DNA from: Bacteroidota bacterium
Lineage (GTDB): Bacteria; Bacteroidota; Bacteroidia; 2-12-FULL-35-15
Direction: 5' to 3'
Assembly (NCBI GenBank): GCA_029237775.1
Contig: JAQZBR010000004.1
Location: 806,001 to 870,000 of the forward strand
DNA: 64,000 bases
The notes beneath the pieces are model-generated. The model was given only the letters and a program-made list of their open reading frames with translations, did no database searches and was not told the origin of the DNA. Positions 1-64,000 of the stretch are shown here, piece by piece; the first letter of the stretch is position 1; the number at the start of each line of letters is the position of its first letter. The position numbers were made by a program, and so were the translations under genes.

Positions 1-54
1 GATCTTCGACTGAATAACATCCAGAGCAGCTACTTTATGATCATAAGGAATCAT
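1..54 (-). CDS. 5' start of an unidentified gene (partial)
   Basis: On the minus strand an ATG at 52-54 opens a frame of 18 codons running off the window edge, beginning MIPYDHKVAALDVIQSKI. The ATG shares one base with the TGA stop of the flippase-like gene, an arrangement typical of translationally coupled genes, so this is probably the next gene of the same leftward operon. Too little is visible to name a product. Confidence 0.45.
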   Translation of the reverse strand, partial: MIPYDHKVAALDVIQSKI

Positions 55-1103
55 CAGGAACGGGGATTAAGATCCAATGTTTCAGGATCAATTTCAATTT
101 CTGTATTCTTATTTAAAATTGGAAGCAATATGAGCGAAAGGAGGCCTGCAAAAAGGATCAACACTATTTGTGAAACCCAAACCGACCATGCAAAGGCAAA
201 AGATCCGGTTTGGGACATTGCGTACACGGTTGTAAGAATCTGGATCACGATAAGCTGATACATGCCTGTACCACCCGGAACGACAACCACTGCAAGGCTT
301 CCAAATACTGTGATCACCATGGCCACCACAAATGAAAGATCTTTTAATTCATTGAATGCGAAGAAACAAACATACACCTGAAGAATATACATCAGCCAGA
401 TCATCACTGTGTGGAAGATAAACAACCAAGGATTGTTCACTTTTTTAACACTCAGTAAACCTTCCCAAAGACCATTCACAAAACCTTTCAGCTTGCCGCT
501 CATTAAGTTTTTGATCTTATTCCTGAAATAGAAAAATGCTGCAATGCCCGCAAGCAGCAGAACACATGCAACTATGACAAACAGTTGTTTCTGCATCAGC
601 TGGTTGAATTTTGCAGTAACCGGTATAAAAATAAGATCATTGGCAATTCCCGAGATCTTCGTGAATTCCATTGTCAGCGTCAAAAAGAAAAGCAGGATCA
701 AACACACTACATCCAAAGCCCTTTCCGCGATCACACTTCCAAAACCCTGAACGAATGGAACTTTTTCATAACGTGTTAAGAGTCCGCAGCGCGTCACTTC
801 GCCCAAACGTGGAATAGCGAGATTTGCCAGGTATCCGACAGCAACTGAAAAGAAAGTATTGCTTGTTTTGGGATGATGTCCCAGAGGCTTCAGCAATAAT
901 TTCCAGCGCAAGGCCCGGAAATAATGACTCAGGCCACTTATCAGAATTGATAACAGGATCCAGAAATAATTGGCACCCTCCAAAGCACCTTTTATATTGA
1001 GAAGCTCAGCATCTGTTTTATCCTTAACAGCCAGCCATATTAACAGGATCCCGATGCTTAAAAAGAAAAGGAACTTTAATATGTTGGCCAGTTGTTGTTT
1101 CAA
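54..1103 (-). CDS. Lysylphosphatidylglycerol synthase TM-region / flippase-like membrane protein
   Basis: A 349-aa polytopic inner-membrane protein with about eight hydrophobic segments. The fold and spacing (an early GALEGANYFW segment, then SHYFRALRWKLLLKPLG, then PRLGEVTRCGLLTRYEKVPF and a late VVVPGGTGMYQ) match the family of the membrane part of LPG synthase (YbhN/UPF0104-like). Members lack the catalytic aminoacyl-transferase domain and are thought to act in lipid translocation; the substrate here is unknown. The start is a TTG at 1101-1103, two bases after the panD stop, so it is probably cotranscribed with panD. No better ATG exists upstream in frame. Family call is good; function is inferred. 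Confidence 0.8.
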   Translation of the reverse strand: MKQQLANILKFLFFLSIGILLIWLAVKDKTDAELLNIKGALEGANYFWILLSILISGLSHYFRALRWKLLLKPLGHHPKTSNTFFSVAVGYLANLAIPRLGEVTRCGLLTRYEKVPFVQGFGSVIAERALDVVCLILLFFLTLTMEFTKISGIANDLIFIPVTAKFNQLMQKQLFVIVACVLLLAGIAAFFYFRNKIKNLMSGKLKGFVNGLWEGLLSVKKVNNPWLFIFHTVMIWLMYILQVYVCFFAFNELKDLSFVVAMVITVFGSLAVVVVPGGTGMYQLIVIQILTTVYAMSQTGSFAFAWSVWVSQIVLILFAGLLSLILLPILNKNTEIEIDPETLDLNPRS

Positions 1104-1105
1104 AA

Positions 1106-1456
1106 TTATCGAAGGGTATTCGTTTTGGTATCGGGAAAGATCACGGTAGGCTTGTGTTTCTTAGCTTCTTCAAAGTCCATCAGACAGTAAGACACAATAA
1201 TGATCTCGTGACCTGCTTTAACTTTTAGCGATGCAGGACCGTTCAGGCAGATCACCTTTGATCCTCTTTCTCCACGGATAACATAGGTGGTGAAACGCTC
1301 ACCATTATTGTAATTGAAGATGTCCACCTTTTCGTTTTCGATAAGGTTGGAAGCATCCATCAGATCCTCATCAATGGTCACCGAGCCGATGTAATCGAGG
1401 TCGGCCTGGGTAACTGTAACACGATGAATCTTTGATTTTAGAACTTCTATCTGCAT
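1106..1456 (-). CDS. panD: Aspartate 1-decarboxylase proenzyme
   Basis: A 116-aa pyruvoyl-dependent decarboxylase that turns L-aspartate into beta-alanine for pantothenate and coenzyme A synthesis. The self-processing site Tyr22-Ile-Gly24-Ser25 is intact at the family's usual position, and Lys9 and Arg12 near the N-terminus fit the active-site region. The ATG at 1454-1456 is chosen because [13 protein letters not shown] is the normal family N-terminus; a longer frame reaching to 1651 runs through the 3' end of the neighbouring gene and is not credible. It leads a pair with the flippase-like gene two bases downstream. Confidence 0.95.
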
Positions 1457-1532
1457 AACGGATGCAAAATTACTAAATAAAGCAATGAGAAGCTCCTTTT
1501 TAGACGAAAAAGCCCTGTTGGCGGTGAAAGGG

Positions 1533-2894
1533 TTAAAAGGAATAACCAAGCTTGATAAAAAAGTTGTGGAAAAGTCTTGCGGTGTTGCTGTTGCCAATAA
1601 ATAAAATCTGATCATACTTGCGATCAATTTGTCTGTAATGGCCATCTGCATTGAGCGGATTATACCTGTCGGTCATTTTATAGGACCCATTTATATAACC
1701 TATCGTGTTAAGTGCACAACCTGCTCTTCCAAATAAATGTCTCGAAAACTGTTTTCGAAGACCTGTTTCCAATAGAAGACGATAAGTGTACGATTCAAAC
1801 GAATGTACTGTTTGATAGTGCCTGTAATCCGGCACCGACCATCTCCCTTTTACACTCATTTCACTTTCCTTAAATTCTAAGGCCATCCTTATGCCTCCAA
1901 ACACATCCACCTTCCTTTGCACTTTAGGCCTTCTGAAAGCTGCCACGTCATTCATGTAATACCCTAATGAAAGATAAAGATCGGAAGACCTTGCATAAAT
2001 ATATCGCTCGCTATCGAAATCATCCTGATTAACGGAATTCTTAATTACAGAACACTCAAACAGTATACTCTGATTTTTCGCTGTATAACCTAAAGCAATA
2101 CTTGGAAATATTAACCGGACTCTGGTCAGATCATTCTGAAAATAATCTACGGTGTCTACATCGAAAGGGTAACGACTAATAGTGCTGATGTATTGCTTGT
2201 TTGTATTGGTTATGCCCCCTCCTATTTCAAAAAGAAATCTTTGTTTTCGTCTCGAGATACTGTCTTTTTGTTTGACTGACTGAATTTGCTGCGGAGAATG
2301 GTTTCTTTGTGTCGCCCTGAAACATAAGCCTGCATTAAACTCGTATCTCGCGCCACTGGTACCATAACCCCCATTCACCGCTGCATTCACAGCTATTAAA
2401 TCATTCAGCTTATACAACATTCCTAATGTTCCTGAAAGGATAATTGAAAAAGGGCGTGTGGAAAATGTATGATTGATTTGAAAATATGGTGCTACCCTGT
2501 GAGTTTCAAGTGGCTTCAGATTGAAATTATACGAGATATAAAAAAGATTATCCTTACGCGTGAAACGATCCTTATGCACGATCGCAAAAGGACTGTAGGA
2601 CTCATAACCATTAGTAGAGCCGATAGTAGTAAATCGTGTAAATCCAATCCCCAAATGATTTTTAAAAAAATAAAATCTAAGATCAAAAGGAAATGTCATT
2701 CTTTGATCGCCACTCTTTTCACGATATGATACTCCATCATGCTCCTTTCTATATTGTTGAGCACCGGCAGCAGTGTTCAAGAAAAAGGAACACAAAACTC
2801 TGGGCTTTTTATCCAATGAATCGCTTACAATTCCTCTTGCGTTTGATGTGAGACAAACAACCGAAAAGCAAATGGCGATTATAAATTTTTTCAT
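1533..2894 (-). CDS. Secreted/outer-membrane-associated protein of unknown function, paralogue of next gene
   Basis: A 453-aa protein with an N-terminal signal peptide ([21 protein letters not shown]). It shares blocks with the 462-aa neighbour: [34 protein letters not shown]-type, LCFRA and a closing F.KLGYSF. The alternating polar/aromatic strands, terminal phenylalanine and repeated gly/aromatic segments suggest an outer-membrane beta-barrel, but this is inference. The ATG shares one base with the upstream gene's TAA, so the two are coupled. I do not recognise a named family. Confidence 0.7.
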
Positions 2895-4282
2895 TAAAAA
2901 GAGTAACCAAGTTTAAAGAAAATGTTATCTATTGTTTTGAATGTTGTGGGATTATCAGGCGTAATCCATTCAGAATAATTAATGCTTTTTTGTTCACTGA
3001 ACTCCACCGCCTCGTATATACTCCCGGTGAAGTGATATGATAATTTTTCCTGATGCGAATAATAATTCCCTTTAATAAAACCAATTGTATTAAATGTAAG
3101 CCCAGTCTTAATATATAAATGTTTTTGAATTTGCCAGCGAAATCCGGTTTCGACCTGCAATCTTTCACTCTGGGATTTGAATTTGTAATTTGTCTTATCA
3201 TAACTACTTGACCAATGATAATAGTGTAATGATGAGCTGATATCCCTGAACTTTGAGCAATACAACAATTTTGCACTTGCAAACCAAGTATATCTTCTGA
3301 ACTTATGGTTAAATAAACTAACCAAATCATTAATTGAATATACCAGAGCAACACTTCTCTCGGAAGACCTACCAATAAAGCCCGCATGGTATTCTCCACC
3401 CTTTTCTTTTGCAGAATGTTCAACGATGGACCCTTCTAACTGAAACAAATGATTTCCTTTATTGTAACCTAAGGAAATTAGTGGAAAAGACCTGCGCATG
3501 TACACAAACTCGTTCTCGGAATAATTTTCAGTGCTGACATAAAACCTATTCCCTTCATCACTTCCCCAAGGGCTATCATCTTGCGCTTTGCTGGTATATA
3601 GTCCTCCACCTAACTCAATACTAAATCTTTGCTTAAAGAGTGATACACTATCTGTTGATCTCTTTGTTTTTGCTATCTGCTTTTTAGTTGCCCTGTCTTT
3701 TTGCATTCCAAGTGCTCTGAAACAAAGCCCGAGATTGAGATCATATTTCTCGTATTCACGTCCCCATCCTACGTTTAATGATGCGTTAACTGCAATATTC
3801 TTCGTCAGAGAATAAAGTCCGCCCAATGTTATAAAATGTACCAGCTCCGCGTTCAGAGATATTCCATGATTGATCTGGAAGAGAGCAGAGAATTTTTCGC
3901 ATTGTAGTCGAGGAAGATTGAAGTTGTACGAAAAATAGAAAAGCTCTTCGTCTTCAATTGCAGCTGCATTTCTTATGACCATCGGATGGTATGGCCGATA
4001 CCAGCCCGTGCCACCAAAATTCCCAGAGGTAAGATGAGTGAAACCCAATCCTAAACGATTCTTCAGAAAATAAAAGCGGAGATCGACAGGAAAAATTATC
4101 TGCGTGCTTTTACTTGACGCTGCATAACCATCGTAAGGACTCGGGTACCTATGCATACCACCTACCGTGTTCACAAAAAAGGAACAAAGTACCCGAGGTT
4201 TTTGTACGCTTGAATCAGCATCAGATGAAAAACCGCACGTGCAAATAAATAAAAAGACAAGCAGACATCCACCTTTTTTCAT
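2894..4282 (-). CDS. Secreted/outer-membrane-associated protein of unknown function, paralogue of previous gene
   Basis: A 462-aa protein with a signal peptide (MKKGGCLLVFLFICTCGFSS) followed by the same [11 protein letters not shown] start as its neighbour and the same FFKLGYSF end. Many predicted amphipathic strands and a C-terminal Phe fit a beta-barrel. It is upstream of its paralogue with a one-base stop/start overlap, so the pair is a tandem duplication that has diverged strongly in the middle. No catalytic motif is visible and I do not recognise the family. Confidence 0.7.
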   Translation of the reverse strand: MKKGGCLLVFLFICTCGFSSDADSSVQKPRVLCSFFVNTVGGMHRYPSPYDGYAASSKSTQIIFPVDLRFYFLKNRLGLGFTHLTSGNFGGTGWYRPYHPMVIRNAAAIEDEELFYFSYNFNLPRLQCEKFSALFQINHGISLNAELVHFITLGGLYSLTKNIAVNASLNVGWGREYEKYDLNLGLCFRALGMQKDRATKKQIAKTKRSTDSVSLFKQRFSIELGGGLYTSKAQDDSPWGSDEGNRFYVSTENYSENEFVYMRRSFPLISLGYNKGNHLFQLEGSIVEHSAKEKGGEYHAGFIGRSSERSVALVYSINDLVSLFNHKFRRYTWFASAKLLYCSKFRDISSSLHYYHWSSSYDKTNYKFKSQSERLQVETGFRWQIQKHLYIKTGLTFNTIGFIKGNYYSHQEKLSYHFTGSIYEAVEFSEQKSINYSEWITPDNPTTFKTIDNIFFKLGYSF

Positions 4283-4326
4283 GCGAACCTTTTTAGTTTT
4301 TAGACGTGAAGAAAACTAATAGTTGC

Positions 4327-7023
4327 CTATTTCAAGCCGTTATAAATGGCCATCATCTTTTCTTTCTGCAGTTTAGAGTTTGCAACAATGGATTCCAGCT
4401 CCTGAGTTCCACCGGCATTCGGATTTGCGTCTTTCAGTGTCTTTAACTTTTGCGCAGCAAAACTTTCACGGTCTTCATACATCGTTGCCAGATCCTTGAT
4501 CGACTTTTTTGCATAATATGCTACCCATTTACTGATGCTTGAATCTTTTGCAATACGCTCCATTAAAGCAGCCCCTTCGTTTACCACCTCATCCTTCTTA
4601 GCGCGCTTCAAAAAGCTCGCGTACTGAGTTATGAAACCGATCTTTTCAAAACCGCTGAATTTGTCTTCCGACTTAATAAAAAACTCATTGTTACTATCGT
4701 TCCCGTATTTTGAATAAAGATCTGCGATTGAATAAAGAACAGAAACACTTTTTTCATTCTCATATTTTTTTGCAAGCGACATCCCCTCTTCAGGATTTGC
4801 TTTTGCAATCCCGGCAAGCGATGCACCAAGCACGCTGAACGAACGATCATTCAACCCATTCTTGTATAATGGTTGAAGGTCTGCATCGGTATAATGCTCA
4901 GTTAAATATTCAAGAGCTGTTGCCCGAACAACTGATTTCGGATCGTTTTTCGCAAGCGCAATCAACTTGTCTTTAATTTCTTTTTCGTGTCCTGCAGGCA
5001 TGTCTTTTAAAAGTATGATCGCGTTGTAACGCATATCATCGAGCTTATCATTCAGAGCAAGCATTACAGTTTGAACAGCGAGTGTATCTTTTGGTTTCTT
5101 AGCGAGTTCTGTCAGTGCCTCATAACGGTCAAGATACAAAGGAGCGTTCTTATATTGAAATGCCCACTCTTCACTGGATTTCATTTCATCTTTCGTGCAT
5201 AACACCATTTTCTCTGCATCCACATTCACAAGCTTTGGCTGATCATTAGAAGTGAATTCAAATGTTTCATCCGCTTTCGTGATCACGATCTTATGCCTTT
5301 GCGGAGATGCTCCTCCGTTGTAGATGTCCACATACATCGGAATTTTAAACAAACGTGTCTTTGAAAAATCCTGCACCTGTTTGATCTGCACTTTTTCTTT
5401 TTTTGAAGCCGCATCATAACTTGTTCGTATAACAAGATCAGGATGTCCGGAAGAAAGGAACCATTGGTTGAAGAACCAGTTCAGGTCTTCACCTGTGATC
5501 TTCTCAAAAGCCATGCGGAGATTGTGTATCTCAGCAGATTGAAATTTATTTGTCTCGAGATAATATTTCAATGATGCAAAAAAAGCGTCATCACCAACAT
5601 ATTTACGAAGCATATGTAGGACCTGTCCGCCTTTGTTATAGCTATGGGCGTCAAACATGTCCTCTTTATCATCATAATGAAACCTGATCAGGTTCTCCTG
5701 CTTGCGCGATGATTCCGCAAGATAGCCTGACCGTGATTGCGCGCTGTGAAGATCAGCAGCATCGAGTCCATATTTATGCTCTATCCAAAGGTATTCACCG
5801 TAAGTCGCGAAGGATTCATTCAGCGGCAAGTTACTCCAGGACTCACATGTTACAAGATCTCCAAACCATTGATGAAAGAGCTCATGCGCAATCACATCTT
5901 CATGATCACTATCGAGCAGCTCCCTGTCGGTAGAATTCATAAACTCTCCATGCAATGTAGCCGATACATTTTCCATTGCGCCTGAAACATAATCGCGAAC
6001 AACCACTTGAGAATATTTGTTCCATGCGTACTCCACACCAAGCTTATTTGAGTAAAACTCAAGCATTTCAGGTGTGTTACCGAAAATCGCTTTTGCATAA
6101 GGTTCAAATTCTTTCTCTACATAATAATTCACTTCTTTCCCCCTCCACTTGGCATCTTTAACAACCGAAAATTCACCGATAGCCATCATTGATAAGTAAG
6201 GCGCAAATGGCAATTCAGATTTCCAGTAGTCGGTGCGTGTTCCGTCAGCATTGTCCGTTGAAAAAGCAAGCTCCCCGTTTGAAAGTGTTGCGTATTTTTT
6301 ATCCACTGTGATATAGATCTCCTGTGTTTGTCTCTCGTTCGGACGATCGATGGTTGGGAACCAAACCGAAGCAGACTGTGTTTCACCCTGTGTCCAGATC
6401 TGCGTAGGCTTATTCTTTTCCTTCCCTTCCGGATTGATAAAGTACAATCCTTTATCATCGGTGATGGCAACACTACCGCCTTTTTTCTTTAATTCATTTG
6501 GCTTAGAAATATAATCAATGAAGATCGTGTATTCCTCTGTATTCTTGTATTCGCGGCCCAGATCGATAGTGATCACCTCATCAGCGTAAGTGTATTTTAA
6601 TGGTTGTTTAGAAGTGACAGGAGCTTCAGGATCTTTATCCTTGCTCCCTTTCTTATTCTCCGGTGATGAGATTCCTTTTTCAGTTTTTACCAAGGAGATT
6701 TCCTTTATCTCCATTCCCCTTGCATCAAGCATCAGAGTCGAGGTTGGATAAAAATATGGTTTTGCGGTCAGCGTTGCCTTTCCATACATATATTGTTTAC
6801 TCCAATCGAAGCTAACATCCAGCTTCGTATGAATAAGATCATTGATCCTCGGAGATGATTCCTGATAAACAGCCGTTGCAGGGATTTTTGCAGATGCCTG
6901 AATAGTATCCAGATTAATTACAGCAAGATCATCATTCTTCGATACGGATGATTTTTGAAAAAGTCCGCAACCACTTAACGTTATCGTTGCCGCAATAACA
7001 AACGCAGGAGTAATAAATTTCAT
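4327..7023 (-). CDS. M1-family metalloaminopeptidase, lipoprotein, with C-terminal HEAT-like region
   Basis: An 898-aa zinc aminopeptidase. The N-terminus has a lipoprotein signal with lipobox LSGC (Cys19), so the enzyme is membrane-anchored in the envelope. The M1 domain shows the exopeptidase motif GAMEN at 348-352, the zinc site HELFH at 380-384 and the third ligand Glu403 in NESFATY, all intact. The last ~270 residues hold repeated helical units (TELAKKPKDT..., ALEYLTEHYTDADL...) typical of HEAT-like repeats found after Bacteroidota M1 peptidases. It likely cleaves N-terminal residues of peptides for nutrition. The gene stands alone and diverges from the biotin-carrier gene. Confidence 0.93.
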   Translation of the reverse strand: MKFITPAFVIAATITLSGCGLFQKSSVSKNDDLAVINLDTIQASAKIPATAVYQESSPRINDLIHTKLDVSFDWSKQYMYGKATLTAKPYFYPTSTLMLDARGMEIKEISLVKTEKGISSPENKKGSKDKDPEAPVTSKQPLKYTYADEVITIDLGREYKNTEEYTIFIDYISKPNELKKKGGSVAITDDKGLYFINPEGKEKNKPTQIWTQGETQSASVWFPTIDRPNERQTQEIYITVDKKYATLSNGELAFSTDNADGTRTDYWKSELPFAPYLSMMAIGEFSVVKDAKWRGKEVNYYVEKEFEPYAKAIFGNTPEMLEFYSNKLGVEYAWNKYSQVVVRDYVSGAMENVSATLHGEFMNSTDRELLDSDHEDVIAHELFHQWFGDLVTCESWSNLPLNESFATYGEYLWIEHKYGLDAADLHSAQSRSGYLAESSRKQENLIRFHYDDKEDMFDAHSYNKGGQVLHMLRKYVGDDAFFASLKYYLETNKFQSAEIHNLRMAFEKITGEDLNWFFNQWFLSSGHPDLVIRTSYDAASKKEKVQIKQVQDFSKTRLFKIPMYVDIYNGGASPQRHKIVITKADETFEFTSNDQPKLVNVDAEKMVLCTKDEMKSSEEWAFQYKNAPLYLDRYEALTELAKKPKDTLAVQTVMLALNDKLDDMRYNAIILLKDMPAGHEKEIKDKLIALAKNDPKSVVRATALEYLTEHYTDADLQPLYKNGLNDRSFSVLGASLAGIAKANPEEGMSLAKKYENEKSVSVLYSIADLYSKYGNDSNNEFFIKSEDKFSGFEKIGFITQYASFLKRAKKDEVVNEGAALMERIAKDSSISKWVAYYAKKSIKDLATMYEDRESFAAQKLKTLKDANPNAGGTQELESIVANSKLQKEKMMAIYNGLK

Positions 7024-7139
7024 TGTATATTTTTTAAGGAATCAAAGGTTGTGAAAATAATGATGATTTCAAATTATAAATTTGGAGAGGATATTACATG
7101 TATTTATGTACTTTTATGATGATCAAAATATAATTTACA

Positions 7140-7643
7140 ATGCTGAAAGTAAAAGTGAACAATAATAATGAGCGATCAATCGAACTCGAAAGCCAGACCA
7201 CCGGAACAATTGACGGCAAGCCGTTTTCATGGGATGTGATAGAAGTAAAGAATGGTAGTTTCCATGTGATCAAAGATAACCGCTCGTATTCCGTGGAAGT
7301 AATTAAAGCTGATGTGAACGAAAAGAGTTTCCTGGTCCTTGTAAACGGGAACAAATATCAGATGAATGTTAAAGACAAGTTTGATGAGCTGCTGAAGAGC
7401 CTCGGTCTCGACAATATGAAATCAAACAAGGTGAATGAGATCAAAGCACCAATGCCCGGGCTTGTTCTTGATATACGCGTCTCGGAAGGCTCAGAAGTTA
7501 AAAAAGGAGATCCGATCCTTGTGCTTGAAGCAATGAAAATGGAGAACATTCTAAAGTCACCGACTGATGGTGTTGTTAAAAAGATCAATGTGAAGAAAGG
7601 CGTGGCGGTTGAAAAGAATCAGGTGCTGATCAACTTCGCATAG
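7140..7643 (+). CDS. Biotin carboxyl carrier protein (biotin/lipoyl-domain protein)
   Basis: A 167-aa carrier with a C-terminal biotinyl domain (about 98-167) containing APMPGLV, VLEAMKMEN and a closing VLINFA. The biotin-accepting lysine is Lys133 in EAMKMEN. In Bacteroidota, this short stand-alone form with a ~90-residue N-terminal region usually serves an acyl-CoA (propionyl/methylmalonyl- or acetyl-CoA) carboxylase complex, carrying carboxybiotin between the carboxylase and the carboxyltransferase. The partner subunits are not in this window. The ATG at 7140 gives the expected N-terminus. A TACGAAT-type dispersed repeat starts immediately after the stop. Confidence 0.88.
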   Translation: MLKVKVNNNNERSIELESQTTGTIDGKPFSWDVIEVKNGSFHVIKDNRSYSVEVIKADVNEKSFLVLVNGNKYQMNVKDKFDELLKSLGLDNMKSNKVNEIKAPMPGLVLDIRVSEGSEVKKGDPILVLEAMKMENILKSPTDGVVKKINVKKGVAVEKNQVLINFA

Positions 7644-7680
7644 TCCGGATAACGAATTTTGTTACAGATTTACGAATCTA
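7644..7680 (+). repeat. Dispersed intergenic repeat, TACGAAT family, copy 1
   Basis: The stretch begins directly after the BCCP stop and contains GGATAACGAATTTT and TTTACGAATCT. It matches copies at 34991, 42366, 46941 and (inverted) 48237. A second arm in the opposite orientation lies at about 7712-7750 (AAATTCGTTTATCATATTCG), so this copy looks like a pair of inverted arms. Confidence 0.6.
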
Positions 7681-7780
7681 TACGATCAAGCAAGCAATTT
7701 TTAATACATCTCAATACGCAAATTCGTTTATCATATTCGGTATCTGTACAAAAAAATAATTTTTTTCTAAACATCATAAC

Positions 7781-8545
7781 ATGGATCAGAATAACTCACG
7801 CAGAGATTTTTTAAAAAAATCAATGATTCTTACAGCCGGTGCAATCACTACCACTTCAATACTGAATAAAGCATTTGCGGCCGGACATTTTGCAGATGAT
7901 ATTTTCATTGCTGATGGCGGTAAATATTCGTTGCCTGCCTTGCCTTATGCATATGATGCCCTGGAACCACATATCGATAAGCTGACCATGGAAATTCATC
8001 ATGACAAGCATCACAAAGCATATGTGGATAATATGAATAAAGCGCTGGAGACTGTTGACGGCAATATTCTGGGAAGCGCTCAGACATTCGAAAATATATT
8101 TGATAAAATAGAAAAGCTTCCTGGCGCTTTACGAAATAATGCCGGTGGCCATTACAACCATTCACTTTTCTGGACATTGATGAAACCTAATGGTGGCGGT
8201 GAGCCGAAGGGGAAATTAGCTGAAGAGATAAAATCAACCTTTGAAAGTTTCGAAGAATTCAAAAAGCAATTCACTGATGCAGCCATGAAACGCTTTGGCT
8301 CCGGCTGGGCATGGCTTGTAAAAACCAAAGAAGGAAAACTGATGATCACCTCAACTGCCAATCAGGATAACCCTTTAATGAATCTTGCTTCTGTTGAAAT
8401 TAAAGGAGCGCCTGTTCTCGCGCTTGATGTCTGGGAACATGCATACTATCTTAAAAATCAAAATAAGCGCGCTGATTATATCGCAAGCTGGTGGAATGTG
8501 GTGAACTGGGAGACTGCGGAAGGATTATATTCTACCAAAAAATAA
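7781..8545 (+). CDS. Superoxide dismutase (Mn/Fe family, Mn-type residues) with Tat signal
   Basis: A 254-aa enzyme that dismutates superoxide to peroxide and oxygen. The first ~33 residues form a twin-arginine signal (SRRDFLKKS, then a hydrophobic run and AFA), so it is probably exported folded to the periplasm. The catalytic domain (about 48-250) has metal ligands His73, His127, Asp216 and His220 ([23 protein letters not shown]). AGGHYNH and STANQDNP carry the Gly/Gln arrangement typical of Mn-type rather than Fe-type enzymes; cambialistic use cannot be excluded. An inverted-repeat hairpin follows at 8546. Confidence 0.93.
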
Positions 8546-8566
8546 CCCTCCGGAGTGCGGAGGGTC
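8546..8566 (+). terminator. Hairpin after the superoxide dismutase gene
   Basis: CCCTCCG (8546-8552) pairs with CGGAGGG (8558-8564) around a 5-base loop, directly after the stop. The following T-run is poor (TCAATTCTATT), so it is a plausible but weak intrinsic terminator. Confidence 0.5.
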
Positions 8567-8633
8567 AATTCTATTAGAGAAAAATTATTTCAAATTTCAG
8601 GTTTAAAATTATTTGGATTCTGAAATGTGAAAT

Positions 8634-9557
8634 TTATACTAAAGCAATATCAAACTGCACGAGGTCAACAAATTCCTGAACTCTGCTGTCAACCTGCTCC
8701 TGGCTTAATCCAACAAGATTCTCTGTCCCGAATTTCTCAACACAGAAAGAAGCAGTTGCAGAACCAAAGATGATCGCACGCTTCATGTTATCAAAAGAGA
8801 TATCCTGAGTTTCCGCTAAATAACCGATAAATCCTCCTGCAAAGCTATCACCAGCACCTGTCGGATCGAACACATCTTCCAACGGCAATGCCGGTGCAAA
8901 GAACACCTGCTCCTTATTGAAAAGTAATGCACCGTGCTCACCTTTTTTAATGATCAGGTATTTTGGCCCCATGGCGATGATCTTCTGCGCAGCTTTAACA
9001 AGTGAATACTCACCCGAAAGTTGTCTCGCCTCAGAATCATTGATCGTAAGCACATCCACCATCTTCAAAGTTTCCTTTAGATCAGCCATTGCAATATCCA
9101 TCCAGAAATTCATTGTATCAAGAACGATCAGCTTCGGGCGCTTTTTTAATTGTTTGATCACCGCCTGCTGAACGGCAGGAACGAGATTACCAAGCATTAA
9201 GAACTCGCAATCCTGGTATGCTTCGGGAACAACCGGGTTAAAATTTTCAAGAACATTCAGTTCAGTCGTGATGGTATCACGGGAGTTCATGTCGTTGTGA
9301 TATTTACCTGCCCAGAAAAAAGTCTTGCCCCCTTTGATCACCTGTAAACCTGTAGTATCAACATGATGCTTTTGCAGCATCGAGATATGTTCTTGCGGGA
9401 AATCCTCACCAACAACCGAAACAAGGTTCATTTTCTTTGTAAAATAGGAAGCGGCTAAGGAAATGTATGTAGCAGCACCACCTAAAATTTTATCGGTTTT
9501 CCCGAAAGGAGTTTCAATTGCATCAAAAGCAACGGTCCCAACAACTAATAAACTCAT
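8634..9557 (-). CDS. PfkB/ribokinase-family sugar or nucleoside kinase
   Basis: A 307-aa ATP-dependent kinase of the PfkB fold. It has an N-terminal substrate region with GGAATYISLAASYF (26-39) and the C-terminal signature DPTGAGDSFAGG (231-242), in which Asp237 is the catalytic base and the GAGD anion hole binds the phosphates. The exact substrate cannot be read from the sequence; close Bacteroidota relatives are annotated only as PfkB or adenosine/ribokinase-like. It is read toward the sod gene (convergent) and away from tRNA-Asn. Confidence 0.85.
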   Translation of the reverse strand: MSLLVVGTVAFDAIETPFGKTDKILGGAATYISLAASYFTKKMNLVSVVGEDFPQEHISMLQKHHVDTTGLQVIKGGKTFFWAGKYHNDMNSRDTITTELNVLENFNPVVPEAYQDCEFLMLGNLVPAVQQAVIKQLKKRPKLIVLDTMNFWMDIAMADLKETLKMVDVLTINDSEARQLSGEYSLVKAAQKIIAMGPKYLIIKKGEHGALLFNKEQVFFAPALPLEDVFDPTGAGDSFAGGFIGYLAETQDISFDNMKRAIIFGSATASFCVEKFGTENLVGLSQEQVDSRVQEFVDLVQFDIALV

Positions 9558-9695
9558 GTTTTTGTTCTTTTTCTAAAAATTTCGACAAATATATTGCATA
9601 ATTGCTTTGAAGATGCTAATATTGCACTCCTTTTTTGAAGGGACGTCCAAATTACCGGACAATCGTATTGAAGTCAAATAACCAGGATAATAAAT

Positions 9696-9769
9696 TCCCT
9701 CTTAGCTCAGCTGGTTAGAGCATCTGACTGTTAATCAGAGGGTCGCTGGTTCAAGTCCAGCAGAGGGAG
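9696..9769 (+). tRNA. tRNA-Asn (GTT)
   Basis: A 74-base tRNA. The acceptor stem TCCCTCT pairs with AGAGGGA, the D-arm is GCTCAGCTGGTTAGAGC, the anticodon stem TCTGA/TCAGA encloses the loop CTGTTAA with anticodon GTT at 9730-9732, and the T-arm is CTGGTTCAAGTCCAG. CCA is not encoded (GC follows). It is the integration target of the adjacent element, whose insertion leaves the tRNA intact because the element carries the same 3' half. Confidence 0.95.
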
Positions 9770-9770
9770 C
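9721..9770 (+). repeat. attL-side direct repeat (tRNA-Asn 3' half)
   Basis: 50-bp exact match with 20421-20470, starting in the anticodon stem and running through the T-arm and acceptor end plus one base. The identity stops abruptly on both sides (g/t before, a/g after), as expected for a site-specific recombination duplication. Confidence 0.9.
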
Positions 9771-9773
9771 AAA

Positions 9774-9811
9774 GCAAATCCCCATAGCCATTAGGTTGTG
9801 GGGATTTTTGC
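9774..9811 (+). terminator. Terminator downstream of tRNA-Asn, supplied by the island
   Basis: ATCCCCA (9778-9784) pairs with TGGGGAT (9799-9805) and is followed by TTTTG; flanking GCAAA and TTTTGC extend the stem. It lies inside the island, so after integration it replaces the tRNA's original terminator, which now sits at 20475. Confidence 0.75.
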
Positions 9812-9863
9812 GTTTTATTGCTTTCCTCTTTAAAATGTCTAATAATGACGTTTTAAGCCTATC

Positions 9864-9884
9864 ACTTGCAAATAACTTGCACAA
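9864..9884 (+). repeat. Left subterminal repeat, candidate integrase arm site
   Basis: ACTTGCA-AATA-ACTTGCA-CAA: two ACTTGCA units with a third CTTGCA shortly after at about 9890. The 21-base unit matches 20347-20367 in the same orientation at 20 of 21 bases. Confidence 0.6.
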
Positions 9885-9922
9885 CTATTCTTGCAGAGTT
9901 TTTAGCCATAAAACCTAAGAAC

Positions 9923-11131
9923 ATGGCTACTATTAAGCTCACCATTGACGCCAGAAGACCCTACAATGATGGAAGATGCCCAATTGTCTTCAGGCTTACA
10001 TCAGGGACAAAAAGCACGTCTATTCCATCAGGTGTAAAGCTATTTCCTAAAGATTGGGATCGGATAAAGCTTAAGATCTTAAAAACTCATCCCGATTACC
10101 GTGATTTAAACCTGCTTCTAAAAGAAAAGCTTTTTAAGTTGGAAGAAAAATTATTAAAAGTAACCGCAACTGGAGACGAGAAAGACATTTCCGAGTTAAA
10201 AGAAGCTTTACTCAAGGAAGAAACCCGAAACAAAGTAAAATTTAAGTCTTTTGCTGAAAATGAGATTAGGAATTTGCGAGATCAAGGAAGATTTGGTAAT
10301 GCACAGTCTTATGAAACAGCAGTGAACAGATTATTAAAGTTTGCTGGTGAAGAAATTAATCTTGACCAGATTGACTTCACTTTACTTTCTGATTTTGATA
10401 CTGACCTAATAAAGAACAAGCTATCCCGCAACAGCGTGGCCGTCTATATGAGGGAAATACGAGCTCTGATGAACAAGGCAATTCATAAAAAGCTGTTAGA
10501 GCCAAATCAATATCCTTTTAACAGCTACAAGATCAAAACAGAAAAGACGGTAAGCAGGGCAGTTAACAAGAATACTTTAAAAGAGCTCTGGAAAGTTCAG
10601 CTGAAAGATCATACTCCTTTGTGGCATAGTAGAAATATCTTCTTTCTCATTTTTAACTTAATCGGAATTTCTTTCATTGATCTTGCTTTGCTGACTTCAG
10701 AAAACTTACAAGGTGATAGAATAATTTATAGGCGCAGGAAAACGGGAAAAATGTATAGCATCAAATTAACCGCAGAGGCACTGAGAATTATTTCTCTGTA
10801 CAAGAAAGAGAATAGTAAATATCTAATCTCGCTATTCAAACTTGATTTTATCCCAATAGAAAGAGAAAGGCAAGAAGTTGGGCTCCGCTTACAAACCTGC
10901 AATAAGTGGCTTAAGAAGCTTGGAAGGCAATGTAAAATTCCAATTCCATTAACCACATATGTTGCAAGATATAGCTGGGCAAATATTGCAAAGTCTTTAG
11001 GTTTTCCAAAAGATCAGATTGCTGAAGCTTTGGGACATGAGTATGGTAATCGTATTACGGGCATATACTTGGATAATTATGGGAGTGAACTAATTGATGA
11101 GATGAATAGAAAGGTTACTGGGGATAGCTAA
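9923..11131 (+). CDS. Tyrosine recombinase (integrase) of the Bacteroidota mobile-element type
   Basis: A 402-aa site-specific recombinase, next to attL and reading into the element. It has an arm-binding N-terminal region (KLTIDARRPYNDGRCPIVFRL), a SAM-like core-binding domain and a C-terminal catalytic domain. TTYVARYSWA holds the box-II arginine, LGHEYGNRITGIYLDNY holds the box-II histidine and, by position, the nucleophile Tyr in GIYL. The usual box-I arginine before G.SF.DLA is Ile here (LIGISFIDLALL). The CTnDOT integrase is also known to lack this arginine, so the enzyme may still be active. ATG 9923 is preferred over an upstream frame start at 9866 because it gives the family N-terminus and leaves the candidate arm site noncoding. 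Confidence 0.92.
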   Translation: MATIKLTIDARRPYNDGRCPIVFRLTSGTKSTSIPSGVKLFPKDWDRIKLKILKTHPDYRDLNLLLKEKLFKLEEKLLKVTATGDEKDISELKEALLKEETRNKVKFKSFAENEIRNLRDQGRFGNAQSYETAVNRLLKFAGEEINLDQIDFTLLSDFDTDLIKNKLSRNSVAVYMREIRALMNKAIHKKLLEPNQYPFNSYKIKTEKTVSRAVNKNTLKELWKVQLKDHTPLWHSRNIFFLIFNLIGISFIDLALLTSENLQGDRIIYRRRKTGKMYSIKLTAEALRIISLYKKENSKYLISLFKLDFIPIERERQEVGLRLQTCNKWLKKLGRQCKIPIPLTTYVARYSWANIAKSLGFPKDQIAEALGHEYGNRITGIYLDNYGSELIDEMNRKVTGDS

Positions 11132-11149
11132 TGGCTATCCCTTCTTTTT
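11121..11149 (+). terminator. Intrinsic terminator overlapping the integrase stop
   Basis: GGGATAGC (11121-11128) and GCTATCCC (11134-11141) form a perfect 8-bp stem with loop TAATG, followed by TTCTTTTT. The integrase stop codon lies in the loop. This argues that the next gene is transcribed separately. Confidence 0.75.
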
Positions 11150-11190
11150 ATATATTTGATATTACAGGTTTTAATTTAATCACTGTTATA

Positions 11191-12153
11191 ATGAGCAACA
11201 ATACTATGAATTTAACCCCGAATGAATTTGAGAAACTATTATGCGAATTTTGTAAACAAGATCTTCCTACACATTTTACAGTAGAACATGATGTAAAGGA
11301 TGTTGGAGGAGAAGGTGGCGGGAAAAGACAAATTGATACTAAAATTAAAGGGCGTTTGGGAGTGTCACAGATTCTAATTTGCGGTGAAGCAAAAAACTGG
11401 AATTCCCCTGTAGGAATTGAGACAATTGACGGGTTAGTTGGAAAATACCAATCAGGGGAAATTCGAGCTAATAAAGTAATTGTTTTCTCCAATAACGGTT
11501 ATACAGAACCGGCTGTTACAAGAGCAAAGCTGTTAGGAATAGAACTTTTGGAACCTACAGATCTAGGAAAGCCAATAAAAACGATTCCTCACATTGTTGG
11601 TATTGGTCGCTTAGGACAAATAAGAGTTAAAACAATACATTCTAGCCCTCAGCATAGTATTATGGCCATCAACGTAGAGGATTATATAATTTTGAGAGGA
11701 AGCGAACGGATGTCTTTTTACCAAATGATATATCGAATGTTGACCACGTATTTAAAAAAAATAAATAATAAAACTATTAACACTGATCTTTCAACTTTTA
11801 GACTCGCAGAAAAAAATATTCTTTATGAACTGAAATTTAAAGAAGGATATCGGTATCATGCCGATTTTGAAATTGAAGTTGATCTTAACTGGGATTTCTT
11901 TTTTGAATATCTACCAACTGGGGTTTTAAAACACTTAAATACAGGAGAAATAAAATATGTAAATTTACAAGGTAGTCCGTTAGAAATACTCCAAAAAGTA
12001 CTCCTTTCTCCTACTAAAGGTAATTATGAGAAAAAGGAAGATTGTATAAAGGAAGTTGTAGATAAGAATATTGGACACACATTTCAGTTGTGTATGCCAG
12101 ATCCTGATAGAGAAAAAACCCATCCCCAATCACCTATTTTTACATTACTTTAA
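11191..12153 (+). CDS. PD-(D/E)XK nuclease-like protein (Mrr_cat/restriction-endonuclease-like)
   Basis: A 320-aa protein, counted from ATG 11191. The N-terminal ~130 residues show a restriction-endonuclease-like core: a helix with Glu12 (NEFEKLL), Asp49 in RQIDTKIKG, then Glu66-Ala-Lys68 in ICGEAKNW, and a following IVFSNNGYTEPAVTRAKLLGIELL strand-helix-strand typical of Mrr-type domains. The C-terminal ~190 residues are unassigned and may bind substrate. It could be a DNA-cleaving defence or element-maintenance enzyme; activity is inference. A frame start at 11131 lies in the integrase terminator and is less likely. It converges with the DUF6414-like gene. Confidence 0.65.
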   Translation: MSNNTMNLTPNEFEKLLCEFCKQDLPTHFTVEHDVKDVGGEGGGKRQIDTKIKGRLGVSQILICGEAKNWNSPVGIETIDGLVGKYQSGEIRANKVIVFSNNGYTEPAVTRAKLLGIELLEPTDLGKPIKTIPHIVGIGRLGQIRVKTIHSSPQHSIMAINVEDYIILRGSERMSFYQMIYRMLTTYLKKINNKTINTDLSTFRLAEKNILYELKFKEGYRYHADFEIEVDLNWDFFFEYLPTGVLKHLNTGEIKYVNLQGSPLEILQKVLLSPTKGNYEKKEDCIKEVVDKNIGHTFQLCMPDPDREKTHPQSPIFTLL

Positions 12154-12170
12154 AATCTTTAAATATTTAT

Positions 12171-13196
12171 TTACTGCAACACAACTTCACGATAAATTGC
12201 TATTGGACTGATTGCAATTTTCGGATAAGAAGGAACATAAAAAAACTTTTCAAATGCTTCAAAAGAGGCAAATGCATTTCTAAAAACCTTATCAATAGTT
12301 TGGGTGTCCTTTAAATCTTCATCACTATACTGTAAAAACTCATCATTTGGATCAACCCTCAAATCTTTAATTGTTGGAGCTGACGTGATTATACCTAAAA
12401 CAGTAAGTTTTATATTTGGTCTTGTTCCATATGTATAAATAATGCTTTCAAAATCGCCATCAATGATATATCTATCTTTAATATTGGCAAGAATTTGAAA
12501 TTCGTTAAAATCATCCAAAGGCAATAATCTGAAATTTAATCGGTGAGGCGTAAAAGTATTCAGAAAGGTTTTAACTCTTTCAACGAACAGTTCATCAAGC
12601 AAACCTGTATTTCCCTCTGCTTCTAAAATTTTATCAAGTTGTTTCTCAAGGGAAATTATATGTGCCTTTGATTTAGAATTGGTGTTTAATTGCATATTCT
12701 TTTTAGCATCTTTTAATTGCTCTTTTAACTTAATTGCCTCAGGATGTTTCTCTAGATGTGAATTAAATACTAACCTCAACACTTCATTAAAATTTGACAT
12801 TATATGTTTAAATCTTTCAAAATCTTCGAATGCTCCCCACCCTGAAGCTTTTATATAACTCATTTTGGGTATTTCATCCATATAATCATTAAACGACCCT
12901 TTCCAGTTTTCGAACTGGTTATTAATATGCGATAATGCTTTATGATTTGCCAATTGAACTTCTATTTCATTTAGCAATTCATGATAAAGCTCCATTTTTT
13001 CTGTCTTAACAAATTTTTCTTTCTCCTTCCCATTTGCATTAGCCTTAATAACAACATTAACACCCACTCCGCCTGATATTTCAGTTTCATTTTCAAATGC
13101 CCTCGAAATTTCACTTATTAAGCCTCCATTTAATTGGCTTATTAGAGATCTAGCTTTCTCCAAATCAAAGTATATTAAATCTTTAACTGATTTCAT
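12171..13196 (-). CDS. Unknown protein, DUF6414-like
   Basis: A 341-aa protein, counted from ATG 13194-13196. The N-terminus KSVKDLIYFDLEKARSLISQLNGGLISEI resembles the YxD..K..SL.SQL.GG start of proteins I know as DUF6414, whose role is unknown; the assignment is tentative. The middle (about 165-215) is lysine-rich and probably coiled-coil (LKEQLKDAKKNMQL..., LEKQLDKIL). No catalytic motif or membrane segment is visible. A longer frame to 13259 adds a basic leader without homology cues. It is antisense to its neighbours and so is probably an independent cargo unit. Confidence 0.55.
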   Translation of the reverse strand: MKSVKDLIYFDLEKARSLISQLNGGLISEISRAFENETEISGGVGVNVVIKANANGKEKEKFVKTEKMELYHELLNEIEVQLANHKALSHINNQFENWKGSFNDYMDEIPKMSYIKASGWGAFEDFERFKHIMSNFNEVLRLVFNSHLEKHPEAIKLKEQLKDAKKNMQLNTNSKSKAHIISLEKQLDKILEAEGNTGLLDELFVERVKTFLNTFTPHRLNFRLLPLDDFNEFQILANIKDRYIIDGDFESIIYTYGTRPNIKLTVLGIITSAPTIKDLRVDPNDEFLQYSDEDLKDTQTIDKVFRNAFASFEAFEKFFYVPSYPKIAISPIAIYREVVLQ

Positions 13197-13486
13197 GTTA
13201 AAATTGTTAGTTTTTCTTAATGTCTTAAACAAATGTATCAATTCTCTAAAACGTAACAACAGATATATCCGTGTGAAAAGGTAGAGGAAAGCCGTGATTT
13301 ATTATTTATCTTTGATTATACAACGGCAAAAACGTACAATCTTTAAGGCTTAATAAATGCGAAAGAATATGAGAAATTCGAAGTTATCAAGGGAAAATAT
13401 ACATTCTTCCACATTAGCATTAAAACTCTACTCTTATTTAAAAGAATAATTTGCTACAAATAAAACCATAAAACTCGTATAAAATA

Positions 13487-14437
13487 ATGGGACAATTATA
13501 TACAACAGGCGAAAACAATATAGATGGCCCATGGTTAATTGGAAAAGAAGATCTTGCTGATTTGGATGAAATATTGAAGTCAGTAGAAGTTAAGCTATCT
13601 GAATCCCTGGAAAAAGAGATTCACCATATTGCATTAGAGGGTGTTGAGCAGGGAGACTATGCAACGTTAGACGAAGCCTTGGAAAAGAAGAGAAAATATC
13701 ATTACCGAAGTAATCAAAAAAGTAACGCAACACTTATATCGAAAAATGGTAAATTTCTCGAAGATAATACCATATTTGGACTTTTAAAGGACCCAAAGCT
13801 GACCGATTTTCATCCTAAAGAGCTGAAAGTAATTATTGAAAAAGGACTTAAAAACAGGTTTTCACTAACTGTAAGTACTGTTTATGATGGGGAGCTTAAG
13901 TATTCTATCCAATGCTTTGATCATGATATTCAAGAGGAAATACATTATGCGATTACAAATTGGATTGAAAAACATAGACCAAATAAAATCAAGCAATTCT
14001 GGAGCCAAAATTATTTTATAATAGGAGGCCTTTTTGGGTTTATTACCCTAATAACATTCATTGTTATGGTACAAGAACCTACAGTTGACTTGAAAAAACT
14101 TTATGGAAAAGAAATTCAGGAAATACTGAAGCAAGGAGTGAATAAGGATAATCACGATAAAGCCATAGAGATTCTTCTTCGATATACTACAGGATATATA
14201 CCTGAGAACTTTTTACCAGTCAAAAAGATATCCTCACTTGTCATACAGATCTTCTCAATCTCAACTTTTCTAACTTTGGTTTCTATTCTCCGACCAAAAA
14301 CAACTATTGGTATTGGCACCACAAAGCAAATTATGAAATTCTATAAATTTTATGTTAATCTGGTTTTAATAACTATACCATTGACTTTCATAATTCCTCC
14401 TTTAATAGATTGGATTAAAGCTCTTGCGAAGATATGA
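13487..14437 (+). CDS. Unknown membrane protein, first gene of a coupled pair
   Basis: A 316-aa protein. Residues 1-170 are soluble and acidic (IDGPWLIGKEDLADLDEILKS...), with a basic segment EKKRKYHYRSNQK near 70-80. A membrane segment is at about 184-203 (NYFIIGGLFGFITLITFIVM), and two more are near 255-275 and 291-310, with a ~50-residue loop between the first and second. It ends in an ATGA overlap with the next gene, so the two are probably translated together. I do not recognise the family. A cytoplasmic sensor domain attached to a membrane domain is one reading, seen in several bacterial defence effectors, but nothing here proves it. Confidence 0.6.
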   Translation: MGQLYTTGENNIDGPWLIGKEDLADLDEILKSVEVKLSESLEKEIHHIALEGVEQGDYATLDEALEKKRKYHYRSNQKSNATLISKNGKFLEDNTIFGLLKDPKLTDFHPKELKVIIEKGLKNRFSLTVSTVYDGELKYSIQCFDHDIQEEIHYAITNWIEKHRPNKIKQFWSQNYFIIGGLFGFITLITFIVMVQEPTVDLKKLYGKEIQEILKQGVNKDNHDKAIEILLRYTTGYIPENFLPVKKISSLVIQIFSISTFLTLVSILRPKTTIGIGTTKQIMKFYKFYVNLVLITIPLTFIIPPLIDWIKALAKI

Positions 14438-15195
14438 TTGATAATTTTTTTTCTCAACTGGAATATCCTTCCGCTACGATTAATATATACCCATATTCAC
14501 AAGAGGTTGAATTTGGAGAGATTACATCAGGCATTAGTGAAGAGTTGGAATTTAATGGATATACCGAACTTGATAAGTATGAAAAAAATCTCCTGGTTCA
14601 CTATATTAATTGCTGTGGCCAAGTAGCGGATAAATTAAAAGAACTTGATACAAAGTATAATAAATTGCTTTTTTTACAAGATTTAAAACAAAGAAATAAT
14701 AACCTACTTCGAATTATTAAAAGAGACGGCTCAAATAACTATTACCATAAAAATTTATTAGTTAAAAATATTTCTGAATCGAAAGAATTTGGACTACCTC
14801 AGTACGCTTTTAATGACTTCTTACTCATTTCTGTATCTTTTATAAATGAGTTTAAAAACTATTTAGAGGAATCAATATCATTTGTTTTAGCTCTTGCTGA
14901 GGAAGATTTCTCAGCCAAAGTTTCCATCCCTGTACGTAAATTAAAAATTGATTTATCTGTAGATCATATAAGTGCTCTATTTAAAATTTTGCACGAAGCT
15001 AAGCTTCTTGTAAACAATAATAAAGTTGATATCGGAAGGTTTATTGTTGGCCATTTTGAGTCAATGAAAAAGAAAGACATCAGTGAAGAAAGCGTAAATA
15101 ATAAATTCCACTCCCCAGAGCAGAGTTCTTTGGACTTTTGGGCCGCCAAATTCTTAGAATTACGTAGTATCATCCAAAATATTTCAAAAAAATAA
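14434..15195 (+). CDS. Unknown soluble protein, second gene of a coupled pair
   Basis: A 253-aa protein without signal or membrane segment; the start overlaps the upstream stop by four bases (ATGA). The last ~85 residues (KLKIDLSVDHISALFKILHEAKLL..., FHSPEQSSLDFWAAKFLELRSII) have the look of a C-terminal domain often encoded by Bacteroidota mobile elements, where a winged-helix-like LSV..I..LF..L.EA segment is followed by a LDFW..KF..L helix. A DNA-binding or regulatory role is possible. No catalytic residues stand out. Confidence 0.55.
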   Translation: MIDNFFSQLEYPSATINIYPYSQEVEFGEITSGISEELEFNGYTELDKYEKNLLVHYINCCGQVADKLKELDTKYNKLLFLQDLKQRNNNLLRIIKRDGSNNYYHKNLLVKNISESKEFGLPQYAFNDFLLISVSFINEFKNYLEESISFVLALAEEDFSAKVSIPVRKLKIDLSVDHISALFKILHEAKLLVNNNKVDIGRFIVGHFESMKKKDISEESVNNKFHSPEQSSLDFWAAKFLELRSIIQNISKK

Positions 15196-15230
15196 CTTCT
15201 TGAAATGCTTATTGACACTGGCTTGATTGA

Positions 15231-15245
15231 GGGTTGTTGCAACCC
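15231..15245. promoter_or_regulatory. Palindrome upstream of the SF3 helicase gene
   Basis: GGGTTG-TTG-CAACCC is a perfect 6-bp dyad, followed by a half-copy TTGACAACC. It lies about 110 bases before the helicase start in a gene-free gap and could be an operator or part of a replication origin. Confidence 0.35.
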
Positions 15246-15353
15246 TTGACAACCTTTCAGTTGAATATATTCTTAGGAATTTTGCCTAGTAGCGACATTA
15301 ATAATTAACTGAACCTAGCTACGTGGTGAAGTTATTAAACAACTAGAATAGCA

Positions 15354-16718
15354 ATGTATAACCAAAAACCTCTTTCAAGAAAGGAAATTATTGACTTGTT
15401 GGCAAGTCAAGGGTTTCGAAAAGATTACAATGGTACTGGTGGATGTATCTTCAAAAAAATCAATGAAAATTTAATTGAGGTCACAAACCCAATAAAAATT
15501 AAGGATTTTCTTATCAAATATTTCAAGGCAAATAAAGATAAGTTAGAACAGTTTTATGCTAAGGCTGATCATCTTGTAGATTCTAAAGCCCTTGAATTAC
15601 TTCCATCATTGGAAGTAACTTATTTAAAAGACACAAAAGTTCAAGGTTTTTTCCTTTTTAAGAATTGCTTGATAAAAGTTTCTAAAGAAGGTTTCGAGGC
15701 GACATCTTTAAATAATATTGAGCCGAACATCAAATTTAAGCGTGAGATTTCACACGATCTTTTTGAACCACAGAAAGAATCTGAGTTTGAACGTTTTTTA
15801 TTTCTCGCAATGGGAAAAGATGATAGACGCCTGCAATCCCTTAAGTCTTCTATTGGATATCTACTTCACGATTTTTATGACCCATCTGAAAGAAAAGCAG
15901 TCATTTATATTGATGAAGAAATAAATGAATCAGGAGAAGCTAATGGAGGGACAGGTAAATCAATTGTTGCTATGGCAATTAGTAGAATGCTTGGAGATGC
16001 ACCGTATGTTATTAATGAAGATGGCAGAAATTTTAACCCGCAAAAAGGGTTTGCTTTTCAACAACTAACTTCTGAAACCAAGTTATTAATATTCAACGAT
16101 ACTTCTTCAACATTTGCTTTTAACAGACTAATATCTGCATTAACGGATGGAATTACTGTTGAAAAAAAGTACAAAGATGCTTTTCGTTTAAGTGGAAGTA
16201 GTCTACCTAAGGTATTAATAACAACAAATTTCCTTCCTGAAGGTGATTTAGGATACACAAATGAAAGAAGAAGATTTGAAGTCGAATTTGCCCCATATTT
16301 TGGGAAAGAAAGAAGTCCAAGAGGTGAATTTGGTCATCTACTTTTTGAGGAGTGGCATAACGAGGAATGGAATGCTTTTTACTGTTTTATGCTTGACTGC
16401 CTTCGACTATATTTAGCGAAAGGATTAATACATGCACCTAATATTAACCTTTTTAAAAAGCAAATAATCCGGCTAGGTGGAATGGATGTGCTAATATTTC
16501 TCGATGGTTACTTCCAAGCACTATTTCCGACTGGTGAAATAAGAGCATGTAAAATCACTAAAGGGGAATTATATTCCAAATTTAAGACAACTCACCCTAA
16601 CTCTAATGTAACAAACACTAAGCTACCGAAGCTTGTGAAAATTTACTTAGATGGTTTAAAAATTAAAAATAAAGAATATAATGTAGGAGGTGTAAGAGGC
16701 TTTGAAATTATGGTTTAA
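15354..16718 (+). CDS. SF3-type helicase / primase-helicase family protein
   Basis: A 454-aa protein with a C-terminal AAA-like superfamily-3 helicase core. Walker A is GGTGKS (198-203), Walker B is LLIFND (244-249), and the sensor-1 asparagine is Asn292 in ITTNF. The N-terminal ~180 residues are unassigned, and no DnaG/AEP primase active site is visible. Such proteins start replication of phages, plasmids and satellites, and are common in Bacteroidota integrated elements. Its presence suggests the excised island can replicate. Iteron-like repeats lie just downstream (16721) and a dyad upstream (15231), both possible target sites. Confidence 0.75.
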   Translation: MYNQKPLSRKEIIDLLASQGFRKDYNGTGGCIFKKINENLIEVTNPIKIKDFLIKYFKANKDKLEQFYAKADHLVDSKALELLPSLEVTYLKDTKVQGFFLFKNCLIKVSKEGFEATSLNNIEPNIKFKREISHDLFEPQKESEFERFLFLAMGKDDRRLQSLKSSIGYLLHDFYDPSERKAVIYIDEEINESGEANGGTGKSIVAMAISRMLGDAPYVINEDGRNFNPQKGFAFQQLTSETKLLIFNDTSSTFAFNRLISALTDGITVEKKYKDAFRLSGSSLPKVLITTNFLPEGDLGYTNERRRFEVEFAPYFGKERSPRGEFGHLLFEEWHNEEWNAFYCFMLDCLRLYLAKGLIHAPNINLFKKQIIRLGGMDVLIFLDGYFQALFPTGEIRACKITKGELYSKFKTTHPNSNVTNTKLPKLVKIYLDGLKIKNKEYNVGGVRGFEIMV

Positions 16719-16720
16719 TA

Positions 16721-16806
16721 TGTGCGCAAGTGCGCATTGTTTATACTGTTATTTAAATAAAGAAAATTATATATATAGTATCAATGGTGCGCACATTGTG
16801 CACAAT
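16721..16806. repeat. Iteron-like GTGCGCA cluster around an AT-rich core
   Basis: GTGCGCA occurs at 16722 and 16730 (8-bp period). GTGCGCAC (palindrome) is at 16787-16794 and ATTGTGCACAAT (12-bp palindrome) at 16795-16806. The ~48 bases between the two groups are nearly all A/T. The arrangement resembles a replication origin, or an operator controlling the cyclase-like gene that follows. Confidence 0.55.
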
Positions 16807-16912
16807 TAAATAGGGGATAAAACCAATGAGAATTTAAAGGTTACATAGAAATATAATTTCCCCCTTATCGTCTGCAGTAGTCGGAAATGAAATATCTTTG
16901 AAACAAAAGTTT

Positions 16913-17611
16913 ATGCAAGAAAAATTAAGCTGGGAACCAACATCTAATAGATTTGTTGCTTTTTTTGATATTATGGGATTCAAAGACCTTGTATTAAAAA
17001 CAGACCATAATAAAATTGTTGAGTTACTAGAAGGGCTTTCGCTAAAAAGAGAAGAACTCAATCTATTAAATAATCATTCACCTGAAGATGAGAATTTGAA
17101 AATGGGAGAAACTAGGTCGTTTACTTTTTCAGATTCAATTATCTTTTTCTCTAAAGGTGAAACGTTGGAAGACATTAAAAAAATTCTAATAGACTGTTTC
17201 TTTTTACAAAGGGAAGCATTAAGGCTAGAAATTCCTATTAAAGGAGCCCTCTCATATGGAAAAATCACTTTAAAAATTGATAACTCTTTGTACTTCGGAC
17301 AGCCAATAATTGATGCGTTTCTTTTGCAGGAGGATTTACATCTATATTCAATAATCGCGGATAATCACTTTGAGAAGAAAGGGAAAGAACTTCTTCATAA
17401 CTCAAGTATGTGGGATTTTGACAACCTGTTTGAATTTTATAAGACTCCTCTTAAATCAGGTAGAGCATATCACTACATTGCGAAACCATCGGAAAATGAT
17501 AAAAAGACTTATATAACATGCCTAAACAACCTATATTTAACGGTTTCAGGCAAACCTAGACAGTACATTGATAATTCATTGGATTTTTATAATTCGGTAT
17601 ACACAAAATAA
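16913..17611 (+). CDS. Class III nucleotide-cyclase-like protein
   Basis: A 232-aa soluble protein. RFVAFFDIMGFKDLV (Asp19) resembles the first metal-binding strand of class III cyclases (hhhhDhxGF), SFTFSDSIIFFS (Asp74) matches the second metal Asp region, and IPIKGALSYGKITL matches the RxGxxxG strand that follows. The protein is thus likely to have the cyclase/GGDEF-like palm fold, and may be catalytic. In bacteria some stand-alone class III-like cyclases make cCMP or cUMP in Pycsar antiphage systems; that link is only an analogy here. ATG 16913 is preferred, with a TTG at 16898 as alternative. It follows the GTGCGCA cluster. Confidence 0.55.
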   Translation: MQEKLSWEPTSNRFVAFFDIMGFKDLVLKTDHNKIVELLEGLSLKREELNLLNNHSPEDENLKMGETRSFTFSDSIIFFSKGETLEDIKKILIDCFFLQREALRLEIPIKGALSYGKITLKIDNSLYFGQPIIDAFLLQEDLHLYSIIADNHFEKKGKELLHNSSMWDFDNLFEFYKTPLKSGRAYHYIAKPSENDKKTYITCLNNLYLTVSGKPRQYIDNSLDFYNSVYTK

Positions 17612-17667
17612 TCCGTCAATATATTTAGGGCAAGAAATTGCAAAACAACAGTTTGAATAACCGCAAA

Positions 17668-17898
17668 TTAAATTTCTTTCTTTTGAAAGGAAAAAAGTTG
17701 AGATATCGGTATATCAATAGCCTCACTTATTTTAAGCAAGGTTTCCACGGTAATATTTGACTTTCCTTTTTCTATTCGGGTTAGATTACCTCTTTCTATT
17801 TCACATCTATTGGCAACTTCGGTTTGCGTGAGCTTTTGCTTAAGCCGATGCTTTGCTATGCTTTCTCCTAATTGTCGCAAAAATTCTTCCTTATTCAT
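17668..17898 (-). CDS. XRE-family helix-turn-helix regulator
   Basis: A 76-aa repressor-type protein that is almost entirely one HTH_3 domain: LGESIAKHRLKQKLTQTEVANRCEIERGNLTRIEKGKSNITVETLLKISEAIDIPISQLF. The recognition helix is around IERGNLTRIEKG. It is in reverse orientation between the cyclase-like gene and the secreted-protein gene, a usual position for the master regulator of a small element. The likely operators are the palindromes at 16787-16806 or the region upstream of its own start. Confidence 0.9.
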   Translation of the reverse strand: MNKEEFLRQLGESIAKHRLKQKLTQTEVANRCEIERGNLTRIEKGKSNITVETLLKISEAIDIPISQLFSFQKKEI

Positions 17899-17978
17899 TG
17901 GTTGGATAAATCCCTACCAAAGTGTGCTTTTTTAAACAAGAAGTTGCTATCATATGCGATAGCAAGAAGATATCCCGT

Positions 17979-17986
17979 ATCTTTGA
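17979..17986 (+). promoter_or_regulatory. -7-like element TATCTTTG
   Basis: Matches the Bacteroidota consensus TAnnTTTG, 21 bases before the ATG at 18008. No clear -33 TTTG at 17-23 bases upstream was found. Confidence 0.35.
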
Positions 17987-18007
17987 AGATCTTAAATATT
18001 TATTTCT

Positions 18008-18544
18008 ATGAAAAAAATAATACTTCTTACGGTAATCCTTATTTCACAATATATTTTACAAGCACAAACATTGGAAAAATTAGATGAGAAAAACGGATTT
18101 AAAACTCTTAAACTTGGGACGTACAAAAAAGATTTAAATGGTCTTCTTTTTAACAGCCAAGATAATATCAAGAAGTACTATGTGTATGAATATATGAATC
18201 CCCCTATAGAACTATCTAGTGTGTTTGATATAAAGTTTGACAAATTATATCTCATGTTTGATGATTCAAATAAATTAATTGGAATAAGACTTTCAAAAAA
18301 ATACACCGAAAAAATGCAAAAGATCTTCTTAGACGATGCTTTGAATATCACGTTAAAATACATTTCCAGTATTGGTAAGGCAACATATAAAATTGGAAAT
18401 AATAGTACTGAAATTGGACAAGGGTGGAAAGGGAAGAAAGTTCGGCTTGAAGTTAAAACCACTTCACAAGACACGGGATCAGAATTAACAGTTCATTATT
18501 TTTCTGAATCTTTTGTTTCCAAGATGCTTGACAACGGCTTTTAA
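18008..18544 (+). CDS. Small secreted protein of unknown function (island cargo)
   Basis: A 178-aa protein with a clear signal peptide (MKKIILLTVILISQYILQAQ, cleavage after QAQ). The mature part is a mixed alpha/beta domain with LGTYKKDLNGLL, FDKLYLMFDDSNKLIGIRL and a C-terminal WKGKKVRLEV strand. It resembles generic Bacteroidota secreted proteins but I do not recognise a family. It diverges from the XRE gene and converges with the membrane coiled-coil gene 10 bases downstream. Confidence 0.65.
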   Translation: MKKIILLTVILISQYILQAQTLEKLDEKNGFKTLKLGTYKKDLNGLLFNSQDNIKKYYVYEYMNPPIELSSVFDIKFDKLYLMFDDSNKLIGIRLSKKYTEKMQKIFLDDALNITLKYISSIGKATYKIGNNSTEIGQGWKGKKVRLEVKTTSQDTGSELTVHYFSESFVSKMLDNGF

Positions 18545-18554
18545 AATAAGAGTT

Positions 18555-19439
18555 TTATTCTGCATGTTTTTTATAATATTCCATGTAAAATAATTTCCCC
18601 TTAGGTGTTACTTCATATTGGCCGTTATTTAATGCAATAAATTTACGTTTAAGAAATAAGTCAATCACATCAGAAGGTACACCACTCGCAAGATTATTTC
18701 TATTTATGCCCATAACAACTCTATCAAAATCATGTGAGTCTTCAGAATTTAAAAATGTTGTCAGCTCAAAATCGTGATCTAATTGATTTGTGATTTGATA
18801 GTCCTCTATGTGGTTTATCGTCTTATTATGCTCGTCATTGAGATAATTTATAAGATTTTTTTGGATTTGGTAATCCACTACAGGTTCCTTTTTCAGAGTT
18901 CGAATTTCTTGCTTAAGGGTTTCTACCTCACTTTTTAAACCAGAAACGTTACCAACTGCCACTTCATGTTCTTGCTTTAATTTAATAATATTAGTAGCCT
19001 GCTTATCATTTTCCTGGTTTAATTTATTGTTTTCTGCAATTACAGCGTTTAAAGTATCTATATGCACCCATTTTAGAGGCTCAATTTCTCTTTTCAAAGT
19101 GTTTGCCCATTTTCCAAAGAAATTATATCCCCATTTTCCAAAAACATTTAGATAATTGAAAGCAATCATAGCAATAAAACCAAGAATAAAAGAGTAGATT
19201 ATAACAGTATAAAATCCTTTAACCCCCTCCATGCCAAACCAATTGAGCACCACTTTATTTTGTAGTTGGTGATGTACCCATGATACTCTTTCAATTAAGC
19301 TTTGATTATCCTGAAAATTAAACAAGCTGAACAATAATACCCTGTTGGTGATTAGCCAAATAGCCATTACCGAGCCGAAATATGGGTTTTTTAATCTTTC
19401 AGATAACCATGCCTTAGCAGAGTCCTTTACTTCTTCCAT
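18555..19439 (-). CDS. Membrane protein with coiled coil and C-terminal winged-helix-like domain
   Basis: A 294-aa protein. Two membrane segments are at about 20-42 (FGSVMAIWLITNRVLLFSLF) and 75-98 (FYTVIIYSFILGFIAMIAF). They are followed by a long coiled coil (about 128-190, NKLNQENDKQATNIIKLKQEHEV onward) and a C-terminal ~70-residue region (VIDLFLKRKFIALNNGQYEVTPKGKLFY) that looks like a winged helix. The N-terminal SERLKNPYFGS motif recurs in uncharacterised bacterial membrane proteins. The function is unknown; a membrane-tethered sensor or effector is possible. Confidence 0.6.
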   Translation of the reverse strand: MEEVKDSAKAWLSERLKNPYFGSVMAIWLITNRVLLFSLFNFQDNQSLIERVSWVHHQLQNKVVLNWFGMEGVKGFYTVIIYSFILGFIAMIAFNYLNVFGKWGYNFFGKWANTLKREIEPLKWVHIDTLNAVIAENNKLNQENDKQATNIIKLKQEHEVAVGNVSGLKSEVETLKQEIRTLKKEPVVDYQIQKNLINYLNDEHNKTINHIEDYQITNQLDHDFELTTFLNSEDSHDFDRVVMGINRNNLASGVPSDVIDLFLKRKFIALNNGQYEVTPKGKLFYMEYYKKHAE

Positions 19440-19679
19440 TTCAATGTTTATATAGCTTAATCAAAAATATGAATTTTAAAACAAAATGCTCAATGATGAT
19501 GCGTCATAATGTCGTTTGTTATGTTCTGTAATTAGTTTAATTATGAATATAGAGATTTTTTTGAATTTTTTTTAGAATTTGCAAGTGTTTCCTTACTATA
19601 AACACCCCTCCTCTTCAGAGTTAAGGGAGTAATTCCCCCTACCCCTTATTATTAATTACATAACTAAAACTCATAAGAC

Positions 19680-20120
19680 ATGGAAAAACTATGCGAAATT
19701 ACTGTGAACTACAGTAGCAAAATTAAAAAATCATTACTACCAAAAATTTCTACATCTGATGATGCAGAGAAGCTTTTTAAAGAGGTTTGGAGCAACAGGC
19801 TGGAATTTGTCGAGGAAGTGTATTTATTGCTCTTAAATCGTGCAAATAAGGTTTTAGGGTTTACTAAGATTTCAGAAGGTGGGAGCTCTGGGACTGTAGT
19901 TGAAACTAAAGTTGTTTTCCAAACTCTCTTGAAAGGCAATGCAAGCTCGTTTATCATGGCTCATAATCATCCCTCAGGTAACTTGAAGCCATCAGATTCA
20001 GATATTAGGCTTACCAAGAACATCAAAGAGGCTGGGAGGATTATGGATATCCCGCTTGTAGATCACATTATTATCAGCGATGAAGGTTATTACAGTTTTG
20101 CCGATGAAGGTTTGTTGTAG
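19680..20120 (+). CDS. RadC-like JAB/MPN+ domain protein
   Basis: A 146-aa protein consisting of the JAB domain only. The metal motif is His95-Asn-His97-Pro-Ser-Gly with Asp108, and an upstream Glu lies in EFVEEVYLLLLN (about 42-52). The N-terminal HhH region of chromosomal RadC is absent. Such short RadC-like proteins are typical passengers of Bacteroidota mobile elements and of phage islands; their true role is unresolved. It lies near the right end of the island. Confidence 0.85.
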   Translation: MEKLCEITVNYSSKIKKSLLPKISTSDDAEKLFKEVWSNRLEFVEEVYLLLLNRANKVLGFTKISEGGSSGTVVETKVVFQTLLKGNASSFIMAHNHPSGNLKPSDSDIRLTKNIKEAGRIMDIPLVDHIIISDEGYYSFADEGLL

Positions 20121-20140
20121 CGCTTAAAAACCCATTAAAA

Positions 20141-20320
20141 ATGAAAAGATTATTCCTATTGTTAGTCATGCTATTGCCTCTTCTTTCTACAGGGGCAATA
20201 GATGATTACACGAATTACGAAGATTTCAATGAAGACCCATTTGGAATTCATTGGATTGTTTGGGTATTTGCAATTATCTGGGCTTTTTATACCTTCGTTA
20301 ACAAAGACAAAAACAGTTAA
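20141..20320 (+). CDS. Small secreted/membrane protein (59 aa)
   Basis: ATG at 20141, stop TAA at 20318-20320, 59 residues. A signal-like hydrophobic N-terminus (MKRLFLLLVMLLPLLSTGA) is followed by an acidic linker (DDYTNYEDFNEDPFG) and a second hydrophobic helix (WIVWVFAIIWAFYTFV) ending in NKDKNS. It follows the RadC-like gene by 20 bases and may be in the same transcript. Short secreted/membrane ORFs with this layout are common in Bacteroidota; the function is unknown. Confidence 0.6.
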   Translation: MKRLFLLLVMLLPLLSTGAIDDYTNYEDFNEDPFGIHWIVWVFAIIWAFYTFVNKDKNS

Positions 20321-20346
20321 TTATTTATTTACTAATCAGGCTAAAA

Positions 20347-20367
20347 ACTTGCAAATAAATTGCACAA
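20347..20367 (+). repeat. Right subterminal repeat, candidate integrase arm site
   Basis: ACTTGCA-AATA-AATTGCA-CAA, matching 9864-9884 in the same orientation with one mismatch, 53 bases inside attR. Confidence 0.6.
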
Positions 20368-20420
20368 GAAATACAGGTAAGCTGGTAGAGCCCAGTAACA
20401 TTGGGCTTGCCCAATTTACT

Positions 20421-20470
20421 CATCTGACTGTTAATCAGAGGGTCGCTGGTTCAAGTCCAGCAGAGGGAGC
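20421..20470 (+). repeat. attR-side direct repeat (tRNA-Asn 3' half)
   Basis: Exact 50-bp copy of 9721-9770. There is no 5' half or acceptor partner upstream, so this is a tRNA remnant and not a functional gene. The preceding bases hold a hairpin GCCCA/TGGGC (20390-20406). Confidence 0.9.
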
Positions 20471-20474
20471 GAAA

Positions 20475-20505
20475 AGCCATCAGAAATGATTGGCTTTTTT
20501 GTTTT
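20475..20505 (+). terminator. Original tRNA-Asn terminator, displaced by the island
   Basis: AGCCATC and GATTGGCT flank a short loop, followed by TTTTTGTTTT. It sits directly after attR, where the intact tRNA would end before integration. The same 31 bases recur at 20573-20603. Confidence 0.65.
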
Positions 20506-20557
20506 ATATAGTTAGTCTATTAATGAGGTGTTGGTTCATTTGACAGCTATCGGGAAC

Positions 20558-20603
20558 AGCAGAGGAAGCAAGAGCCATCAGAAATGATTGGCTTTTTTGT
20601 TTT
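20558..20603 (+). repeat. Degenerate second copy of tRNA end plus terminator
   Basis: AGCAGAGGAAGCA resembles the tRNA acceptor end AGCAGAGGGAGC, and the following 31 bases (20573-20603) are identical to 20475-20505. It looks like a decayed second tRNA-Asn tail or an older integration scar. Confidence 0.55.
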
Positions 20604-20686
20604 CTGCTCCCTTCTTTAATAGCTCCGCAACATTGTACTTCCGTTAATTTTAATTTAAGTAAATTAGACAATCGAAACGGATTCCG

Positions 20687-22942
20687 ATGAAAGATAAACT
20701 ACTCTTCCTTTTATTATTTCTTACTCACATTCTTGTTGCCCAATCATGGCAACCTGTTGGTGGAGGCACCAACAACAGCAGCCACGGTCTGTTAACATGG
20801 AACGGTAAACTAATAGATCTCGGAAGTTTTAACAATCCCTGTAACCGCGTTGCTCAATGGGACGGAACAAGCTGGTCCTGTCTTGCCGGAGGCGTAGGAA
20901 TAGTAGCACGCGCAGGAGTGGTCTGGGATGGAAAACTGGTGGTGGTTGGTGACTTCTGGAACGTTAACCAGCCCTGCGTAGGCTGCAATGGTGTGGCCGT
21001 GTGGGATGGAATATCATGGAGTCCGCTCGGGAACGGGGTAAACAACGATGTTCTTTCTATAACCGTATGGAACAACCAGGTTGTGATCGCAGGTGATTTC
21101 ACCCAGGCCAATGGTGTTCCTGTCGCACGTATCGTTAAATGGAATGGAACTTCGTGGGAATCTGTGGGCCCGATCGGCAGCTTCGATAATGATATTCGCG
21201 CAATGGTTGAATATGACGGTGATCTTTGGGTGGGTGGTGATTTTAATAATGTTGGTGGCAACACCTCTTACGATGGTTTAGTTAAATATGATCCGGATTC
21301 TGCCGATTGGGTAGGAGGCAACAGCGGAGTAGATCTTATTGGCGGAGTAGATGAATCTGTTCGTGTTCTTTATATAAATCCGAATGATGGAAACTTATAT
21401 ATGGGTGGTGAGTTTACTGAACTTTGGGATGGTGATGCTGCAACAGCAGACCCGAACATGCATGGTATTGCAATGTATGATGGATCAAACTGGACCCCGC
21501 TGGGAACAGGACTCAATGAATATTGCAGAGCCATCCATGAATACAATGGAGATATAGTTGCGGGAGGTTTTTTTACTGCTGCAGGAGGAGTTCCCGCGAA
21601 TAAAATAGCGAGATGGAACGGCAGCACCTGGGCCCCGATGGGACTCGGATTTGACGCTGTCGGCATTGATGAATATGTGAAATCCGCAGCCGTGTGGAAC
21701 GGAACTTTCTTTGCTGGCGGAGCCTATACACAGGCGGAGGGAAATCCAATGGATTACATAGCGCAATGGGATGAACCGCCTGCTGCCGCACCCGTTGCAT
21801 GGATGACCGCCTCGGCTACTACTCTTTGCGGTTCCGGTTGTATTTACTTTTTAGATAACAGTACTAATAATCCAACAACCTGGAACTGGTCATTCCCCGG
21901 ATCCAACACACCTACTTCTACTGCACAACATCCCGGCTCCGTTTGTTATTCTGCTCCCGGGAATTATACCGCGACTCTTCAGGCCTGCAACGCAATTGGT
22001 TGCACCATACAAAATATTGATATTGAAGTTACATCGGGGGCTACCCTTACTGTTCTTGATCAACATATTTGTGACGGAGGCACCGCAACTCTGGTAGCTG
22101 TTCCTTCAATTGCCGGAGGTTCGTTTTTATGGTCTACATCGGCAACAAGCCCATCAATTACGGTGAGTCCCTCTGTTAATACAAATTACACTGTTTCGTA
22201 TTCTTTTGCAGGATGCAATGCAGGTCCAATAAGCGCAACCGTTACCGTTGGAACAACTCCTGCAATTAACCTGAATGTTTCCGATTCAATTATATGTGCC
22301 GGAGAAATTGTTTCATTAACCGCAGTACCTTCTGCTGCCGGTGGAACATATCTTTGGTCACCCGGAGGGGAGACCACAAATTTCATAACGGTGACCCCTT
22401 TGGTTACAACAACCTATGCAGCAGAATATACATTGAACGGATGTACAAGTGTTCCTGATTCTTTACCATTAATAGTGAAAGCGGTACCTGTAATTTCTAC
22501 CGCTACCACGGGCAATCAAATAATTGCTGATCAGAATGCAGCAGTGTATCAATGGCTGGACTGCAATGATAATTACATTTCAATAACAGGAGAAACTGCA
22601 CAAGCCTTCACTCCTTTAACTAATGGTAACTATGCAGTGAAGATCGATCTTAATGGCTGCATTGATACAAGCGCCTGTATTCCGTTTTCGGGAACAGTAA
22701 TTAAAGATTTGGATATGTCGCGCTTAACTATTTATCCAAACCCAACCACAGGGTGGATCCATATTTCGTCAAACAAAATACTTCTTGATTATGAAATTAC
22801 CGACCTCATGGGAAATATTCTTGCGACAGGAAAATTAACATCGGCTGATGCAGATGTAAACATCACTCAATTATCTGAAGGTATGTACGTCATGAAGGTC
22901 GATAAAGAAAACCCACAAATCTTTAAAATAATCAGAAATTAA
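20687..22942 (+). CDS. T9SS-secreted protein with kelch-like repeats and PKD domain
   Basis: A 751-aa secreted protein. The signal peptide (MKDKLLFLLLFLTHILVAQ) is followed by about seven propeller-like units (20-365) of the form WDGTSW..LG.G..., GG.F..A.G....IA.W. A PKD-like domain (about 370-450, FLDNSTNNPTTWNWSFPG, GNYTATLQACNAIGC) comes next, then two Ig/SprB-like strands, and finally a type A T9SS sorting domain (about 680-751, LTIYPNPTTGWIHISS ... GMYVMKV). It should be exported by T9SS and attached to or released from the surface. Propeller units suggest binding rather than catalysis; no enzyme motif is visible. Confidence 0.85.
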   Translation: MKDKLLFLLLFLTHILVAQSWQPVGGGTNNSSHGLLTWNGKLIDLGSFNNPCNRVAQWDGTSWSCLAGGVGIVARAGVVWDGKLVVVGDFWNVNQPCVGCNGVAVWDGISWSPLGNGVNNDVLSITVWNNQVVIAGDFTQANGVPVARIVKWNGTSWESVGPIGSFDNDIRAMVEYDGDLWVGGDFNNVGGNTSYDGLVKYDPDSADWVGGNSGVDLIGGVDESVRVLYINPNDGNLYMGGEFTELWDGDAATADPNMHGIAMYDGSNWTPLGTGLNEYCRAIHEYNGDIVAGGFFTAAGGVPANKIARWNGSTWAPMGLGFDAVGIDEYVKSAAVWNGTFFAGGAYTQAEGNPMDYIAQWDEPPAAAPVAWMTASATTLCGSGCIYFLDNSTNNPTTWNWSFPGSNTPTSTAQHPGSVCYSAPGNYTATLQACNAIGCTIQNIDIEVTSGATLTVLDQHICDGGTATLVAVPSIAGGSFLWSTSATSPSITVSPSVNTNYTVSYSFAGCNAGPISATVTVGTTPAINLNVSDSIICAGEIVSLTAVPSAAGGTYLWSPGGETTNFITVTPLVTTTYAAEYTLNGCTSVPDSLPLIVKAVPVISTATTGNQIIADQNAAVYQWLDCNDNYISITGETAQAFTPLTNGNYAVKIDLNGCIDTSACIPFSGTVIKDLDMSRLTIYPNPTTGWIHISSNKILLDYEITDLMGNILATGKLTSADADVNITQLSEGMYVMKVDKENPQIFKIIRN

Positions 22943-23009
22943 ATCAACATTCATTGGTGGTATAAAAATAAAGAAGGCTTTATTAATAATTTCTTCTACA
23001 AAAATATCA

Positions 23010-23392
23010 ATGGATAAACCCTCCAACATCACATCATTTGAAACTCCACTTGCAACCTGATGGATCGAGAATGATATTTTGTGTGTGATAACTAATAACA
23101 GCGGCAGAACCAAAAACAATACTGACGAACATTACAAAATTTTTAAGGGGATAATCAAGAAAAATTTTTATTGGCTTGTTGAATTAAATCTCTGTAAAAA
23201 TATGAGTAGAGAAGTTTTAGACACTATCTACAATGAAATTCCGGAGGTCTGCAAAGGTATGGCGGTGATAGCGCAGCGGCCATGCGAACAGAGGTTGCCG
23301 GCTATTTCCTGCGCCTGAGCGAAAAAAATATCCCTTCAAAAATGTTTCTTTCAGAGAAAGAGGCCAGGGACTGGATCAAACAGCTCAAATAG
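23010..23392 (+). pseudogene. Broken STAS-like (DUF7793-like) gene
   Basis: The reading frame starts at ATG 23010 (MDKPSNITSFETPLAT), is cut by TGA at 23058-23060, continues in frame (WIENDILCVITNN..., GIIKKNFYWLVELNLCKNMSREVLDTIY, GMAVIAQ), then shifts frame near 23278-23291 and continues as TEVAGYFLRLSEKNIPSKMFLSEKEARDWIKQLK to TAG 23390-23392. The joined protein resembles small STAS-like proteins with an ending ...F.P.K.F..E..A..WL. The family name is from memory and tentative. The remainder of 22943-23542 shows no other gene. Confidence 0.6.
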
Positions 23393-23542
23393 ATCAGATT
23401 CCCTCAACCCAAAATTTTCCGCTTTTAGCCGGAATAATCCGGTAACCATTATCTTATTCTCATATTCCATTGTTTTACAGTTCATAAGCCACTTAAATGG
23501 CACAAACATTTTAAGGTGAGTTGTAACTTAAAATATTATGTC

Positions 23543-25630
23543 ATGGAAAACTTGTACAAAAAATTTATTTCAGGAATTATATTTCTTCTGATCACTCATC
23601 TTACGTTTGCTCAGTGGCAAACGAATGGACCCTACGGAGGGCCTGTTTATTCGTCCACTACTGCGAATGGAAAAACATTCATCGGCACCGAAAATGGTGT
23701 TTTTGTTTCTTCCGATAATGGCGCTACGTGGACAGCCGCTAATAACGGAATACAACGAATCACAATTGTTGCACTGACCTCTGATGGCACTAATCTTTAT
23801 GCAGGTGGCTCCGCTGATGGGGTATTTTTTTCATCAAACAATGGCGCAAGCTGGACACCGCGTAATTCGGGTATCAGCACACTGTTCATCACTTCTCTTT
23901 TCGCTTCAAGCGATGGAGTGTACGTTGGTACTCCAAGCGGTGTTTTTTTCACCGCAAATCAAGGCGTGAGCTGGACAGGCCGCAATAACGGAATCCCTTC
24001 AACATACGATATGTATGTATATGCTGAAATGGGTGATACCGTTTTTGCCGGCTCTTACGGTGTGGGGATGTACCAGACAAGCAATAATGGTTCTAACTGG
24101 ACTGTTGTTGGGAACGGCTTCCCTTCAGGAGGATTTGTTTATGCGATTAAAGCAGATGGAAACAATATCTATGCAGGAACAAGTGCAGGGGTTTATAAAT
24201 CGAGCAACAGAGGTGTTTCGTGGACGCTTTCAAACAACGGCTTCCCATCGGGCATGTGGGCCAAATCATTTACAGTGAAGCCGGGATATGTTTTCGCGGG
24301 AACCTATTCCGAAGGGATCTTTGTATCAACAAATGGTGGTTCAAGCTGGTCGGCTATGAACAGCGGAATTCCTAATCCACCATTCCCAAGCGGCTTACCA
24401 AATAATTATCCTTCGGTTGAAGACCTTATTGTAAGCGGATCAAACGTTATCGCTTCTACAGTTGATGGTGTCTATAAATCATCAAACAACGGCTCATCAT
24501 GGAGCTCTTCAAATACCGGAATCAACGCTAACAATATAATGGGTGTTGCCGCTAATGGAACTGCAGCCTTTGCTGTATCAGGAAGAAACGGTGTATATAC
24601 TTCAACTAACAACGGGATGAGCTGGACGAGAACTAACAACGGCCTTACCAGCTGGGATATCAATGCAGTGGTAACTCACGGAAGCTCAGTTTTTGTTTCG
24701 GCAGGATACGAACACGTTTTCCGCTCTGATAACAATGGTGCATCGTGGGTGCAGGCTACAGCCGGAATAAACAGTGAAGTAATGCAGCTGACCGCAGATA
24801 CAGGCCGTGTATTGGCTCTCACAAACGGTGCTATCGCGACTCCGGCCGGATTATTCCAGACAGTGGACAATGGTATCAGTTGGACAGAGATTCCAACTAC
24901 ATTTACAAGCTCAATGAGCACATCGATGAGCACTGTGACTTCAACTACAAGTAAACTGTATGTTGGTATGGGTAACGGAAAGATCTTTTACTCAAATAAC
25001 GCAGGTGGCTCGTGGAGCGATATTTCCACCGGATTACCGGCAGTTAAGATCAACAGCATCCTGATCAGCGGCAGCAGCCTTTTCGCAGCAACCGATGGTT
25101 TCGGAGTTTACAAGTCGACTAACAACGGAGGCAACTGGACCGCAGTAAACAACGGAGTTGGAAATATGTACATCAATGACCTGCAAAAATATGGTCCGAC
25201 AGTTTATGCTGCAACATGGGGTGGCGGTGTATACGTCACAAGCAATAATGGCACATCTTGGGCTGCTAACAATATCGGACTTACAGATAACTTTGTAAGA
25301 AAGATCTCCACTGAGACTGCTACCATATATGCAGGAACGGATGCAGGCGCTTATTCTTCGCCATTCGTGATTCTTGGAATGGAATCTTTCGAGGTGACAG
25401 GTGTGGAAGTTTATCCGAACCCGAGTGCAGGCTTAATTAATTTCCGCAGTGATTTTAATGAAAAGGTAAGGATTAATATCTATAATGTTTCCGGTGAACA
25501 GGTTTATAACTACGAAGGCAATTCGTCAGACCTGCAAAACATAGATCTTTCCGCTTCGGCAAAAGGAATCTATTTCTTCAGCCTCGAAACGGAGAATGGT
25601 ATAGCCAAAAAGAAACTGGTTATTCAATAA
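23543..25630 (+). CDS. T9SS-secreted protein with BNR/sortilin-like repeats
   Basis: A 695-aa secreted protein. The ATG at 23543 (MENLYKKFISGIIFLLITHLTFAQ) gives a normal signal peptide; a GTG at 23516 would add nine residues. The body (25-615) holds about a dozen ~43-residue units built around SS.NGASWT..N.GI and GT..GVY.S, as in BNR/YCF48/sortilin-type propellers. The last ~75 residues are a T9SS type A sorting domain (VEVYPNPSAGLINF ... GIYFFSLETENGIAKKKLVIQ). It is likely a surface or released adhesin-like protein. A strong terminator follows at 25639. Confidence 0.87.
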   Translation: MENLYKKFISGIIFLLITHLTFAQWQTNGPYGGPVYSSTTANGKTFIGTENGVFVSSDNGATWTAANNGIQRITIVALTSDGTNLYAGGSADGVFFSSNNGASWTPRNSGISTLFITSLFASSDGVYVGTPSGVFFTANQGVSWTGRNNGIPSTYDMYVYAEMGDTVFAGSYGVGMYQTSNNGSNWTVVGNGFPSGGFVYAIKADGNNIYAGTSAGVYKSSNRGVSWTLSNNGFPSGMWAKSFTVKPGYVFAGTYSEGIFVSTNGGSSWSAMNSGIPNPPFPSGLPNNYPSVEDLIVSGSNVIASTVDGVYKSSNNGSSWSSSNTGINANNIMGVAANGTAAFAVSGRNGVYTSTNNGMSWTRTNNGLTSWDINAVVTHGSSVFVSAGYEHVFRSDNNGASWVQATAGINSEVMQLTADTGRVLALTNGAIATPAGLFQTVDNGISWTEIPTTFTSSMSTSMSTVTSTTSKLYVGMGNGKIFYSNNAGGSWSDISTGLPAVKINSILISGSSLFAATDGFGVYKSTNNGGNWTAVNNGVGNMYINDLQKYGPTVYAATWGGGVYVTSNNGTSWAANNIGLTDNFVRKISTETATIYAGTDAGAYSSPFVILGMESFEVTGVEVYPNPSAGLINFRSDFNEKVRINIYNVSGEQVYNYEGNSSDLQNIDLSASAKGIYFFSLETENGIAKKKLVIQ

Positions 25631-25638
25631 AGAATTTA

Positions 25639-25671
25639 AAGAAACCCCGGAATTACCGGGGTTTCTTTTTT
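25639..25671 (+). terminator. Strong intrinsic terminator after the BNR-repeat gene
   Basis: AAGAAACCCCGG (25639-25650) and CCGGGGTTTCTT (25656-25667) form a 12-bp perfect stem with loop AATTA, followed by TTTT. It is nine bases after the stop. Confidence 0.9.
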
Positions 25672-25785
25672 ATGCTTAGGAAAGCTCTTTTAGTCTCTGT
25701 AAGCCATTCCTCTTTATTTGTCGAATTTATGAACCCTGTATGCTTTAATATTTTGTAGTTTTGCTCGCGTTTATTCAAACTCACA

Positions 25786-27744
25786 ATGGGCCATCACCAG
25801 CATCACCATCAGCATGTTCACCGTCTGTCAGCAGCGGGATTATTAGTAACGCTCGGAATTATTTTTGGTGATATCGGGACCTCTCCTCTCTATGTGTTGA
25901 AGGCAATCGTAGGAGAAGCTCCTATTGACCCCGCCACTGTAATGGGCGGAATCTCCTGTATCTTCTGGACGTTGACCTTACAAACAACAATGAAATATGT
26001 TGTTCTTACTTTACGAGCAGACAATAAAGGTGAAGGTGGAATTTTTTCTCTTTACACTCTTGTAAAAAAAACAAAAGTGAAGTGGCTTCTCTTTCCTGCA
26101 GTTATCGGGGGAAGCGCCATCTTGGCTGAAGGGATCATTACACCGCCAATCTCGGTTTCATCCGCTATTGAAGGATTGAGACTTGTAGAATCATTGAAAC
26201 ACATTCCTACTGTACCTATCGTAATATTTATCATTATTCTTCTTTTTGGAATCCAGCAATTCGGAACAAAATCGATTGGAAAACTTTTTGGCCCGATCAT
26301 GCTTGTATGGTTCCTGATGCTCGGAATACTTGGCGTTTCACAACTTGCAGGAAACTGGGAGGTGTTAGCAGCATTGAATCCGATGTATGGTTACGATCTT
26401 CTTGTAAAGCATCCCGGTGGATTCTGGTTGTTAGGAGCTGTGTTTCTTTGCACAACAGGAGCCGAAGCATTGTATTCCGATCTGGGGCATTGCGGCCGGC
26501 AGAATATCCGCATCAGCTGGATCTTCGTTAAAACAACACTTATCCTGAATTACTTCGGACAAGGTGCATGGCTCATTGCTCATCAGGGTGAACTGCTGAA
26601 CGGTAAAAGTCCGTTCTATGCGATTATGCCGACATGGTTTCTGACTTCAGGGATAGTACTCGCGACTATCGCGACAATTGTTGCCAGTCAGGCGTTGATC
26701 AGCGGGTCATTCACTTTGATCAACGAGGCTATCCGACTTAACTTCTGGCCTAAATCGAAGATCAAGTATCCGAGCGAATTGAAAGGTCAATTGTACATAC
26801 CTTCCGTTAACTGGTTGTTATGTGCGGGATGTATTGTGGTGGTGCTGTATTTCGAAGAGTCTTCCAAAATGGAAGCTGCATACGGCTTAACCATTATTCT
26901 TGGCATGTTGATGTCATCCCGACTACTTACTTATTTTATGAGGATCAAACGTTATTGGCCTCCTTTGATCTGGGGATTCGTTGCGACTTATCTTTTCGTG
27001 GAGCTTTCTTTCCTGGTTGCCCAGATGGATAAATTCCTCAAAGGCGGATGGATAAGTTTAATGATCGCTGTGCTTCTTACTTCCATTATGCTTGCCTGGT
27101 ACTATGCGCGCAAGATCAGGAACCGTTATGTGGAGTTTGTGAAACTTGCGGATTATCTTCCTATTCTTGAAGATCTGAGCCGAGATCTCAGTGTTCCTAA
27201 ATACGCTACGCATTTGGTTTACCTCACCAGCGCTGATAACCGCGAAGAGATAGAATCCAAGATCATGTATTCTATCATGCAGAAGCAGCCGAAGCGTGCA
27301 GACATTTATTGGTTCGTACATGTGGATGTGGTTGATGAACCATATCGTATGGAATACAAAGTGAGTGAGTTCATTCATGATGATGTGATCCGTATCGATT
27401 TCCGTTTAGGATTCCGTGTTGCACCACGCGTCAATCTGATGTTCCGCAAAGTAGTGGAAGATATGGTTCGCAATAAGGAAGTGGATATTACCAGTCGCTA
27501 CAAATCACTTAACAAGAATAACATTATAGGTGATTTCCGCTTTATCGTGATCGAGAAATTTCTTTCTTACGAGAATGAATTACCAATTCATGAAAAAGTG
27601 ATCCTGGATATATACTCTATGCTTAAACACATGAGTTTATCGGAGGAGAAAGCTTTCGGACTAGATACCAGCTCGGTGACTGTAGAGGCTGTTCCTTTGA
27701 TCATTGCACCAACTAAGGAGATTCATCTGAAGAGAACTGAGTAA
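25786..27744 (+). CDS. kup: KUP-family potassium uptake transporter
   Basis: A 652-aa secondary K+ transporter (K+/H+ symport). The N-terminal signature LVTLGIIFGDIGTSPLYVLKAI and about twelve membrane segments up to ~440 are followed by a ~200-residue cytoplasmic domain typical of KUP/HAK/KT. Conserved GEGGIFSLY and DLGHCG-type loops are present. The start MGHHQHHHQHVHRLS has seven histidines in the first twelve residues, which is unusual. An in-frame upstream alternative was not seen. It converges with the TPR gene across the hairpin at 27913. Confidence 0.93.
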   Translation: MGHHQHHHQHVHRLSAAGLLVTLGIIFGDIGTSPLYVLKAIVGEAPIDPATVMGGISCIFWTLTLQTTMKYVVLTLRADNKGEGGIFSLYTLVKKTKVKWLLFPAVIGGSAILAEGIITPPISVSSAIEGLRLVESLKHIPTVPIVIFIIILLFGIQQFGTKSIGKLFGPIMLVWFLMLGILGVSQLAGNWEVLAALNPMYGYDLLVKHPGGFWLLGAVFLCTTGAEALYSDLGHCGRQNIRISWIFVKTTLILNYFGQGAWLIAHQGELLNGKSPFYAIMPTWFLTSGIVLATIATIVASQALISGSFTLINEAIRLNFWPKSKIKYPSELKGQLYIPSVNWLLCAGCIVVVLYFEESSKMEAAYGLTIILGMLMSSRLLTYFMRIKRYWPPLIWGFVATYLFVELSFLVAQMDKFLKGGWISLMIAVLLTSIMLAWYYARKIRNRYVEFVKLADYLPILEDLSRDLSVPKYATHLVYLTSADNREEIESKIMYSIMQKQPKRADIYWFVHVDVVDEPYRMEYKVSEFIHDDVIRIDFRLGFRVAPRVNLMFRKVVEDMVRNKEVDITSRYKSLNKNNIIGDFRFIVIEKFLSYENELPIHEKVILDIYSMLKHMSLSEEKAFGLDTSSVTVEAVPLIIAPTKEIHLKRTE

Positions 27745-27755
27745 CTTGTTTTATT

Positions 27756-27783
27756 TTACCACAAAGGCGCTAAGACACAAAGA
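27756..27783. repeat. Dispersed repeat, ACCACAAAGGC family, copy 1
   Basis: TTACCACAAAGGCGCTAAG and the following ACACAAAGA match 36317-36349 (CACCACTGAGGCACTAAGGGCACAAAGA) at most positions. Both lie in gene-free gaps. Confidence 0.5.
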
Positions 27784-27912
27784 ATAGAGTGAACTTATTT
27801 CCTTTAAGCTAAGGTGTAAAGATATCGTTCAGGGCAATGAAGTTTTTCCATCTCCAAATGATTCATTCGAGAGAAGGCCTTCGAGGGCATGAACGATAAT
27901 TAAAAAACAAAA

Positions 27913-27938
27913 AATGACCTGTGAGTACACAGGTCATT
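27913..27938. terminator. Bidirectional terminator between kup and the TPR gene
   Basis: AATGACCTGTG (27913-27923) and CACAGGTCATT (27928-27938) form an 11-bp stem with loop AGTA. Minus-strand transcripts meet ATTTTTTGTTTTTT, plus-strand ones TCTCCTTTTTATT. It fits best as the end of the leftward tonB/TPR operon, with kup sharing it. Confidence 0.8.
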
Positions 27939-27960
27939 CTCCTTTTTATTGAACATCAGA

Positions 27961-29550
27961 TTAGCATTTTAATCCCGCCATAATCTTCTTAGCTTGTGCA
28001 TTTGAAGGATCAATATCAATGATCTTCTGCATGTATGCTTTCACGTTAGCGCAATCTTTTCGTGCAGGGTCTGCATAATATGCTGCGAGGTAATTGTACG
28101 CCTCAATAAGGTTATTTTTGTTTTGAGGCAATTTCAATTCTTCTGGCTTCACCTTAGACAAATACAATTCATAATACTGCTTTGCCCGCCATTCCACGTT
28201 TTTCGGATCTAGCTGAGAGCTTGCCTTTGCTCTCCAGATATAACCTACCGACTGCTCAGGTTGTAAACGTATCATCTGGCTCGCAGCTGAGTCTGCATTG
28301 ATAAAATCTTTCATTTGATAGTATGCACGCGCCAAACCATAATAGTCGTTTATACCTGCTTTTCCTGCATCAATTTTGGCTTTGAACAATGCAATTGCAT
28401 CAGGATATTTTTTCATCTTAATATATGCGTTCGCGATATCACTATTAAGTTCAACTTTCTCAGGTTGTAACTCCAACGCCTTTTTGAAATCTATAACGGC
28501 AAGAGAATCTTTATTATTCTTTGCGTATAATTTAGCGCGGTACTCGTAATCAAGAGGAATCACTTTAAAATCTTTTAGTAATGCTACCTTCGTAAAATAT
28601 TTGCTGCTTGATTCCAGGCCTCCAACGTAATCAGCTGTTTCGTACTGAGAAAATGCTTTATAGCGATAAGTGTAAACATTGTTTGAATCGCATTTCAATG
28701 CTTCGTTTGCAGCTTCAACAGATTCTTTATAATTTCTTGCCTGATTTAAAATTCCGGCATAACGGCTCATGGCGCTGCAATCTTTATTTAGATCGAGGTA
28801 ACGTTTCGCATTGTAAGCAGCGTTCGGATACTGCGCTGCACGAAGATAGATCTCAGCCATTTCGCGATAAGCCGGAGCGAATGTAGAATCGATCAATTTT
28901 GCCTTTTTATATGTGTCGATCGCAAGATTAAAATTCTTTGCACGGTTCCAAACTTGTCCTTGCTTTAACAATGCACGCGGAGATTTCGGATCCAATGCGC
29001 CTGCCTTTTCGTAGTTTTCAATGGCTTTTGTCCCTTCGTTCTGCTCCAGATAAACATCTCCTGTTGCAATAAACACATCAGGGTTTTTAGGCTCCAGCTT
29101 TGAAGCTTGTGTTAGTAATTTCAGCGCTTCAGGCAGATCTTTTGTTTCTGCTTTGGTGTAAGCCTCCGCGATCTTTACCAGCACTGTTGCATTTTTACCT
29201 GCCGCAAGGGTGATCGCTTTAAAGAAATTTGCTTTCGCCTCAGTTTGCTTTCCGGTGTACCATTGTACCTTCCCAAGCCCGATATAACCGAAAGGGCTGG
29301 TTGCATTTACGTCTACAGACTTCTGATATTGCTCATTGGCTTTATCCATCTGATCATTCTTGAAGAAATTCTCTCCATAATAGAACAGAGCTTCACCATT
29401 GGTTGGCTGACTTTGAATGACCGTTTTAAAAGCAGCATCTGCTTTTTCAAATTGTTCGTTGGTTGTAAGTTTAATAGCATCATTTAAGGTTTGTCCAAAC
29501 ATAACGCTTGAAACTACCATAGCTGCCACAAAAAATAATTTGATTTTCAT
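27961..29550 (-). CDS. Secreted TPR-repeat protein
   Basis: A 529-aa periplasmic protein with a signal peptide (MKIKLFFVAAMVVSSVMFGQ) and about twelve tetratricopeptide repeats covering the rest, for example FYYGENFFKNDQMDKANEQYQKSVDVN and DVYLEQNEGTKAIENYEKAGALDPKSPRAL. TPR arrays are protein-binding scaffolds. Its place as last gene after exbB-exbD-exbD-tonB and a PstS-like gene recurs in Bacteroidota, suggesting a role with the TonB complex, but no specific function is known to me. Confidence 0.85.
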   Translation of the reverse strand: MKIKLFFVAAMVVSSVMFGQTLNDAIKLTTNEQFEKADAAFKTVIQSQPTNGEALFYYGENFFKNDQMDKANEQYQKSVDVNATSPFGYIGLGKVQWYTGKQTEAKANFFKAITLAAGKNATVLVKIAEAYTKAETKDLPEALKLLTQASKLEPKNPDVFIATGDVYLEQNEGTKAIENYEKAGALDPKSPRALLKQGQVWNRAKNFNLAIDTYKKAKLIDSTFAPAYREMAEIYLRAAQYPNAAYNAKRYLDLNKDCSAMSRYAGILNQARNYKESVEAANEALKCDSNNVYTYRYKAFSQYETADYVGGLESSSKYFTKVALLKDFKVIPLDYEYRAKLYAKNNKDSLAVIDFKKALELQPEKVELNSDIANAYIKMKKYPDAIALFKAKIDAGKAGINDYYGLARAYYQMKDFINADSAASQMIRLQPEQSVGYIWRAKASSQLDPKNVEWRAKQYYELYLSKVKPEELKLPQNKNNLIEAYNYLAAYYADPARKDCANVKAYMQKIIDIDPSNAQAKKIMAGLKC

Positions 29551-29649
29551 ATTAATTTGTTTTTAAAAGTCATATGTTATACGCCATTGTTTTTATTCCG
29601 GTTTGTTTCTTTATGGAAATGGCTATTTCATATCTCTGTTTTAATTAAC

Positions 29650-30579
29650 TTATTGAGTATTTATTTGTACCATTCTCACCGGGGCAATTGCGGGGATCAA
29701 CCCGGCTTTCAAGATCATAAGCTGCCCCTTGTCTCCGGCCACGAAAGAGACAAAACCCATGCCAAGGCCTGCCCTTGTCTGCCTATTGATCATATATACA
29801 TCACGGGTGAAAGGATACTCCTTTGTTTTAATGTAAGCCTGGTAAGGCTTAACCGCAGTCATTCCATCCGAATGTGCCACAGCCGCGACCTTAACCGTTT
29901 TTAGAAAAGCCTGAACTTTCGGGTCATCAAGATCGCTGATCCAGTTGACGCTCAATATTCCAATCGCGTTTGTGTGCTTGCTCACATAATCGATAACCTC
30001 AGGATTCGATTTCACCGCAAACGCATTCGGGCCAAGCTTTTTTCCTTGCAGCAAAGTATCCTGCATGTAGCGCGCATTTGCTGAAGTACTGTTGTCAAAC
30101 ACCACACTAATCTTTCCCAGATCCGATCCCGGATTAACCTGCGTCCACAATGAATCGGTACCCATTAACATTGATTTGATCCTGTCTACAGTGAACGCTG
30201 TGTCTTTGTTTTCAGGGTTCAAAAGTATTGCAATGCCATCTTCCGCTATCTTGGTAGAGATTGGAAATATGTTTTTGGCTTCAAAGCTTTTTCGCTCCTG
30301 CGAAGTAAGATCGCGGCATAAGACAACCACTTTACAAGAATCATTGATAAGCCGCTGTAAAGCATCACTTTCGGAAATATAAGTCGCATGCACCTTTGCA
30401 TTCGGGTAAATAGACTCAAATGTATAGATCTGTGTTTCAAATAATTTTTGAAAAGACTCGTCCACAACTATTTTCACTTCGCCTGAAGTGGGAGTGTCAG
30501 TAGGTTCATTTGCATTTCTGCCAGAACAGGCCCATAAGATCAGGCCGCAAAAAAGAAATAATAAATGCTTATTCTTCAT
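29650..30579 (-). CDS. PstS-like substrate-binding lipoprotein
   Basis: A 309-aa lipoprotein (MKNKHLLFLFCGLILWACSG, lipobox LWAC). The mature protein has the PstS/PBP type II fold pattern: GEVKIVVDESFQKLFE at the start, a VVLCRDLTSQERKSF strand, DGIAILLNPENKDTAFT, and a C-terminal YPFTRDVYMINRQ like YPL.r..Y in phosphate-binding proteins. In a phosphate ABC system it would bind phosphate, but no permease or ATPase is nearby, and its fixed place behind tonB suggests a different or accessory role. Its start overlaps the preceding small gene by 11 bases. Confidence 0.8.
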   Translation of the reverse strand: MKNKHLLFLFCGLILWACSGRNANEPTDTPTSGEVKIVVDESFQKLFETQIYTFESIYPNAKVHATYISESDALQRLINDSCKVVVLCRDLTSQERKSFEAKNIFPISTKIAEDGIAILLNPENKDTAFTVDRIKSMLMGTDSLWTQVNPGSDLGKISVVFDNSTSANARYMQDTLLQGKKLGPNAFAVKSNPEVIDYVSKHTNAIGILSVNWISDLDDPKVQAFLKTVKVAAVAHSDGMTAVKPYQAYIKTKEYPFTRDVYMINRQTRAGLGMGFVSFVAGDKGQLMILKAGLIPAIAPVRMVQINTQ

Positions 30580-30820
30580 TTTTCTTTTCGATCGAAGATT
30601 CTGAGATCTTCAATGCTTTATTAATATATCTGCGGTACGCGACATAAAATCGCAATATGCCCCACAAAATTAAACTAATTCCAATAAGAGCTCTTCCTTT
30701 CGGAATGAGATCTGCCCAGATCTCCGTAAAAATGAATAGAATACCGATCGTTAAATAAAAAGCAAGAAGAAGATAGCCTGAATAAAAACGGAACCTGTTT
30801 ATAAAATGCCTGTATTTCAT
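30569..30820 (-). CDS. Small two-helix membrane protein
   Basis: An 83-aa protein with two membrane helices (about 14-34, YSGYLLLAFYLTIGILFIFTE; 43-63, LIGISLILWGILRFYVAY) and a charged C-terminal tail. It is similar in layout to the 72-aa protein just upstream, and the two overlap by four bases (ATGA). It is a part of the leftward tonB operon; function unknown. Confidence 0.7.
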   Translation of the reverse strand: MKYRHFINRFRFYSGYLLLAFYLTIGILFIFTEIWADLIPKGRALIGISLILWGILRFYVAYRRYINKALKISESSIEKKNEE

Positions 30821-31035
30821 TCTTTGTCTGCTTTTCGGATTTTTTGTATGGTGAGTATCGTGCGGAATATCCCGTAAACTATGAATACAATTGCGATCGC
30901 CTTTCTGTTAGAAGGAAATGTTTCTACCGCTACATCTGTCAATAAAAACAATAACCCAAGAGCTATATAAAGCACGACCATTACTAAACCTGTATAATGC
31001 CGTATTTTATTTGCTGATGGGTTACTGTCAAACAC
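30817..31035 (-). CDS. Small two-helix membrane protein
   Basis: A 72-aa protein with two membrane helices (about 12-32, IRHYTGLVMVVLYIALGLLF; 44-62, AIAIVFIVYGIFRTILTI) and a basic tail. Both it and the following 83-aa protein share the pattern RxYxG..L...Y...G.LF..T, so they may be paralogues. It is 33 bases after tonB and overlaps the next start, hence coexpressed. Confidence 0.7.
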   Translation of the reverse strand: MFDSNPSANKIRHYTGLVMVVLYIALGLLFLLTDVAVETFPSNRKAIAIVFIVYGIFRTILTIQKIRKADKE

Positions 31036-31068
31036 CTTTATTTAATTTACAACAAGAAAGGGTCAACC

Positions 31069-31887
31069 TTATCTGATTGAGAATTTAATAGGTACGTTAA
31101 ATTGTACACGAACCTCTCTACCGTTCTGCTTACCAGGCTTCCATGGCGGCATTGATTTCACAACACGCATTGCTTCTCTGTCACAACCCGGTCCGCCAGA
31201 AACACCACGTAAAACTTTCACGTCTGTAATGCTTCCGTCCTTTTCAACAACGAACGTTACGTAGCAGGTTCCGGAGATCCCTGCTTCTTTTTCTACCTGC
31301 GGGTATTGAATATTCTTAGCAAGATATTTATACATCTCTGCATCTCCACCAGGGAAAGTAGGCATCTGCTCTACGATAGTCATTGGCGCTTCTACCACCT
31401 CTTCAACAACACCATTTCCTGTTTCTTCAGGGATAATGATCTCTTCATTACCGGTACCTTCCTGAGTTACTGTACTGATCTGTGGGGTTTCCTCAGTTTG
31501 CACAGGAGGAGGATCTTCAGTCACCTCTTCATCAGTAACAACCGGAGGAGTAAACTTTACAGTTTCCATAACCGGTGGTGGTGGTGGCGGTGGTGGTGGT
31601 GGTTCTGTTTCATCAATCGGAGGAGGAGGTGTAAGATCTACCTGTGTGATATCTACAGGCACTTCCACTTCTTCAGTAACATTTTTTATCCAGTCGATGA
31701 TCGCAGGTAAGCTCACAACGAAAAGAAAAGACAGTCCGGTGATCAGTAAAGCAATAGCAACCCTGCGGTTATGATTCTTGCGAAGATCATAGGCACCGTA
31801 GGCTTTGTTCTTATCTTCAAACACCATGTCATTGCGCACAGGCGCAACAACACTGTCCCATTTATTAAATAACGATGATTCTGCCAT
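31069..31887 (-). CDS. Energy transducer TonB
   Basis: A 272-aa TonB protein that couples the ExbBD proton-motive complex to outer-membrane receptors. The N-terminal cytoplasmic segment (VFEDKNKAYGAYDLRKNHNRR) precedes one membrane helix (about 44-64), then a proline-rich periplasmic linker with ten consecutive prolines in ETEPPPP...VMETVKF, and the C-terminal TonB domain (about 175-272: QYPQVEKEAGISGTCYVTFVVEKDGSITDVKVLRG, PPWKPGKQNGREVRVQFNVPIKF). It lies nine bases after the second exbD, in the Bacteroidota order exbB-exbD-exbD-tonB. Confidence 0.95.
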   Translation of the reverse strand: MAESSLFNKWDSVVAPVRNDMVFEDKNKAYGAYDLRKNHNRRVAIALLITGLSFLFVVSLPAIIDWIKNVTEEVEVPVDITQVDLTPPPPIDETEPPPPPPPPPPVMETVKFTPPVVTDEEVTEDPPPVQTEETPQISTVTQEGTGNEEIIIPEETGNGVVEEVVEAPMTIVEQMPTFPGGDAEMYKYLAKNIQYPQVEKEAGISGTCYVTFVVEKDGSITDVKVLRGVSGGPGCDREAMRVVKSMPPWKPGKQNGREVRVQFNVPIKFSIR

Positions 31888-31895
31888 CTTGCTGA

Positions 31896-32534
31896 TTATT
31901 TAGTAGTTGCTTGTATTAATTCCTGTTCTTTTGCTCCCAGATCCACAATTGCGTATTTACCTACGTTGCAAACATTCAGTTCATCTACCACATCGATCAC
32001 GTTTTTGTAAACAGCTTTATCATCTGCTTTAATAAGAACTGTCAATGCTTCTTTCGCACCTTTTTCTTTGTTCACCAAACGTTTGTAGGTAGTATCTGCG
32101 ATCTCTTTTCTCTTTACCTGTTCAGTAAGCTTATCAATTGCAGAAATGGTTGGCTTATTTCTGTCTAAAAGAAGCTTATGCAATCCTTCGGAAGAAAAAT
32201 CCGTTTTTGTAAGCTTGGTCAAAGGTTTGCCGTCAGGATTTGGCATACCTTCAGCGAAAAATTCACCGTAATAGTAATAAAGCTGATCTTTATCGGTAAC
32301 AATAAATGTTAGCGCATTATTAACTTTAATTCTATCCTTGTCGTCTTCCGGTTTCGCAGGATAATTGATCTCCATTGTTTTCGGCTTAGCAAAAGTTGAT
32401 GTTAAGACGAAGAAGGTAAGAAGAAGGAAAGCAAGATCCACCATGGGAGTCATGTCAATCCTGGTGGATGATTTTTTGGCGCGTTTCTTCTGGTGTTTGC
32501 CACCATCTCCGCCACCTGTATTTACTTCTGCCAT
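31896..32534 (-). CDS. ExbD-family biopolymer transport protein
   Basis: A 212-aa protein (ATG 32532-32534 chosen; a frame start at 32561 adds nine residues). A basic N-terminus (KHQKKRAKKSSTRIDMTPMVDLAFLLLTFFVLTST) leads into one membrane helix whose Asp in MVDLAF is the proton-path residue, and the periplasmic domain follows (FIVTDKDQLYYYYGE, VLIKADDKAVYKNVIDVVDEL). It is the second of two exbD paralogues. It is longer than classical ExbD (~140 aa), as is usual for Bacteroidota. Confidence 0.92.
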   Translation of the reverse strand: MAEVNTGGGDGGKHQKKRAKKSSTRIDMTPMVDLAFLLLTFFVLTSTFAKPKTMEINYPAKPEDDKDRIKVNNALTFIVTDKDQLYYYYGEFFAEGMPNPDGKPLTKLTKTDFSSEGLHKLLLDRNKPTISAIDKLTEQVKRKEIADTTYKRLVNKEKGAKEALTVLIKADDKAVYKNVIDVVDELNVCNVGKYAIVDLGAKEQELIQATTK

Positions 32535-32596
32535 TTTTGTTTCTTTATAATGTTTAGTCAACAGGCCTTAGATGCCGGCCAGATGAAATTCCATAA

Positions 32597-33262
32597 TTAT
32601 TTTGCTTCTTCAGGTCCCTGTTCCAGATCCGTGATCAGGTTGAAACGGTAGATCTCCATATCAGTAAAAACCTTAATGATGTCCTTAACTGCAATGTAAT
32701 TCGCCTGAGCATCTGCTTTAATTGCATAACGTAAAGGCTCATACTTGAATTCGCGACCTAATTTTTCAGCTCTTTCCTTTTCGGTTTTTGCCTGTCTTGC
32801 AGCTTCAATCTGTCCGAAACGGATCCAGTCACCTAATTCATTGTGAAGTGAATCATGCGGAATACCGGGTGATTTAAGCTTAACACGGTCGGCATCTTCC
32901 ATATTAATATATTGCTTCAACTGTGCAACAGGAACTCCAAAACTGGTCATTCCACTGAAAGTTTGTTTTTCTTCTTCAGTGAAAGTGATCTTGTATTGAG
33001 CACCCATTCTTTCAAGGGTCTTTTTACGGACATCTGAGTTGTTGATGTTATAGAAAGGTCTTCCTTTATCATCGATGGAGATAAGAATCACATTTTTCGG
33101 CAATAGCTTATCAGCAGTAGAAGAAGGAGTATCAACAACAACAGGCTCTGTAACTCTTGAAGTAGCAGTTAGCATAAAGAAAGTAACCAAAAGGAAAGCA
33201 AGATCCACCATTGGAGTCATGTCCAGCGTTGGGCTACCTTTAGATGATGATACTTCAGCCAT
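32597..33262 (-). CDS. ExbD-family biopolymer transport protein
   Basis: A 221-aa ExbD paralogue. SPTLDMTPMVDLAFLLVTFFMLTATS contains the conserved membrane Asp. The periplasmic domain includes ILISIDDKGRPFYNI and RYAIKADAQANYIAVKDIIKVF. It is the first exbD of the operon, 48 bases after exbB. Two ExbD forms probably assemble around one ExbB channel. Confidence 0.92.
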   Translation of the reverse strand: MAEVSSSKGSPTLDMTPMVDLAFLLVTFFMLTATSRVTEPVVVDTPSSTADKLLPKNVILISIDDKGRPFYNINNSDVRKKTLERMGAQYKITFTEEEKQTFSGMTSFGVPVAQLKQYINMEDADRVKLKSPGIPHDSLHNELGDWIRFGQIEAARQAKTEKERAEKLGREFKYEPLRYAIKADAQANYIAVKDIIKVFTDMEIYRFNLITDLEQGPEEAK

Positions 33263-33310
33263 ATTGTTTTAATATTTTAAAAATTTAAAATCTATTTCTT
33301 AAGCGAAAAA

Positions 33311-34108
33311 TTATCTCGCAGTTTTCAATGTGTGAAGAATGCTGTAACCAGCCTCATCCATACTGTGAGTGATAGCATCCACACGGCTTGAGAAATAGTT
33401 GTACATGATGATACCAACAACAGAACCGATGATTCCGATAGCTGTATTGATAAGAGCCTCAGAGATACCTGTTGCAAGTGCTGCTGTATCAGGAGATCCT
33501 GCTGCCGACATAGCCGCAAATGAACGAATCATACCAAGTACCGTTCCGATCAAACCCCAAAGAGTTGCGATAGTAGCACAAGTAGTGATAATTGCAAGGT
33601 TTTTAGAAAGCATTGGAAGCTCTAATGAAGTAGCTTCTTCAAGTTCCTTCTGAACTGCTTCGATCTTATCTTCATTGTTCAAAGTACCGTCCATCTTTAC
33701 TGCCTGAAGCTTTTCAATTCCGGAACGAACAACATTAGCAAGAGATCCTCTTTGCTTGTCACATAAAGCGAGTGCTTCGTCATATTGATTTGCAGCAAGC
33801 AAAGCTTTAACATTACGCAAAAATACATCAGCACTACCAGTTCCTTTTGCTTTACCGATTGTGATCAAACGCTCGATAGAGAAAGTAACAATGATAATAA
33901 AGATTGCCATAAGGATTGGTACGATAAACCCTCCAGCGTGCATCATTCCAAGCATGTTTCCTTGTTTAGGATGACCTTCAGCGTCAAAATTTCCAGGAGC
34001 ACCCAGAACAAATACATAAATACCTATCCCGATTAAAAGGGAGATCACAATTGCTAAAAGCGCGGTCATAAAATTAAATCCGCCTGTTGTTGATTTTTGA
34101 TTGCTCAT
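33311..34108 (-). CDS. ExbB/TolQ/MotA proton channel protein
   Basis: A 265-aa membrane protein: first helix (about 14-35), second helix (55-80, GFIVPILMAIFIIIVTFSIERLI), a cytoplasmic region rich in charged residues (85-165), and the channel helices (170-245) with ITTCATIATLWGLIGTVLGMIRSFAAM and the GISEALINTAIGIIGSVVGII motif of ExbB. It forms the proton-driven motor with ExbD. It is the first gene of the leftward operon, with a 256-base gene-free stretch upstream that probably contains the promoter. Confidence 0.94.
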   Translation of the reverse strand: MSNQKSTTGGFNFMTALLAIVISLLIGIGIYVFVLGAPGNFDAEGHPKQGNMLGMMHAGGFIVPILMAIFIIIVTFSIERLITIGKAKGTGSADVFLRNVKALLAANQYDEALALCDKQRGSLANVVRSGIEKLQAVKMDGTLNNEDKIEAVQKELEEATSLELPMLSKNLAIITTCATIATLWGLIGTVLGMIRSFAAMSAAGSPDTAALATGISEALINTAIGIIGSVVGIIMYNYFSSRVDAITHSMDEAGYSILHTLKTAR

Positions 34109-34364
34109 ACTGTTGGTTTTTGATTTTATTAATTATTGTTTTTGTTACTGTTTATTGTTAAAATTTTAGGAGTTTTTTAATGCTGCTTTTTTTGAACAGG
34201 GCACCAAACATACTAAATCTATTTTGAATTGAAAAATTTATAATCAGCTGTTTATTTAATACAAAGAACGATTTACTAACCGCGAAATAAGCGTTTATAT
34301 TGCAATGCTTAATTGCCATTTACTAAGTGGTGGATTTTACCAAATAAAAGGAGGGAAAAGGGGT

Positions 34365-34991
34365 TTAGCGGTGAGTCGGTTTTTTACTTTTGAAGTAAGT
34401 AAAAAGCAAAGGGAGCAATGTGATGATAATAAGGCCGATCACGATATAACCTATATTCTTTTGAACCCAGGTATATGTTCCTAAATAATAACCAACGCTT
34501 CCTAAAATCCCGATCCATGCAAAAGCTCCAATAACATTATAGATCATGAACTTCTTAAAGTCGATTTTAATGATTCCGGCCAAAATTGGAGCAAAAGTCC
34601 TGATAATTGGTAAAAAACGACCCATAATTAATGTTTTTCCCCCATTTTTATCATAAAATGCTTTAGTCAGTTCCAAATATCTTTTCTTAAAGATCAATGA
34701 ATCTTCTTTTTTAAATAGAGGCGGCCCCACCTTATACCCGAACCAATACCCCGCACAGTTACCCAGTATCGCTGAGAGAGAAAGAAATAAGATCAACTCA
34801 AAGATATTTACGCCCAGTAATTCAGGTTTGGAAACGCAGATCATTCCTGAAATAAAAATAAGGGAATCACCGGGTAGAAAGAAACCTATAAAGAGACCCG
34901 TTTCCGCAAAGACAACCAATAGCAACAAAGCCAAACCACCGTATTGAATGATGGATTGCGGGTCAGTAAGTTGTTTGAGAAATTCTATCAA
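34365..34991 (-). CDS. DedA/VTT-family membrane protein
   Basis: A 208-aa polytopic protein of the DedA (SNARE-associated/VTT) family. It has the reentrant-loop motifs ETGLFIGFFLPGDSLIF (30-47) and GRFLPIIRTFAPILAGI (about 127-143), the latter holding the conserved FxRxxP-type sequence. Family members act in membrane lipid (undecaprenyl phosphate, phosphatidylethanolamine) translocation and tolerance to stress. Read leftward, preceded by a TACGAAT repeat. Confidence 0.9.
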   Translation of the reverse strand: MIEFLKQLTDPQSIIQYGGLALLLLVVFAETGLFIGFFLPGDSLIFISGMICVSKPELLGVNIFELILFLSLSAILGNCAGYWFGYKVGPPLFKKEDSLIFKKRYLELTKAFYDKNGGKTLIMGRFLPIIRTFAPILAGIIKIDFKKFMIYNVIGAFAWIGILGSVGYYLGTYTWVQKNIGYIVIGLIIITLLPLLFTYFKSKKPTHR

Positions 34992-35030
34992 CGAATTACG
35001 AATTTATACGAATATACGAATCTGGGTTTG
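34991..35030. repeat. Dispersed intergenic repeat, TACGAAT family, copy 2
   Basis: Four TACGAAT-like units in tandem (ACGAATTACGAATTTATACG then AATATACGAATCTGGGTTTG). Matches 46941-46982, including the trailing CTG.GTTT. Confidence 0.65.
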
Positions 35031-35066
35031 TCAAAAAAAAGATGAACGCTTAAAGGCTTTCTAATG

Positions 35067-36311
35067 TCAGTCGAGCTTCACTTTATCAATATCATTACTT
35101 CTTGGTGGCCCGAGCTCGCCTTCCCATTTGCTAATAACAGCTGTCGCCACCGCATTACCAACAACATTCGTAGCTGAACGTCCCATGTCAAGAATCTGGT
35201 CAATACCCAGTAATAACAAAAGACCGGCAACAGGAATATTAAAATGATCAAGCATACCCGCAATTACAACCAGCGATGCACGCGGGATACCAGCCATACC
35301 TTTAGATGTGATAAGCAGTATGAGAAGCATCGTGATCTGATCACCTGTAGTCATTTCAATGCCATACGCCTGAGCAATAAAAACCGTTGCAAAGGTCATG
35401 TACATCATGGATCCATCCAGATTAAAAGAATATCCGAGAGGAAGCACAAAGGAGATAATTCTGTTACCACAACCGAAGCGTTCAAGTGATTCGATCGTCT
35501 TCGGCATTGCCGCTTCTGAACTTGCGGTGCTGAAAGCAAGTAGGATCGGTTCTTTAATGTAACTCAACAACTTAAAGAATTTGATCTTCATCACAAAACA
35601 TATGAGGAATAAGATCACAAAAACAAAAAGTAGCAAGCCGAGATAAAATGTTCCGATCAGGTAGACATACCCTGTGAGGACGCCTAATCCTTGCTTCGCA
35701 ACCACAGCCGCGAGGGCACCGAACACACCAAACGGAGCAAATGCCATCACATAATTCGTCACCTTGAACATTATGTGTGAAATAGAATCAAAAAAGTCGA
35801 CAACCATTTTTCCTTTACTACCCACAGATGCAGTGGCAATTCCGAAGAACAAAGCGAAGATGACTATCGGAAGGATCTCGTTTTTCGACATTGCTTCCGC
35901 TATACTGGAAGGTATAACATGCTCAACAAAATTCTTTGCATCAAATTCCTTTGAAGGTGCAATTCCAGTTTCAGCAGTGACCGCAGGAAGCTCCAGATGC
36001 ATTGTTTTTCCGGGAGCAGCAAGGTTGACGATCATTAAACCTAACAATAATGATACGATCGCGGCTGCAGTAAAATACAAGATGGTCTTTAAGCCAATAC
36101 GTCCGACTGATTTAAAATCACCTACTTTAGCCACACCTACCACAAGTACAGAAAACACCAGTGGTGCAATGATCATCTTGATCAATCGCATGAAGATATC
36201 ACTCAGAATATGCAAGCCCGGGGCTGCTTCTTTCCAGAAATAACCGACAATAATTCCAAGGAACATTCCAAGGAAGATCTGAACTATGAGAGATGGTTTT
36301 TTGATTGCCAT
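35067..36311 (-). CDS. Dicarboxylate/glutamate:cation symporter (DAACS family)
   Basis: A 414-aa transporter with eight membrane segments and two hairpins. FSTASSEAAMPKTIE (about 260-274) is the serine-rich hairpin, GYSFNLDGSMMYMTFATVFIAQ (about 293-314) the NLDG motif, and DMGRSATNVVGNAVATAVISK the substrate-binding helix with the Asp and Asn residues. Such proteins import C4-dicarboxylates, glutamate or aspartate with H+ or Na+. The exact substrate cannot be told from the sequence. It stands alone between dedA and the ATP synthase genes. Confidence 0.92.
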   Translation of the reverse strand: MAIKKPSLIVQIFLGMFLGIIVGYFWKEAAPGLHILSDIFMRLIKMIIAPLVFSVLVVGVAKVGDFKSVGRIGLKTILYFTAAAIVSLLLGLMIVNLAAPGKTMHLELPAVTAETGIAPSKEFDAKNFVEHVIPSSIAEAMSKNEILPIVIFALFFGIATASVGSKGKMVVDFFDSISHIMFKVTNYVMAFAPFGVFGALAAVVAKQGLGVLTGYVYLIGTFYLGLLLFVFVILFLICFVMKIKFFKLLSYIKEPILLAFSTASSEAAMPKTIESLERFGCGNRIISFVLPLGYSFNLDGSMMYMTFATVFIAQAYGIEMTTGDQITMLLILLITSKGMAGIPRASLVVIAGMLDHFNIPVAGLLLLLGIDQILDMGRSATNVVGNAVATAVISKWEGELGPPRSNDIDKVKLD

Positions 36312-36316
36312 ATTGT

Positions 36317-36349
36317 TTCACCACTGAGGCACTAAGGGCACAAAGAGTA
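36317..36349. repeat. Dispersed repeat, ACCACAAAGGC family, copy 2
   Basis: TTCACCACTGAGGCACTAAG followed by GGCACAAAGAGTA, matching the copy at 27756. It lies just upstream of the symporter start. Confidence 0.5.
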
Positions 36350-36410
36350 TAAAACAAATATAAGATTTGTAATGGAAAAAGGCGAAGATTGTTTCGCGTA
36401 CACCTGAATA

Positions 36411-36445
36411 AACAAAAACACCTCAGCCTTTCGGAAGAGGTGCTT
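36411..36445 (-). terminator. Terminator of the ATP synthase operon
   Basis: On the minus strand CACCTC (36437-36442) and GAGGTG (36419-36424) pair around a loop with an inner CC/GG pair, followed by TTTTTGTTT. It lies about 25 bases after the atpG stop. Confidence 0.8.
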
Positions 36446-36467
36446 GTTAAACTAAAGAAGATTAAAA

Positions 36468-37346
36468 TTATCCGTTCAACGCTTCTGCTCCACCAACGAT
36501 CTCAAGGATCTCGTTTGTAATGGCTGCCTGACGTGCTTTGTTGTAAGACAATTTCAATTCTTTGATCAATGCACCTGCGTTATCAGTTGCTTTGTGCATC
36601 GCTGTCATACGAGCACCGTGCTCAGCTGCAAGTGAATCTAATAATGCTTTGAAAAGCTGTGTTTTTAAGGAGCGAGGAATAAGATCTTCAACAATGAATT
36701 CTTTGCTAGGCTCAAAAATATAGTCTGCAGCTTTTGAGTTAGCAGTGTTTTTCGGAGGCATAACAGGTAAGAATTGTTCTACCATAGTGATCTGAACTGC
36801 TGCATTTTTGAAGTGATTATAAATAAGCTCAACCTTGTCAAATTGTCCGTTTGCGAAGGCCTGCATGATCTTCTCTGCAACAGGGGCAACATTTGCGAAT
36901 GTAAGCTGATCGAATAATTCATTCAGATGACGCGGCATATCAGTTCCAGTAATACCGTAATCTGTCTTTCTGAAAAAATCAGTTCCTTTTTTTCCGATTG
37001 TGATGATACTCACCTTTGCTCCTGCATATTCTTCTTTCGCTAAACGGTTTGCTGCTTTGATAACGTTTGCATTAAATCCACCACAAAGTCCGCGGTTAGA
37101 AGTAATAACAACAAGCAAAACATTTTTCACATCGCGTTGCTTCGAATAAACACCTTCAGAACTGTCGAGACTGGCACTTAAATTCTCCAGGATCTCTTTC
37201 AGCTTGTTTGCGAAAGGGCGCATTTGAGTAACCGCGTCCTGAGCTCTTCTAAGCTTTGCAGCACTCACCATTTTCATGGCGCTTGTGATCTGCTGTGTAG
37301 AGCTTACAGAAACAATCCGATTACGAACCTCTTTTAAATTTGCCAT
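36468..37346 (-). CDS. atpG: F-type ATP synthase gamma subunit
   Basis: A 292-aa central-stalk subunit that turns inside the alpha/beta hexamer. The N-terminal helix ANLKEVRNRIVSVSSTQQITSAMKMVSAAKLRRAQ and the C-terminal helix AEHGARMTAMHKATDNAGALIKELKLSYNKARQAAITNEILEIVGGAEAL are intact family signatures. The length is normal. It is last in the leftward atpBEFHAG cluster and is followed by the terminator at 36411; atpD and atpC do not follow. Confidence 0.96.
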   Translation of the reverse strand: MANLKEVRNRIVSVSSTQQITSAMKMVSAAKLRRAQDAVTQMRPFANKLKEILENLSASLDSSEGVYSKQRDVKNVLLVVITSNRGLCGGFNANVIKAANRLAKEEYAGAKVSIITIGKKGTDFFRKTDYGITGTDMPRHLNELFDQLTFANVAPVAEKIMQAFANGQFDKVELIYNHFKNAAVQITMVEQFLPVMPPKNTANSKAADYIFEPSKEFIVEDLIPRSLKTQLFKALLDSLAAEHGARMTAMHKATDNAGALIKELKLSYNKARQAAITNEILEIVGGAEALNG

Positions 37347-37427
37347 CTATTTAATTGTTGATTTGGTGATTTGGAGAATTAGAGAGTAACTCTCCAATTC
37401 ACCCGATCACTAATTCACTAATTGATA

Positions 37428-39008
37428 TTAGTTTCTATATTTTTTTGCAAGGTCTTTTCCTGCTTCTTCCAATACACTTGTGATCTCGTCAGAGAATTTA
37501 CCTGCTTTAAGATCATTCAAAATATTCTTGTGTTTTGCTTCCATGAAAGCAAGGAATTCAGCTTCAAACTCTTTCACTTTCGCTACAGGAACTTCACGTA
37601 ATAAACCTTTTGTTCCTAAATAAATAATAGCAATTTGCTGTTCAACACGCTGAGGTGAGAACTGCGCCTGCTTAAGGATCTCTACGTTACGTGCACCTTT
37701 ATCAAGAACCGATTTTGTTGCAGCATCAAGGTCAGAACCGAATTTAGAGAATGCCTCTAACTCGCGGTATTGCGCCTGGTCAAGCTTTAACGTACCGGCA
37801 ACTTTCTTCATTGATTTAATCTGAGCGTTACCACCCACACGAGATACAGAAATACCTACGTTGATCGCAGGACGAACGCCCGCGTTGAACAGATTCACTT
37901 CAAGGAAGATCTGACCATCAGTGATGGAGATCACGTTTGTAGGAATGTATGCAGAAACGTCACCCGCCTGTGTTTCGATGATAGGAAGAGCCGTCAATGA
38001 ACCACCACCTTTAACGATTCCTTTGATAGAATCCGGAAGGTCATTCATGTTCTTAGCGATATCATCATTTGCATTGATCTTCGCGGCACGCTCCAATAAA
38101 CGGCTGTGTAAGTAGAATACGTCACCAGGATAAGCCTCACGTCCCGGAGGTCTTCTTAATAAAAGAGACACCTCACGGTAAGCAACTGCCTGTTTGGAAA
38201 GATCATCATAAACGATCAAAGCCGGACGGCCAGAATCGCGGAAGAACTCACCGATAGCAGCACCTGCGAAAGGAGCGTAGAACTGCATTGGAGCAGGATC
38301 AGAAGCCGTTGCAGAAACAATAACTGTGTAAGCCATTGCACCGTTCTCTTCTAATACACGCTGGATATTTGCTACTGTCGAACCTTTTTGTCCGATAGCT
38401 ACATAGATACAGAAGACAGGCTGTCCTGCTTCGTAAAATTCTTTCTGGTTAATGATCGTATCGATCGCAACAGCTGTTTTACCAGTCTGACGGTCACCGA
38501 TGATCAACTCACGCTGTCCACGTCCGATAGGAATCATCGCATCAACTGCTTTGATACCTGTTTGAAGCGGCTCATTTACCGGCTGACGGAAAACAACTCC
38601 CGGAGCTTTACGCTCAAGTGGCATTTCATATAATGTTCCTGTGATAGGACCTTTACCATCAATAGGGTTACCCATTGTATCAACAACACGTCCTAACATC
38701 CCTTCACCTACCTGAAGAGAAGCGATCTTACCTGTACGCTTTACAGTTTCACCTTCTTTGATATCGTTAGAAGAACCTAAAACAACCGCACCAACGTTAT
38801 CTTCCTCAAGGTTCAGAACGATTCCTTTAAGTCCGTTAGCGAATTCGATCAACTCTCCGGACTGTACTTTAGAAAGTCCGTAAATACGAGCGATACCATC
38901 ACCAACTTGCAATACGGTACCTACTTCTTCCAATTCCTGCTCCGATTTGAAGCCGGATAACTGTTGTCTTAAGATCGCAGATACTTCTGCCGGTTTTACT
39001 TCTGCCAT
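37428..39008 (-). CDS. atpA: F-type ATP synthase alpha subunit
   Basis: A 526-aa non-catalytic nucleotide-binding subunit of F1. The N-terminal [20 protein letters not shown] matches the delta/OSCP-binding segment, Walker [10 protein letters not shown] lies at about 171-179, and [17 protein letters not shown] is the C-terminal signature with the conserved arginine of alpha. Full length with no deviations seen. An 81-base spacer with imperfect inverted repeats separates it from atpG, which may affect relative expression. Confidence 0.97.
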
Positions 39009-39106
39009 TTGATTTATTTTTGTTATTCGTTAAATGTTAATTGTTAAATGTAGGCTAAGAGTCAAATGTTATTGGAGAGTCCGTTTAACGTTCGACCTTT
39101 AACTTT

Positions 39107-39664
39107 TTAGTTCTTCTTTATATAAGATCCCTCTTTGAATTCGTGTTTTAGGTCTTCCAGCTTACGTGCGATACTTGCATCGATCTGTCTGTCGCCAACA
39201 CGAATAATGAATCCTCCGATAATGTCTTTGTTTATTTTCTCTTCCAACACCACTTCGCTCTGGCTTGCACCCTTTACAAGTTCATGAACCTTTTTACGGG
39301 TTGCATCATCAATGCCGCTTGCCGTTGTAACAACTGCTTTGAGGATCTGCTTTTTAGTATTGTATTGATTAATGAATTCTTCAGCGATCTGAGCAAGATA
39401 CATCTCACGCTTTTTTGTTGTAATAAGCTGAATGTACGCTTCAGTCATTTTATCAAGCCTGCCTTCAAAGATGGTTTTAAGAATTTCTTTCTTCTTGTCA
39501 GTTTTGATCAACGGACTTTTCAGGAATACCGAAAATTCGTGATTCCCTTTAGCAACCTCAGCAATGTATTTCATATCCTTATACGCCTTCTCGAGTGTAC
39601 CCTGCTCAATAGCAAGATCAATGAATGATTTGGCGTATCGTGTTGCTGTTCTTGTACCTTCCAT
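39107..39664 (-). CDS. atpH: F-type ATP synthase delta subunit (OSCP)
   Basis: A 185-aa peripheral-stalk subunit linking F1 alpha to the b-subunits. The N-terminal TATRYAKSFIDLAIEQGTLEKAYKDM and the C-terminal INKDIIGGFIIRVGDRQIDASIARKLEDL strands are family signatures. Between its stop and atpA is a 98-base spacer with repeated GTTAAATGTTAATTG-like words. Confidence 0.95.
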   Translation of the reverse strand: MEGTRTATRYAKSFIDLAIEQGTLEKAYKDMKYIAEVAKGNHEFSVFLKSPLIKTDKKKEILKTIFEGRLDKMTEAYIQLITTKKREMYLAQIAEEFINQYNTKKQILKAVVTTASGIDDATRKKVHELVKGASQSEVVLEEKINKDIIGGFIIRVGDRQIDASIARKLEDLKHEFKEGSYIKKN

Positions 39665-39727
39665 TTTCTTTGGTCAATTGGTTATCAGGAAACTGGTCAT
39701 TGGGTCGCCCCACCAGCTAATTGATAA

Positions 39728-40222
39728 TTAGTTTAAGTTAACGTCCTTCAATAACGTGTTAACAAGAGTTTTTTGTTTTTCGTCAGAAGACAATTCTGAT
39801 CTAAGGATCTTCTCTGCGATCTCGATCGATAAAGAAGCTACCTGATTTTTAAGGTCAGCGATTGCTTTATTTTTTTCGATCTGAATATTTTCACGTGCCG
39901 CAGCAAGCATACGCTCACCTTCTTTGTTCGCAGCATTTTTTGCTTCGGAAATCATTTTCTCTCTGATCTCTCTCGCATCTTTCAACAAAGCATCACGCTC
40001 AGATCTTGCTTCAGCAAGGATACGTTCGTTGCTCGACTGAAGTGCTTTCATTTCTAACTTAGCTTTTTCAGCAGATGCCAAAGCGTTCTCGATAGATTCC
40101 TCACGTTCTTTGATCATCCCAAGGATAGGTTTCCATGCGAATTTCTTTAATAAGAAAAGGATGATAGAGAAAGAAACAATCATCCAGAAAATTAAGCCGA
40201 TCGAGGGTTTTACTAATTCCAT
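39728..40222 (-). CDS. atpF: F-type ATP synthase subunit b
   Basis: A 164-aa peripheral-stalk protein: one N-terminal membrane helix (about 5-26, PSIGLIFWMIVSFSIILFLLKKFAW) followed by a long charged coiled coil (about 38-150) with many Glu/Lys/Ala heptads, and a C-terminal region that binds delta. Single b gene (no b'). Normal order between atpE and atpH. Confidence 0.95.
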   Translation of the reverse strand: MELVKPSIGLIFWMIVSFSIILFLLKKFAWKPILGMIKEREESIENALASAEKAKLEMKALQSSNERILAEARSERDALLKDAREIREKMISEAKNAANKEGERMLAAARENIQIEKNKAIADLKNQVASLSIEIAEKILRSELSSDEKQKTLVNTLLKDVNLN

Positions 40223-40352
40223 TTTTTGTTGTTTTATCGTTTATTTTACCGAAGAAGATCTCTCCGCTTTGGTCGAGATGACATTCAAGTCACCAATTTA
40301 AATTTCGTTTAAAAATTGTCTGCAGCAACCCTGCAGACAATCTTAATTTCTC

Positions 40353-40586
40353 TTACTTGATTAGAACTACAAGTAGTCCGATAACCATCGCAAAGAAAGC
40401 AGCACCTTCAACAAGTGCAGCTGCAAGGATCATGTTCGCACGGATATCGATAGACTCAAGTGCAGTTCCGCCAATACGGCCGATACCGATACCTGCTCCA
40501 ACCGCAGCTAATCCAGCTCCAAGTGCAGCGATACCGTAAGTTAAACTTACTGAAGCTGCTTCCTGTAATAATACTGATGATAACAT
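40353..40586 (-). CDS. atpE: F-type ATP synthase subunit c
   Basis: A 77-aa proteolipid with two membrane helices. The glycine-rich first helix (GAGLAAVGAGIGIGRIGG) and the ion-binding Glu60 in ALVEGAAFFAMV are intact. The first helix lacks the Gln that marks Na+-binding c-subunits, so it is probably proton-coupled. A short N-terminal extension (MLSSVLLQEAASVS) is typical in Bacteroidota. Confidence 0.95.
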   Translation of the reverse strand: MLSSVLLQEAASVSLTYGIAALGAGLAAVGAGIGIGRIGGTALESIDIRANMILAAALVEGAAFFAMVIGLLVVLIK

Positions 40587-40673
40587 ATTTAATTTGTTTT
40601 TATGTTTTTGCCTTCCCGGAAAATAAGCTGGAATCTGAAGCCGGTAAAGCTCTCCTTCAGTCCAGTTTAATAT

Positions 40674-41840
40674 TTATACGTGCGCTGAATTCTCAGGCAG
40701 GTAGTCGTCTTCGTGATTATGGATATGATGTCCTTCGTCTACAGCAGAACCGAAATAGATAGCAGATAGAAGCGTGAACACATATGCCTGCAGAAATGCA
40801 ACCAGCAATTCCAGGAAACCCATAAACACTGTAAATACCAATGAAAGAATGGACACACCGTAACCAAGGCCTGCATTCATCTCACCGAAAATGAAAATCA
40901 AGCTGAAGAATGCAAGAGCGATGATATGCCCTGCAGTGATGTTCGCAAACAAACGGACCATTAATACAAAAGGCCTTAAGATCACACCAAGTATCTCGAT
41001 CGGTGTTAAGATGATCAATACAGGAATTGGAACTCCCGGCATTGCAAAGATGTGCTGCCAGTAATGTTTGTTACCTACGAATACTGTAATCAAAAGAGTA
41101 AATAATGCAAGAACCATAGCTATAGAAATGCTTCCTGTTAAGTTCACACCACCCGGGAAGAATGGGATCAATCCAAGGTAATTGCTGATCATTACGAAAA
41201 AGAAAACAGTTAAAAGGAAAGGCATAAAACGCTCGTAACGCTTTTCTCCGATGCTCGGCTTAGCCAGATCATCACGAACGAACATGATCAACGGCTCAAC
41301 GAAGGACTGTAATCCTTTTGGTGCTTTCCCTGCATTCTTCGTGTATGCTTTTGCAACAGTAAGAAAGATCCAAAGCATCAGTGCCATTGTAATGAACATT
41401 GACATTACGTTCTTGGTTATAGAGAAGTCGTAAAGACTTGCAGTTGCAGCTTCGTCAACACTTCCGTCAAGTTCATCAACAACTACGATGCTGCCTTCTT
41501 TCAAAGCATATGTATAATTTTTCCCCTGATATTCTTCTGAACCACCATGTCCGAAATGAGATGATGAAAAAACCTCAAAGCCCTTATCTGTTTTAACAAT
41601 TACAGGCAAAGGAATTGAAGTATGCCCCCACAAATGCCACTCATGGCTATCTACAACGTGTTCCAGGATCATCTTTCCGGCATCAAAGCCATGAGATTCA
41701 TCGTGATGCGCAGGTGCACCTGCAGAATGAGATCTTACAGCAACCGTATCAGGTGGCTCGTACGAAAATGATACGGATGATATCAAAAGTAGCGATGCGC
41801 TCAGTAAAAAATGCTTGAATATGTTGATTTTATTGACCAT
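40674..41840 (-). CDS. atpB: F-type ATP synthase subunit a with large N-terminal periplasmic extension
   Basis: A 388-aa protein, longer than the usual ~270. A signal-like helix (MVNKINIFKHFLLSASLLLISSVSFS) is followed by ~120 His/Asp/Gly-rich residues before the conserved core starts near SITKNVMSMFITMAL. The core has FANITAGHIIALAF and the essential arginine in LRPFVLMVRLFAN that faces the c-ring Glu. The C-terminus is again His-rich (DEGHHIHNHEDDYLP). Similar extensions occur in Bacteroidota; their purpose is not known to me. It precedes atpE. Confidence 0.94.
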   Translation of the reverse strand: MVNKINIFKHFLLSASLLLISSVSFSYEPPDTVAVRSHSAGAPAHHDESHGFDAGKMILEHVVDSHEWHLWGHTSIPLPVIVKTDKGFEVFSSSHFGHGGSEEYQGKNYTYALKEGSIVVVDELDGSVDEAATASLYDFSITKNVMSMFITMALMLWIFLTVAKAYTKNAGKAPKGLQSFVEPLIMFVRDDLAKPSIGEKRYERFMPFLLTVFFFVMISNYLGLIPFFPGGVNLTGSISIAMVLALFTLLITVFVGNKHYWQHIFAMPGVPIPVLIILTPIEILGVILRPFVLMVRLFANITAGHIIALAFFSLIFIFGEMNAGLGYGVSILSLVFTVFMGFLELLVAFLQAYVFTLLSAIYFGSAVDEGHHIHNHEDDYLPENSAHV

Positions 41841-41986
41841 TTCAGAAAGGGATTGCTCCGTTTTTTAAATTCGGGTGCAAACTTACTCAATAAATGCAAG
41901 ATTTGAAAGATTTAGGGGAGGGATTTTTATCGAATTCTTTGAGTTCAATTTTCACTGATACAAAGCACAGATTTTGAAAGACGAAA

Positions 41987-42364
41987 CTAGCTTTTAAAGT
42001 GTTTTAGAAGCATAACTACTTCAAAACCACTATACAATAAATATAGAAGCATGAAAATCAAAGTAAAGCCTAGGGCAGCTTGTCTGTTTAAAAGAGCGTA
42101 AAGTGTGATTATGATCAGATATCCAAACAATTTCATAGCAGTTATTCCCATGTAATAGCCGACAAAACGTTTGGGATCCTTATCTGCCACCCTCACGAGG
42201 ATGAAATGAATAAGAAAAGTGCTGACAATGAAAAATACAAGCAACGGGAACATCAGGTCGCTTTGAAAACGGTCAGACGCGAATTGGCGCCAGAAACAAA
42301 GCATTGCAAGGGTAAACAGGGAAAAAAACAGAAGCTTGATGCTAAAGGATTTTAAGTGGGCCAT
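41987..42364 (-). CDS. Four-helix membrane protein in the ATP synthase cluster
   Basis: A 125-aa protein with four hydrophobic helices (about 8-26, 36-57, 68-90, 97-118) separated by short charged loops (RVADKDPKRFVGYYMG). Its place between the AtpI-like gene and atpB suggests an ATP synthase assembly or AtpI-type function, but the sequence does not show a named family. A TACGAAT-type repeat separates it from the upstream gene. Confidence 0.7.
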   Translation of the reverse strand: MAHLKSFSIKLLFFSLFTLAMLCFWRQFASDRFQSDLMFPLLVFFIVSTFLIHFILVRVADKDPKRFVGYYMGITAMKLFGYLIIITLYALLNRQAALGFTLIFMLLYLLYSGFEVVMLLKHFKS

Positions 42365-42365
42365 G

Positions 42366-42403
42366 GTACGGATAACGAATAAAAAACGAATTTACGAATT
42401 TGG
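42366..42403. repeat. Dispersed intergenic repeat, TACGAAT family, copy 3
   Basis: GTACGGATAACGAAT then ACGAATTTACGAATTTGG. An inverted GTTATCCGG arm lies near 42443, so this copy also looks like two inverted arms. It ends close to the ATG of the four-helix gene. Confidence 0.6.
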
Positions 42404-42473
42404 CTGTTAGCCGCGCTCAGATCCCTGAAATCATCCCGATAGTTATCCGGTTTAGGACGACCGTCCGCACAAT

Positions 42474-42701
42474 TTATTTTTTAATTACGTCTTTGATGAA
42501 ATAATACATTGCGAGAAATACTGAAAGCAGGGTTAAAACGAGCGTGAAGACCGGAAATTTGAGCTTCAGCCATTTATCCAGCTGGATCCCGCCCAGAACG
42601 CCACCAACAATAATGGCGGCCATTTGAACGGCCATTCCTGAGTATTTTGCGTAATTGTTAAGCTGTTTTTTCGGTAAGCTTGGCTTTTTCGGTTGCTCCA
42701 C
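42474..42701 (-). CDS. AtpI/AtpZ-like ATP synthase-associated membrane protein
   Basis: A 75-aa protein with two membrane helices (about 22-42, GMAVQMAAIIVGGVLGGIQL; 50-70, PVFTLVLTLLSVFLAMYYFI) after a basic leader ending LNNYAKYS. Proteins of this type help assemble the c-ring. The start is a GTG at 42699-42701, giving a 44-base overlap with the bactofilin gene in another frame. The NNYAKYSG segment, encoded partly inside the overlap, is conserved in the family and supports the start. Confidence 0.8.
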   Translation of the reverse strand: MEQPKKPSLPKKQLNNYAKYSGMAVQMAAIIVGGVLGGIQLDKWLKLKFPVFTLVLTLLSVFLAMYYFIKDVIKK

Positions 42702-43074
42702 TCTTTATATCTTTAATTACACCACCCATGCTGCAAGAACCGGAAAACACTGCTCCGGGCTCAATTGCAATCTTATTTGTAATAATATCACCTGAAAGCT
42801 TTGAAGACGATTTAAGTGAAAGCAATTCAGCCACTCCTATCTTACCTTTAACAGTACCTGAAATATCAGCGTTCTGACAAATGATCTCCCCTTCTATTGA
42901 TCCGGAAGGACCGACAACCAGCTTGCCTTTTACGTTTATAGAACCCGTTAACGAACCATCAATTCGCATATCGCCATTAGTGGTAATATCTCCTTCGATA
43001 AAAGTTCCGGCACCTACAATGTTCACTGAAGGTGTTTCTGATGTGTTATTTTTAGCCATTCCCTTACTGAACAT
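42658..43074 (-). CDS. Bactofilin (polymer-forming cytoskeletal protein)
   Basis: A 138-aa protein with a right-handed beta-helix bactofilin domain (about 18-115): GAGTFIEGDITTNGDMRIDGSLTGSINVKGKLVVGPSGSIEGEIICQNADISGTVKGKIGVAELLSLKSSSKLSGDI. The flexible termini are charged. Bactofilins polymerise at the membrane and organise cell-wall enzymes; an M23 peptidase is encoded 3 kb away on the other strand. It lies between porW/sprE and the ATP synthase genes. Confidence 0.93.
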   Translation of the reverse strand: MFSKGMAKNNTSETPSVNIVGAGTFIEGDITTNGDMRIDGSLTGSINVKGKLVVGPSGSIEGEIICQNADISGTVKGKIGVAELLSLKSSSKLSGDIITNKIAIEPGAVFSGSCSMGGVIKDIKSGATEKAKLTEKTA

Positions 43075-43132
43075 TTGAATAAATTTGAGTGATTTACTGT
43101 AAAAATAGCAGTTTTTTACTGAAAACCAAGCG

Positions 43133-45799
43133 CTATTTAAACTTTTGGGTAAAAAACTGCTGATATTCTTCGATATTTTTTTCTTTGTAAAAGAGGGTAT
43201 AGTTCTCAGCCGAAATTACGATCGTGGTATATGAGCCTTTTACCAAACTGGCAAACGCTGAAGGTTTATCTTTCATGAAGTTGTAATAATTCATGGCTTT
43301 TGCCTTCCCATCAAATGATTTGACTGTAACCAGCTGGTGTGTAGCATCCAGAAAAACATTTGAAATGTGGAGCTCATCCATGCTAAAAGACTCTGAATGC
43401 ATATCCGATAACGTGGTTTTGAACTTGTTTATATCTCCTTTACCTTGTTCTACGATCGTGATCCAATAATATTCACCGTTCTCATTAAAAACAAAAGAAG
43501 GTTTATCTGTTTTAACGCTATCTGTTGTAACTCCGGTTTTCTGCTTTTTGATCTGGTCAAGCATTTCCTGCGCTTTCACTTTAACCGGAGCTTTTGGATA
43601 TTTGATCACCACCTGCGTTAATGCTCTTTCAAATGCATCGATGTCCTGAGTCCTTCCCACTGACAAAGCCTTGATGAACGCAAACTGCGGCATGAGAGAG
43701 CTTCTGCCGTACAGAGTGTCCGCTTTTCTGCAATTGGCAAGTGCCTGCTGATAATTACCTTCGGAATAAAGCTTGAAGGTCTCGTTATAAAAATTCTCAA
43801 CTTTGTTTCTGCTTTCCGCAATATCCTTAGCTGATTCAGGATTTTTAATGATCATCGCATATTCCGAATCAGGCGATCCGTTTAAAATCAGATTTTTATA
43901 GTAATCCGATTTCTGCAGATTATTCATTGAAAGAAAGGTCCTGTAAAGCTGATAATATGAAGAAAGCTTGTACTTGTTTTCCGGATAACGCCTCAACAAT
44001 TCTTCAAAAGCCTGAATTGACTTTTCGTTATTCTGCAGTTGTTCCTTATATATTGAACCGATACTGTAAAACGACTCCACGATCTTACTGTTAGACTTAC
44101 CCAAAGCCTCTTCTGTTAAAGGAATGGCTTGCAGGTAATATTGCCTGTCCTTTTTATTCTTTACAACCGGAATTTTATTTCCTCCCGTTTTGTTATTCGG
44201 ATCACCTGTGGTAGTTGAATCTGTTGGGTTTTCAGTATTTTCCGGATTCTCTGACATGTTGTTGGCAAGAACTTCATCCTTCTGACTTCTTCTCCAGTTA
44301 TCTTCCAGTTTACGCGGCCCCCATTTCTTATTGAAGTCAGCTATTCCAAAACTCACGGTGGATGGGTTATAAAAATACCAGGCACCGGTATTTGGAACAA
44401 CAGTATTTGTGGTCGGAGTCGAATTCTGGTTCAGCAGCAATAAGTTATTCTGTTCATTCTGCTTGGCCTCTTCTGCAAGTCTTTCGTCTTCTGCAGCCTG
44501 CGCAATCAATTTATCGATCACAATGTTTCGTTGTGCTTCAGTAAGTCGCGCAAGTCTTTGGACACTGTCTTCAACCGCTATTGTTTTAAGATTTGTTACG
44601 AGGCTTGTAAGACTCTTCTTCTTTTCTGCAATCAGGGAATAGTCAGGATATTCCTTTGGCAGAAAACTCATTGTACTGTCATAGTTTGCTTCTGCAGCAG
44701 TATAATCCGCACGGTCAAAATAAATATCAGCCCTTCTTAAATAAGATAATGCCTTTTGTGTCCCGTTACCTGTGCTTTCGCGAACAGACTTATCAAGGTA
44801 TTCCAAAGCCAGCGGAATATTTTTTTCCCTGTATTCCATGTCTGCAAGCACGTAATAGATCTGATCCCGAAACTCGGTATTCTTATCATCACGCAACATC
44901 TTAGTTAATTCCTTTTTTATGCTTTTAGAGTCACCGGCAGTAACATCAAACATTTTTGCGCGATTGATCCTTGCATTGAACTCCATATCATAAGATTGAG
45001 GATGAAGCTTTGGGACCAGCCCATAATACTGAGCTGCATGATTTTTATCTCCTGCTTTTTCGTAGAGCTGAGCCAAAACAAAGGTGTATCGTGCACGAGT
45101 TTTTTTGTGCTTTGTTAAAGCGATAGCCTTCGTGAGATTCTTAATTGCGGGTGCATAGTCGCCTCGCTTTATGTAATAATCTGCAACAACGGCAGCATAC
45201 TCACGCTGAAATGAACGGTCGGTAGGAAAATCTTTTGCGTTCCTGATCTGATCTATAATCGGCTCTGATTGAGAAAGGCTGCCGATTTCATTATTCGTTC
45301 TGATCATCCAAAGCATCCCGGTGTACTTGGCTTCAGGATTAGGATATTTTTTTGAAACGTATTCAAATGCTTCAAGAGCGGAAAAAAAATCGCGTTTATA
45401 AAAGTGCGACATTCCAATCAACACATAATTCTCATCGATCCATCGGCAGGCATTTGGTATTTCTTCTTTTGTTTTCTTGCTGGTGATCGCATGTCGCTGG
45501 ATCACTACAGATGATTTTTTAATGCTTTTATCAAAATCACCGTAATAATTTTTTGCTGTGGCGTTTGTCGGGTAAACAAACATTGGGACAATCTGACTGA
45601 AATCGTCCTTATTAGCCTTTTCAACTTTTTTCACCGTTTCCTTCATGTTCTCACGTGAATAGAAATAGCCATTGAACCGGGCGTTCATATTATGCCAGCC
45701 TCGATGAAGGAGTGTATTTTTTGTTGTCTTGCAGGAACTAAAAGCAAATGCGATCAGAACGAGCAGAAAATATTTATATGGCCTGATATCTTGTTTCAT
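43133..45799 (-). CDS. PorW/SprE-like TPR lipoprotein of the type IX secretion system
   Basis: An 888-aa lipoprotein (lipobox AFSSC, Cys23). The mature start KTTKNTLLHRGWHNMNARFNGYFYSRENMKE matches the PorW/SprE family start (HN...YNGYF). It is followed by many TPR units (100-420), a low-complexity hinge (about 430-560, Asn/Thr/Glu-rich), a second TPR array (570-760) and a C-terminal ~100-residue domain. PorW/SprE is needed for T9SS secretion and gliding in related bacteria. It fits the two T9SS cargo proteins in this window. It is divergent from the M23 peptidase gene. Confidence 0.8.
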   Translation of the reverse strand: MKQDIRPYKYFLLVLIAFAFSSCKTTKNTLLHRGWHNMNARFNGYFYSRENMKETVKKVEKANKDDFSQIVPMFVYPTNATAKNYYGDFDKSIKKSSVVIQRHAITSKKTKEEIPNACRWIDENYVLIGMSHFYKRDFFSALEAFEYVSKKYPNPEAKYTGMLWMIRTNNEIGSLSQSEPIIDQIRNAKDFPTDRSFQREYAAVVADYYIKRGDYAPAIKNLTKAIALTKHKKTRARYTFVLAQLYEKAGDKNHAAQYYGLVPKLHPQSYDMEFNARINRAKMFDVTAGDSKSIKKELTKMLRDDKNTEFRDQIYYVLADMEYREKNIPLALEYLDKSVRESTGNGTQKALSYLRRADIYFDRADYTAAEANYDSTMSFLPKEYPDYSLIAEKKKSLTSLVTNLKTIAVEDSVQRLARLTEAQRNIVIDKLIAQAAEDERLAEEAKQNEQNNLLLLNQNSTPTTNTVVPNTGAWYFYNPSTVSFGIADFNKKWGPRKLEDNWRRSQKDEVLANNMSENPENTENPTDSTTTGDPNNKTGGNKIPVVKNKKDRQYYLQAIPLTEEALGKSNSKIVESFYSIGSIYKEQLQNNEKSIQAFEELLRRYPENKYKLSSYYQLYRTFLSMNNLQKSDYYKNLILNGSPDSEYAMIIKNPESAKDIAESRNKVENFYNETFKLYSEGNYQQALANCRKADTLYGRSSLMPQFAFIKALSVGRTQDIDAFERALTQVVIKYPKAPVKVKAQEMLDQIKKQKTGVTTDSVKTDKPSFVFNENGEYYWITIVEQGKGDINKFKTTLSDMHSESFSMDELHISNVFLDATHQLVTVKSFDGKAKAMNYYNFMKDKPSAFASLVKGSYTTIVISAENYTLFYKEKNIEEYQQFFTQKFK

Positions 45800-46076
45800 T
45801 TGTATAACTGCCCTTCTCTCTTAGTCGTAACGCCCCGTTAAAAGTTGCCTTAAGCACCATCTTTTCTGAGCAATCTTCCACTAACGCGGAAAAACAAAAT
45901 TATTTTATTTTTCCCAATAAATCAGCTATAAAGCTAATTATTCCTTTGTTAAACACCGTTAAATTATAACATTTTTGCCAAAATAAATACGATATTTGCC
46001 TCTTAAGCTGCCGGTTTTCCCTTCAGTCATGTACTAATTATTAAAGCGGGTAACAGAACTCAATCCGGATTATTTA

Positions 46077-46940
46077 ATGACACAGGAAAAAGAAAAAAGA
46101 AAATTCATCGATCGTATCCGTCACCGTTACCGGCTTGTGGTAATGAATGATGACACCTTTGAAGAAAACTTTTCTCTCCGCTTAACACCTCTTGGATTTT
46201 TTATTCTGCTTGCATCGGTCACAATCGTAATGACAATGCTTGTTACTTCCATTATCGCATTCACCCCAATCAGGGAATACATTCCGGGGTATGCAGATGT
46301 AAGTATGAGAAGGGATCTGATAAAACTCAAAAAGAACTCCGATTCGCTTGAACAGGCAATCATAGAGCAAAATGCTTTTATTGAAAATGTTGGTAACGTA
46401 TTAAAAGGAGGGATGAAAGCTGATAGCTCACGCAATCGTCCTGATAAAACAAAGGACTATTCTAAGCTTAACTTAAATCCTTCGGGAAAAGAAGAAGCGC
46501 TCAAAAAATCTATTGAAGCTGAAGATAAATACAGTCTTGCTTATGGCACCGAAAATAAAAACGGGATCAGCAATTTCTTTTTTTTCACCCCGCTCAAAGG
46601 CTTTATTTCCGACCCATTTAAAGGAAAAGAACAACATTTCGGAATTGATGTTGTGGGTCCGGAAAATGAATCGGTAAAAGCGACACTTGATGGAACAGTG
46701 ATCCTTGCCACCTGGTCGCTAGAAACGGGATACACAATGACAGTACAGCATACAAACAATATTATTTCCGTTTATAAGCACAATTCCGTTCTGCTGAAAA
46801 AAGTGGGAGACTATGTGAAGGCCGGTGAAGCCATTGCGATTATCGGGAATTCGGGAGAACAAACAACCGGTCCGCATTTGCATTTTGAATTATGGTATAA
46901 CGGGAAAGCTATGAATCCTCAGGATTATATGGTATTCTAG
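46077..46940 (+). CDS. M23-family (LytM) peptidase, membrane anchored
   Basis: A 287-aa protein with a cytoplasmic basic leader, one membrane helix (about 35-57, LGFFILLASVTIVMTMLVTSIIAF), a coiled segment (75-105), and a LytM domain (about 175-285). The zinc ligands are visible as HFGIDVV and GPHLHFEL, with SVYKH in place of the usual Y.H. The domain should cut peptidoglycan crosslinks. The 277 bases upstream toward porW/sprE are gene-free and probably hold divergent promoters. Confidence 0.88.
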   Translation: MTQEKEKRKFIDRIRHRYRLVVMNDDTFEENFSLRLTPLGFFILLASVTIVMTMLVTSIIAFTPIREYIPGYADVSMRRDLIKLKKNSDSLEQAIIEQNAFIENVGNVLKGGMKADSSRNRPDKTKDYSKLNLNPSGKEEALKKSIEAEDKYSLAYGTENKNGISNFFFFTPLKGFISDPFKGKEQHFGIDVVGPENESVKATLDGTVILATWSLETGYTMTVQHTNNIISVYKHNSVLLKKVGDYVKAGEAIAIIGNSGEQTTGPHLHFELWYNGKAMNPQDYMVF

Positions 46941-46982
46941 GGTACGGATACGAATTGTTACGAATTTACGAATCTGTGTTTC
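46941..46982. repeat. Dispersed intergenic repeat, TACGAAT family, copy 4
   Basis: GGTACGGATACGAATTG then TTACGAATTTACGAATCTG and TGTTT, lying between the M23 peptidase stop and the dxr start. This is the cleanest copy. Confidence 0.7.
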
Positions 46983-47000
46983 TTAAAAAGTTAGAGTTAG

Positions 47001-48179
47001 GTGGAAAAAGAAAAGAAAAATATTGCTATCCTCGGAAGTACAGGTTCAATTGGAACTCAGGCGCTCGATGTGATCCGGGCAAATCCTGATACGTTTGCAG
47101 TTGAGGTTTTAACAGGACATGGAAATGCTGATCTGCTGATCAAGCAGGCATTGGAATTCAATCCGAATACGGTTGTAATCGCTGATGAAAGCAAATATCA
47201 GTACGTTAAAGATGCGTTGCAGCCAAAGGATATCAAGGTTTTTAGCGGAAATAAAGCTATCGCTGAAGTGGTGCAAATGGGAAGCGTTGACATGGTGCTT
47301 GCTGCTATTGTTGGTTATGCCGGCCTTGAATCGACTATTTCTGCGATCAAGGCAAATAAACAAATAGCCTTGGCAAATAAAGAAACGCTTGTCGTTGCAG
47401 GAGCGTTAGTTACACAGCTTGCAAAAGAGAATGGTGTTAATCTTTATCCGGTAGACTCGGAGCACTCCGCGATCTTCCAATGCCTTGCCGGAGAATTTCA
47501 TAACCCTATTGAAAAGATCTATCTGACAGCTTCGGGTGGCCCTTTTCGGGGCAAGGACAGAGCATTTCTTTCAAGTGTGAAAAAGGAACAGGCGCTGAAA
47601 CATCCTAACTGGGACATGGGTGCAAAGATCACTATTGACTCTGCTTCCCTTATGAATAAAGGCCTTGAGGTTATAGAAGCAAAATGGTTATTTGGGTTGG
47701 CCACTGAACAGATCGATGTGATCGTTCACCCTCAAAGCATTGTGCACAGCATTGTTCAGTTTACAGATGGAAGTATGAAAGCACAGATGGGATTGCCTGA
47801 TATGAAGCTCCCGATACAATACGCCATGGCCTATCCTGACAGGATCAAATCTGATTTTCCGAGGTTTGACTTTATGAAGTATCCTCAGCTAACATTTGAA
47901 CCCGCGGATACAAAAACATTTCGTAATCTTGCACTTGCTTTTGAAGCCATGAATCGCGGAGGAAATGCGGCATGTATTTTAAATGCAGCGAATGAAATTG
48001 CGGTTGAGGCTTTTTTGAAAGACAAGGTAGGTTTCCTTGAAATGAGCGATATCGTAGAGACATCCCTTCAAAAAGTTTCATTTATACAGAATCCTTCATA
48101 TGAGGATTATGTGGCGACAGATAAGGAGGTTCGAGTAATGGCTCAGGAGATGATAAAACATTCAGCAGTTAAAAAATAA
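47001..48179 (+). CDS. dxr: 1-deoxy-D-xylulose 5-phosphate reductoisomerase
   Basis: A 392-aa enzyme of the MEP isoprenoid pathway, converting DXP to MEP with NADPH. GSTGSIGTQALDVI (11-24) is the NADPH site, VDSEHSAIFQCLAGE (about 150-164) contains the metal-binding Asp/Glu pair, and TASGGPFRG and NKGLEVIEAKWLFG are family blocks. The start is GTG at 47001. It precedes rseP, a frequent pairing with other envelope/isoprenoid genes. Confidence 0.96.
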   Translation: MEKEKKNIAILGSTGSIGTQALDVIRANPDTFAVEVLTGHGNADLLIKQALEFNPNTVVIADESKYQYVKDALQPKDIKVFSGNKAIAEVVQMGSVDMVLAAIVGYAGLESTISAIKANKQIALANKETLVVAGALVTQLAKENGVNLYPVDSEHSAIFQCLAGEFHNPIEKIYLTASGGPFRGKDRAFLSSVKKEQALKHPNWDMGAKITIDSASLMNKGLEVIEAKWLFGLATEQIDVIVHPQSIVHSIVQFTDGSMKAQMGLPDMKLPIQYAMAYPDRIKSDFPRFDFMKYPQLTFEPADTKTFRNLALAFEAMNRGGNAACILNAANEIAVEAFLKDKVGFLEMSDIVETSLQKVSFIQNPSYEDYVATDKEVRVMAQEMIKHSAVKK

Positions 48180-48236
48180 ATGCTTCCCGCAGATCCTTAA
48201 GCAAGTTCAGGAGGACCTGCGCGGGAGCAATTTCAT

Positions 48237-48262
48237 AAATTCGTACAAATTCGTATTCGTAG
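48237..48262 (-). repeat. Dispersed intergenic repeat, TACGAAT family, copy 5 (inverted)
   Basis: Minus strand reads CTACGAATACGAATTTG then TACGAATTT. It is preceded at 48184-48226 by an imperfect hairpin with TCCCGC/GCGGGA arms, which may help end dxr transcription. Confidence 0.6.
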
Positions 48263-48270
48263 ATAAATAA

Positions 48271-49596
48271 ATGGAAATAGTAACGCAAGTAACCCAATTC
48301 ATATTAAGCCTTTCAATACTTATTGTTTTGCATGAGATGGGACATTTTATCCCGGCAAAATTATTCAAAACAAGAGTTGAAAAATTCTATCTGTTTTTCG
48401 ATCCATGGTTCTCACTTTTTAAAGTTAAAAGAGGAGATACCGAATATGGGATCGGCTGGCTTCCACTGGGAGGTTATGTGAAGATCTCAGGAATGATAGA
48501 TGAATCGATGGACAAAGAGCAGATGAAGCTACCGCCACAGTCATGGGAGTTTCGCTCGAAGCCGGCATGGCAGCGACTCATTATTATGATTGGTGGAGTT
48601 ACTGTGAATGTCATCTTAGGAATTCTGATCTATGCCATGGTGTTGTTTGCCTGGGGTGAAGAATATCTTCCGACAAAAAATGTAACATACGGGATAGCTG
48701 CTGACAGCCTTGGAATGTCAATGGGATTGAAAGACGGAGACAAGATCCTTTCTGTAAATAACGTGGAAGTCCCTAATTTCAGCAGGATTCCCGGAGAGAT
48801 TCTTTTAAATGAACCAAAGACGATCCAGGTCGAAAGAGATGGTCAGCGCCTTGATATTCCCGTAACCGAGGAAAATATAAGTGAAATGATTGCAAGCAGA
48901 GGTAAGAATATGCTTGTCGCTCCCCGCTTTCCTTGCATCATCGACTCGCTTGAAAAAGGAGCTCCGGCTGAAAAATCGGGATTAAAAAAAGGAGACAAGA
49001 TAATTGCAGTTAATGGAATACCAGCTTCTTTTCATAATCAGGTTACCGGAATTTTAAGAAAAAATCCGAATACAGTTGCCGACATAATTGTTCTTCGCGG
49101 GAACGACACCATCCCGGTAAAAACACAGATCACACTTCAGGGAACGATTGGTTTTTATCCAAAGGATCCGACTCAATTCTTTAAGCTTGACACCATTCAT
49201 TATGGTTTCTTTGAATCTTTCCCTGCAGGGATCCATAAGGCGAATGAGACTTTTGGAAACTACATCAAGCAGATGAAGGTTTTAGTGACGGTTAAAGATG
49301 CACATAAACAAATCGGTGGATTCGGAACCATAGCAAGCGCTTACAGCACCTCATGGGATTGGGAGCGTTTCTGGACCTTTACTGCATTCCTAAGTATTGT
49401 TCTTGCGATCATGAATATTCTTCCTATTCCTGCGTTAGATGGCGGTCATGTGATGTTCCTTCTTTATGAAGTTATCACACGCAGAAAGCCTAATGAGAAA
49501 TTCATGGAATACGCACAGTATGCAGGGATGCTGCTCTTGCTGGCATTGTTGTTGTACGCGAACGGGAACGATGTTGTAAGGTGGTTTGGAAGTTAA
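48271..49596 (+). CDS. rseP: RIP metalloprotease RseP (site-2 protease family)
   Basis: A 441-aa M50 intramembrane zinc protease. The first membrane segment carries HEMGH in IVLHEMGHFIPAKLF, and the third metal ligand lies in MNILPIPALDGGHVMF (about 391-406). Between them are two PDZ-like regions (about 125-215 and 215-300; SLGMSMGLKDGDKILSVNN and KGAPAEKSGLKKGDKIIAVNG). Related proteases cleave anti-sigma factors or leftover signal peptides. The substrate here is unknown. Cotranscription with dxr is plausible. Confidence 0.94.
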   Translation: MEIVTQVTQFILSLSILIVLHEMGHFIPAKLFKTRVEKFYLFFDPWFSLFKVKRGDTEYGIGWLPLGGYVKISGMIDESMDKEQMKLPPQSWEFRSKPAWQRLIIMIGGVTVNVILGILIYAMVLFAWGEEYLPTKNVTYGIAADSLGMSMGLKDGDKILSVNNVEVPNFSRIPGEILLNEPKTIQVERDGQRLDIPVTEENISEMIASRGKNMLVAPRFPCIIDSLEKGAPAEKSGLKKGDKIIAVNGIPASFHNQVTGILRKNPNTVADIIVLRGNDTIPVKTQITLQGTIGFYPKDPTQFFKLDTIHYGFFESFPAGIHKANETFGNYIKQMKVLVTVKDAHKQIGGFGTIASAYSTSWDWERFWTFTAFLSIVLAIMNILPIPALDGGHVMFLLYEVITRRKPNEKFMEYAQYAGMLLLLALLLYANGNDVVRWFGS

Positions 49597-49624
49597 TTCG
49601 ATCACTTTTTTACACTCCATAAAA

Positions 49625-50392
49625 ATGCATAGGTCAAAACTGCTTGTACTCCTATTTTGCTTTACTGCGGGCTTTTCTTTGGCGCAGGAAGGTGTAAGAA
49701 CCACTGTTAAAAAAGAACTGACAGGAAAAATAATGGTTGTTCCCTTTGAGCCCCAAATGTACATGGGCGATATCGGTGAGAAGATCTACATTGAAAGCAA
49801 AATGAGCTTTAAGCAGCTGAGCGAATATTTCCGTCATCAGCTCGATAATCAGATGAAATTAAAATTGCAGAGTATTGAATCTCCTGTAGTTTCTTTTTAC
49901 TCCGACTCCGCTAAAACTTCAAAGGATCTTGAATACATTTATAAATCGACAACTATTGCATTTGATGTAGTTGACAAACCGACTGCTCCTACAGCCGAAG
50001 CTAAAAAGCAAGCCGGTGTGCGAAACGGACAACTGGCTGTGGAAGCAAGCAGTGATAAGAAATTCACCACTGCAAAATTCAGCAACAAAGAACTGCTTCC
50101 TTACCTGGCAAGCAAATACAAATCAAAATATTTTGTTTTTATAAATGAGCTTGACATCCGCAGCGTTGAGAACACTTATGATCTTGCAAGCGATACCTAC
50201 CAGCGGGAAGTTACAGTCCACTACACTGTGGTGGATGACCAGTCGAAGCTGATCTTTGCCGGTGCAAGCAGTTCAAAATTTTCATCTAAGATAAACGATC
50301 CGAAAAAAATCGTAAATCAGAATTTCTCCGCAGTCGCATCTCATATTGCGTCAAAACTTGATGCGGTAGTGCACCCGAAACAACCAAAATAG
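49625..50392 (+). CDS. Secreted protein of unknown function
   Basis: A 255-aa protein. ATG 49625 gives a clean signal peptide (MHRSKLLVLLFCFTAGFSLAQ); a frame start at 49586 would overlap rseP and hide the signal. The mature part has VPFEPQMYMGDIGEKIYIESKMS, a long loop, and LASKYKSKYFVFINELDIRSVENTYDL followed by REVTVHYTVVDDQSKLIFAGASSSKFSS, a pattern like periplasmic FlgT/LpoB-type alpha-beta domains. I do not recognise the family. Confidence 0.7.
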   Translation: MHRSKLLVLLFCFTAGFSLAQEGVRTTVKKELTGKIMVVPFEPQMYMGDIGEKIYIESKMSFKQLSEYFRHQLDNQMKLKLQSIESPVVSFYSDSAKTSKDLEYIYKSTTIAFDVVDKPTAPTAEAKKQAGVRNGQLAVEASSDKKFTTAKFSNKELLPYLASKYKSKYFVFINELDIRSVENTYDLASDTYQREVTVHYTVVDDQSKLIFAGASSSKFSSKINDPKKIVNQNFSAVASHIASKLDAVVHPKQPK

Positions 50393-50474
50393 TTCCGCTG
50401 AATCATACAATAATTCAGCTCTTCTTTTTATCTTTTCTTCGTGTAAAAAACACTCAAAAACCGGTCTTTTTTAG

Positions 50475-50482
50475 TAAATTTG
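50475..50482 (+). promoter_or_regulatory. -7-like element TAAATTTG
   Basis: Matches TAnnTTTG 23 bases before the aldehyde dehydrogenase ATG. A -33 TTTG is not evident. Confidence 0.35.
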
Positions 50483-50505
50483 TTGTCCATTAAAAAACGA
50501 AAATT

Positions 50506-52059
50506 ATGACACAGGTAATGACAAAAGATTTCGGAATTGAATCCGTTCTGAAAGAATTGGGATTAAAAGAAAATAACTACGGTGCATCCACCGGTTTGAA
50601 ACATATAAACACCAAAGGAAAGAAGATAGATTCTTATTCTCCTGTTGACGGAAAGCTGATCGGCAGTATCAATGCGGCTACTTCGGAAGATTACACGAAC
50701 GTGATGAAAACTGCAGAGGAAGCTTTTAAAACGTGGAGATTGATGCCGGCTCCGAAGCGTGGTGAGATCGTTCGTCAGATGGGTGATCAGCTACGAAAAT
50801 ACAAAGAGCCTTTGGGAAAGCTTGTTTCTTATGAAATGGGAAAGAGCCTTCAGGAAGGACTTGGAGAGGTTCAGGAGATGATCGACATCTGTGATTTTGC
50901 AGTTGGATTATCACGTCAGCTTTACGGATTAACGATGCATAGCGAACGCCCTATGCACCGTATGTACGAGCAGTGGCATCCGTTCGGTGTTGTAGGAATC
51001 ATTTCTGCATTTAATTTCCCTGTTGCTGTATGGAGCTGGAATGCTGCTTTAGCATGGGTATGCGGAGACGTTTGTATCTGGAAGCCGAGCTCAAAAACTC
51101 CTTTATGCGCTGTTGCTTGTCAGAACATCATCGCAGATGTTTTAAGAAACAATAATGTTCCTGAAGGTGTAAGCTGTTTAGTTGTAGGAAATGAATCAGG
51201 AGATCTGATCAATAATGATAAACGTATTCCATTGGTTTCTTTCACAGGATCAACGCGTATCGGAAGACACGTATCTAAAACTGTTGCAGAGCGTTTCGGA
51301 AATACAATTCTGGAATTAGGAGGTAACAACGCGATCATTGTTTCTGAACATGCTGACCTTTCAATGGTATTGGTTGGTGCTGTATTTGGTGCGGTTGGAA
51401 CGGCAGGACAACGTTGTACTTCAACACGCAGATTGATCATTCACGAAAGTGTTTACGATAAAACCATCAAAGTAATTAAAGAAGCTTATGGTCAGCTTCG
51501 TATTGGTAATCCTTTGGATTCCAACAATCACGTTGGTCCGTTGATCGACAAGAATGCGACACAGGATTATATGAATGCAATTGAAAAAGCGAAACAGGAA
51601 GGTGCGACAGTGCTTGTTGAAGGAGGAATTTTATCCGGAGAAGGTTATGAAAGCGGATGTTACGTGAAGCCTTGCGTTATTGAAGCGAAAAATGAATATC
51701 ATATTGTACAGGAAGAAACATTTGCTCCGATCTTGTATGTAATGAAATACAAAACAATTGACGAAGCAATAGCTATGCAGAATGGCGTTCCTCAGGGATT
51801 ATCCTCTTCTATCTTCACAACCAACATGCGCGAAATGGAATTATTCCTTTCACATGCAGGTTCTGATTGCGGAATTGCAAACGTGAACATCGGAACTTCA
51901 GGAGCTGAGATCGGAGGAGCATTCGGTGGAGAGAAAGAAACAGGCGGTGGACGTGAATCCGGCTCTGACTGCTGGAAAGCCTATATGCGCAGACAAACGA
52001 ATACAATTAATTACGGTACGACTTTGCCGCTTGCGCAGGGAATTAATTTTTCGATTTAG
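50506..52059 (+). CDS. ALDH7-family aldehyde dehydrogenase (aminoadipate-semialdehyde dehydrogenase type)
   Basis: A 517-aa NAD(P)+-dependent dehydrogenase. It has the general base Glu in LELGGNNAI, the catalytic Cys in GTAGQRCTSTRRL, and the ALDH7 C-terminal block SGAEIGGAFGGEKETGGGRESGSDCWKAYMRR, which closely follows antiquitin/ALDH7A1. ALDH7 enzymes oxidise alpha-aminoadipate semialdehyde in lysine breakdown. Full length. A palindromic dispersed repeat follows directly after the stop. Confidence 0.93.
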   Translation: MTQVMTKDFGIESVLKELGLKENNYGASTGLKHINTKGKKIDSYSPVDGKLIGSINAATSEDYTNVMKTAEEAFKTWRLMPAPKRGEIVRQMGDQLRKYKEPLGKLVSYEMGKSLQEGLGEVQEMIDICDFAVGLSRQLYGLTMHSERPMHRMYEQWHPFGVVGIISAFNFPVAVWSWNAALAWVCGDVCIWKPSSKTPLCAVACQNIIADVLRNNNVPEGVSCLVVGNESGDLINNDKRIPLVSFTGSTRIGRHVSKTVAERFGNTILELGGNNAIIVSEHADLSMVLVGAVFGAVGTAGQRCTSTRRLIIHESVYDKTIKVIKEAYGQLRIGNPLDSNNHVGPLIDKNATQDYMNAIEKAKQEGATVLVEGGILSGEGYESGCYVKPCVIEAKNEYHIVQEETFAPILYVMKYKTIDEAIAMQNGVPQGLSSSIFTTNMREMELFLSHAGSDCGIANVNIGTSGAEIGGAFGGEKETGGGRESGSDCWKAYMRRQTNTINYGTTLPLAQGINFSI

Positions 52060-52106
52060 ACCTCACCCCTTAATCCCCTCTCCACAAGAGAGGGGCTGGC
52101 GGTGAG
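52060..52106. repeat. Dispersed palindromic repeat, CCTCACCCC/CCCCTCTCC family, copy 1
   Basis: CTCACC (52062-52067) pairs with GGTGAG (52101-52106), and CCCCTCTC (52075-52082) with GAGAGGGG, forming a two-step hairpin. It starts right after the ALDH7 stop and may act as a terminator. Similar to 53397-53440. Confidence 0.7.
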
Positions 52107-52120
52107 AAATCCGGTAAAAA

Positions 52121-53395
52121 ATGATAAAAAGAATTTTTCTTAAAAGCGGAATAACAATGGTTATTTCGCTTTTATTTTTTGTGTCGGTCAATGCTCAGAA
52201 CGCCAGATCAATCAAGCTTGGTTACTGGGACGGTATATTAACATTGCATGAGAAGCAATCTGAATTCGGATTGGTAGAACTGCCTGTCAATTTTATGATT
52301 CGAACGCTGGATAAAAAGATCATTGTTGAGTTCATCAATGCGAAGGAGCATATAAAAGCAGATGAAGTTTCATTACAAGGTGATTCACTTTTTATTAAAA
52401 TGCCGGTGTTCGATTCTGAGTTTAAGATTAAGATGGTTGATGACAGCTCAATGAGTGGGGTGTGGATCAATCACGGAAGAAAGGATAAGAATGTGATTGG
52501 CTTTAGGGCTATCAATTCCCCAACTGAGCTGAAGGCCCCTCCATTTGTTTCGGATGAACACATGGTTGGTAAATGGGAGGTAACGTTTAGTCCTCAAAAG
52601 CCCGACAACAGTAAAGCAATCGGAATTTTTAAAGTTTTCAAAAATATGATGACAGGAACTTTCCTAACTGAAACAGGCGATTATCGTTTTTTATCTGGAG
52701 GCAGTTCTCTTTTAAAAGAAAAACCTGGAATTAAACTTTTCTGTTTTGATGGCGCTCATGCGTTTTTATTTACCGGAGTTATCAAGGGTGACAGCATCAT
52801 CAACGGTCATTTCTATTCCGGAGCTCACCACCATGAACCTTGGCTAGCAAAACGTAACGATAAATTCGAATTACGTAATCCTGATTCACTCACATATTTA
52901 AAAACGGGTTATTCGAAAATTGGTTTCAGCTTCAAAAACTCCGAAGGAAAACAAGTCAGCCTGTCAGACGAGAAATTTAAAAACAAAGTCGTTTTGGTTC
53001 AACTGATGGGAACCTGGTGCCCGAACTGCATGGACGAAACAGCCTTCCTTGCTCCTTTCTATGATAAATACAAAACGAAAGGACTCGAAGTGGTCGGACT
53101 AGCATTTGAACGGACAGATGATTTTAACAAAGCTGTAAGCAATATCAATCGCACAAAACAACGCTTCAAAGCAAACTATGAATTTCTCATCACAATGAAA
53201 ACAGGAAACAAGCAGGCAGAAGAAGTCTTGCCGATGCTGAACTCTGTGATGGCATTTCCGACCACCATTTACATCGACAAAAAGGGGAATGTGAGAAAGA
53301 TCTACACGGGATTTAATGGTCCGGCTACCGGCCAGGCATACTCTAAATATGTAGAAGAGACAACGCGCTTTGTGGAGAAATTATTGATGGAGTAA
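52121..53395 (+). CDS. Secreted thioredoxin-like (TlpA/ResA-type) protein
   Basis: A 424-aa protein with a signal peptide (about 1-25, ending VSVNAQ), a ~240-residue N-terminal region without a known motif, and a C-terminal thioredoxin domain (about 264-420). The redox site is Cys300-Pro-Asn-Cys303 in GTWCPNCMDETAFL, and the cis-Pro lies in MAFPTTIYI. It should act as a periplasmic thiol-disulfide reductase, perhaps for cytochrome c maturation or envelope repair. Confidence 0.88.
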   Translation: MIKRIFLKSGITMVISLLFFVSVNAQNARSIKLGYWDGILTLHEKQSEFGLVELPVNFMIRTLDKKIIVEFINAKEHIKADEVSLQGDSLFIKMPVFDSEFKIKMVDDSSMSGVWINHGRKDKNVIGFRAINSPTELKAPPFVSDEHMVGKWEVTFSPQKPDNSKAIGIFKVFKNMMTGTFLTETGDYRFLSGGSSLLKEKPGIKLFCFDGAHAFLFTGVIKGDSIINGHFYSGAHHHEPWLAKRNDKFELRNPDSLTYLKTGYSKIGFSFKNSEGKQVSLSDEKFKNKVVLVQLMGTWCPNCMDETAFLAPFYDKYKTKGLEVVGLAFERTDDFNKAVSNINRTKQRFKANYEFLITMKTGNKQAEEVLPMLNSVMAFPTTIYIDKKGNVRKIYTGFNGPATGQAYSKYVEETTRFVEKLLME

Positions 53396-53396
53396 A

Positions 53397-53440
53397 ACCT
53401 CACCCCTTCCTCCCCTCTCCACAGGAGAGGGGGCGTTACC
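53397..53440. repeat. Dispersed palindromic repeat, CCTCACCCC/CCCCTCTCC family, copy 2
   Basis: ACCTCACCCCTTCC then TCCCCTCTCC-ACA-GGAGAGGGG. The outer GGTGAG arm present in copy 1 is lost (GCGTTACCG instead), so this copy is truncated. It directly follows the thioredoxin-like gene's stop. Confidence 0.65.
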
Positions 53441-53499
53441 GAAAAAAACAAAAGATTTTCCTTTGAATTTACCTATCTTCGCACCACAAAAATCAGAAC

Positions 53500-53994
53500 A
53501 TGAAAAAACTATTTTTTATATCCGGAGTTACTGTTGCGTTGCTAAGTGCATGTGGCGACAACAACAAAGAGACTAAAACTGAAACTGCTGCTGCAGATAC
53601 ATCTTTACAATTCTTTGGCGACAGCATCAATCAGGAGGGCGCAATGCCATCGACTGAATTAGCAGCAAAGATGGAAGGTAAAGACTCCATGAAAGTTAAA
53701 TTGATGGGAACTATCAATGAAGTTTGTCAGAAAAAAGGTTGCTGGATGACCATGCCGATCGGCAACGACAAAACAATGCAGGTAAAATTTAAAGATTACG
53801 CTTTCTTCGTTCCGAAAGATGCTTCAGGAAAAACTGTTGTTATTGCAGGTGTTGCATTTACTGATACTACTTCTGTTGCTGAGTTGCAGCACTACGCAGA
53901 GGATGGCGGAAAATCAAAAGAAGAGATCGCAAAAATTACTGAACCGGAAATCAATATCTCATTCGAAGCAAGTGGTGTTATCCTTAAGAAATAA
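53500..53994 (+). CDS. DUF4920 lipoprotein
   Basis: A 164-aa lipoprotein (lipobox LSAC, Cys18). The mature domain shows the DUF4920 pattern: FGDSINQEGAMPSTELAAKM, then MGTINEVCQKKGCWMTM with two Cys residues, then FKDYAFFVPKDASGKTVVIAGVAF. The conserved CxxxGCW suggests metal or redox chemistry, but no function is established for the family. The next gene starts inside its 3' end. Confidence 0.88.
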   Translation: MKKLFFISGVTVALLSACGDNNKETKTETAAADTSLQFFGDSINQEGAMPSTELAAKMEGKDSMKVKLMGTINEVCQKKGCWMTMPIGNDKTMQVKFKDYAFFVPKDASGKTVVIAGVAFTDTTSVAELQHYAEDGGKSKEEIAKITEPEINISFEASGVILKK

Positions 53995-54454
53995 ATTTTC
54001 CGTTTCATTCACGCTTGTTATTTGTGCTTTGATCCTTGCAAACTGCTCAGGTGAGGCCAAAAAAGAAGAAGTGGAAAAAGCAAAGACTGACAGCATTGCT
54101 TCTTGTGCCAAGCCGGTTAATCCCAATGGCGACAGCGAGCTTTCACTTCTCATGCGTGAGATGATGAGCTCTGCAAGCAATTTGAAGGAGATGGTCAAAC
54201 AAGGAAATGTACCTAAGGAGTTCCCTGAAGCTTTTCTAAAGATCCATACAGCACAGCCAACTGATTCTGAAACGAAAAAAGCATCGTTTAATGATTTCGC
54301 AGATAATTACATCAGCAATCTCCATGCTTTATATAATTCTCCGAAAGAAGATCTAACCAAGAATTACAACGCAGTTGTTAACGCTTGTGCAAGCTGTCAT
54401 TCACAGCATTGTCCGGGGCCGTTAAAAGCAATCAACAAACTTAAAATAGAATAA
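53972..54454 (+). CDS. Cytochrome-c-like lipoprotein with one heme motif
   Basis: About 160 aa from a GTG at 53972 (or 53975); no ATG fits. The start overlaps the DUF4920 gene by 23 bases in another frame, implying translational coupling. The N-terminus is a lipoprotein signal with LILANC. The mature part is mostly helical and ends with NACASCHSQHCPGPLKAI, holding a single CASCH heme c-binding motif. It is probably a periplasmic electron carrier or sensor related to c-type cytochromes. Confidence 0.7.
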   Translation: MVLSLRNKFSVSFTLVICALILANCSGEAKKEEVEKAKTDSIASCAKPVNPNGDSELSLLMREMMSSASNLKEMVKQGNVPKEFPEAFLKIHTAQPTDSETKKASFNDFADNYISNLHALYNSPKEDLTKNYNAVVNACASCHSQHCPGPLKAINKLKIE

Positions 54455-54503
54455 CAACACTCTCCGGGAATATTTTTTGAGTGATACTTTTTAAAAAAGT
54501 ATT

Positions 54504-54839
54504 ATGAAAAAGATATATGCTCTCTTATTACCGGCCCTATTTTTAATTACCTCTGCATTGCATGCACAAAAGCTTAGTCCTACCCAGCAGGCGCAGGTAA
54601 ATGAGGCATTCAAAAACAGTAAAACTGCACGATTTAAGTTCAGAGTTTCTTCCATGCAGGAAGTGGCGCCTTTAGCCAAGATCATTTCAATTGAGAAAAA
54701 TCAGGGAAGCGAGATTTACGCACATGTAACCAAGGCGCAATTTTCACAGTTCATTACTAAAGCATATCCGTATACACTTATTAAGAATCCGAAGCCAGCT
54801 ACGAAAGTAAAATTAAAAGCTCCGGCAAAAAAGAAATAG
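54504..54839 (+). CDS. Small secreted protein of unknown function
   Basis: A 111-aa protein with a signal peptide (MKKIYALLLPALFLITSALHAQ). The mature part contains FRVSSMQEVAPLAKIISIEKNQG and YAHVTKAQFSQFITKAYPYTLI, then a Lys/Pro-rich tail (KPATKVKLKAPAKKK). The middle resembles the N-terminal lead domain seen on some large Bacteroidota secreted peptidases, here as a free-standing protein. Function unknown. Confidence 0.65.
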   Translation: MKKIYALLLPALFLITSALHAQKLSPTQQAQVNEAFKNSKTARFKFRVSSMQEVAPLAKIISIEKNQGSEIYAHVTKAQFSQFITKAYPYTLIKNPKPATKVKLKAPAKKK

Positions 54840-54886
54840 GTAATTTGTTTTACTGCCAGAGGTTTGAGTCCTTAAAAAAATCCGAC

Positions 54887-55762
54887 CTAAAAATTCCTGA
54901 ACCTTCCAAAAACTCCCAGTGGCAGCTTGTTTCCTTCAGTTGCCTGAAGATACAGCTCACCAATATTCAGATTTGCGCCTGCCTTTTTCTTTAATAAATT
55001 TTCGATGATCAGGGATGAAAACCCTAATGAATAAGCGTTAAGGATCAGGAAATGTTCTTTGTCATCAAGAAGATTAAGAACACCGGCCATCATCTCATTG
55101 ATATTATCTTCCAGCTTCCACTTCTCTCCGTTAGGGCCGTGACCAAAAGCAGGAGGATCCAGAATGATACCGTTGTATTTATTTCCGCGTTTCTCTTCAC
55201 GCTTTACAAACTTCAAAGCATCCTCAACAACCCATCTGATATTATCAAGCCCTGAAATGTCCATGTTCTCCTTGCTCCATGTAACCACCTGCTTGATAGA
55301 ATCAACGTGTGTTATATCGGCCCCTGCAGCCTTCGATGCAAGTGAAGCGCCACCTGTATATGCAAACAGATTAAGAACTTTAGGCTGAGGAACCGACATC
55401 TTCTTTATCGTTTCATAAATAAAATCCCAGTTGGAAGCCTGCTCCGGGAAGATCCCGACATGCTTGAATGCTGTTAAACCTAATCTGAATTTTATTGCCG
55501 AATCAGAATTATTGATCTTATACTGGATCTGCCATTGATCCGGCATTTGCTTAAGCTTTTTCCATTCACCGGAAGAACTTGATTTAGATATGAATTTGAT
55601 ATGAGCACGCTTTTCCCACTCTGCATTGCTTAAAGTTTTGTCCCATACCGCCTGCGGTTCCGGCCTGATGGTTATATACTGACCGAAGCGTTCCAGCTTT
55701 TCGAAGCCGCCAACATCGATCAATTCATAATCCTTAAAATTCTTTGGTGATAAAAGTTCCAT
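54887..55762 (-). CDS. SAM-dependent methyltransferase (RlmI/RlmK-like rRNA methyltransferase family)
   Basis: A 291-aa class I methyltransferase. VLNLFAYTGGASLASKAAGADITHVD (about 131-156) is the SAM-binding motif I and acidic loop, and GIILDPPAFGHGPNG (about 199-213) is motif IV with the PP(A/S)F signature used for methylation of a nucleobase in rRNA. The N-terminal ~110 residues (YITIRPEPQAVWDKTL) match the same group. The target base is not known. It is last in a leftward group with the two phosphatase genes. Confidence 0.85.
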   Translation of the reverse strand: MELLSPKNFKDYELIDVGGFEKLERFGQYITIRPEPQAVWDKTLSNAEWEKRAHIKFISKSSSSGEWKKLKQMPDQWQIQYKINNSDSAIKFRLGLTAFKHVGIFPEQASNWDFIYETIKKMSVPQPKVLNLFAYTGGASLASKAAGADITHVDSIKQVVTWSKENMDISGLDNIRWVVEDALKFVKREEKRGNKYNGIILDPPAFGHGPNGEKWKLEDNINEMMAGVLNLLDDKEHFLILNAYSLGFSSLIIENLLKKKAGANLNIGELYLQATEGNKLPLGVFGRFRNF

Positions 55763-55773
55763 TAAATATTTTT

Positions 55774-57795
55774 TTAAATTCTTAATCCAATTACGCAGAT
55801 ATCGTCCACCTGTTCAAGGTCGCCCTTCCAGGTCTGAAATTCCATTTCAACCTTTTGCTTTTGTTCCTGCAATGGAAGGTGATGATTCTTCAAAAGCAGA
55901 TTATCAAGCTGTTTGTATTTATATTTTTTCCCTTTAGGCCCGCCAAACTGATCAGCGAAACCATCAGTGTAAAGATACAGAATATCACCGGGAAGCGATG
56001 TTAAGAGATAACTGGAAAAAGGCCTGATGATTTCTCCATGCCCAACCGGCATCTTGTCTTTGGTTAAGATCGTAATTTGACCATTACGGATAAGTACCGG
56101 CTCATTGTTAGCAGCAGCATATTCAACTGTATTGTTTTTTCGGTCAATGCAAAGAAGAATGCCGTCCATGCCGTCTTTCTGTCCACCATCACTGATGGTA
56201 TCGATCAGACGCTCTCTCACATAATCGAATATTTTACCTGGGCTTTGAATGTTCTTTTCTTTGATCGCTTCACTGAGGAAACCGATATTCAGAAGGCTCA
56301 TAAATGCACCCGGTACACCATGTCCGGTGCTATCGCAAACTGCAAGGTAAAACTTATTATTATATTCTGTTGCCCAGTAAAAGTCTCCACTGACAATATC
56401 CTTTGGATTAAAATAGATAAAGCTGTCAGTCAAATGCTGAGCTATAAAATCCGAATTTGAAATGAGCGCAGTTTGTATTCGTCTCGCATAGTGGATAGAA
56501 TCTAAGGTTTCCTTTTGATGTCCTTCCACAATTTCTTTCTGCCTTTGAAGCTCCGCCTTTTGAGTTTCAATTAATTTATTTTGTCGCTTGGAAACCTTAA
56601 GTCTGTTAACCATAAAAGCACCAAACAAGCCGATCAAAATTATCCCGAAATAAAGAGCGACTCTTTGAGTTTTTTCCTGTTTGAGCTGTGCATCAAAAAC
56701 TTTTCGCGCCTGCAACGCGCGTATGCTGTCAGCAGTCACTTTCTTATCGTACTCATACTGAAAACCTTTTTGAATTGCGATCTTTCGGTTCTTTTCATTG
56801 CTGAGGCTATCGTTCATCCGCTGATAGAGAACTTGCATCTGATATGCTCCTTTCCAGTTTCCTGTTTTTGTATAAATTTTACTCAATACATTACTTGACC
56901 GTTTTATATTATCCGGGTAACCAAGCTCCGTTGAGAGCTCAAGACCTCTTTCTGCATACCGGGCAGCTTCATTAATATTCCCCTGCTCCATCGTTGCTTC
57001 TGAAATATTTTGCAGCGAGATCGCCATACCTCTCTTGTCCTGGATCTCCTCCCGGATATTTAAACTTTTCTTAAAATATTCGAGCGCTTTTTCTAACAAT
57101 TCTGAATCAGCGCCCTGTGCCTGTTTCTGATATACAACACCAATATTGCTCAACACATAAGCGATCACTTTTTTATTATTTAACTCATTCGCAACTTTAA
57201 GGCTCATTTCGTAATACTTAAGCGCTTCGCTCAGCTTACCAAGATCAGCGTAGGTAATTCCGATATTATTCGTTGAATAAGCAATTCCGCTTTTATTATC
57301 TAACTGTTTATACAGCTCAAGATTTTTAAAAAAATAAGCCAGGGCTTTAGTTGTATCGCCCTGTTCTTTATACACAAATGCGATATTATTTAATGTGTTC
57401 GCTACATTTTCCCTGTCTCCGATCTGCTCATAGATCTTCATGCTTTTGTGATAATATTCTAAGCCTTTAGGGATGTCACCCCGGAACTTTGCCAGATATC
57501 CGGTATTATTTAATGATCCAGCAAGGTTTTTAAGAAAAAATAAACGTAGCACGGATTCGTCCTTAATAATCTTCAAATTATTTTCAGATATCTCCCTCAC
57601 CTTATCGTTATACAACGGCCAAACCTTATCGTCCTCTTCATTTTCAATTAATGCATTAAGGATATTGCAACGTGTGGTGTCGTGATCAGCTTTGCCGAGA
57701 GCAGTCTTAAGCGAGTCTACAATACCTGCGTTGGAATGGAGGCTCAACACGTTCAAAAAGACCAGAAGTATGAATCGGGTTATTATGTTTTTCAT
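55774..57795 (-). CDS. TPR-SpoIIE (PP2C-type) serine phosphatase, paralogue of next gene
   Basis: A 673-aa protein with a signal peptide (MKNIITRFILLVFLNVLSLHSNA), about six TPRs in the periplasm (70-340), one membrane helix (about 377-397, VALYFGIILIGLFGAFMV), a coiled linker, and a cytoplasmic SpoIIE/PP2C domain (about 440-673). The metal-binding residues are in GDFYWA, VCDSTGHGVPGAFMS and DGFADQFGG. It likely transduces an envelope signal to dephosphorylate a partner such as an anti-anti-sigma protein; the partner is unknown. Confidence 0.88.
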   Translation of the reverse strand: MKNIITRFILLVFLNVLSLHSNAGIVDSLKTALGKADHDTTRCNILNALIENEEDDKVWPLYNDKVREISENNLKIIKDESVLRLFFLKNLAGSLNNTGYLAKFRGDIPKGLEYYHKSMKIYEQIGDRENVANTLNNIAFVYKEQGDTTKALAYFFKNLELYKQLDNKSGIAYSTNNIGITYADLGKLSEALKYYEMSLKVANELNNKKVIAYVLSNIGVVYQKQAQGADSELLEKALEYFKKSLNIREEIQDKRGMAISLQNISEATMEQGNINEAARYAERGLELSTELGYPDNIKRSSNVLSKIYTKTGNWKGAYQMQVLYQRMNDSLSNEKNRKIAIQKGFQYEYDKKVTADSIRALQARKVFDAQLKQEKTQRVALYFGIILIGLFGAFMVNRLKVSKRQNKLIETQKAELQRQKEIVEGHQKETLDSIHYARRIQTALISNSDFIAQHLTDSFIYFNPKDIVSGDFYWATEYNNKFYLAVCDSTGHGVPGAFMSLLNIGFLSEAIKEKNIQSPGKIFDYVRERLIDTISDGGQKDGMDGILLCIDRKNNTVEYAAANNEPVLIRNGQITILTKDKMPVGHGEIIRPFSSYLLTSLPGDILYLYTDGFADQFGGPKGKKYKYKQLDNLLLKNHHLPLQEQKQKVEMEFQTWKGDLEQVDDICVIGLRI

Positions 57796-57850
57796 TTATT
57801 AAAAATTCCCTGATGAATGTTACGGAATTATAAATTGCACCTGACGTTTA

Positions 57851-59923
57851 TTAAATTATTCTGATTCCGACAATGCAGATATCATCGACCTGCTCCAGTT
57901 CGCCTTTCCACCTATTATGCATGTCGATCAGATCTCTTCGTTGTTCAGCCATCTCTTTATTATGCTCTTTCATCAACGCCTCTTCCATTGCCTTGTATTT
58001 AAATTTCTTTCCTAATGGCCCACCGAACTGATCCGGATAGCCATCGGTAAACATATATAATACGTCATTTTTTTGGAGCTGAAAAGTTTGTTGTGAAAAC
58101 TGTTTGCTTGTATTGTGAAATGAATACCCTACAGGCTGCTTGTCGCCCTTCAATTCGATTCGCTCATTTCTCCTGAAGATATACAGGGAATTGTTCGCAC
58201 CGGCAAATGTCATTTCATTGGTTTGTTTTCGGATACGAATAATGGCGAGATCCATTCCATCCTTGTTTACGTTCGTGGTATCTGACTGACGCAAAGCCAA
58301 TACAATTTTCAACTTAAGGAGATCGAGGATATCGGAAGGCTCAAAAATATTCTTGTCATTTATAACCTCATTCAAAAGCGCTGTACCAAGCATACTCATA
58401 AATCCTCCGGGAACACCATGTCCTGTACAATCAGCAACAGCCAGGAAAATGAACTCCTCTTTCTCGGTGATCCAGTAAAAATCACCGCTTACAATATCCT
58501 TTGGCATGAGGATCACAAAGCTTTCAGGAAAAATGTTTCTTACCTCTGCATTCGTTGGGATAATTGCCTGTTGGATCTTTCGCGCATAATTGATACTGTC
58601 TACGATTTCCTTATTCTTTTCATCAACAAGACTCTTTTGCCTATTAATTATCTCTCGTGATCGTTTTTCTTTTTTATAGGAACGGTACATAATTGAAGCA
58701 ATAATGATTGCTACAAGCAATCCGCTAACGCCCAAAGTAGCAAGCGTTCGCTGTTGCTTTAGCTCAGACTCATGCTCCATGTCTTTTTGTTTCTCTTCAG
58801 AATAACGCATAAGGCTATCCTGCTTTTCCTGAAAGGAGTTTCTGAATGTGATCTCGGCTAAGGCTTCCTGCTTGATCCTTTCAGAGCTCATGGTGCTGTC
58901 ATTATTATCTTTTACAAGCTTTAAATATTTGTAAGCATTCTTATAATCACCTTTGCCTGCATGAGCTTCGTAAAGGGCTTCAGCGACTTCTGTGCAAAAT
59001 CCAAACGCATCCAGCTCTTCACCAATATGGTAAGTAACCATACCTTCGCTGATGGCGCGGTCATAGTCTTTCTTTTTTAAATACGCTTTGGCAAGGCCCA
59101 TTTTGCAAAACGCAATATTGTATTTATCATCCTTAGGCGTAAGCTCAAGAGCCTTTTCGAGGGAGTTGATAGCATCCGGAACGCGGTCGCGATCCGTCAT
59201 CAGGTCACCGATGGAATAATGGAAATCTATAAGCCGCTGCGTGTCCTTTTTTTCTTCTGCAAGATCCAAGCCCATATTGAAATACGACATTGCTCTGTCA
59301 TAATCCTTCATTGATTGATACGTGGCCCCCAGCGCACTGTAAGCAAATGTGATATCTTTTGATGAGCCGTTTACTTTTAGCAGATCAAGGGATTCATTCA
59401 GATTTTTGATCGCATCGGTGTATTGATCCATGCAACGGTTCATGTCACCGATCAAACCTAATGTGTTCGCGATATGCGGGGTGTCTTTCAGTTCTTTATA
59501 AATATACATTGCCTGTGTGATCAGGTTCAGCGCAATGCTGTTCTGCTCTTTCATCCGGTACATGTCGCCCAGAGCTGCAAGCTCATAAGCTATGCTACGT
59601 TTATTGAGAGTGAGCCGGGCAAACTTTAAAGAATGAGTGTAGTAATACCTGGCGCTTTCATAATCATCAACATCATAAAAATGATCGCCAAGGGCATGAA
59701 AGAACTTAATCTTGTTTTCTTTATTTGATAACCGGGAAGCGACCTTCATGAACAAAGCAGAGTCTTTTGAACTCAGATCGCTGATCAGCTCCGCTCCTCT
59801 TGCACTGTCTTTCTCGGTGCCACGGTTAAAATAAAAATAGAGTGAATCGGCCTGAGAGAAAAGTGAAAAGCTTTTCAGGCATAAAAAAAGAATAAACACA
59901 GCCGGAAGGGCGCTTTTTCTCAA
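57851..59923 (-). CDS. TPR-SpoIIE (PP2C-type) serine phosphatase, paralogue of previous gene
   Basis: A 690-aa protein from a TTG at 59921-59923, chosen because it opens a standard signal peptide (RKSALPAVFILFLCLKSFSLFSQ). A longer frame from 60046 runs into the gltX gene and lacks a signal start. The architecture equals its neighbour: TPR array, one membrane helix (ATLGVSGLLVAIIIASIMYRSY), coiled linker, and PP2C domain with SGDFYWITE, VADCTGHGVPGGFMS and DGYPDQFGG. The 64-base gap to gltX holds divergent start signals. Confidence 0.82.
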   Translation of the reverse strand: MRKSALPAVFILFLCLKSFSLFSQADSLYFYFNRGTEKDSARGAELISDLSSKDSALFMKVASRLSNKENKIKFFHALGDHFYDVDDYESARYYYTHSLKFARLTLNKRSIAYELAALGDMYRMKEQNSIALNLITQAMYIYKELKDTPHIANTLGLIGDMNRCMDQYTDAIKNLNESLDLLKVNGSSKDITFAYSALGATYQSMKDYDRAMSYFNMGLDLAEEKKDTQRLIDFHYSIGDLMTDRDRVPDAINSLEKALELTPKDDKYNIAFCKMGLAKAYLKKKDYDRAISEGMVTYHIGEELDAFGFCTEVAEALYEAHAGKGDYKNAYKYLKLVKDNNDSTMSSERIKQEALAEITFRNSFQEKQDSLMRYSEEKQKDMEHESELKQQRTLATLGVSGLLVAIIIASIMYRSYKKEKRSREIINRQKSLVDEKNKEIVDSINYARKIQQAIIPTNAEVRNIFPESFVILMPKDIVSGDFYWITEKEEFIFLAVADCTGHGVPGGFMSMLGTALLNEVINDKNIFEPSDILDLLKLKIVLALRQSDTTNVNKDGMDLAIIRIRKQTNEMTFAGANNSLYIFRRNERIELKGDKQPVGYSFHNTSKQFSQQTFQLQKNDVLYMFTDGYPDQFGGPLGKKFKYKAMEEALMKEHNKEMAEQRRDLIDMHNRWKGELEQVDDICIVGIRII

Positions 59924-59935
59924 TGTTCTTAATTC

Positions 59936-59969
59936 TTTGGATTCGGTTTTAAATATACCATTATCTTTG
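59936..59969 (+). promoter_or_regulatory. Bacteroidota-type promoter for gltX
   Basis: TTTG at 59936-59939 and TATCTTTG (TAnnTTTG) at 59962-59969, spaced 22 bases, 18 bases before the gltX ATG. The spacing is within the 17-23 bases reported for this class. Confidence 0.6.
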
Positions 59970-59987
59970 CAAAACTTAATAAAAACT

Positions 59988-61520
59988 ATGGAAAACAGGA
60001 GAGTCAGATTACGTTTTGCACCAAGCCCGACAGGTGGTTTACACATGGGTGGAGTGCGTACCGCTTTGTTCAGTTATTTATATGCAAAGAAGCATGGTGG
60101 TGATTTTATTTTACGTATTGAAGATACAGATCAGACCCGTTATGTGAACGGAGCTGAAGAATATATTATTGAAGCATTAAAATGGTGTGGAATAGAACCT
60201 AATGAAGGAGTTGGATTTGGAGATGGTCCTTACGCACCATATCGCCAGAGTGAAAGAAAAGAACTGGGGATCTATGCAAAATATGCGCAGCAGCTGATCG
60301 ATGCCGGTCACGCATATTATGCCTTTGATACTTCAGAGGAACTTGATGCTATGCGTAAACGTCTTGAAGCAGCCAAAGTAAGCGCACCTCAATACAATTC
60401 CGTTTCACGTCAGAACATGCGTAATTCATTGACACTTTCTGAAGATGAAGTGAAAAAACTGATGGACGCAGGAACTCCTTATGTTATTCGTTTAAAAGTT
60501 CCTCGTAATGAAGAGATCCGATTTCATGATATCATCCGCGGATGGGTTGTTGTTAATTCCGCACAGGTAGATGATAAAGTTTTATTGAAGAGTGATGGAA
60601 TGCCAACATATCATCTCGCTCACATTGTTGATGATATTGAAATGAAGATCTCTCATGCAGTGCGCGGTGAAGAATGGCTTCCTTCAGCACCTTCACATGT
60701 ATTGATATACCGCTACCTTGGACTGGAAGACCAGATGCCGTTGCTGGCTCACCTCCCGCTTATTCTTAAACCAGATGGAAATGGAAAGCTTTCAAAGCGA
60801 GACAAATCGGGAATCCCAATGTTCCCTCTCGACTGGTATGATGAACGTACAGGAGAGAAATATCAGGGTTATCGTGAGTCGGGATTTTTCAAAGAGGCCT
60901 TTATCAATATGCTTGGAATGCTTGGTTGGAATCCGGGAACCACGCAGGAGATCTTTTCTCTTGATGAACTTGTTGATGCATTCTCCTTTGAAAGAGTGAA
61001 TAAATCGGGTGCTAAATTCGATCCGGAAAAGACCAAATGGTTCAATCAGCAATACTTGAGAAAGAAATCGGACGCGGAATTAGCTGAATTGTTTACACCA
61101 ATCCTCCACGAAAAAGGAATTCATGCTGATCCGAAATTCGTTGAAAGTGTTTGTCGCTTAGTAAAAGAAAAAGCACATTTCGTTTCAGAATTCTGGGATG
61201 GAGGAAGCTACTTTTTTATTGCGCCTACAAGTTACGATCAGGAAGTGATCAAAAAGCGTTGGAATCCTCAGGTTGCAGAATTTATTAAAGCCTTGACCGA
61301 CATCTATAAGAACGTTTCAACATTTACAGCTCACGAAACCGAAGCGCAATTTAAATCAACTGCGGAGAGAATGGGAATAGGCCCAGGACAGGTGATGCAG
61401 ATGTTTCGTGTTTGTCTCAGTGGAGTTGGCGGTGGACCGAATTTATTTGAAATGATTGAATTGTTAGGAAGGGAAGAAGTGGTAAGGAGACTGGAGAACG
61501 CTTTAGCTACAATTAAATAA
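59988..61520 (+). CDS. gltX: Glutamyl-tRNA synthetase
   Basis: A 510-aa class I aminoacyl-tRNA synthetase that charges tRNA-Glu. The ATP-site motif is in FAPSPTGGLHMGG (HMGG as the HIGH variant), and the second in GKLSKRDKSG (KLSKR as the KMSKS variant). RGEEWLPSAPSHVLIYRYLG is a discriminating block. ATG 59988 matches the family start MENRRVRLRFAPSPTG; a frame to 59937 lies over the promoter. Confidence 0.97.
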   Translation: MENRRVRLRFAPSPTGGLHMGGVRTALFSYLYAKKHGGDFILRIEDTDQTRYVNGAEEYIIEALKWCGIEPNEGVGFGDGPYAPYRQSERKELGIYAKYAQQLIDAGHAYYAFDTSEELDAMRKRLEAAKVSAPQYNSVSRQNMRNSLTLSEDEVKKLMDAGTPYVIRLKVPRNEEIRFHDIIRGWVVVNSAQVDDKVLLKSDGMPTYHLAHIVDDIEMKISHAVRGEEWLPSAPSHVLIYRYLGLEDQMPLLAHLPLILKPDGNGKLSKRDKSGIPMFPLDWYDERTGEKYQGYRESGFFKEAFINMLGMLGWNPGTTQEIFSLDELVDAFSFERVNKSGAKFDPEKTKWFNQQYLRKKSDAELAELFTPILHEKGIHADPKFVESVCRLVKEKAHFVSEFWDGGSYFFIAPTSYDQEVIKKRWNPQVAEFIKALTDIYKNVSTFTAHETEAQFKSTAERMGIGPGQVMQMFRVCLSGVGGGPNLFEMIELLGREEVVRRLENALATIK

Positions 61521-61537
61521 ATATTATGTAGGATTTC

Positions 61538-61574
61538 ATTATTTAGGATTTAGGAATATTAAATCCTAAATAAT
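61538..61574. repeat. 15-bp perfect inverted repeat between gltX and folB
   Basis: ATTATTTAGGATTTA (61538-61552) is the exact reverse complement of TAAATCCTAAATAAT (61560-61574), around a 7-base loop. AT-rich without T-tail; perhaps a dispersed repeat or mRNA-stability hairpin. Confidence 0.6.
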
Positions 61575-61594
61575 AAATCCCAAATCCCCAACCT

Positions 61595-61945
61595 GTGAAC
61601 AGAATACTTGTAGAAGGAATCAGTGTTTATGCCTACCACGGCTGTCTCGAAGAAGAAGGCCGGATAGGTTGTAATTATCTTGTGGATGTAATGATGGAAA
61701 CCGACTTTTCTGAAGCTGCAACAACGGATGACCTCACTAAAACAATTGATTATGTTACTGTTTACAATATTGTAAGAAAGCAAATGGGTATTCGCTCCAA
61801 ACTCATTGAGCAAGTCGGGCAGCGCATAATCGATGAGTTAAAAACAGAACTTCAGGGTCTTAAAAAACTGGAAGTAAAAGTTACAAAGCTTAACCCCCCT
61901 ATGAACGGGAATGTTGAGAGGGTTAGTATCATTATTTCTGAATAA
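61595..61945 (+). CDS. folB: Dihydroneopterin aldolase
   Basis: A 116-aa folate-pathway enzyme that splits 7,8-dihydroneopterin to hydroxymethyldihydropterin and glycolaldehyde. ILVEGISVYAYHGCLEEEGRIGCNYLVDV holds the family's YHG..EEE..G and the substrate-binding Glu, TIDYVTVYNIV the second block, and KLEVKVTKLNPPM the catalytic Lys region. The start is GTG at 61595. It follows gltX after a repeat and precedes a CWC gene by five bases. Confidence 0.93.
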   Translation: MNRILVEGISVYAYHGCLEEEGRIGCNYLVDVMMETDFSEAATTDDLTKTIDYVTVYNIVRKQMGIRSKLIEQVGQRIIDELKTELQGLKKLEVKVTKLNPPMNGNVERVSIIISE

Positions 61946-61950
61946 TTCCG

Positions 61951-62127
61951 ATGAGTGTAAAGGCCTGCTCAAAATGCAAGAGGGATTTTGAATGCTGTAA
62001 TGAAAACCCCGGTTGCTGGTGCGAACAGATCAAGCTATCTTTGGACACATTGCAGGAATTAAAAAAAGATTTTGACAATTGCCTTTGTCCGGACTGTCTT
62101 CAAGATTACAGTTCAAGCCCTAAATGA
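61951..62127 (+). CDS. Cysteine-rich CWC-family small protein
   Basis: ATG at 61951, TGA at 62125-62127, 58 residues. The start is MSVKACSKCKRDFECC, followed by CWCEQI, then CLCPDCL near the C-terminus. The CxxC, CC, CWC and CLCPDC pattern is that of the small CWC family thought to bind metal. It follows folB by five bases and is probably cotranscribed with it. Its last 15 bases overlap the end of the convergent TMEM220-like gene. Confidence 0.8.
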   Translation: MSVKACSKCKRDFECCNENPGCWCEQIKLSLDTLQELKKDFDNCLCPDCLQDYSSSPK

Positions 62128-62541
62128 TCTTATCGCGGAATCTTCGTCATTTTGTTTTTTCGAGATCGCGTTTTTCCTCCAGTACAACCAAATAGTGTTC
62201 GCAAGCAGAACACCTAATACGATAACCAATCCAAAAAATTCACGGGTCTCTTCTATCCAGGGTTTCTCTGCGTGCATCGACTGCGCAATATTTTCAGAAT
62301 CATGCTCGAACATCCACGACAGAACTCCGGTTTTATCAACCATCAGATACACACTGTACGAAAGATAAATAACAAATCCCGCCAGGTACAAAGAAGGGTT
62401 ATAACGTTTTTGGATCGCAAAATAGCTTAGCAGAGCCGCATAGAGGTAAATTGGGATCCAGATATAGGGGTCAGGGTCATTATACTGAAGTGCAGCAAAA
62501 ATGATGAACAATACCACAAAAATGACGTTAAATGTTTTCAT
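62113..62541 (-). CDS. TMEM220-like small membrane protein
   Basis: A 142-aa protein with four membrane helices. MKTFNVIFVVLFIIFAALQYNDPDPYIWIPIYLYAALLSY contains the QYNDPDP.IW...Y pattern typical of the transmembrane 220 family. ATG 62539-62541 is chosen since the alternative at 62574 adds an unrelated leader. The C-terminal tail is charged (KKQNDEDSAIRSFRA). Function unknown. Confidence 0.75.
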   Translation of the reverse strand: MKTFNVIFVVLFIIFAALQYNDPDPYIWIPIYLYAALLSYFAIQKRYNPSLYLAGFVIYLSYSVYLMVDKTGVLSWMFEHDSENIAQSMHAEKPWIEETREFFGLVIVLGVLLANTIWLYWRKNAISKKQNDEDSAIRSFRA

Positions 62542-62667
62542 AGGACTTTTGTTAGAGATTAGACAAAAATGCACGAATAAGGGGAAAAAAATATGCCAAC
62601 ACGGTCTTTTAAGCCATCACAGTAAATTTAATACCTAAGATAAATAAGGGGATATAGAATATTTTTT

Positions 62668-62675
62668 TAACTTTG
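62668..62675 (+). promoter_or_regulatory. -7-like element TAACTTTG before tRNA-Cys
   Basis: Matches TAnnTTTG 17 bases before the tRNA; no clear -33 TTTG upstream. Confidence 0.45.
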
Positions 62676-62692
62676 CACCGTAAATTTTACTG

Positions 62693-62763
62693 GGTCCTGT
62701 GGCCGAGCGGTTAGGCTGAGCTCTGCAAAAGCTCCTACAGCGGTTCAAATCCGCTCGGGACCT
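62693..62763 (+). tRNA. tRNA-Cys (GCA)
   Basis: Acceptor GGTCCTG pairs with CGGGACC (one G-U), discriminator T at 62763, anticodon stem GAGCT/AGCTC with loop CTGCAAA and anticodon GCA at 62725-62727, T-arm AGCGGTTCAAATCCGCT. CCA is not encoded. Confidence 0.95.
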
Positions 62764-62810
62764 CAAAGTTTGGCTTCCTTTGAACAAATTTGGAAGCGAA
62801 TACAACAAGA

Positions 62811-62836
62811 AAGCCCTCTTTACAGAGGGCTTTTTT
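62811..62836 (+). terminator. Terminator after tRNA-Cys
   Basis: AAGCCCTCT (62811-62819) pairs with AGAGGGCTT (62824-62832) around TTAC, followed by TTTTT. It is strong. Confidence 0.88.
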
Positions 62837-62966
62837 ATTCAAATGACTTCATTTAATTCCAAAAGATTTCAAAATTCCAACCCCTTTTTTAGCCCCTTTA
62901 TTCATACTACTTGCTTTCTGAGCTGAAATTGGCGATATTTGAGAATAGTAGCGGTCTAAAATAGAA

Positions 62967-63407
62967 ATGATAAAATATAATCGAGATAAACGATCCCCTC
63001 GACCCAAAAATGCGATAGTGTCTAAGGTGATGAGCGCCAATAAATCTAAAAACACTAAGCCTGAACTACTATTACGGAAGGCATTATGGGCAGAAGGTAT
63101 CAAGGGCTACAGAATTCATTCTAAATTACTGCCTGGTAAACCCGACATTGCTTTCATTTCGAAAAAAGTTGCTTTGTTCATTAATGGATGTTTTTGGCAC
63201 CGATGTCCCTATTGTAATTATCAATTGCCTAAAAATAACACCGCGTTCTGGCAAAATAAATTCGAAAAAAATGTTGAGCGTGACAATAAAAAAATCACAG
63301 CTTTGAAGGAAATAGGTTGGACTACAATAACCATTTGGGAATGTGAACTGCAAAAAAATCACAAAGAACAAATTCTAAAAGTTCAACGGGCTTTGAACAA
63401 AAGTTAG
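62967..63407 (+). CDS. vsr: Very short patch repair endonuclease (Vsr)
   Basis: A 146-aa enzyme that nicks DNA at T:G mismatches arising from deaminated 5-methylcytosine. SKVMSANKSKNTKPELLLRKALW (about 18-40), LPGKPDIAFISKKVALFINGCFWHRCPYC (about 54-82) with the catalytic Asp and the Cys/His zinc ligands, FWQNK...RD and WECEL are all family blocks. It precedes the C5-methyltransferase gene, the usual vsr partner. Confidence 0.92.
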   Translation: MIKYNRDKRSPRPKNAIVSKVMSANKSKNTKPELLLRKALWAEGIKGYRIHSKLLPGKPDIAFISKKVALFINGCFWHRCPYCNYQLPKNNTAFWQNKFEKNVERDNKKITALKEIGWTTITIWECELQKNHKEQILKVQRALNKS

Positions 63408-63516
63408 ATAACAAAATCTAGTTTCTCTCTATCCCCTCTTTTCGTTAAATTAGAATGTACTATTCCTCTCAATGCTAACAAAATCCTACGTTTGTTAAGA
63501 AAGAGTTGCTTTTGAA

Positions 63517-63548
63517 TTTGGATCCTACATTTAGCGGGATTATATTTG
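63517..63548 (+). promoter_or_regulatory. Bacteroidota-type promoter for the methyltransferase
   Basis: TTTG (63517-63520) and TATATTTG (63541-63548) with a 20-base spacer, 15 bases before the ATG at 63564. This is the best -33/-7 match in the window. Confidence 0.65.
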
Positions 63549-63563
63549 CAAAAAGGTATTTTA

Positions 63564-64000
63564 ATGAAAAGAGCAATTGATCTATATAGTGGTATCGGTG
63601 GATGGACACTTGGAATGAAGTTATCCGGAATTGAAAACGTTTCTTCCTTCGAATGGTGGAAAGATGCGAACCAAACTCACAATTTCAATTTTGGTACATC
63701 ACATAAAGAAGTTAATATTCGAGAGCTTAATATTAAAAAAGATTTAGTTTTTGATAAGCAAATTGATTTTGTAGTTGGGAGCCCACCTTGTACTCAATTC
63801 TCATTTGCTAATAAGGGAGGTAATGGAGATATTGCTGATGGGCTAATAGATATTTACAAATTTTTAGAGGTTGTTGCTTATCTGAAGCCTAAATACTGGG
63901 CAATGGAAAACGTACCTCGGGTAGCAGGAATTCTAAGAGAACAAATTGAAAAAGGTGGCCAATTACATAAATTTAAAAAATTAATTCCTGTAATTGAGGT
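63564..64000 (+). CDS. C5-cytosine DNA methyltransferase (partial, 3' end cut off)
   Basis: 145 codons visible. RAIDLYSGIGGWTLGMKLSG is motif I (SAM binding), VVGSPPCTQFSFAN is motif IV with catalytic Cys76, and WAMENVPRV is motif VI with the ENV triad. The gene continues past the window. Next to vsr, it may belong to a type II restriction-modification or orphan Dcm-like system; no restriction gene is visible. The target sequence lies in the missing part. Confidence 0.93.
   Translation, partial: MKRAIDLYSGIGGWTLGMKLSGIENVSSFEWWKDANQTHNFNFGTSHKEVNIRELNIKKDLVFDKQIDFVVGSPPCTQFSFANKGGNGDIADGLIDIYKFLEVVAYLKPKYWAMENVPRVAGILREQIEKGGQLHKFKKLIPVIE

Follow-up and report, generated by a model that had tools for sequence, protein, structure and literature searches.

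A hairpin of facing tandem repeats at the 3' end of an SF3 helicase gene: a candidate replication origin of a Bacteroidota island integrated at tRNA-Asn

In PICIs, the origin directly follows rep on its 3' side, where two iteron sets flank an AT-rich region, and the rep-ori segment drives plasmid replication; phage P4 alpha and its ori site are named in the same paper (PMC6092414). For both SaPI Rep and SCCmec Cch2, it is the C-terminal domain that binds iterons downstream of the protein's own gene (PMC7581432). Replication of the archaeal plasmid pRN1 requires a 100-bp stem-loop that lies 54 bp past its SF3-helicase rep gene (orf904) and is kept in structure though not conserved in sequence; according to its authors, bacteriophages have a stem-loop like it, and the pRN1 terminator could be mutated without loss of replication (PMC4234260). 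Here we describe a hairpin that probably serves as replication origin for an integrative island of 10.7 kb at tRNA-Asn, with the island's own SF3 helicase as proposed initiator. A comparable pair in phage P4 is a satellite initiator helicase (alpha) with its cognate origin (ori and crr). P4 has ori and crr repeats, and its alpha protein, unlike the island helicase, is a primase-helicase fusion.

The window, that is, the whole stretch of 64 kb analysed here, holds the island between the two copies of a 53-bp tRNA-Asn direct repeat. Its features, in window positions, are as follows.

9721 to 9773, + strand: attL, 3' part of tRNA-Asn (one copy of the 53-bp direct repeat, with 98% identity to attR)
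9866 to 11131, + strand: tyrosine integrase of the island (Phage_int_SAM_5, Arm-DNA-bind_5)
15354 to 16718, + strand: SF3 helicase of 454 aa, proposed initiator (DUF5906, phrog_28855)
16713 to 16811, + strand: imperfect hairpin or inverted iteron array, proposed replication origin (fold z, fold rank, helicase stop codon)
16722 to 16728, + strand: iteron 1, GTGCGCA (sequence, word count)
16730 to 16736, + strand: iteron 2, GTGCGCA, 8 bp after iteron 1 (sequence, word count)
16740 to 16781, no strand: AT-rich core of 42 bp with 4 G/C, where melting is proposed (sequence)
16787 to 16794, - strand: iteron 3, GTGCGCAC, palindromic, with GTGCGCA on both strands (sequence, word count)
16795 to 16806, - strand: iteron 4, ATTGTGCACAAT, which contains an inverted, degenerate GTGCACA spaced 9 bp from iteron 3 (one mismatch to GTGCGCA)
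16809 to 16822, + strand: AATAGGGGATAAAA, tentative counterpart of a TAGGGGG(G)TATA run (likeness by eye only)
16898 to 17611: cyclase-like gene (phrog_23933)
17668 to 17898, - strand: XRE regulator (HTH_3)
17944 to 17965, no strand: inverted repeat TTGCTATC-N6-GATAGCAA ahead of the XRE gene, the likelier operator for this regulator (also scored terminator-like)
19680 to 20120, + strand: RadC-family gene of the island
20421 to 20473, + strand: attR, duplicated 3' part of tRNA-Asn (direct repeat)

The other island genes are an Mrr-like nuclease gene, a DUF6414 gene and two genes without assignment. Scans with Pfam, PHROGs, NCBIfam and PADLOC recognised no primase in the island and gave no significant match for the two genes that precede the helicase. 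Nor did the scans recognise a gene for a terminase or for capsid size, and Rfam matched tRNAs only.

Copies of GTGCGCA start at 16722 and 16730, GTGCGCAC at 16787 and ATTGTGCACAAT at 16795, precisely where an original prediction made from the letters of this DNA had placed them. The interval separating the two groups, which it gave as about 48 A/T-rich bases, measures 50 bp (16737-16786) and is indeed AT-rich, with 4 G/C in the 42 bp of its core. The word as such is unremarkable in frequency (5 matches in 64 kb as opposed to 4.0 expected from shuffles); its clustering is what stands out, with four of the five matches, at three sites, inside 73 bp. The original prediction overlooked that the two groups are complementary and form the arms of a single imperfect hairpin of 99 nt (16713-16811), whose 5' edge falls within the helicase stop codon. 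The supposed palindrome ATTGTGCACAAT can be read as a fourth, degenerate word (GTGCACA), so that the hairpin runs from two tandem GTGCGCA (8 bp apart, + strand) through the 42-bp core to an inverted GTGCGCA and GTGCACA (9 bp apart, - strand). As + strand RNA it folds at -39.9 kcal/mol (z -7.5, equalled by 0 of 200 shuffles), the - strand reaches z -5.3, and folding as single-stranded DNA gives z -4.8 and -4.0. In a G+C-corrected ranking of 100-nt segments from the two strands of the 64-kb window, the hairpin came second only to the 3' end of tRNA-Asn. It is single-copy in its own genome, and the GC skew of the island does not turn clearly at the repeats.

DUF5906 is the sole Pfam match of the 454-aa helicase, in which we found neither a primase domain nor an archaeo-eukaryotic prim-pol domain of the pRN1 type. 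An AlphaFold2 model built from a 38-sequence alignment (pLDDT 80.6) predicts that its C-terminus (residues 366-454, pLDDT about 92) runs helix-strand-helix-helix-strand-strand, which is a winged-helix pattern. Compared by Foldseek and VIA-align, the predicted fold resembles the SaPI5 primase-helicase (PDB 7OLA and 7OM0, Z 19.4 and 18.9), and the same tools also group the model with poxvirus D5/E5 and AsfvPrimPol. A sequence search of the solved structures in PDB returned no relevant match, SaPI Rep included. The SaPI Rep fold and C-terminal DNA-binding domain typical of PICI rep-ori are displayed by the predicted model. The closest relatives of the helicase share about 30-39% identity; none above about 39% was found, so the exact repeats cannot be traced by alignment. 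Scans with the window helicase gave no relative among viral sequences and one distant match among genome contigs.

With the PICI/SaPI rep-ori plan, the locus shares its setting on an integrase-bearing island (a tyrosine integrase and a specific attachment site, seen as the 53-bp tRNA-Asn duplication), an SF3-type candidate initiator helicase with a SaPI5-like predicted fold, a putative origin immediately 3' of the initiator gene (the hairpin starts in the helicase stop codon) and two iteron sets on either side of an AT-rich region (here 16740-16781). Unlike PICI/SaPI elements, it has only two words per side, a degenerate and a palindromic one among the four, and no recognised terminase or capsid-size genes; we found no primase domain, and PDB sequence searches do not match its helicase to SaPI Rep. 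Anatomy and predicted fold match the PICI-type plan; we do not classify the whole element as a PICI. The SCCmec Cch2 putative origin also has iterons downstream of the helicase gene, bound in that case by the C-terminal domain (PMC7581432), yet consists of three direct repeats; its word AAGTG is matched by the AAGTG in the island's AAGTGCGCA, a GTG likeness that may be due to chance. As in pRN1, a stem-loop of about 100 bp (stem of 21 nt and loop of 58 nt in pRN1; 99 nt with an AT-rich loop here) lies just 3' of a gene for an SF3 helicase with a winged helix, and in pRN1 as among the loci related to the island, structure is kept and sequence is not. The pRN1 Rep, however, has a prim-pol domain and its binding motifs were not identified by its authors, whereas the island stem is built of tandem words and belongs to a different domain of life. 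The hairpin would, to our minds, be a further example of a known origin type rather than a new one.

Plasmid and phage nucleotide searches for the hairpin found none, and the sequences flanking the helicase genes of relatives cannot be aligned with the window; it is the arrangement that recurs. The original prediction had proposed comparison with related islands and would have been given up if the repeats were not conserved. The words themselves are indeed not conserved in related helicase loci, but the tandem-plus-inverted plan and its place beside the helicase gene are kept, and taking non-conservation as a refutation would mislead since the sequence turns over fast. One relative (L031) has two copies of AAGTGTTGC, an AT-rich core and two inverted copies; this array, which reads AAGTGTTGCAAGTGTTG, then an AT-rich stretch and an inverted copy, lies 96 bp past its helicase gene and has a perfect stem of 18 bp. 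Another (L071) has a stem-loop of about 95 nt that starts 8 bp ahead of the stop, a third (L371) has AAGTTGTCCAAGTTGTCC facing inverted copies within 170 bp, and the plan is also found beside the helicase genes of L072 and L370.

Scoring for a tandem word (8-12 bp start to start) with its complement within 200 nt, we found the array in 10 of 36 genome and plasmid loci, the window included, within 280 bp at the 3' end of the helicase gene, as against 103 of 2939 control windows (3.5%; Fisher p 4.6e-7, a guide only, as the rule was framed after the window and L031 had been seen and the relatives are not fully independent); the remaining 26 had no such array in the scored 3' window. We scored two groups of related viral contigs, 80 per group, by the same rule; over the 560 bp that precede the helicase gene, 33 of 64 and 25 of 70 phage loci were positive (three windows each), with 1.7% and 1.6% of single control windows positive. 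The helicase 3' side was negative in both viral groups, and a first test for four-copy repeats 3' of phage helicases had been negative because the phage array lies upstream. Strict inverted repeats in the L031-like phages occur almost only beside the helicase gene start. Upstream of the helicase in these phages (L080-L159), the words vary by phage group (GTGTACTA, GTGTTGCG, GTGCGAAG), and a G-run TATA core, TAGGGGGGGGTATA, is often retained inside the loop. Related phages and plasmids have a TAGGGGG(G)TATA run within their repeats or next to them. The exact double word GTGCGCANGTGCGCA is present in 5 of 395 class-sample genomes, our own included, and in at least 120 viral stretches.

The Salinibacter plasmids pSR14 and pSR31 (the pair L240 and L241) each carry six GTG-word copies in both orientations directly 3' of a primase-helicase gene; their annotation shows no other evident replication gene. 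Their iterons differ (GTGGTCCA vs GTGTCACA) within an otherwise alignable region, and their helicases are 98-99% identical in the core, whereas roughly every second one of the final 24 or so residues is different; the N-terminal primase part is also somewhat different. Judged from these sequences, the pair fits a scheme in which the iteron may be read by the helicase C-terminal domain, and it offers a natural specificity pair for asking which helicase residues do so. Among the phages, iteron class showed no clear relation to C-terminal sequence or identity. The GC skew of pSR14 and pSR31 does not turn clearly at the repeats.

Could the hairpin instead be a transcription terminator or an mRNA 3'-end structure that stops or protects the helicase transcript ahead of the cyclase-like gene? 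Its start in the helicase stop codon fits this, as does its stronger folding as + strand RNA (z -7.5, versus -5.3 for the - strand), and a short stem in its left arm (16720-16737) followed by TTGTTTATA scores terminator-like. Against this, the long stem has no T run after it, tandem words and a long AT-rich loop are not terminator features, and the phage counterpart, being upstream of the helicase gene, is unable to terminate that gene. We therefore regard a terminator as unlikely, noting that, by analogy with pRN1, terminator and origin roles could coexist. That the repeats arose by chance in AT-rich DNA is the least credible explanation of all: by our own estimate, three 7-mers in 73 bp are only marginal across all possible 7-mers, but none of 200 shuffles folds as well, the fold is the second most extreme in 64 kb, and the plan recurs in relatives.

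The original prediction had left the choice between a replication origin and an operator for the XRE regulator, and of the two it is the origin that has gained ground. Palindromic words and an XRE gene do share one island, yet the hairpin is 0.9 kb from XRE and at the helicase 3' end rather than at an XRE promoter, its arrangement recurs beside the helicase genes of relatives, and XRE has a different, unrelated perfect inverted repeat (TTGCTATC-N6-GATAGCAA, 17944-17965) just upstream at its own 5' side, which makes the operator role very improbable. Just as improbable is a regulatory element of the cyclase-like gene, whose ORF starts 87 bp downstream of the hairpin: four relatives of this gene in other genomes, standing without a helicase, have no upstream hairpin (best z +1.7 to -2.0).

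In support of the hairpin as the probable origin are its position and architecture, the comparison of about 200 related loci and the close published precedents. We envisage that the island helicase would use its predicted C-terminal winged helix to bind the pair of tandem GTGCGCA-type words on either side, and would assemble as two facing rings over the 42-bp AT-rich core, which it would melt before unwinding outward, and that host primase and polymerase would copy the excised circle. More tentatively, and with the odds rather against it, the 'two iteron sets' of PICI and the 'stem-loop' of pRN1 might be one architecture, common to the SF3 initiators of Bacteroidota phages, plasmids and islands as well as archaeal plasmids, as facing tandem iterons necessarily form a stem-loop; iteron sequence would then turn over together with the helicase C-terminal wing. 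Our findings provide a candidate origin and initiator pair, open to experiment, for an integrative island whose gene families point to a host in Bacteroidota, and extend the published PICI origin plan to this phylum. For other SF3-helicase elements with non-conserved repeats, they suggest a search rule: facing tandem words around an AT-rich core beside the helicase gene.

Several smaller observations concern the cargo and ends of the island. The cyclase-like gene has an FFDIMGFKDLV motif, stands alone in 4 other class-sample genomes (32-45% identity) and, beside the Mrr-like and DUF6414 genes, is possibly defence cargo. A 21-bp repeat (95%), TTGCAAATAA-TTGCACAA, is found inside both ends (9864-9884 and 20347-20367), and these copies could be arm-type sites of the integrase. 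Beyond attR, a 34-bp repeat (20472-20505 and 20570-20603) and a third tRNA-Asn end piece of 15 bp (20557-20571) look as if left as the scar of an earlier integration. The most extreme fold in the window (9761-9860) covers the tRNA-Asn end and, next to it, a GC-rich hairpin that carries a T run and is probably the terminator of the tRNA.
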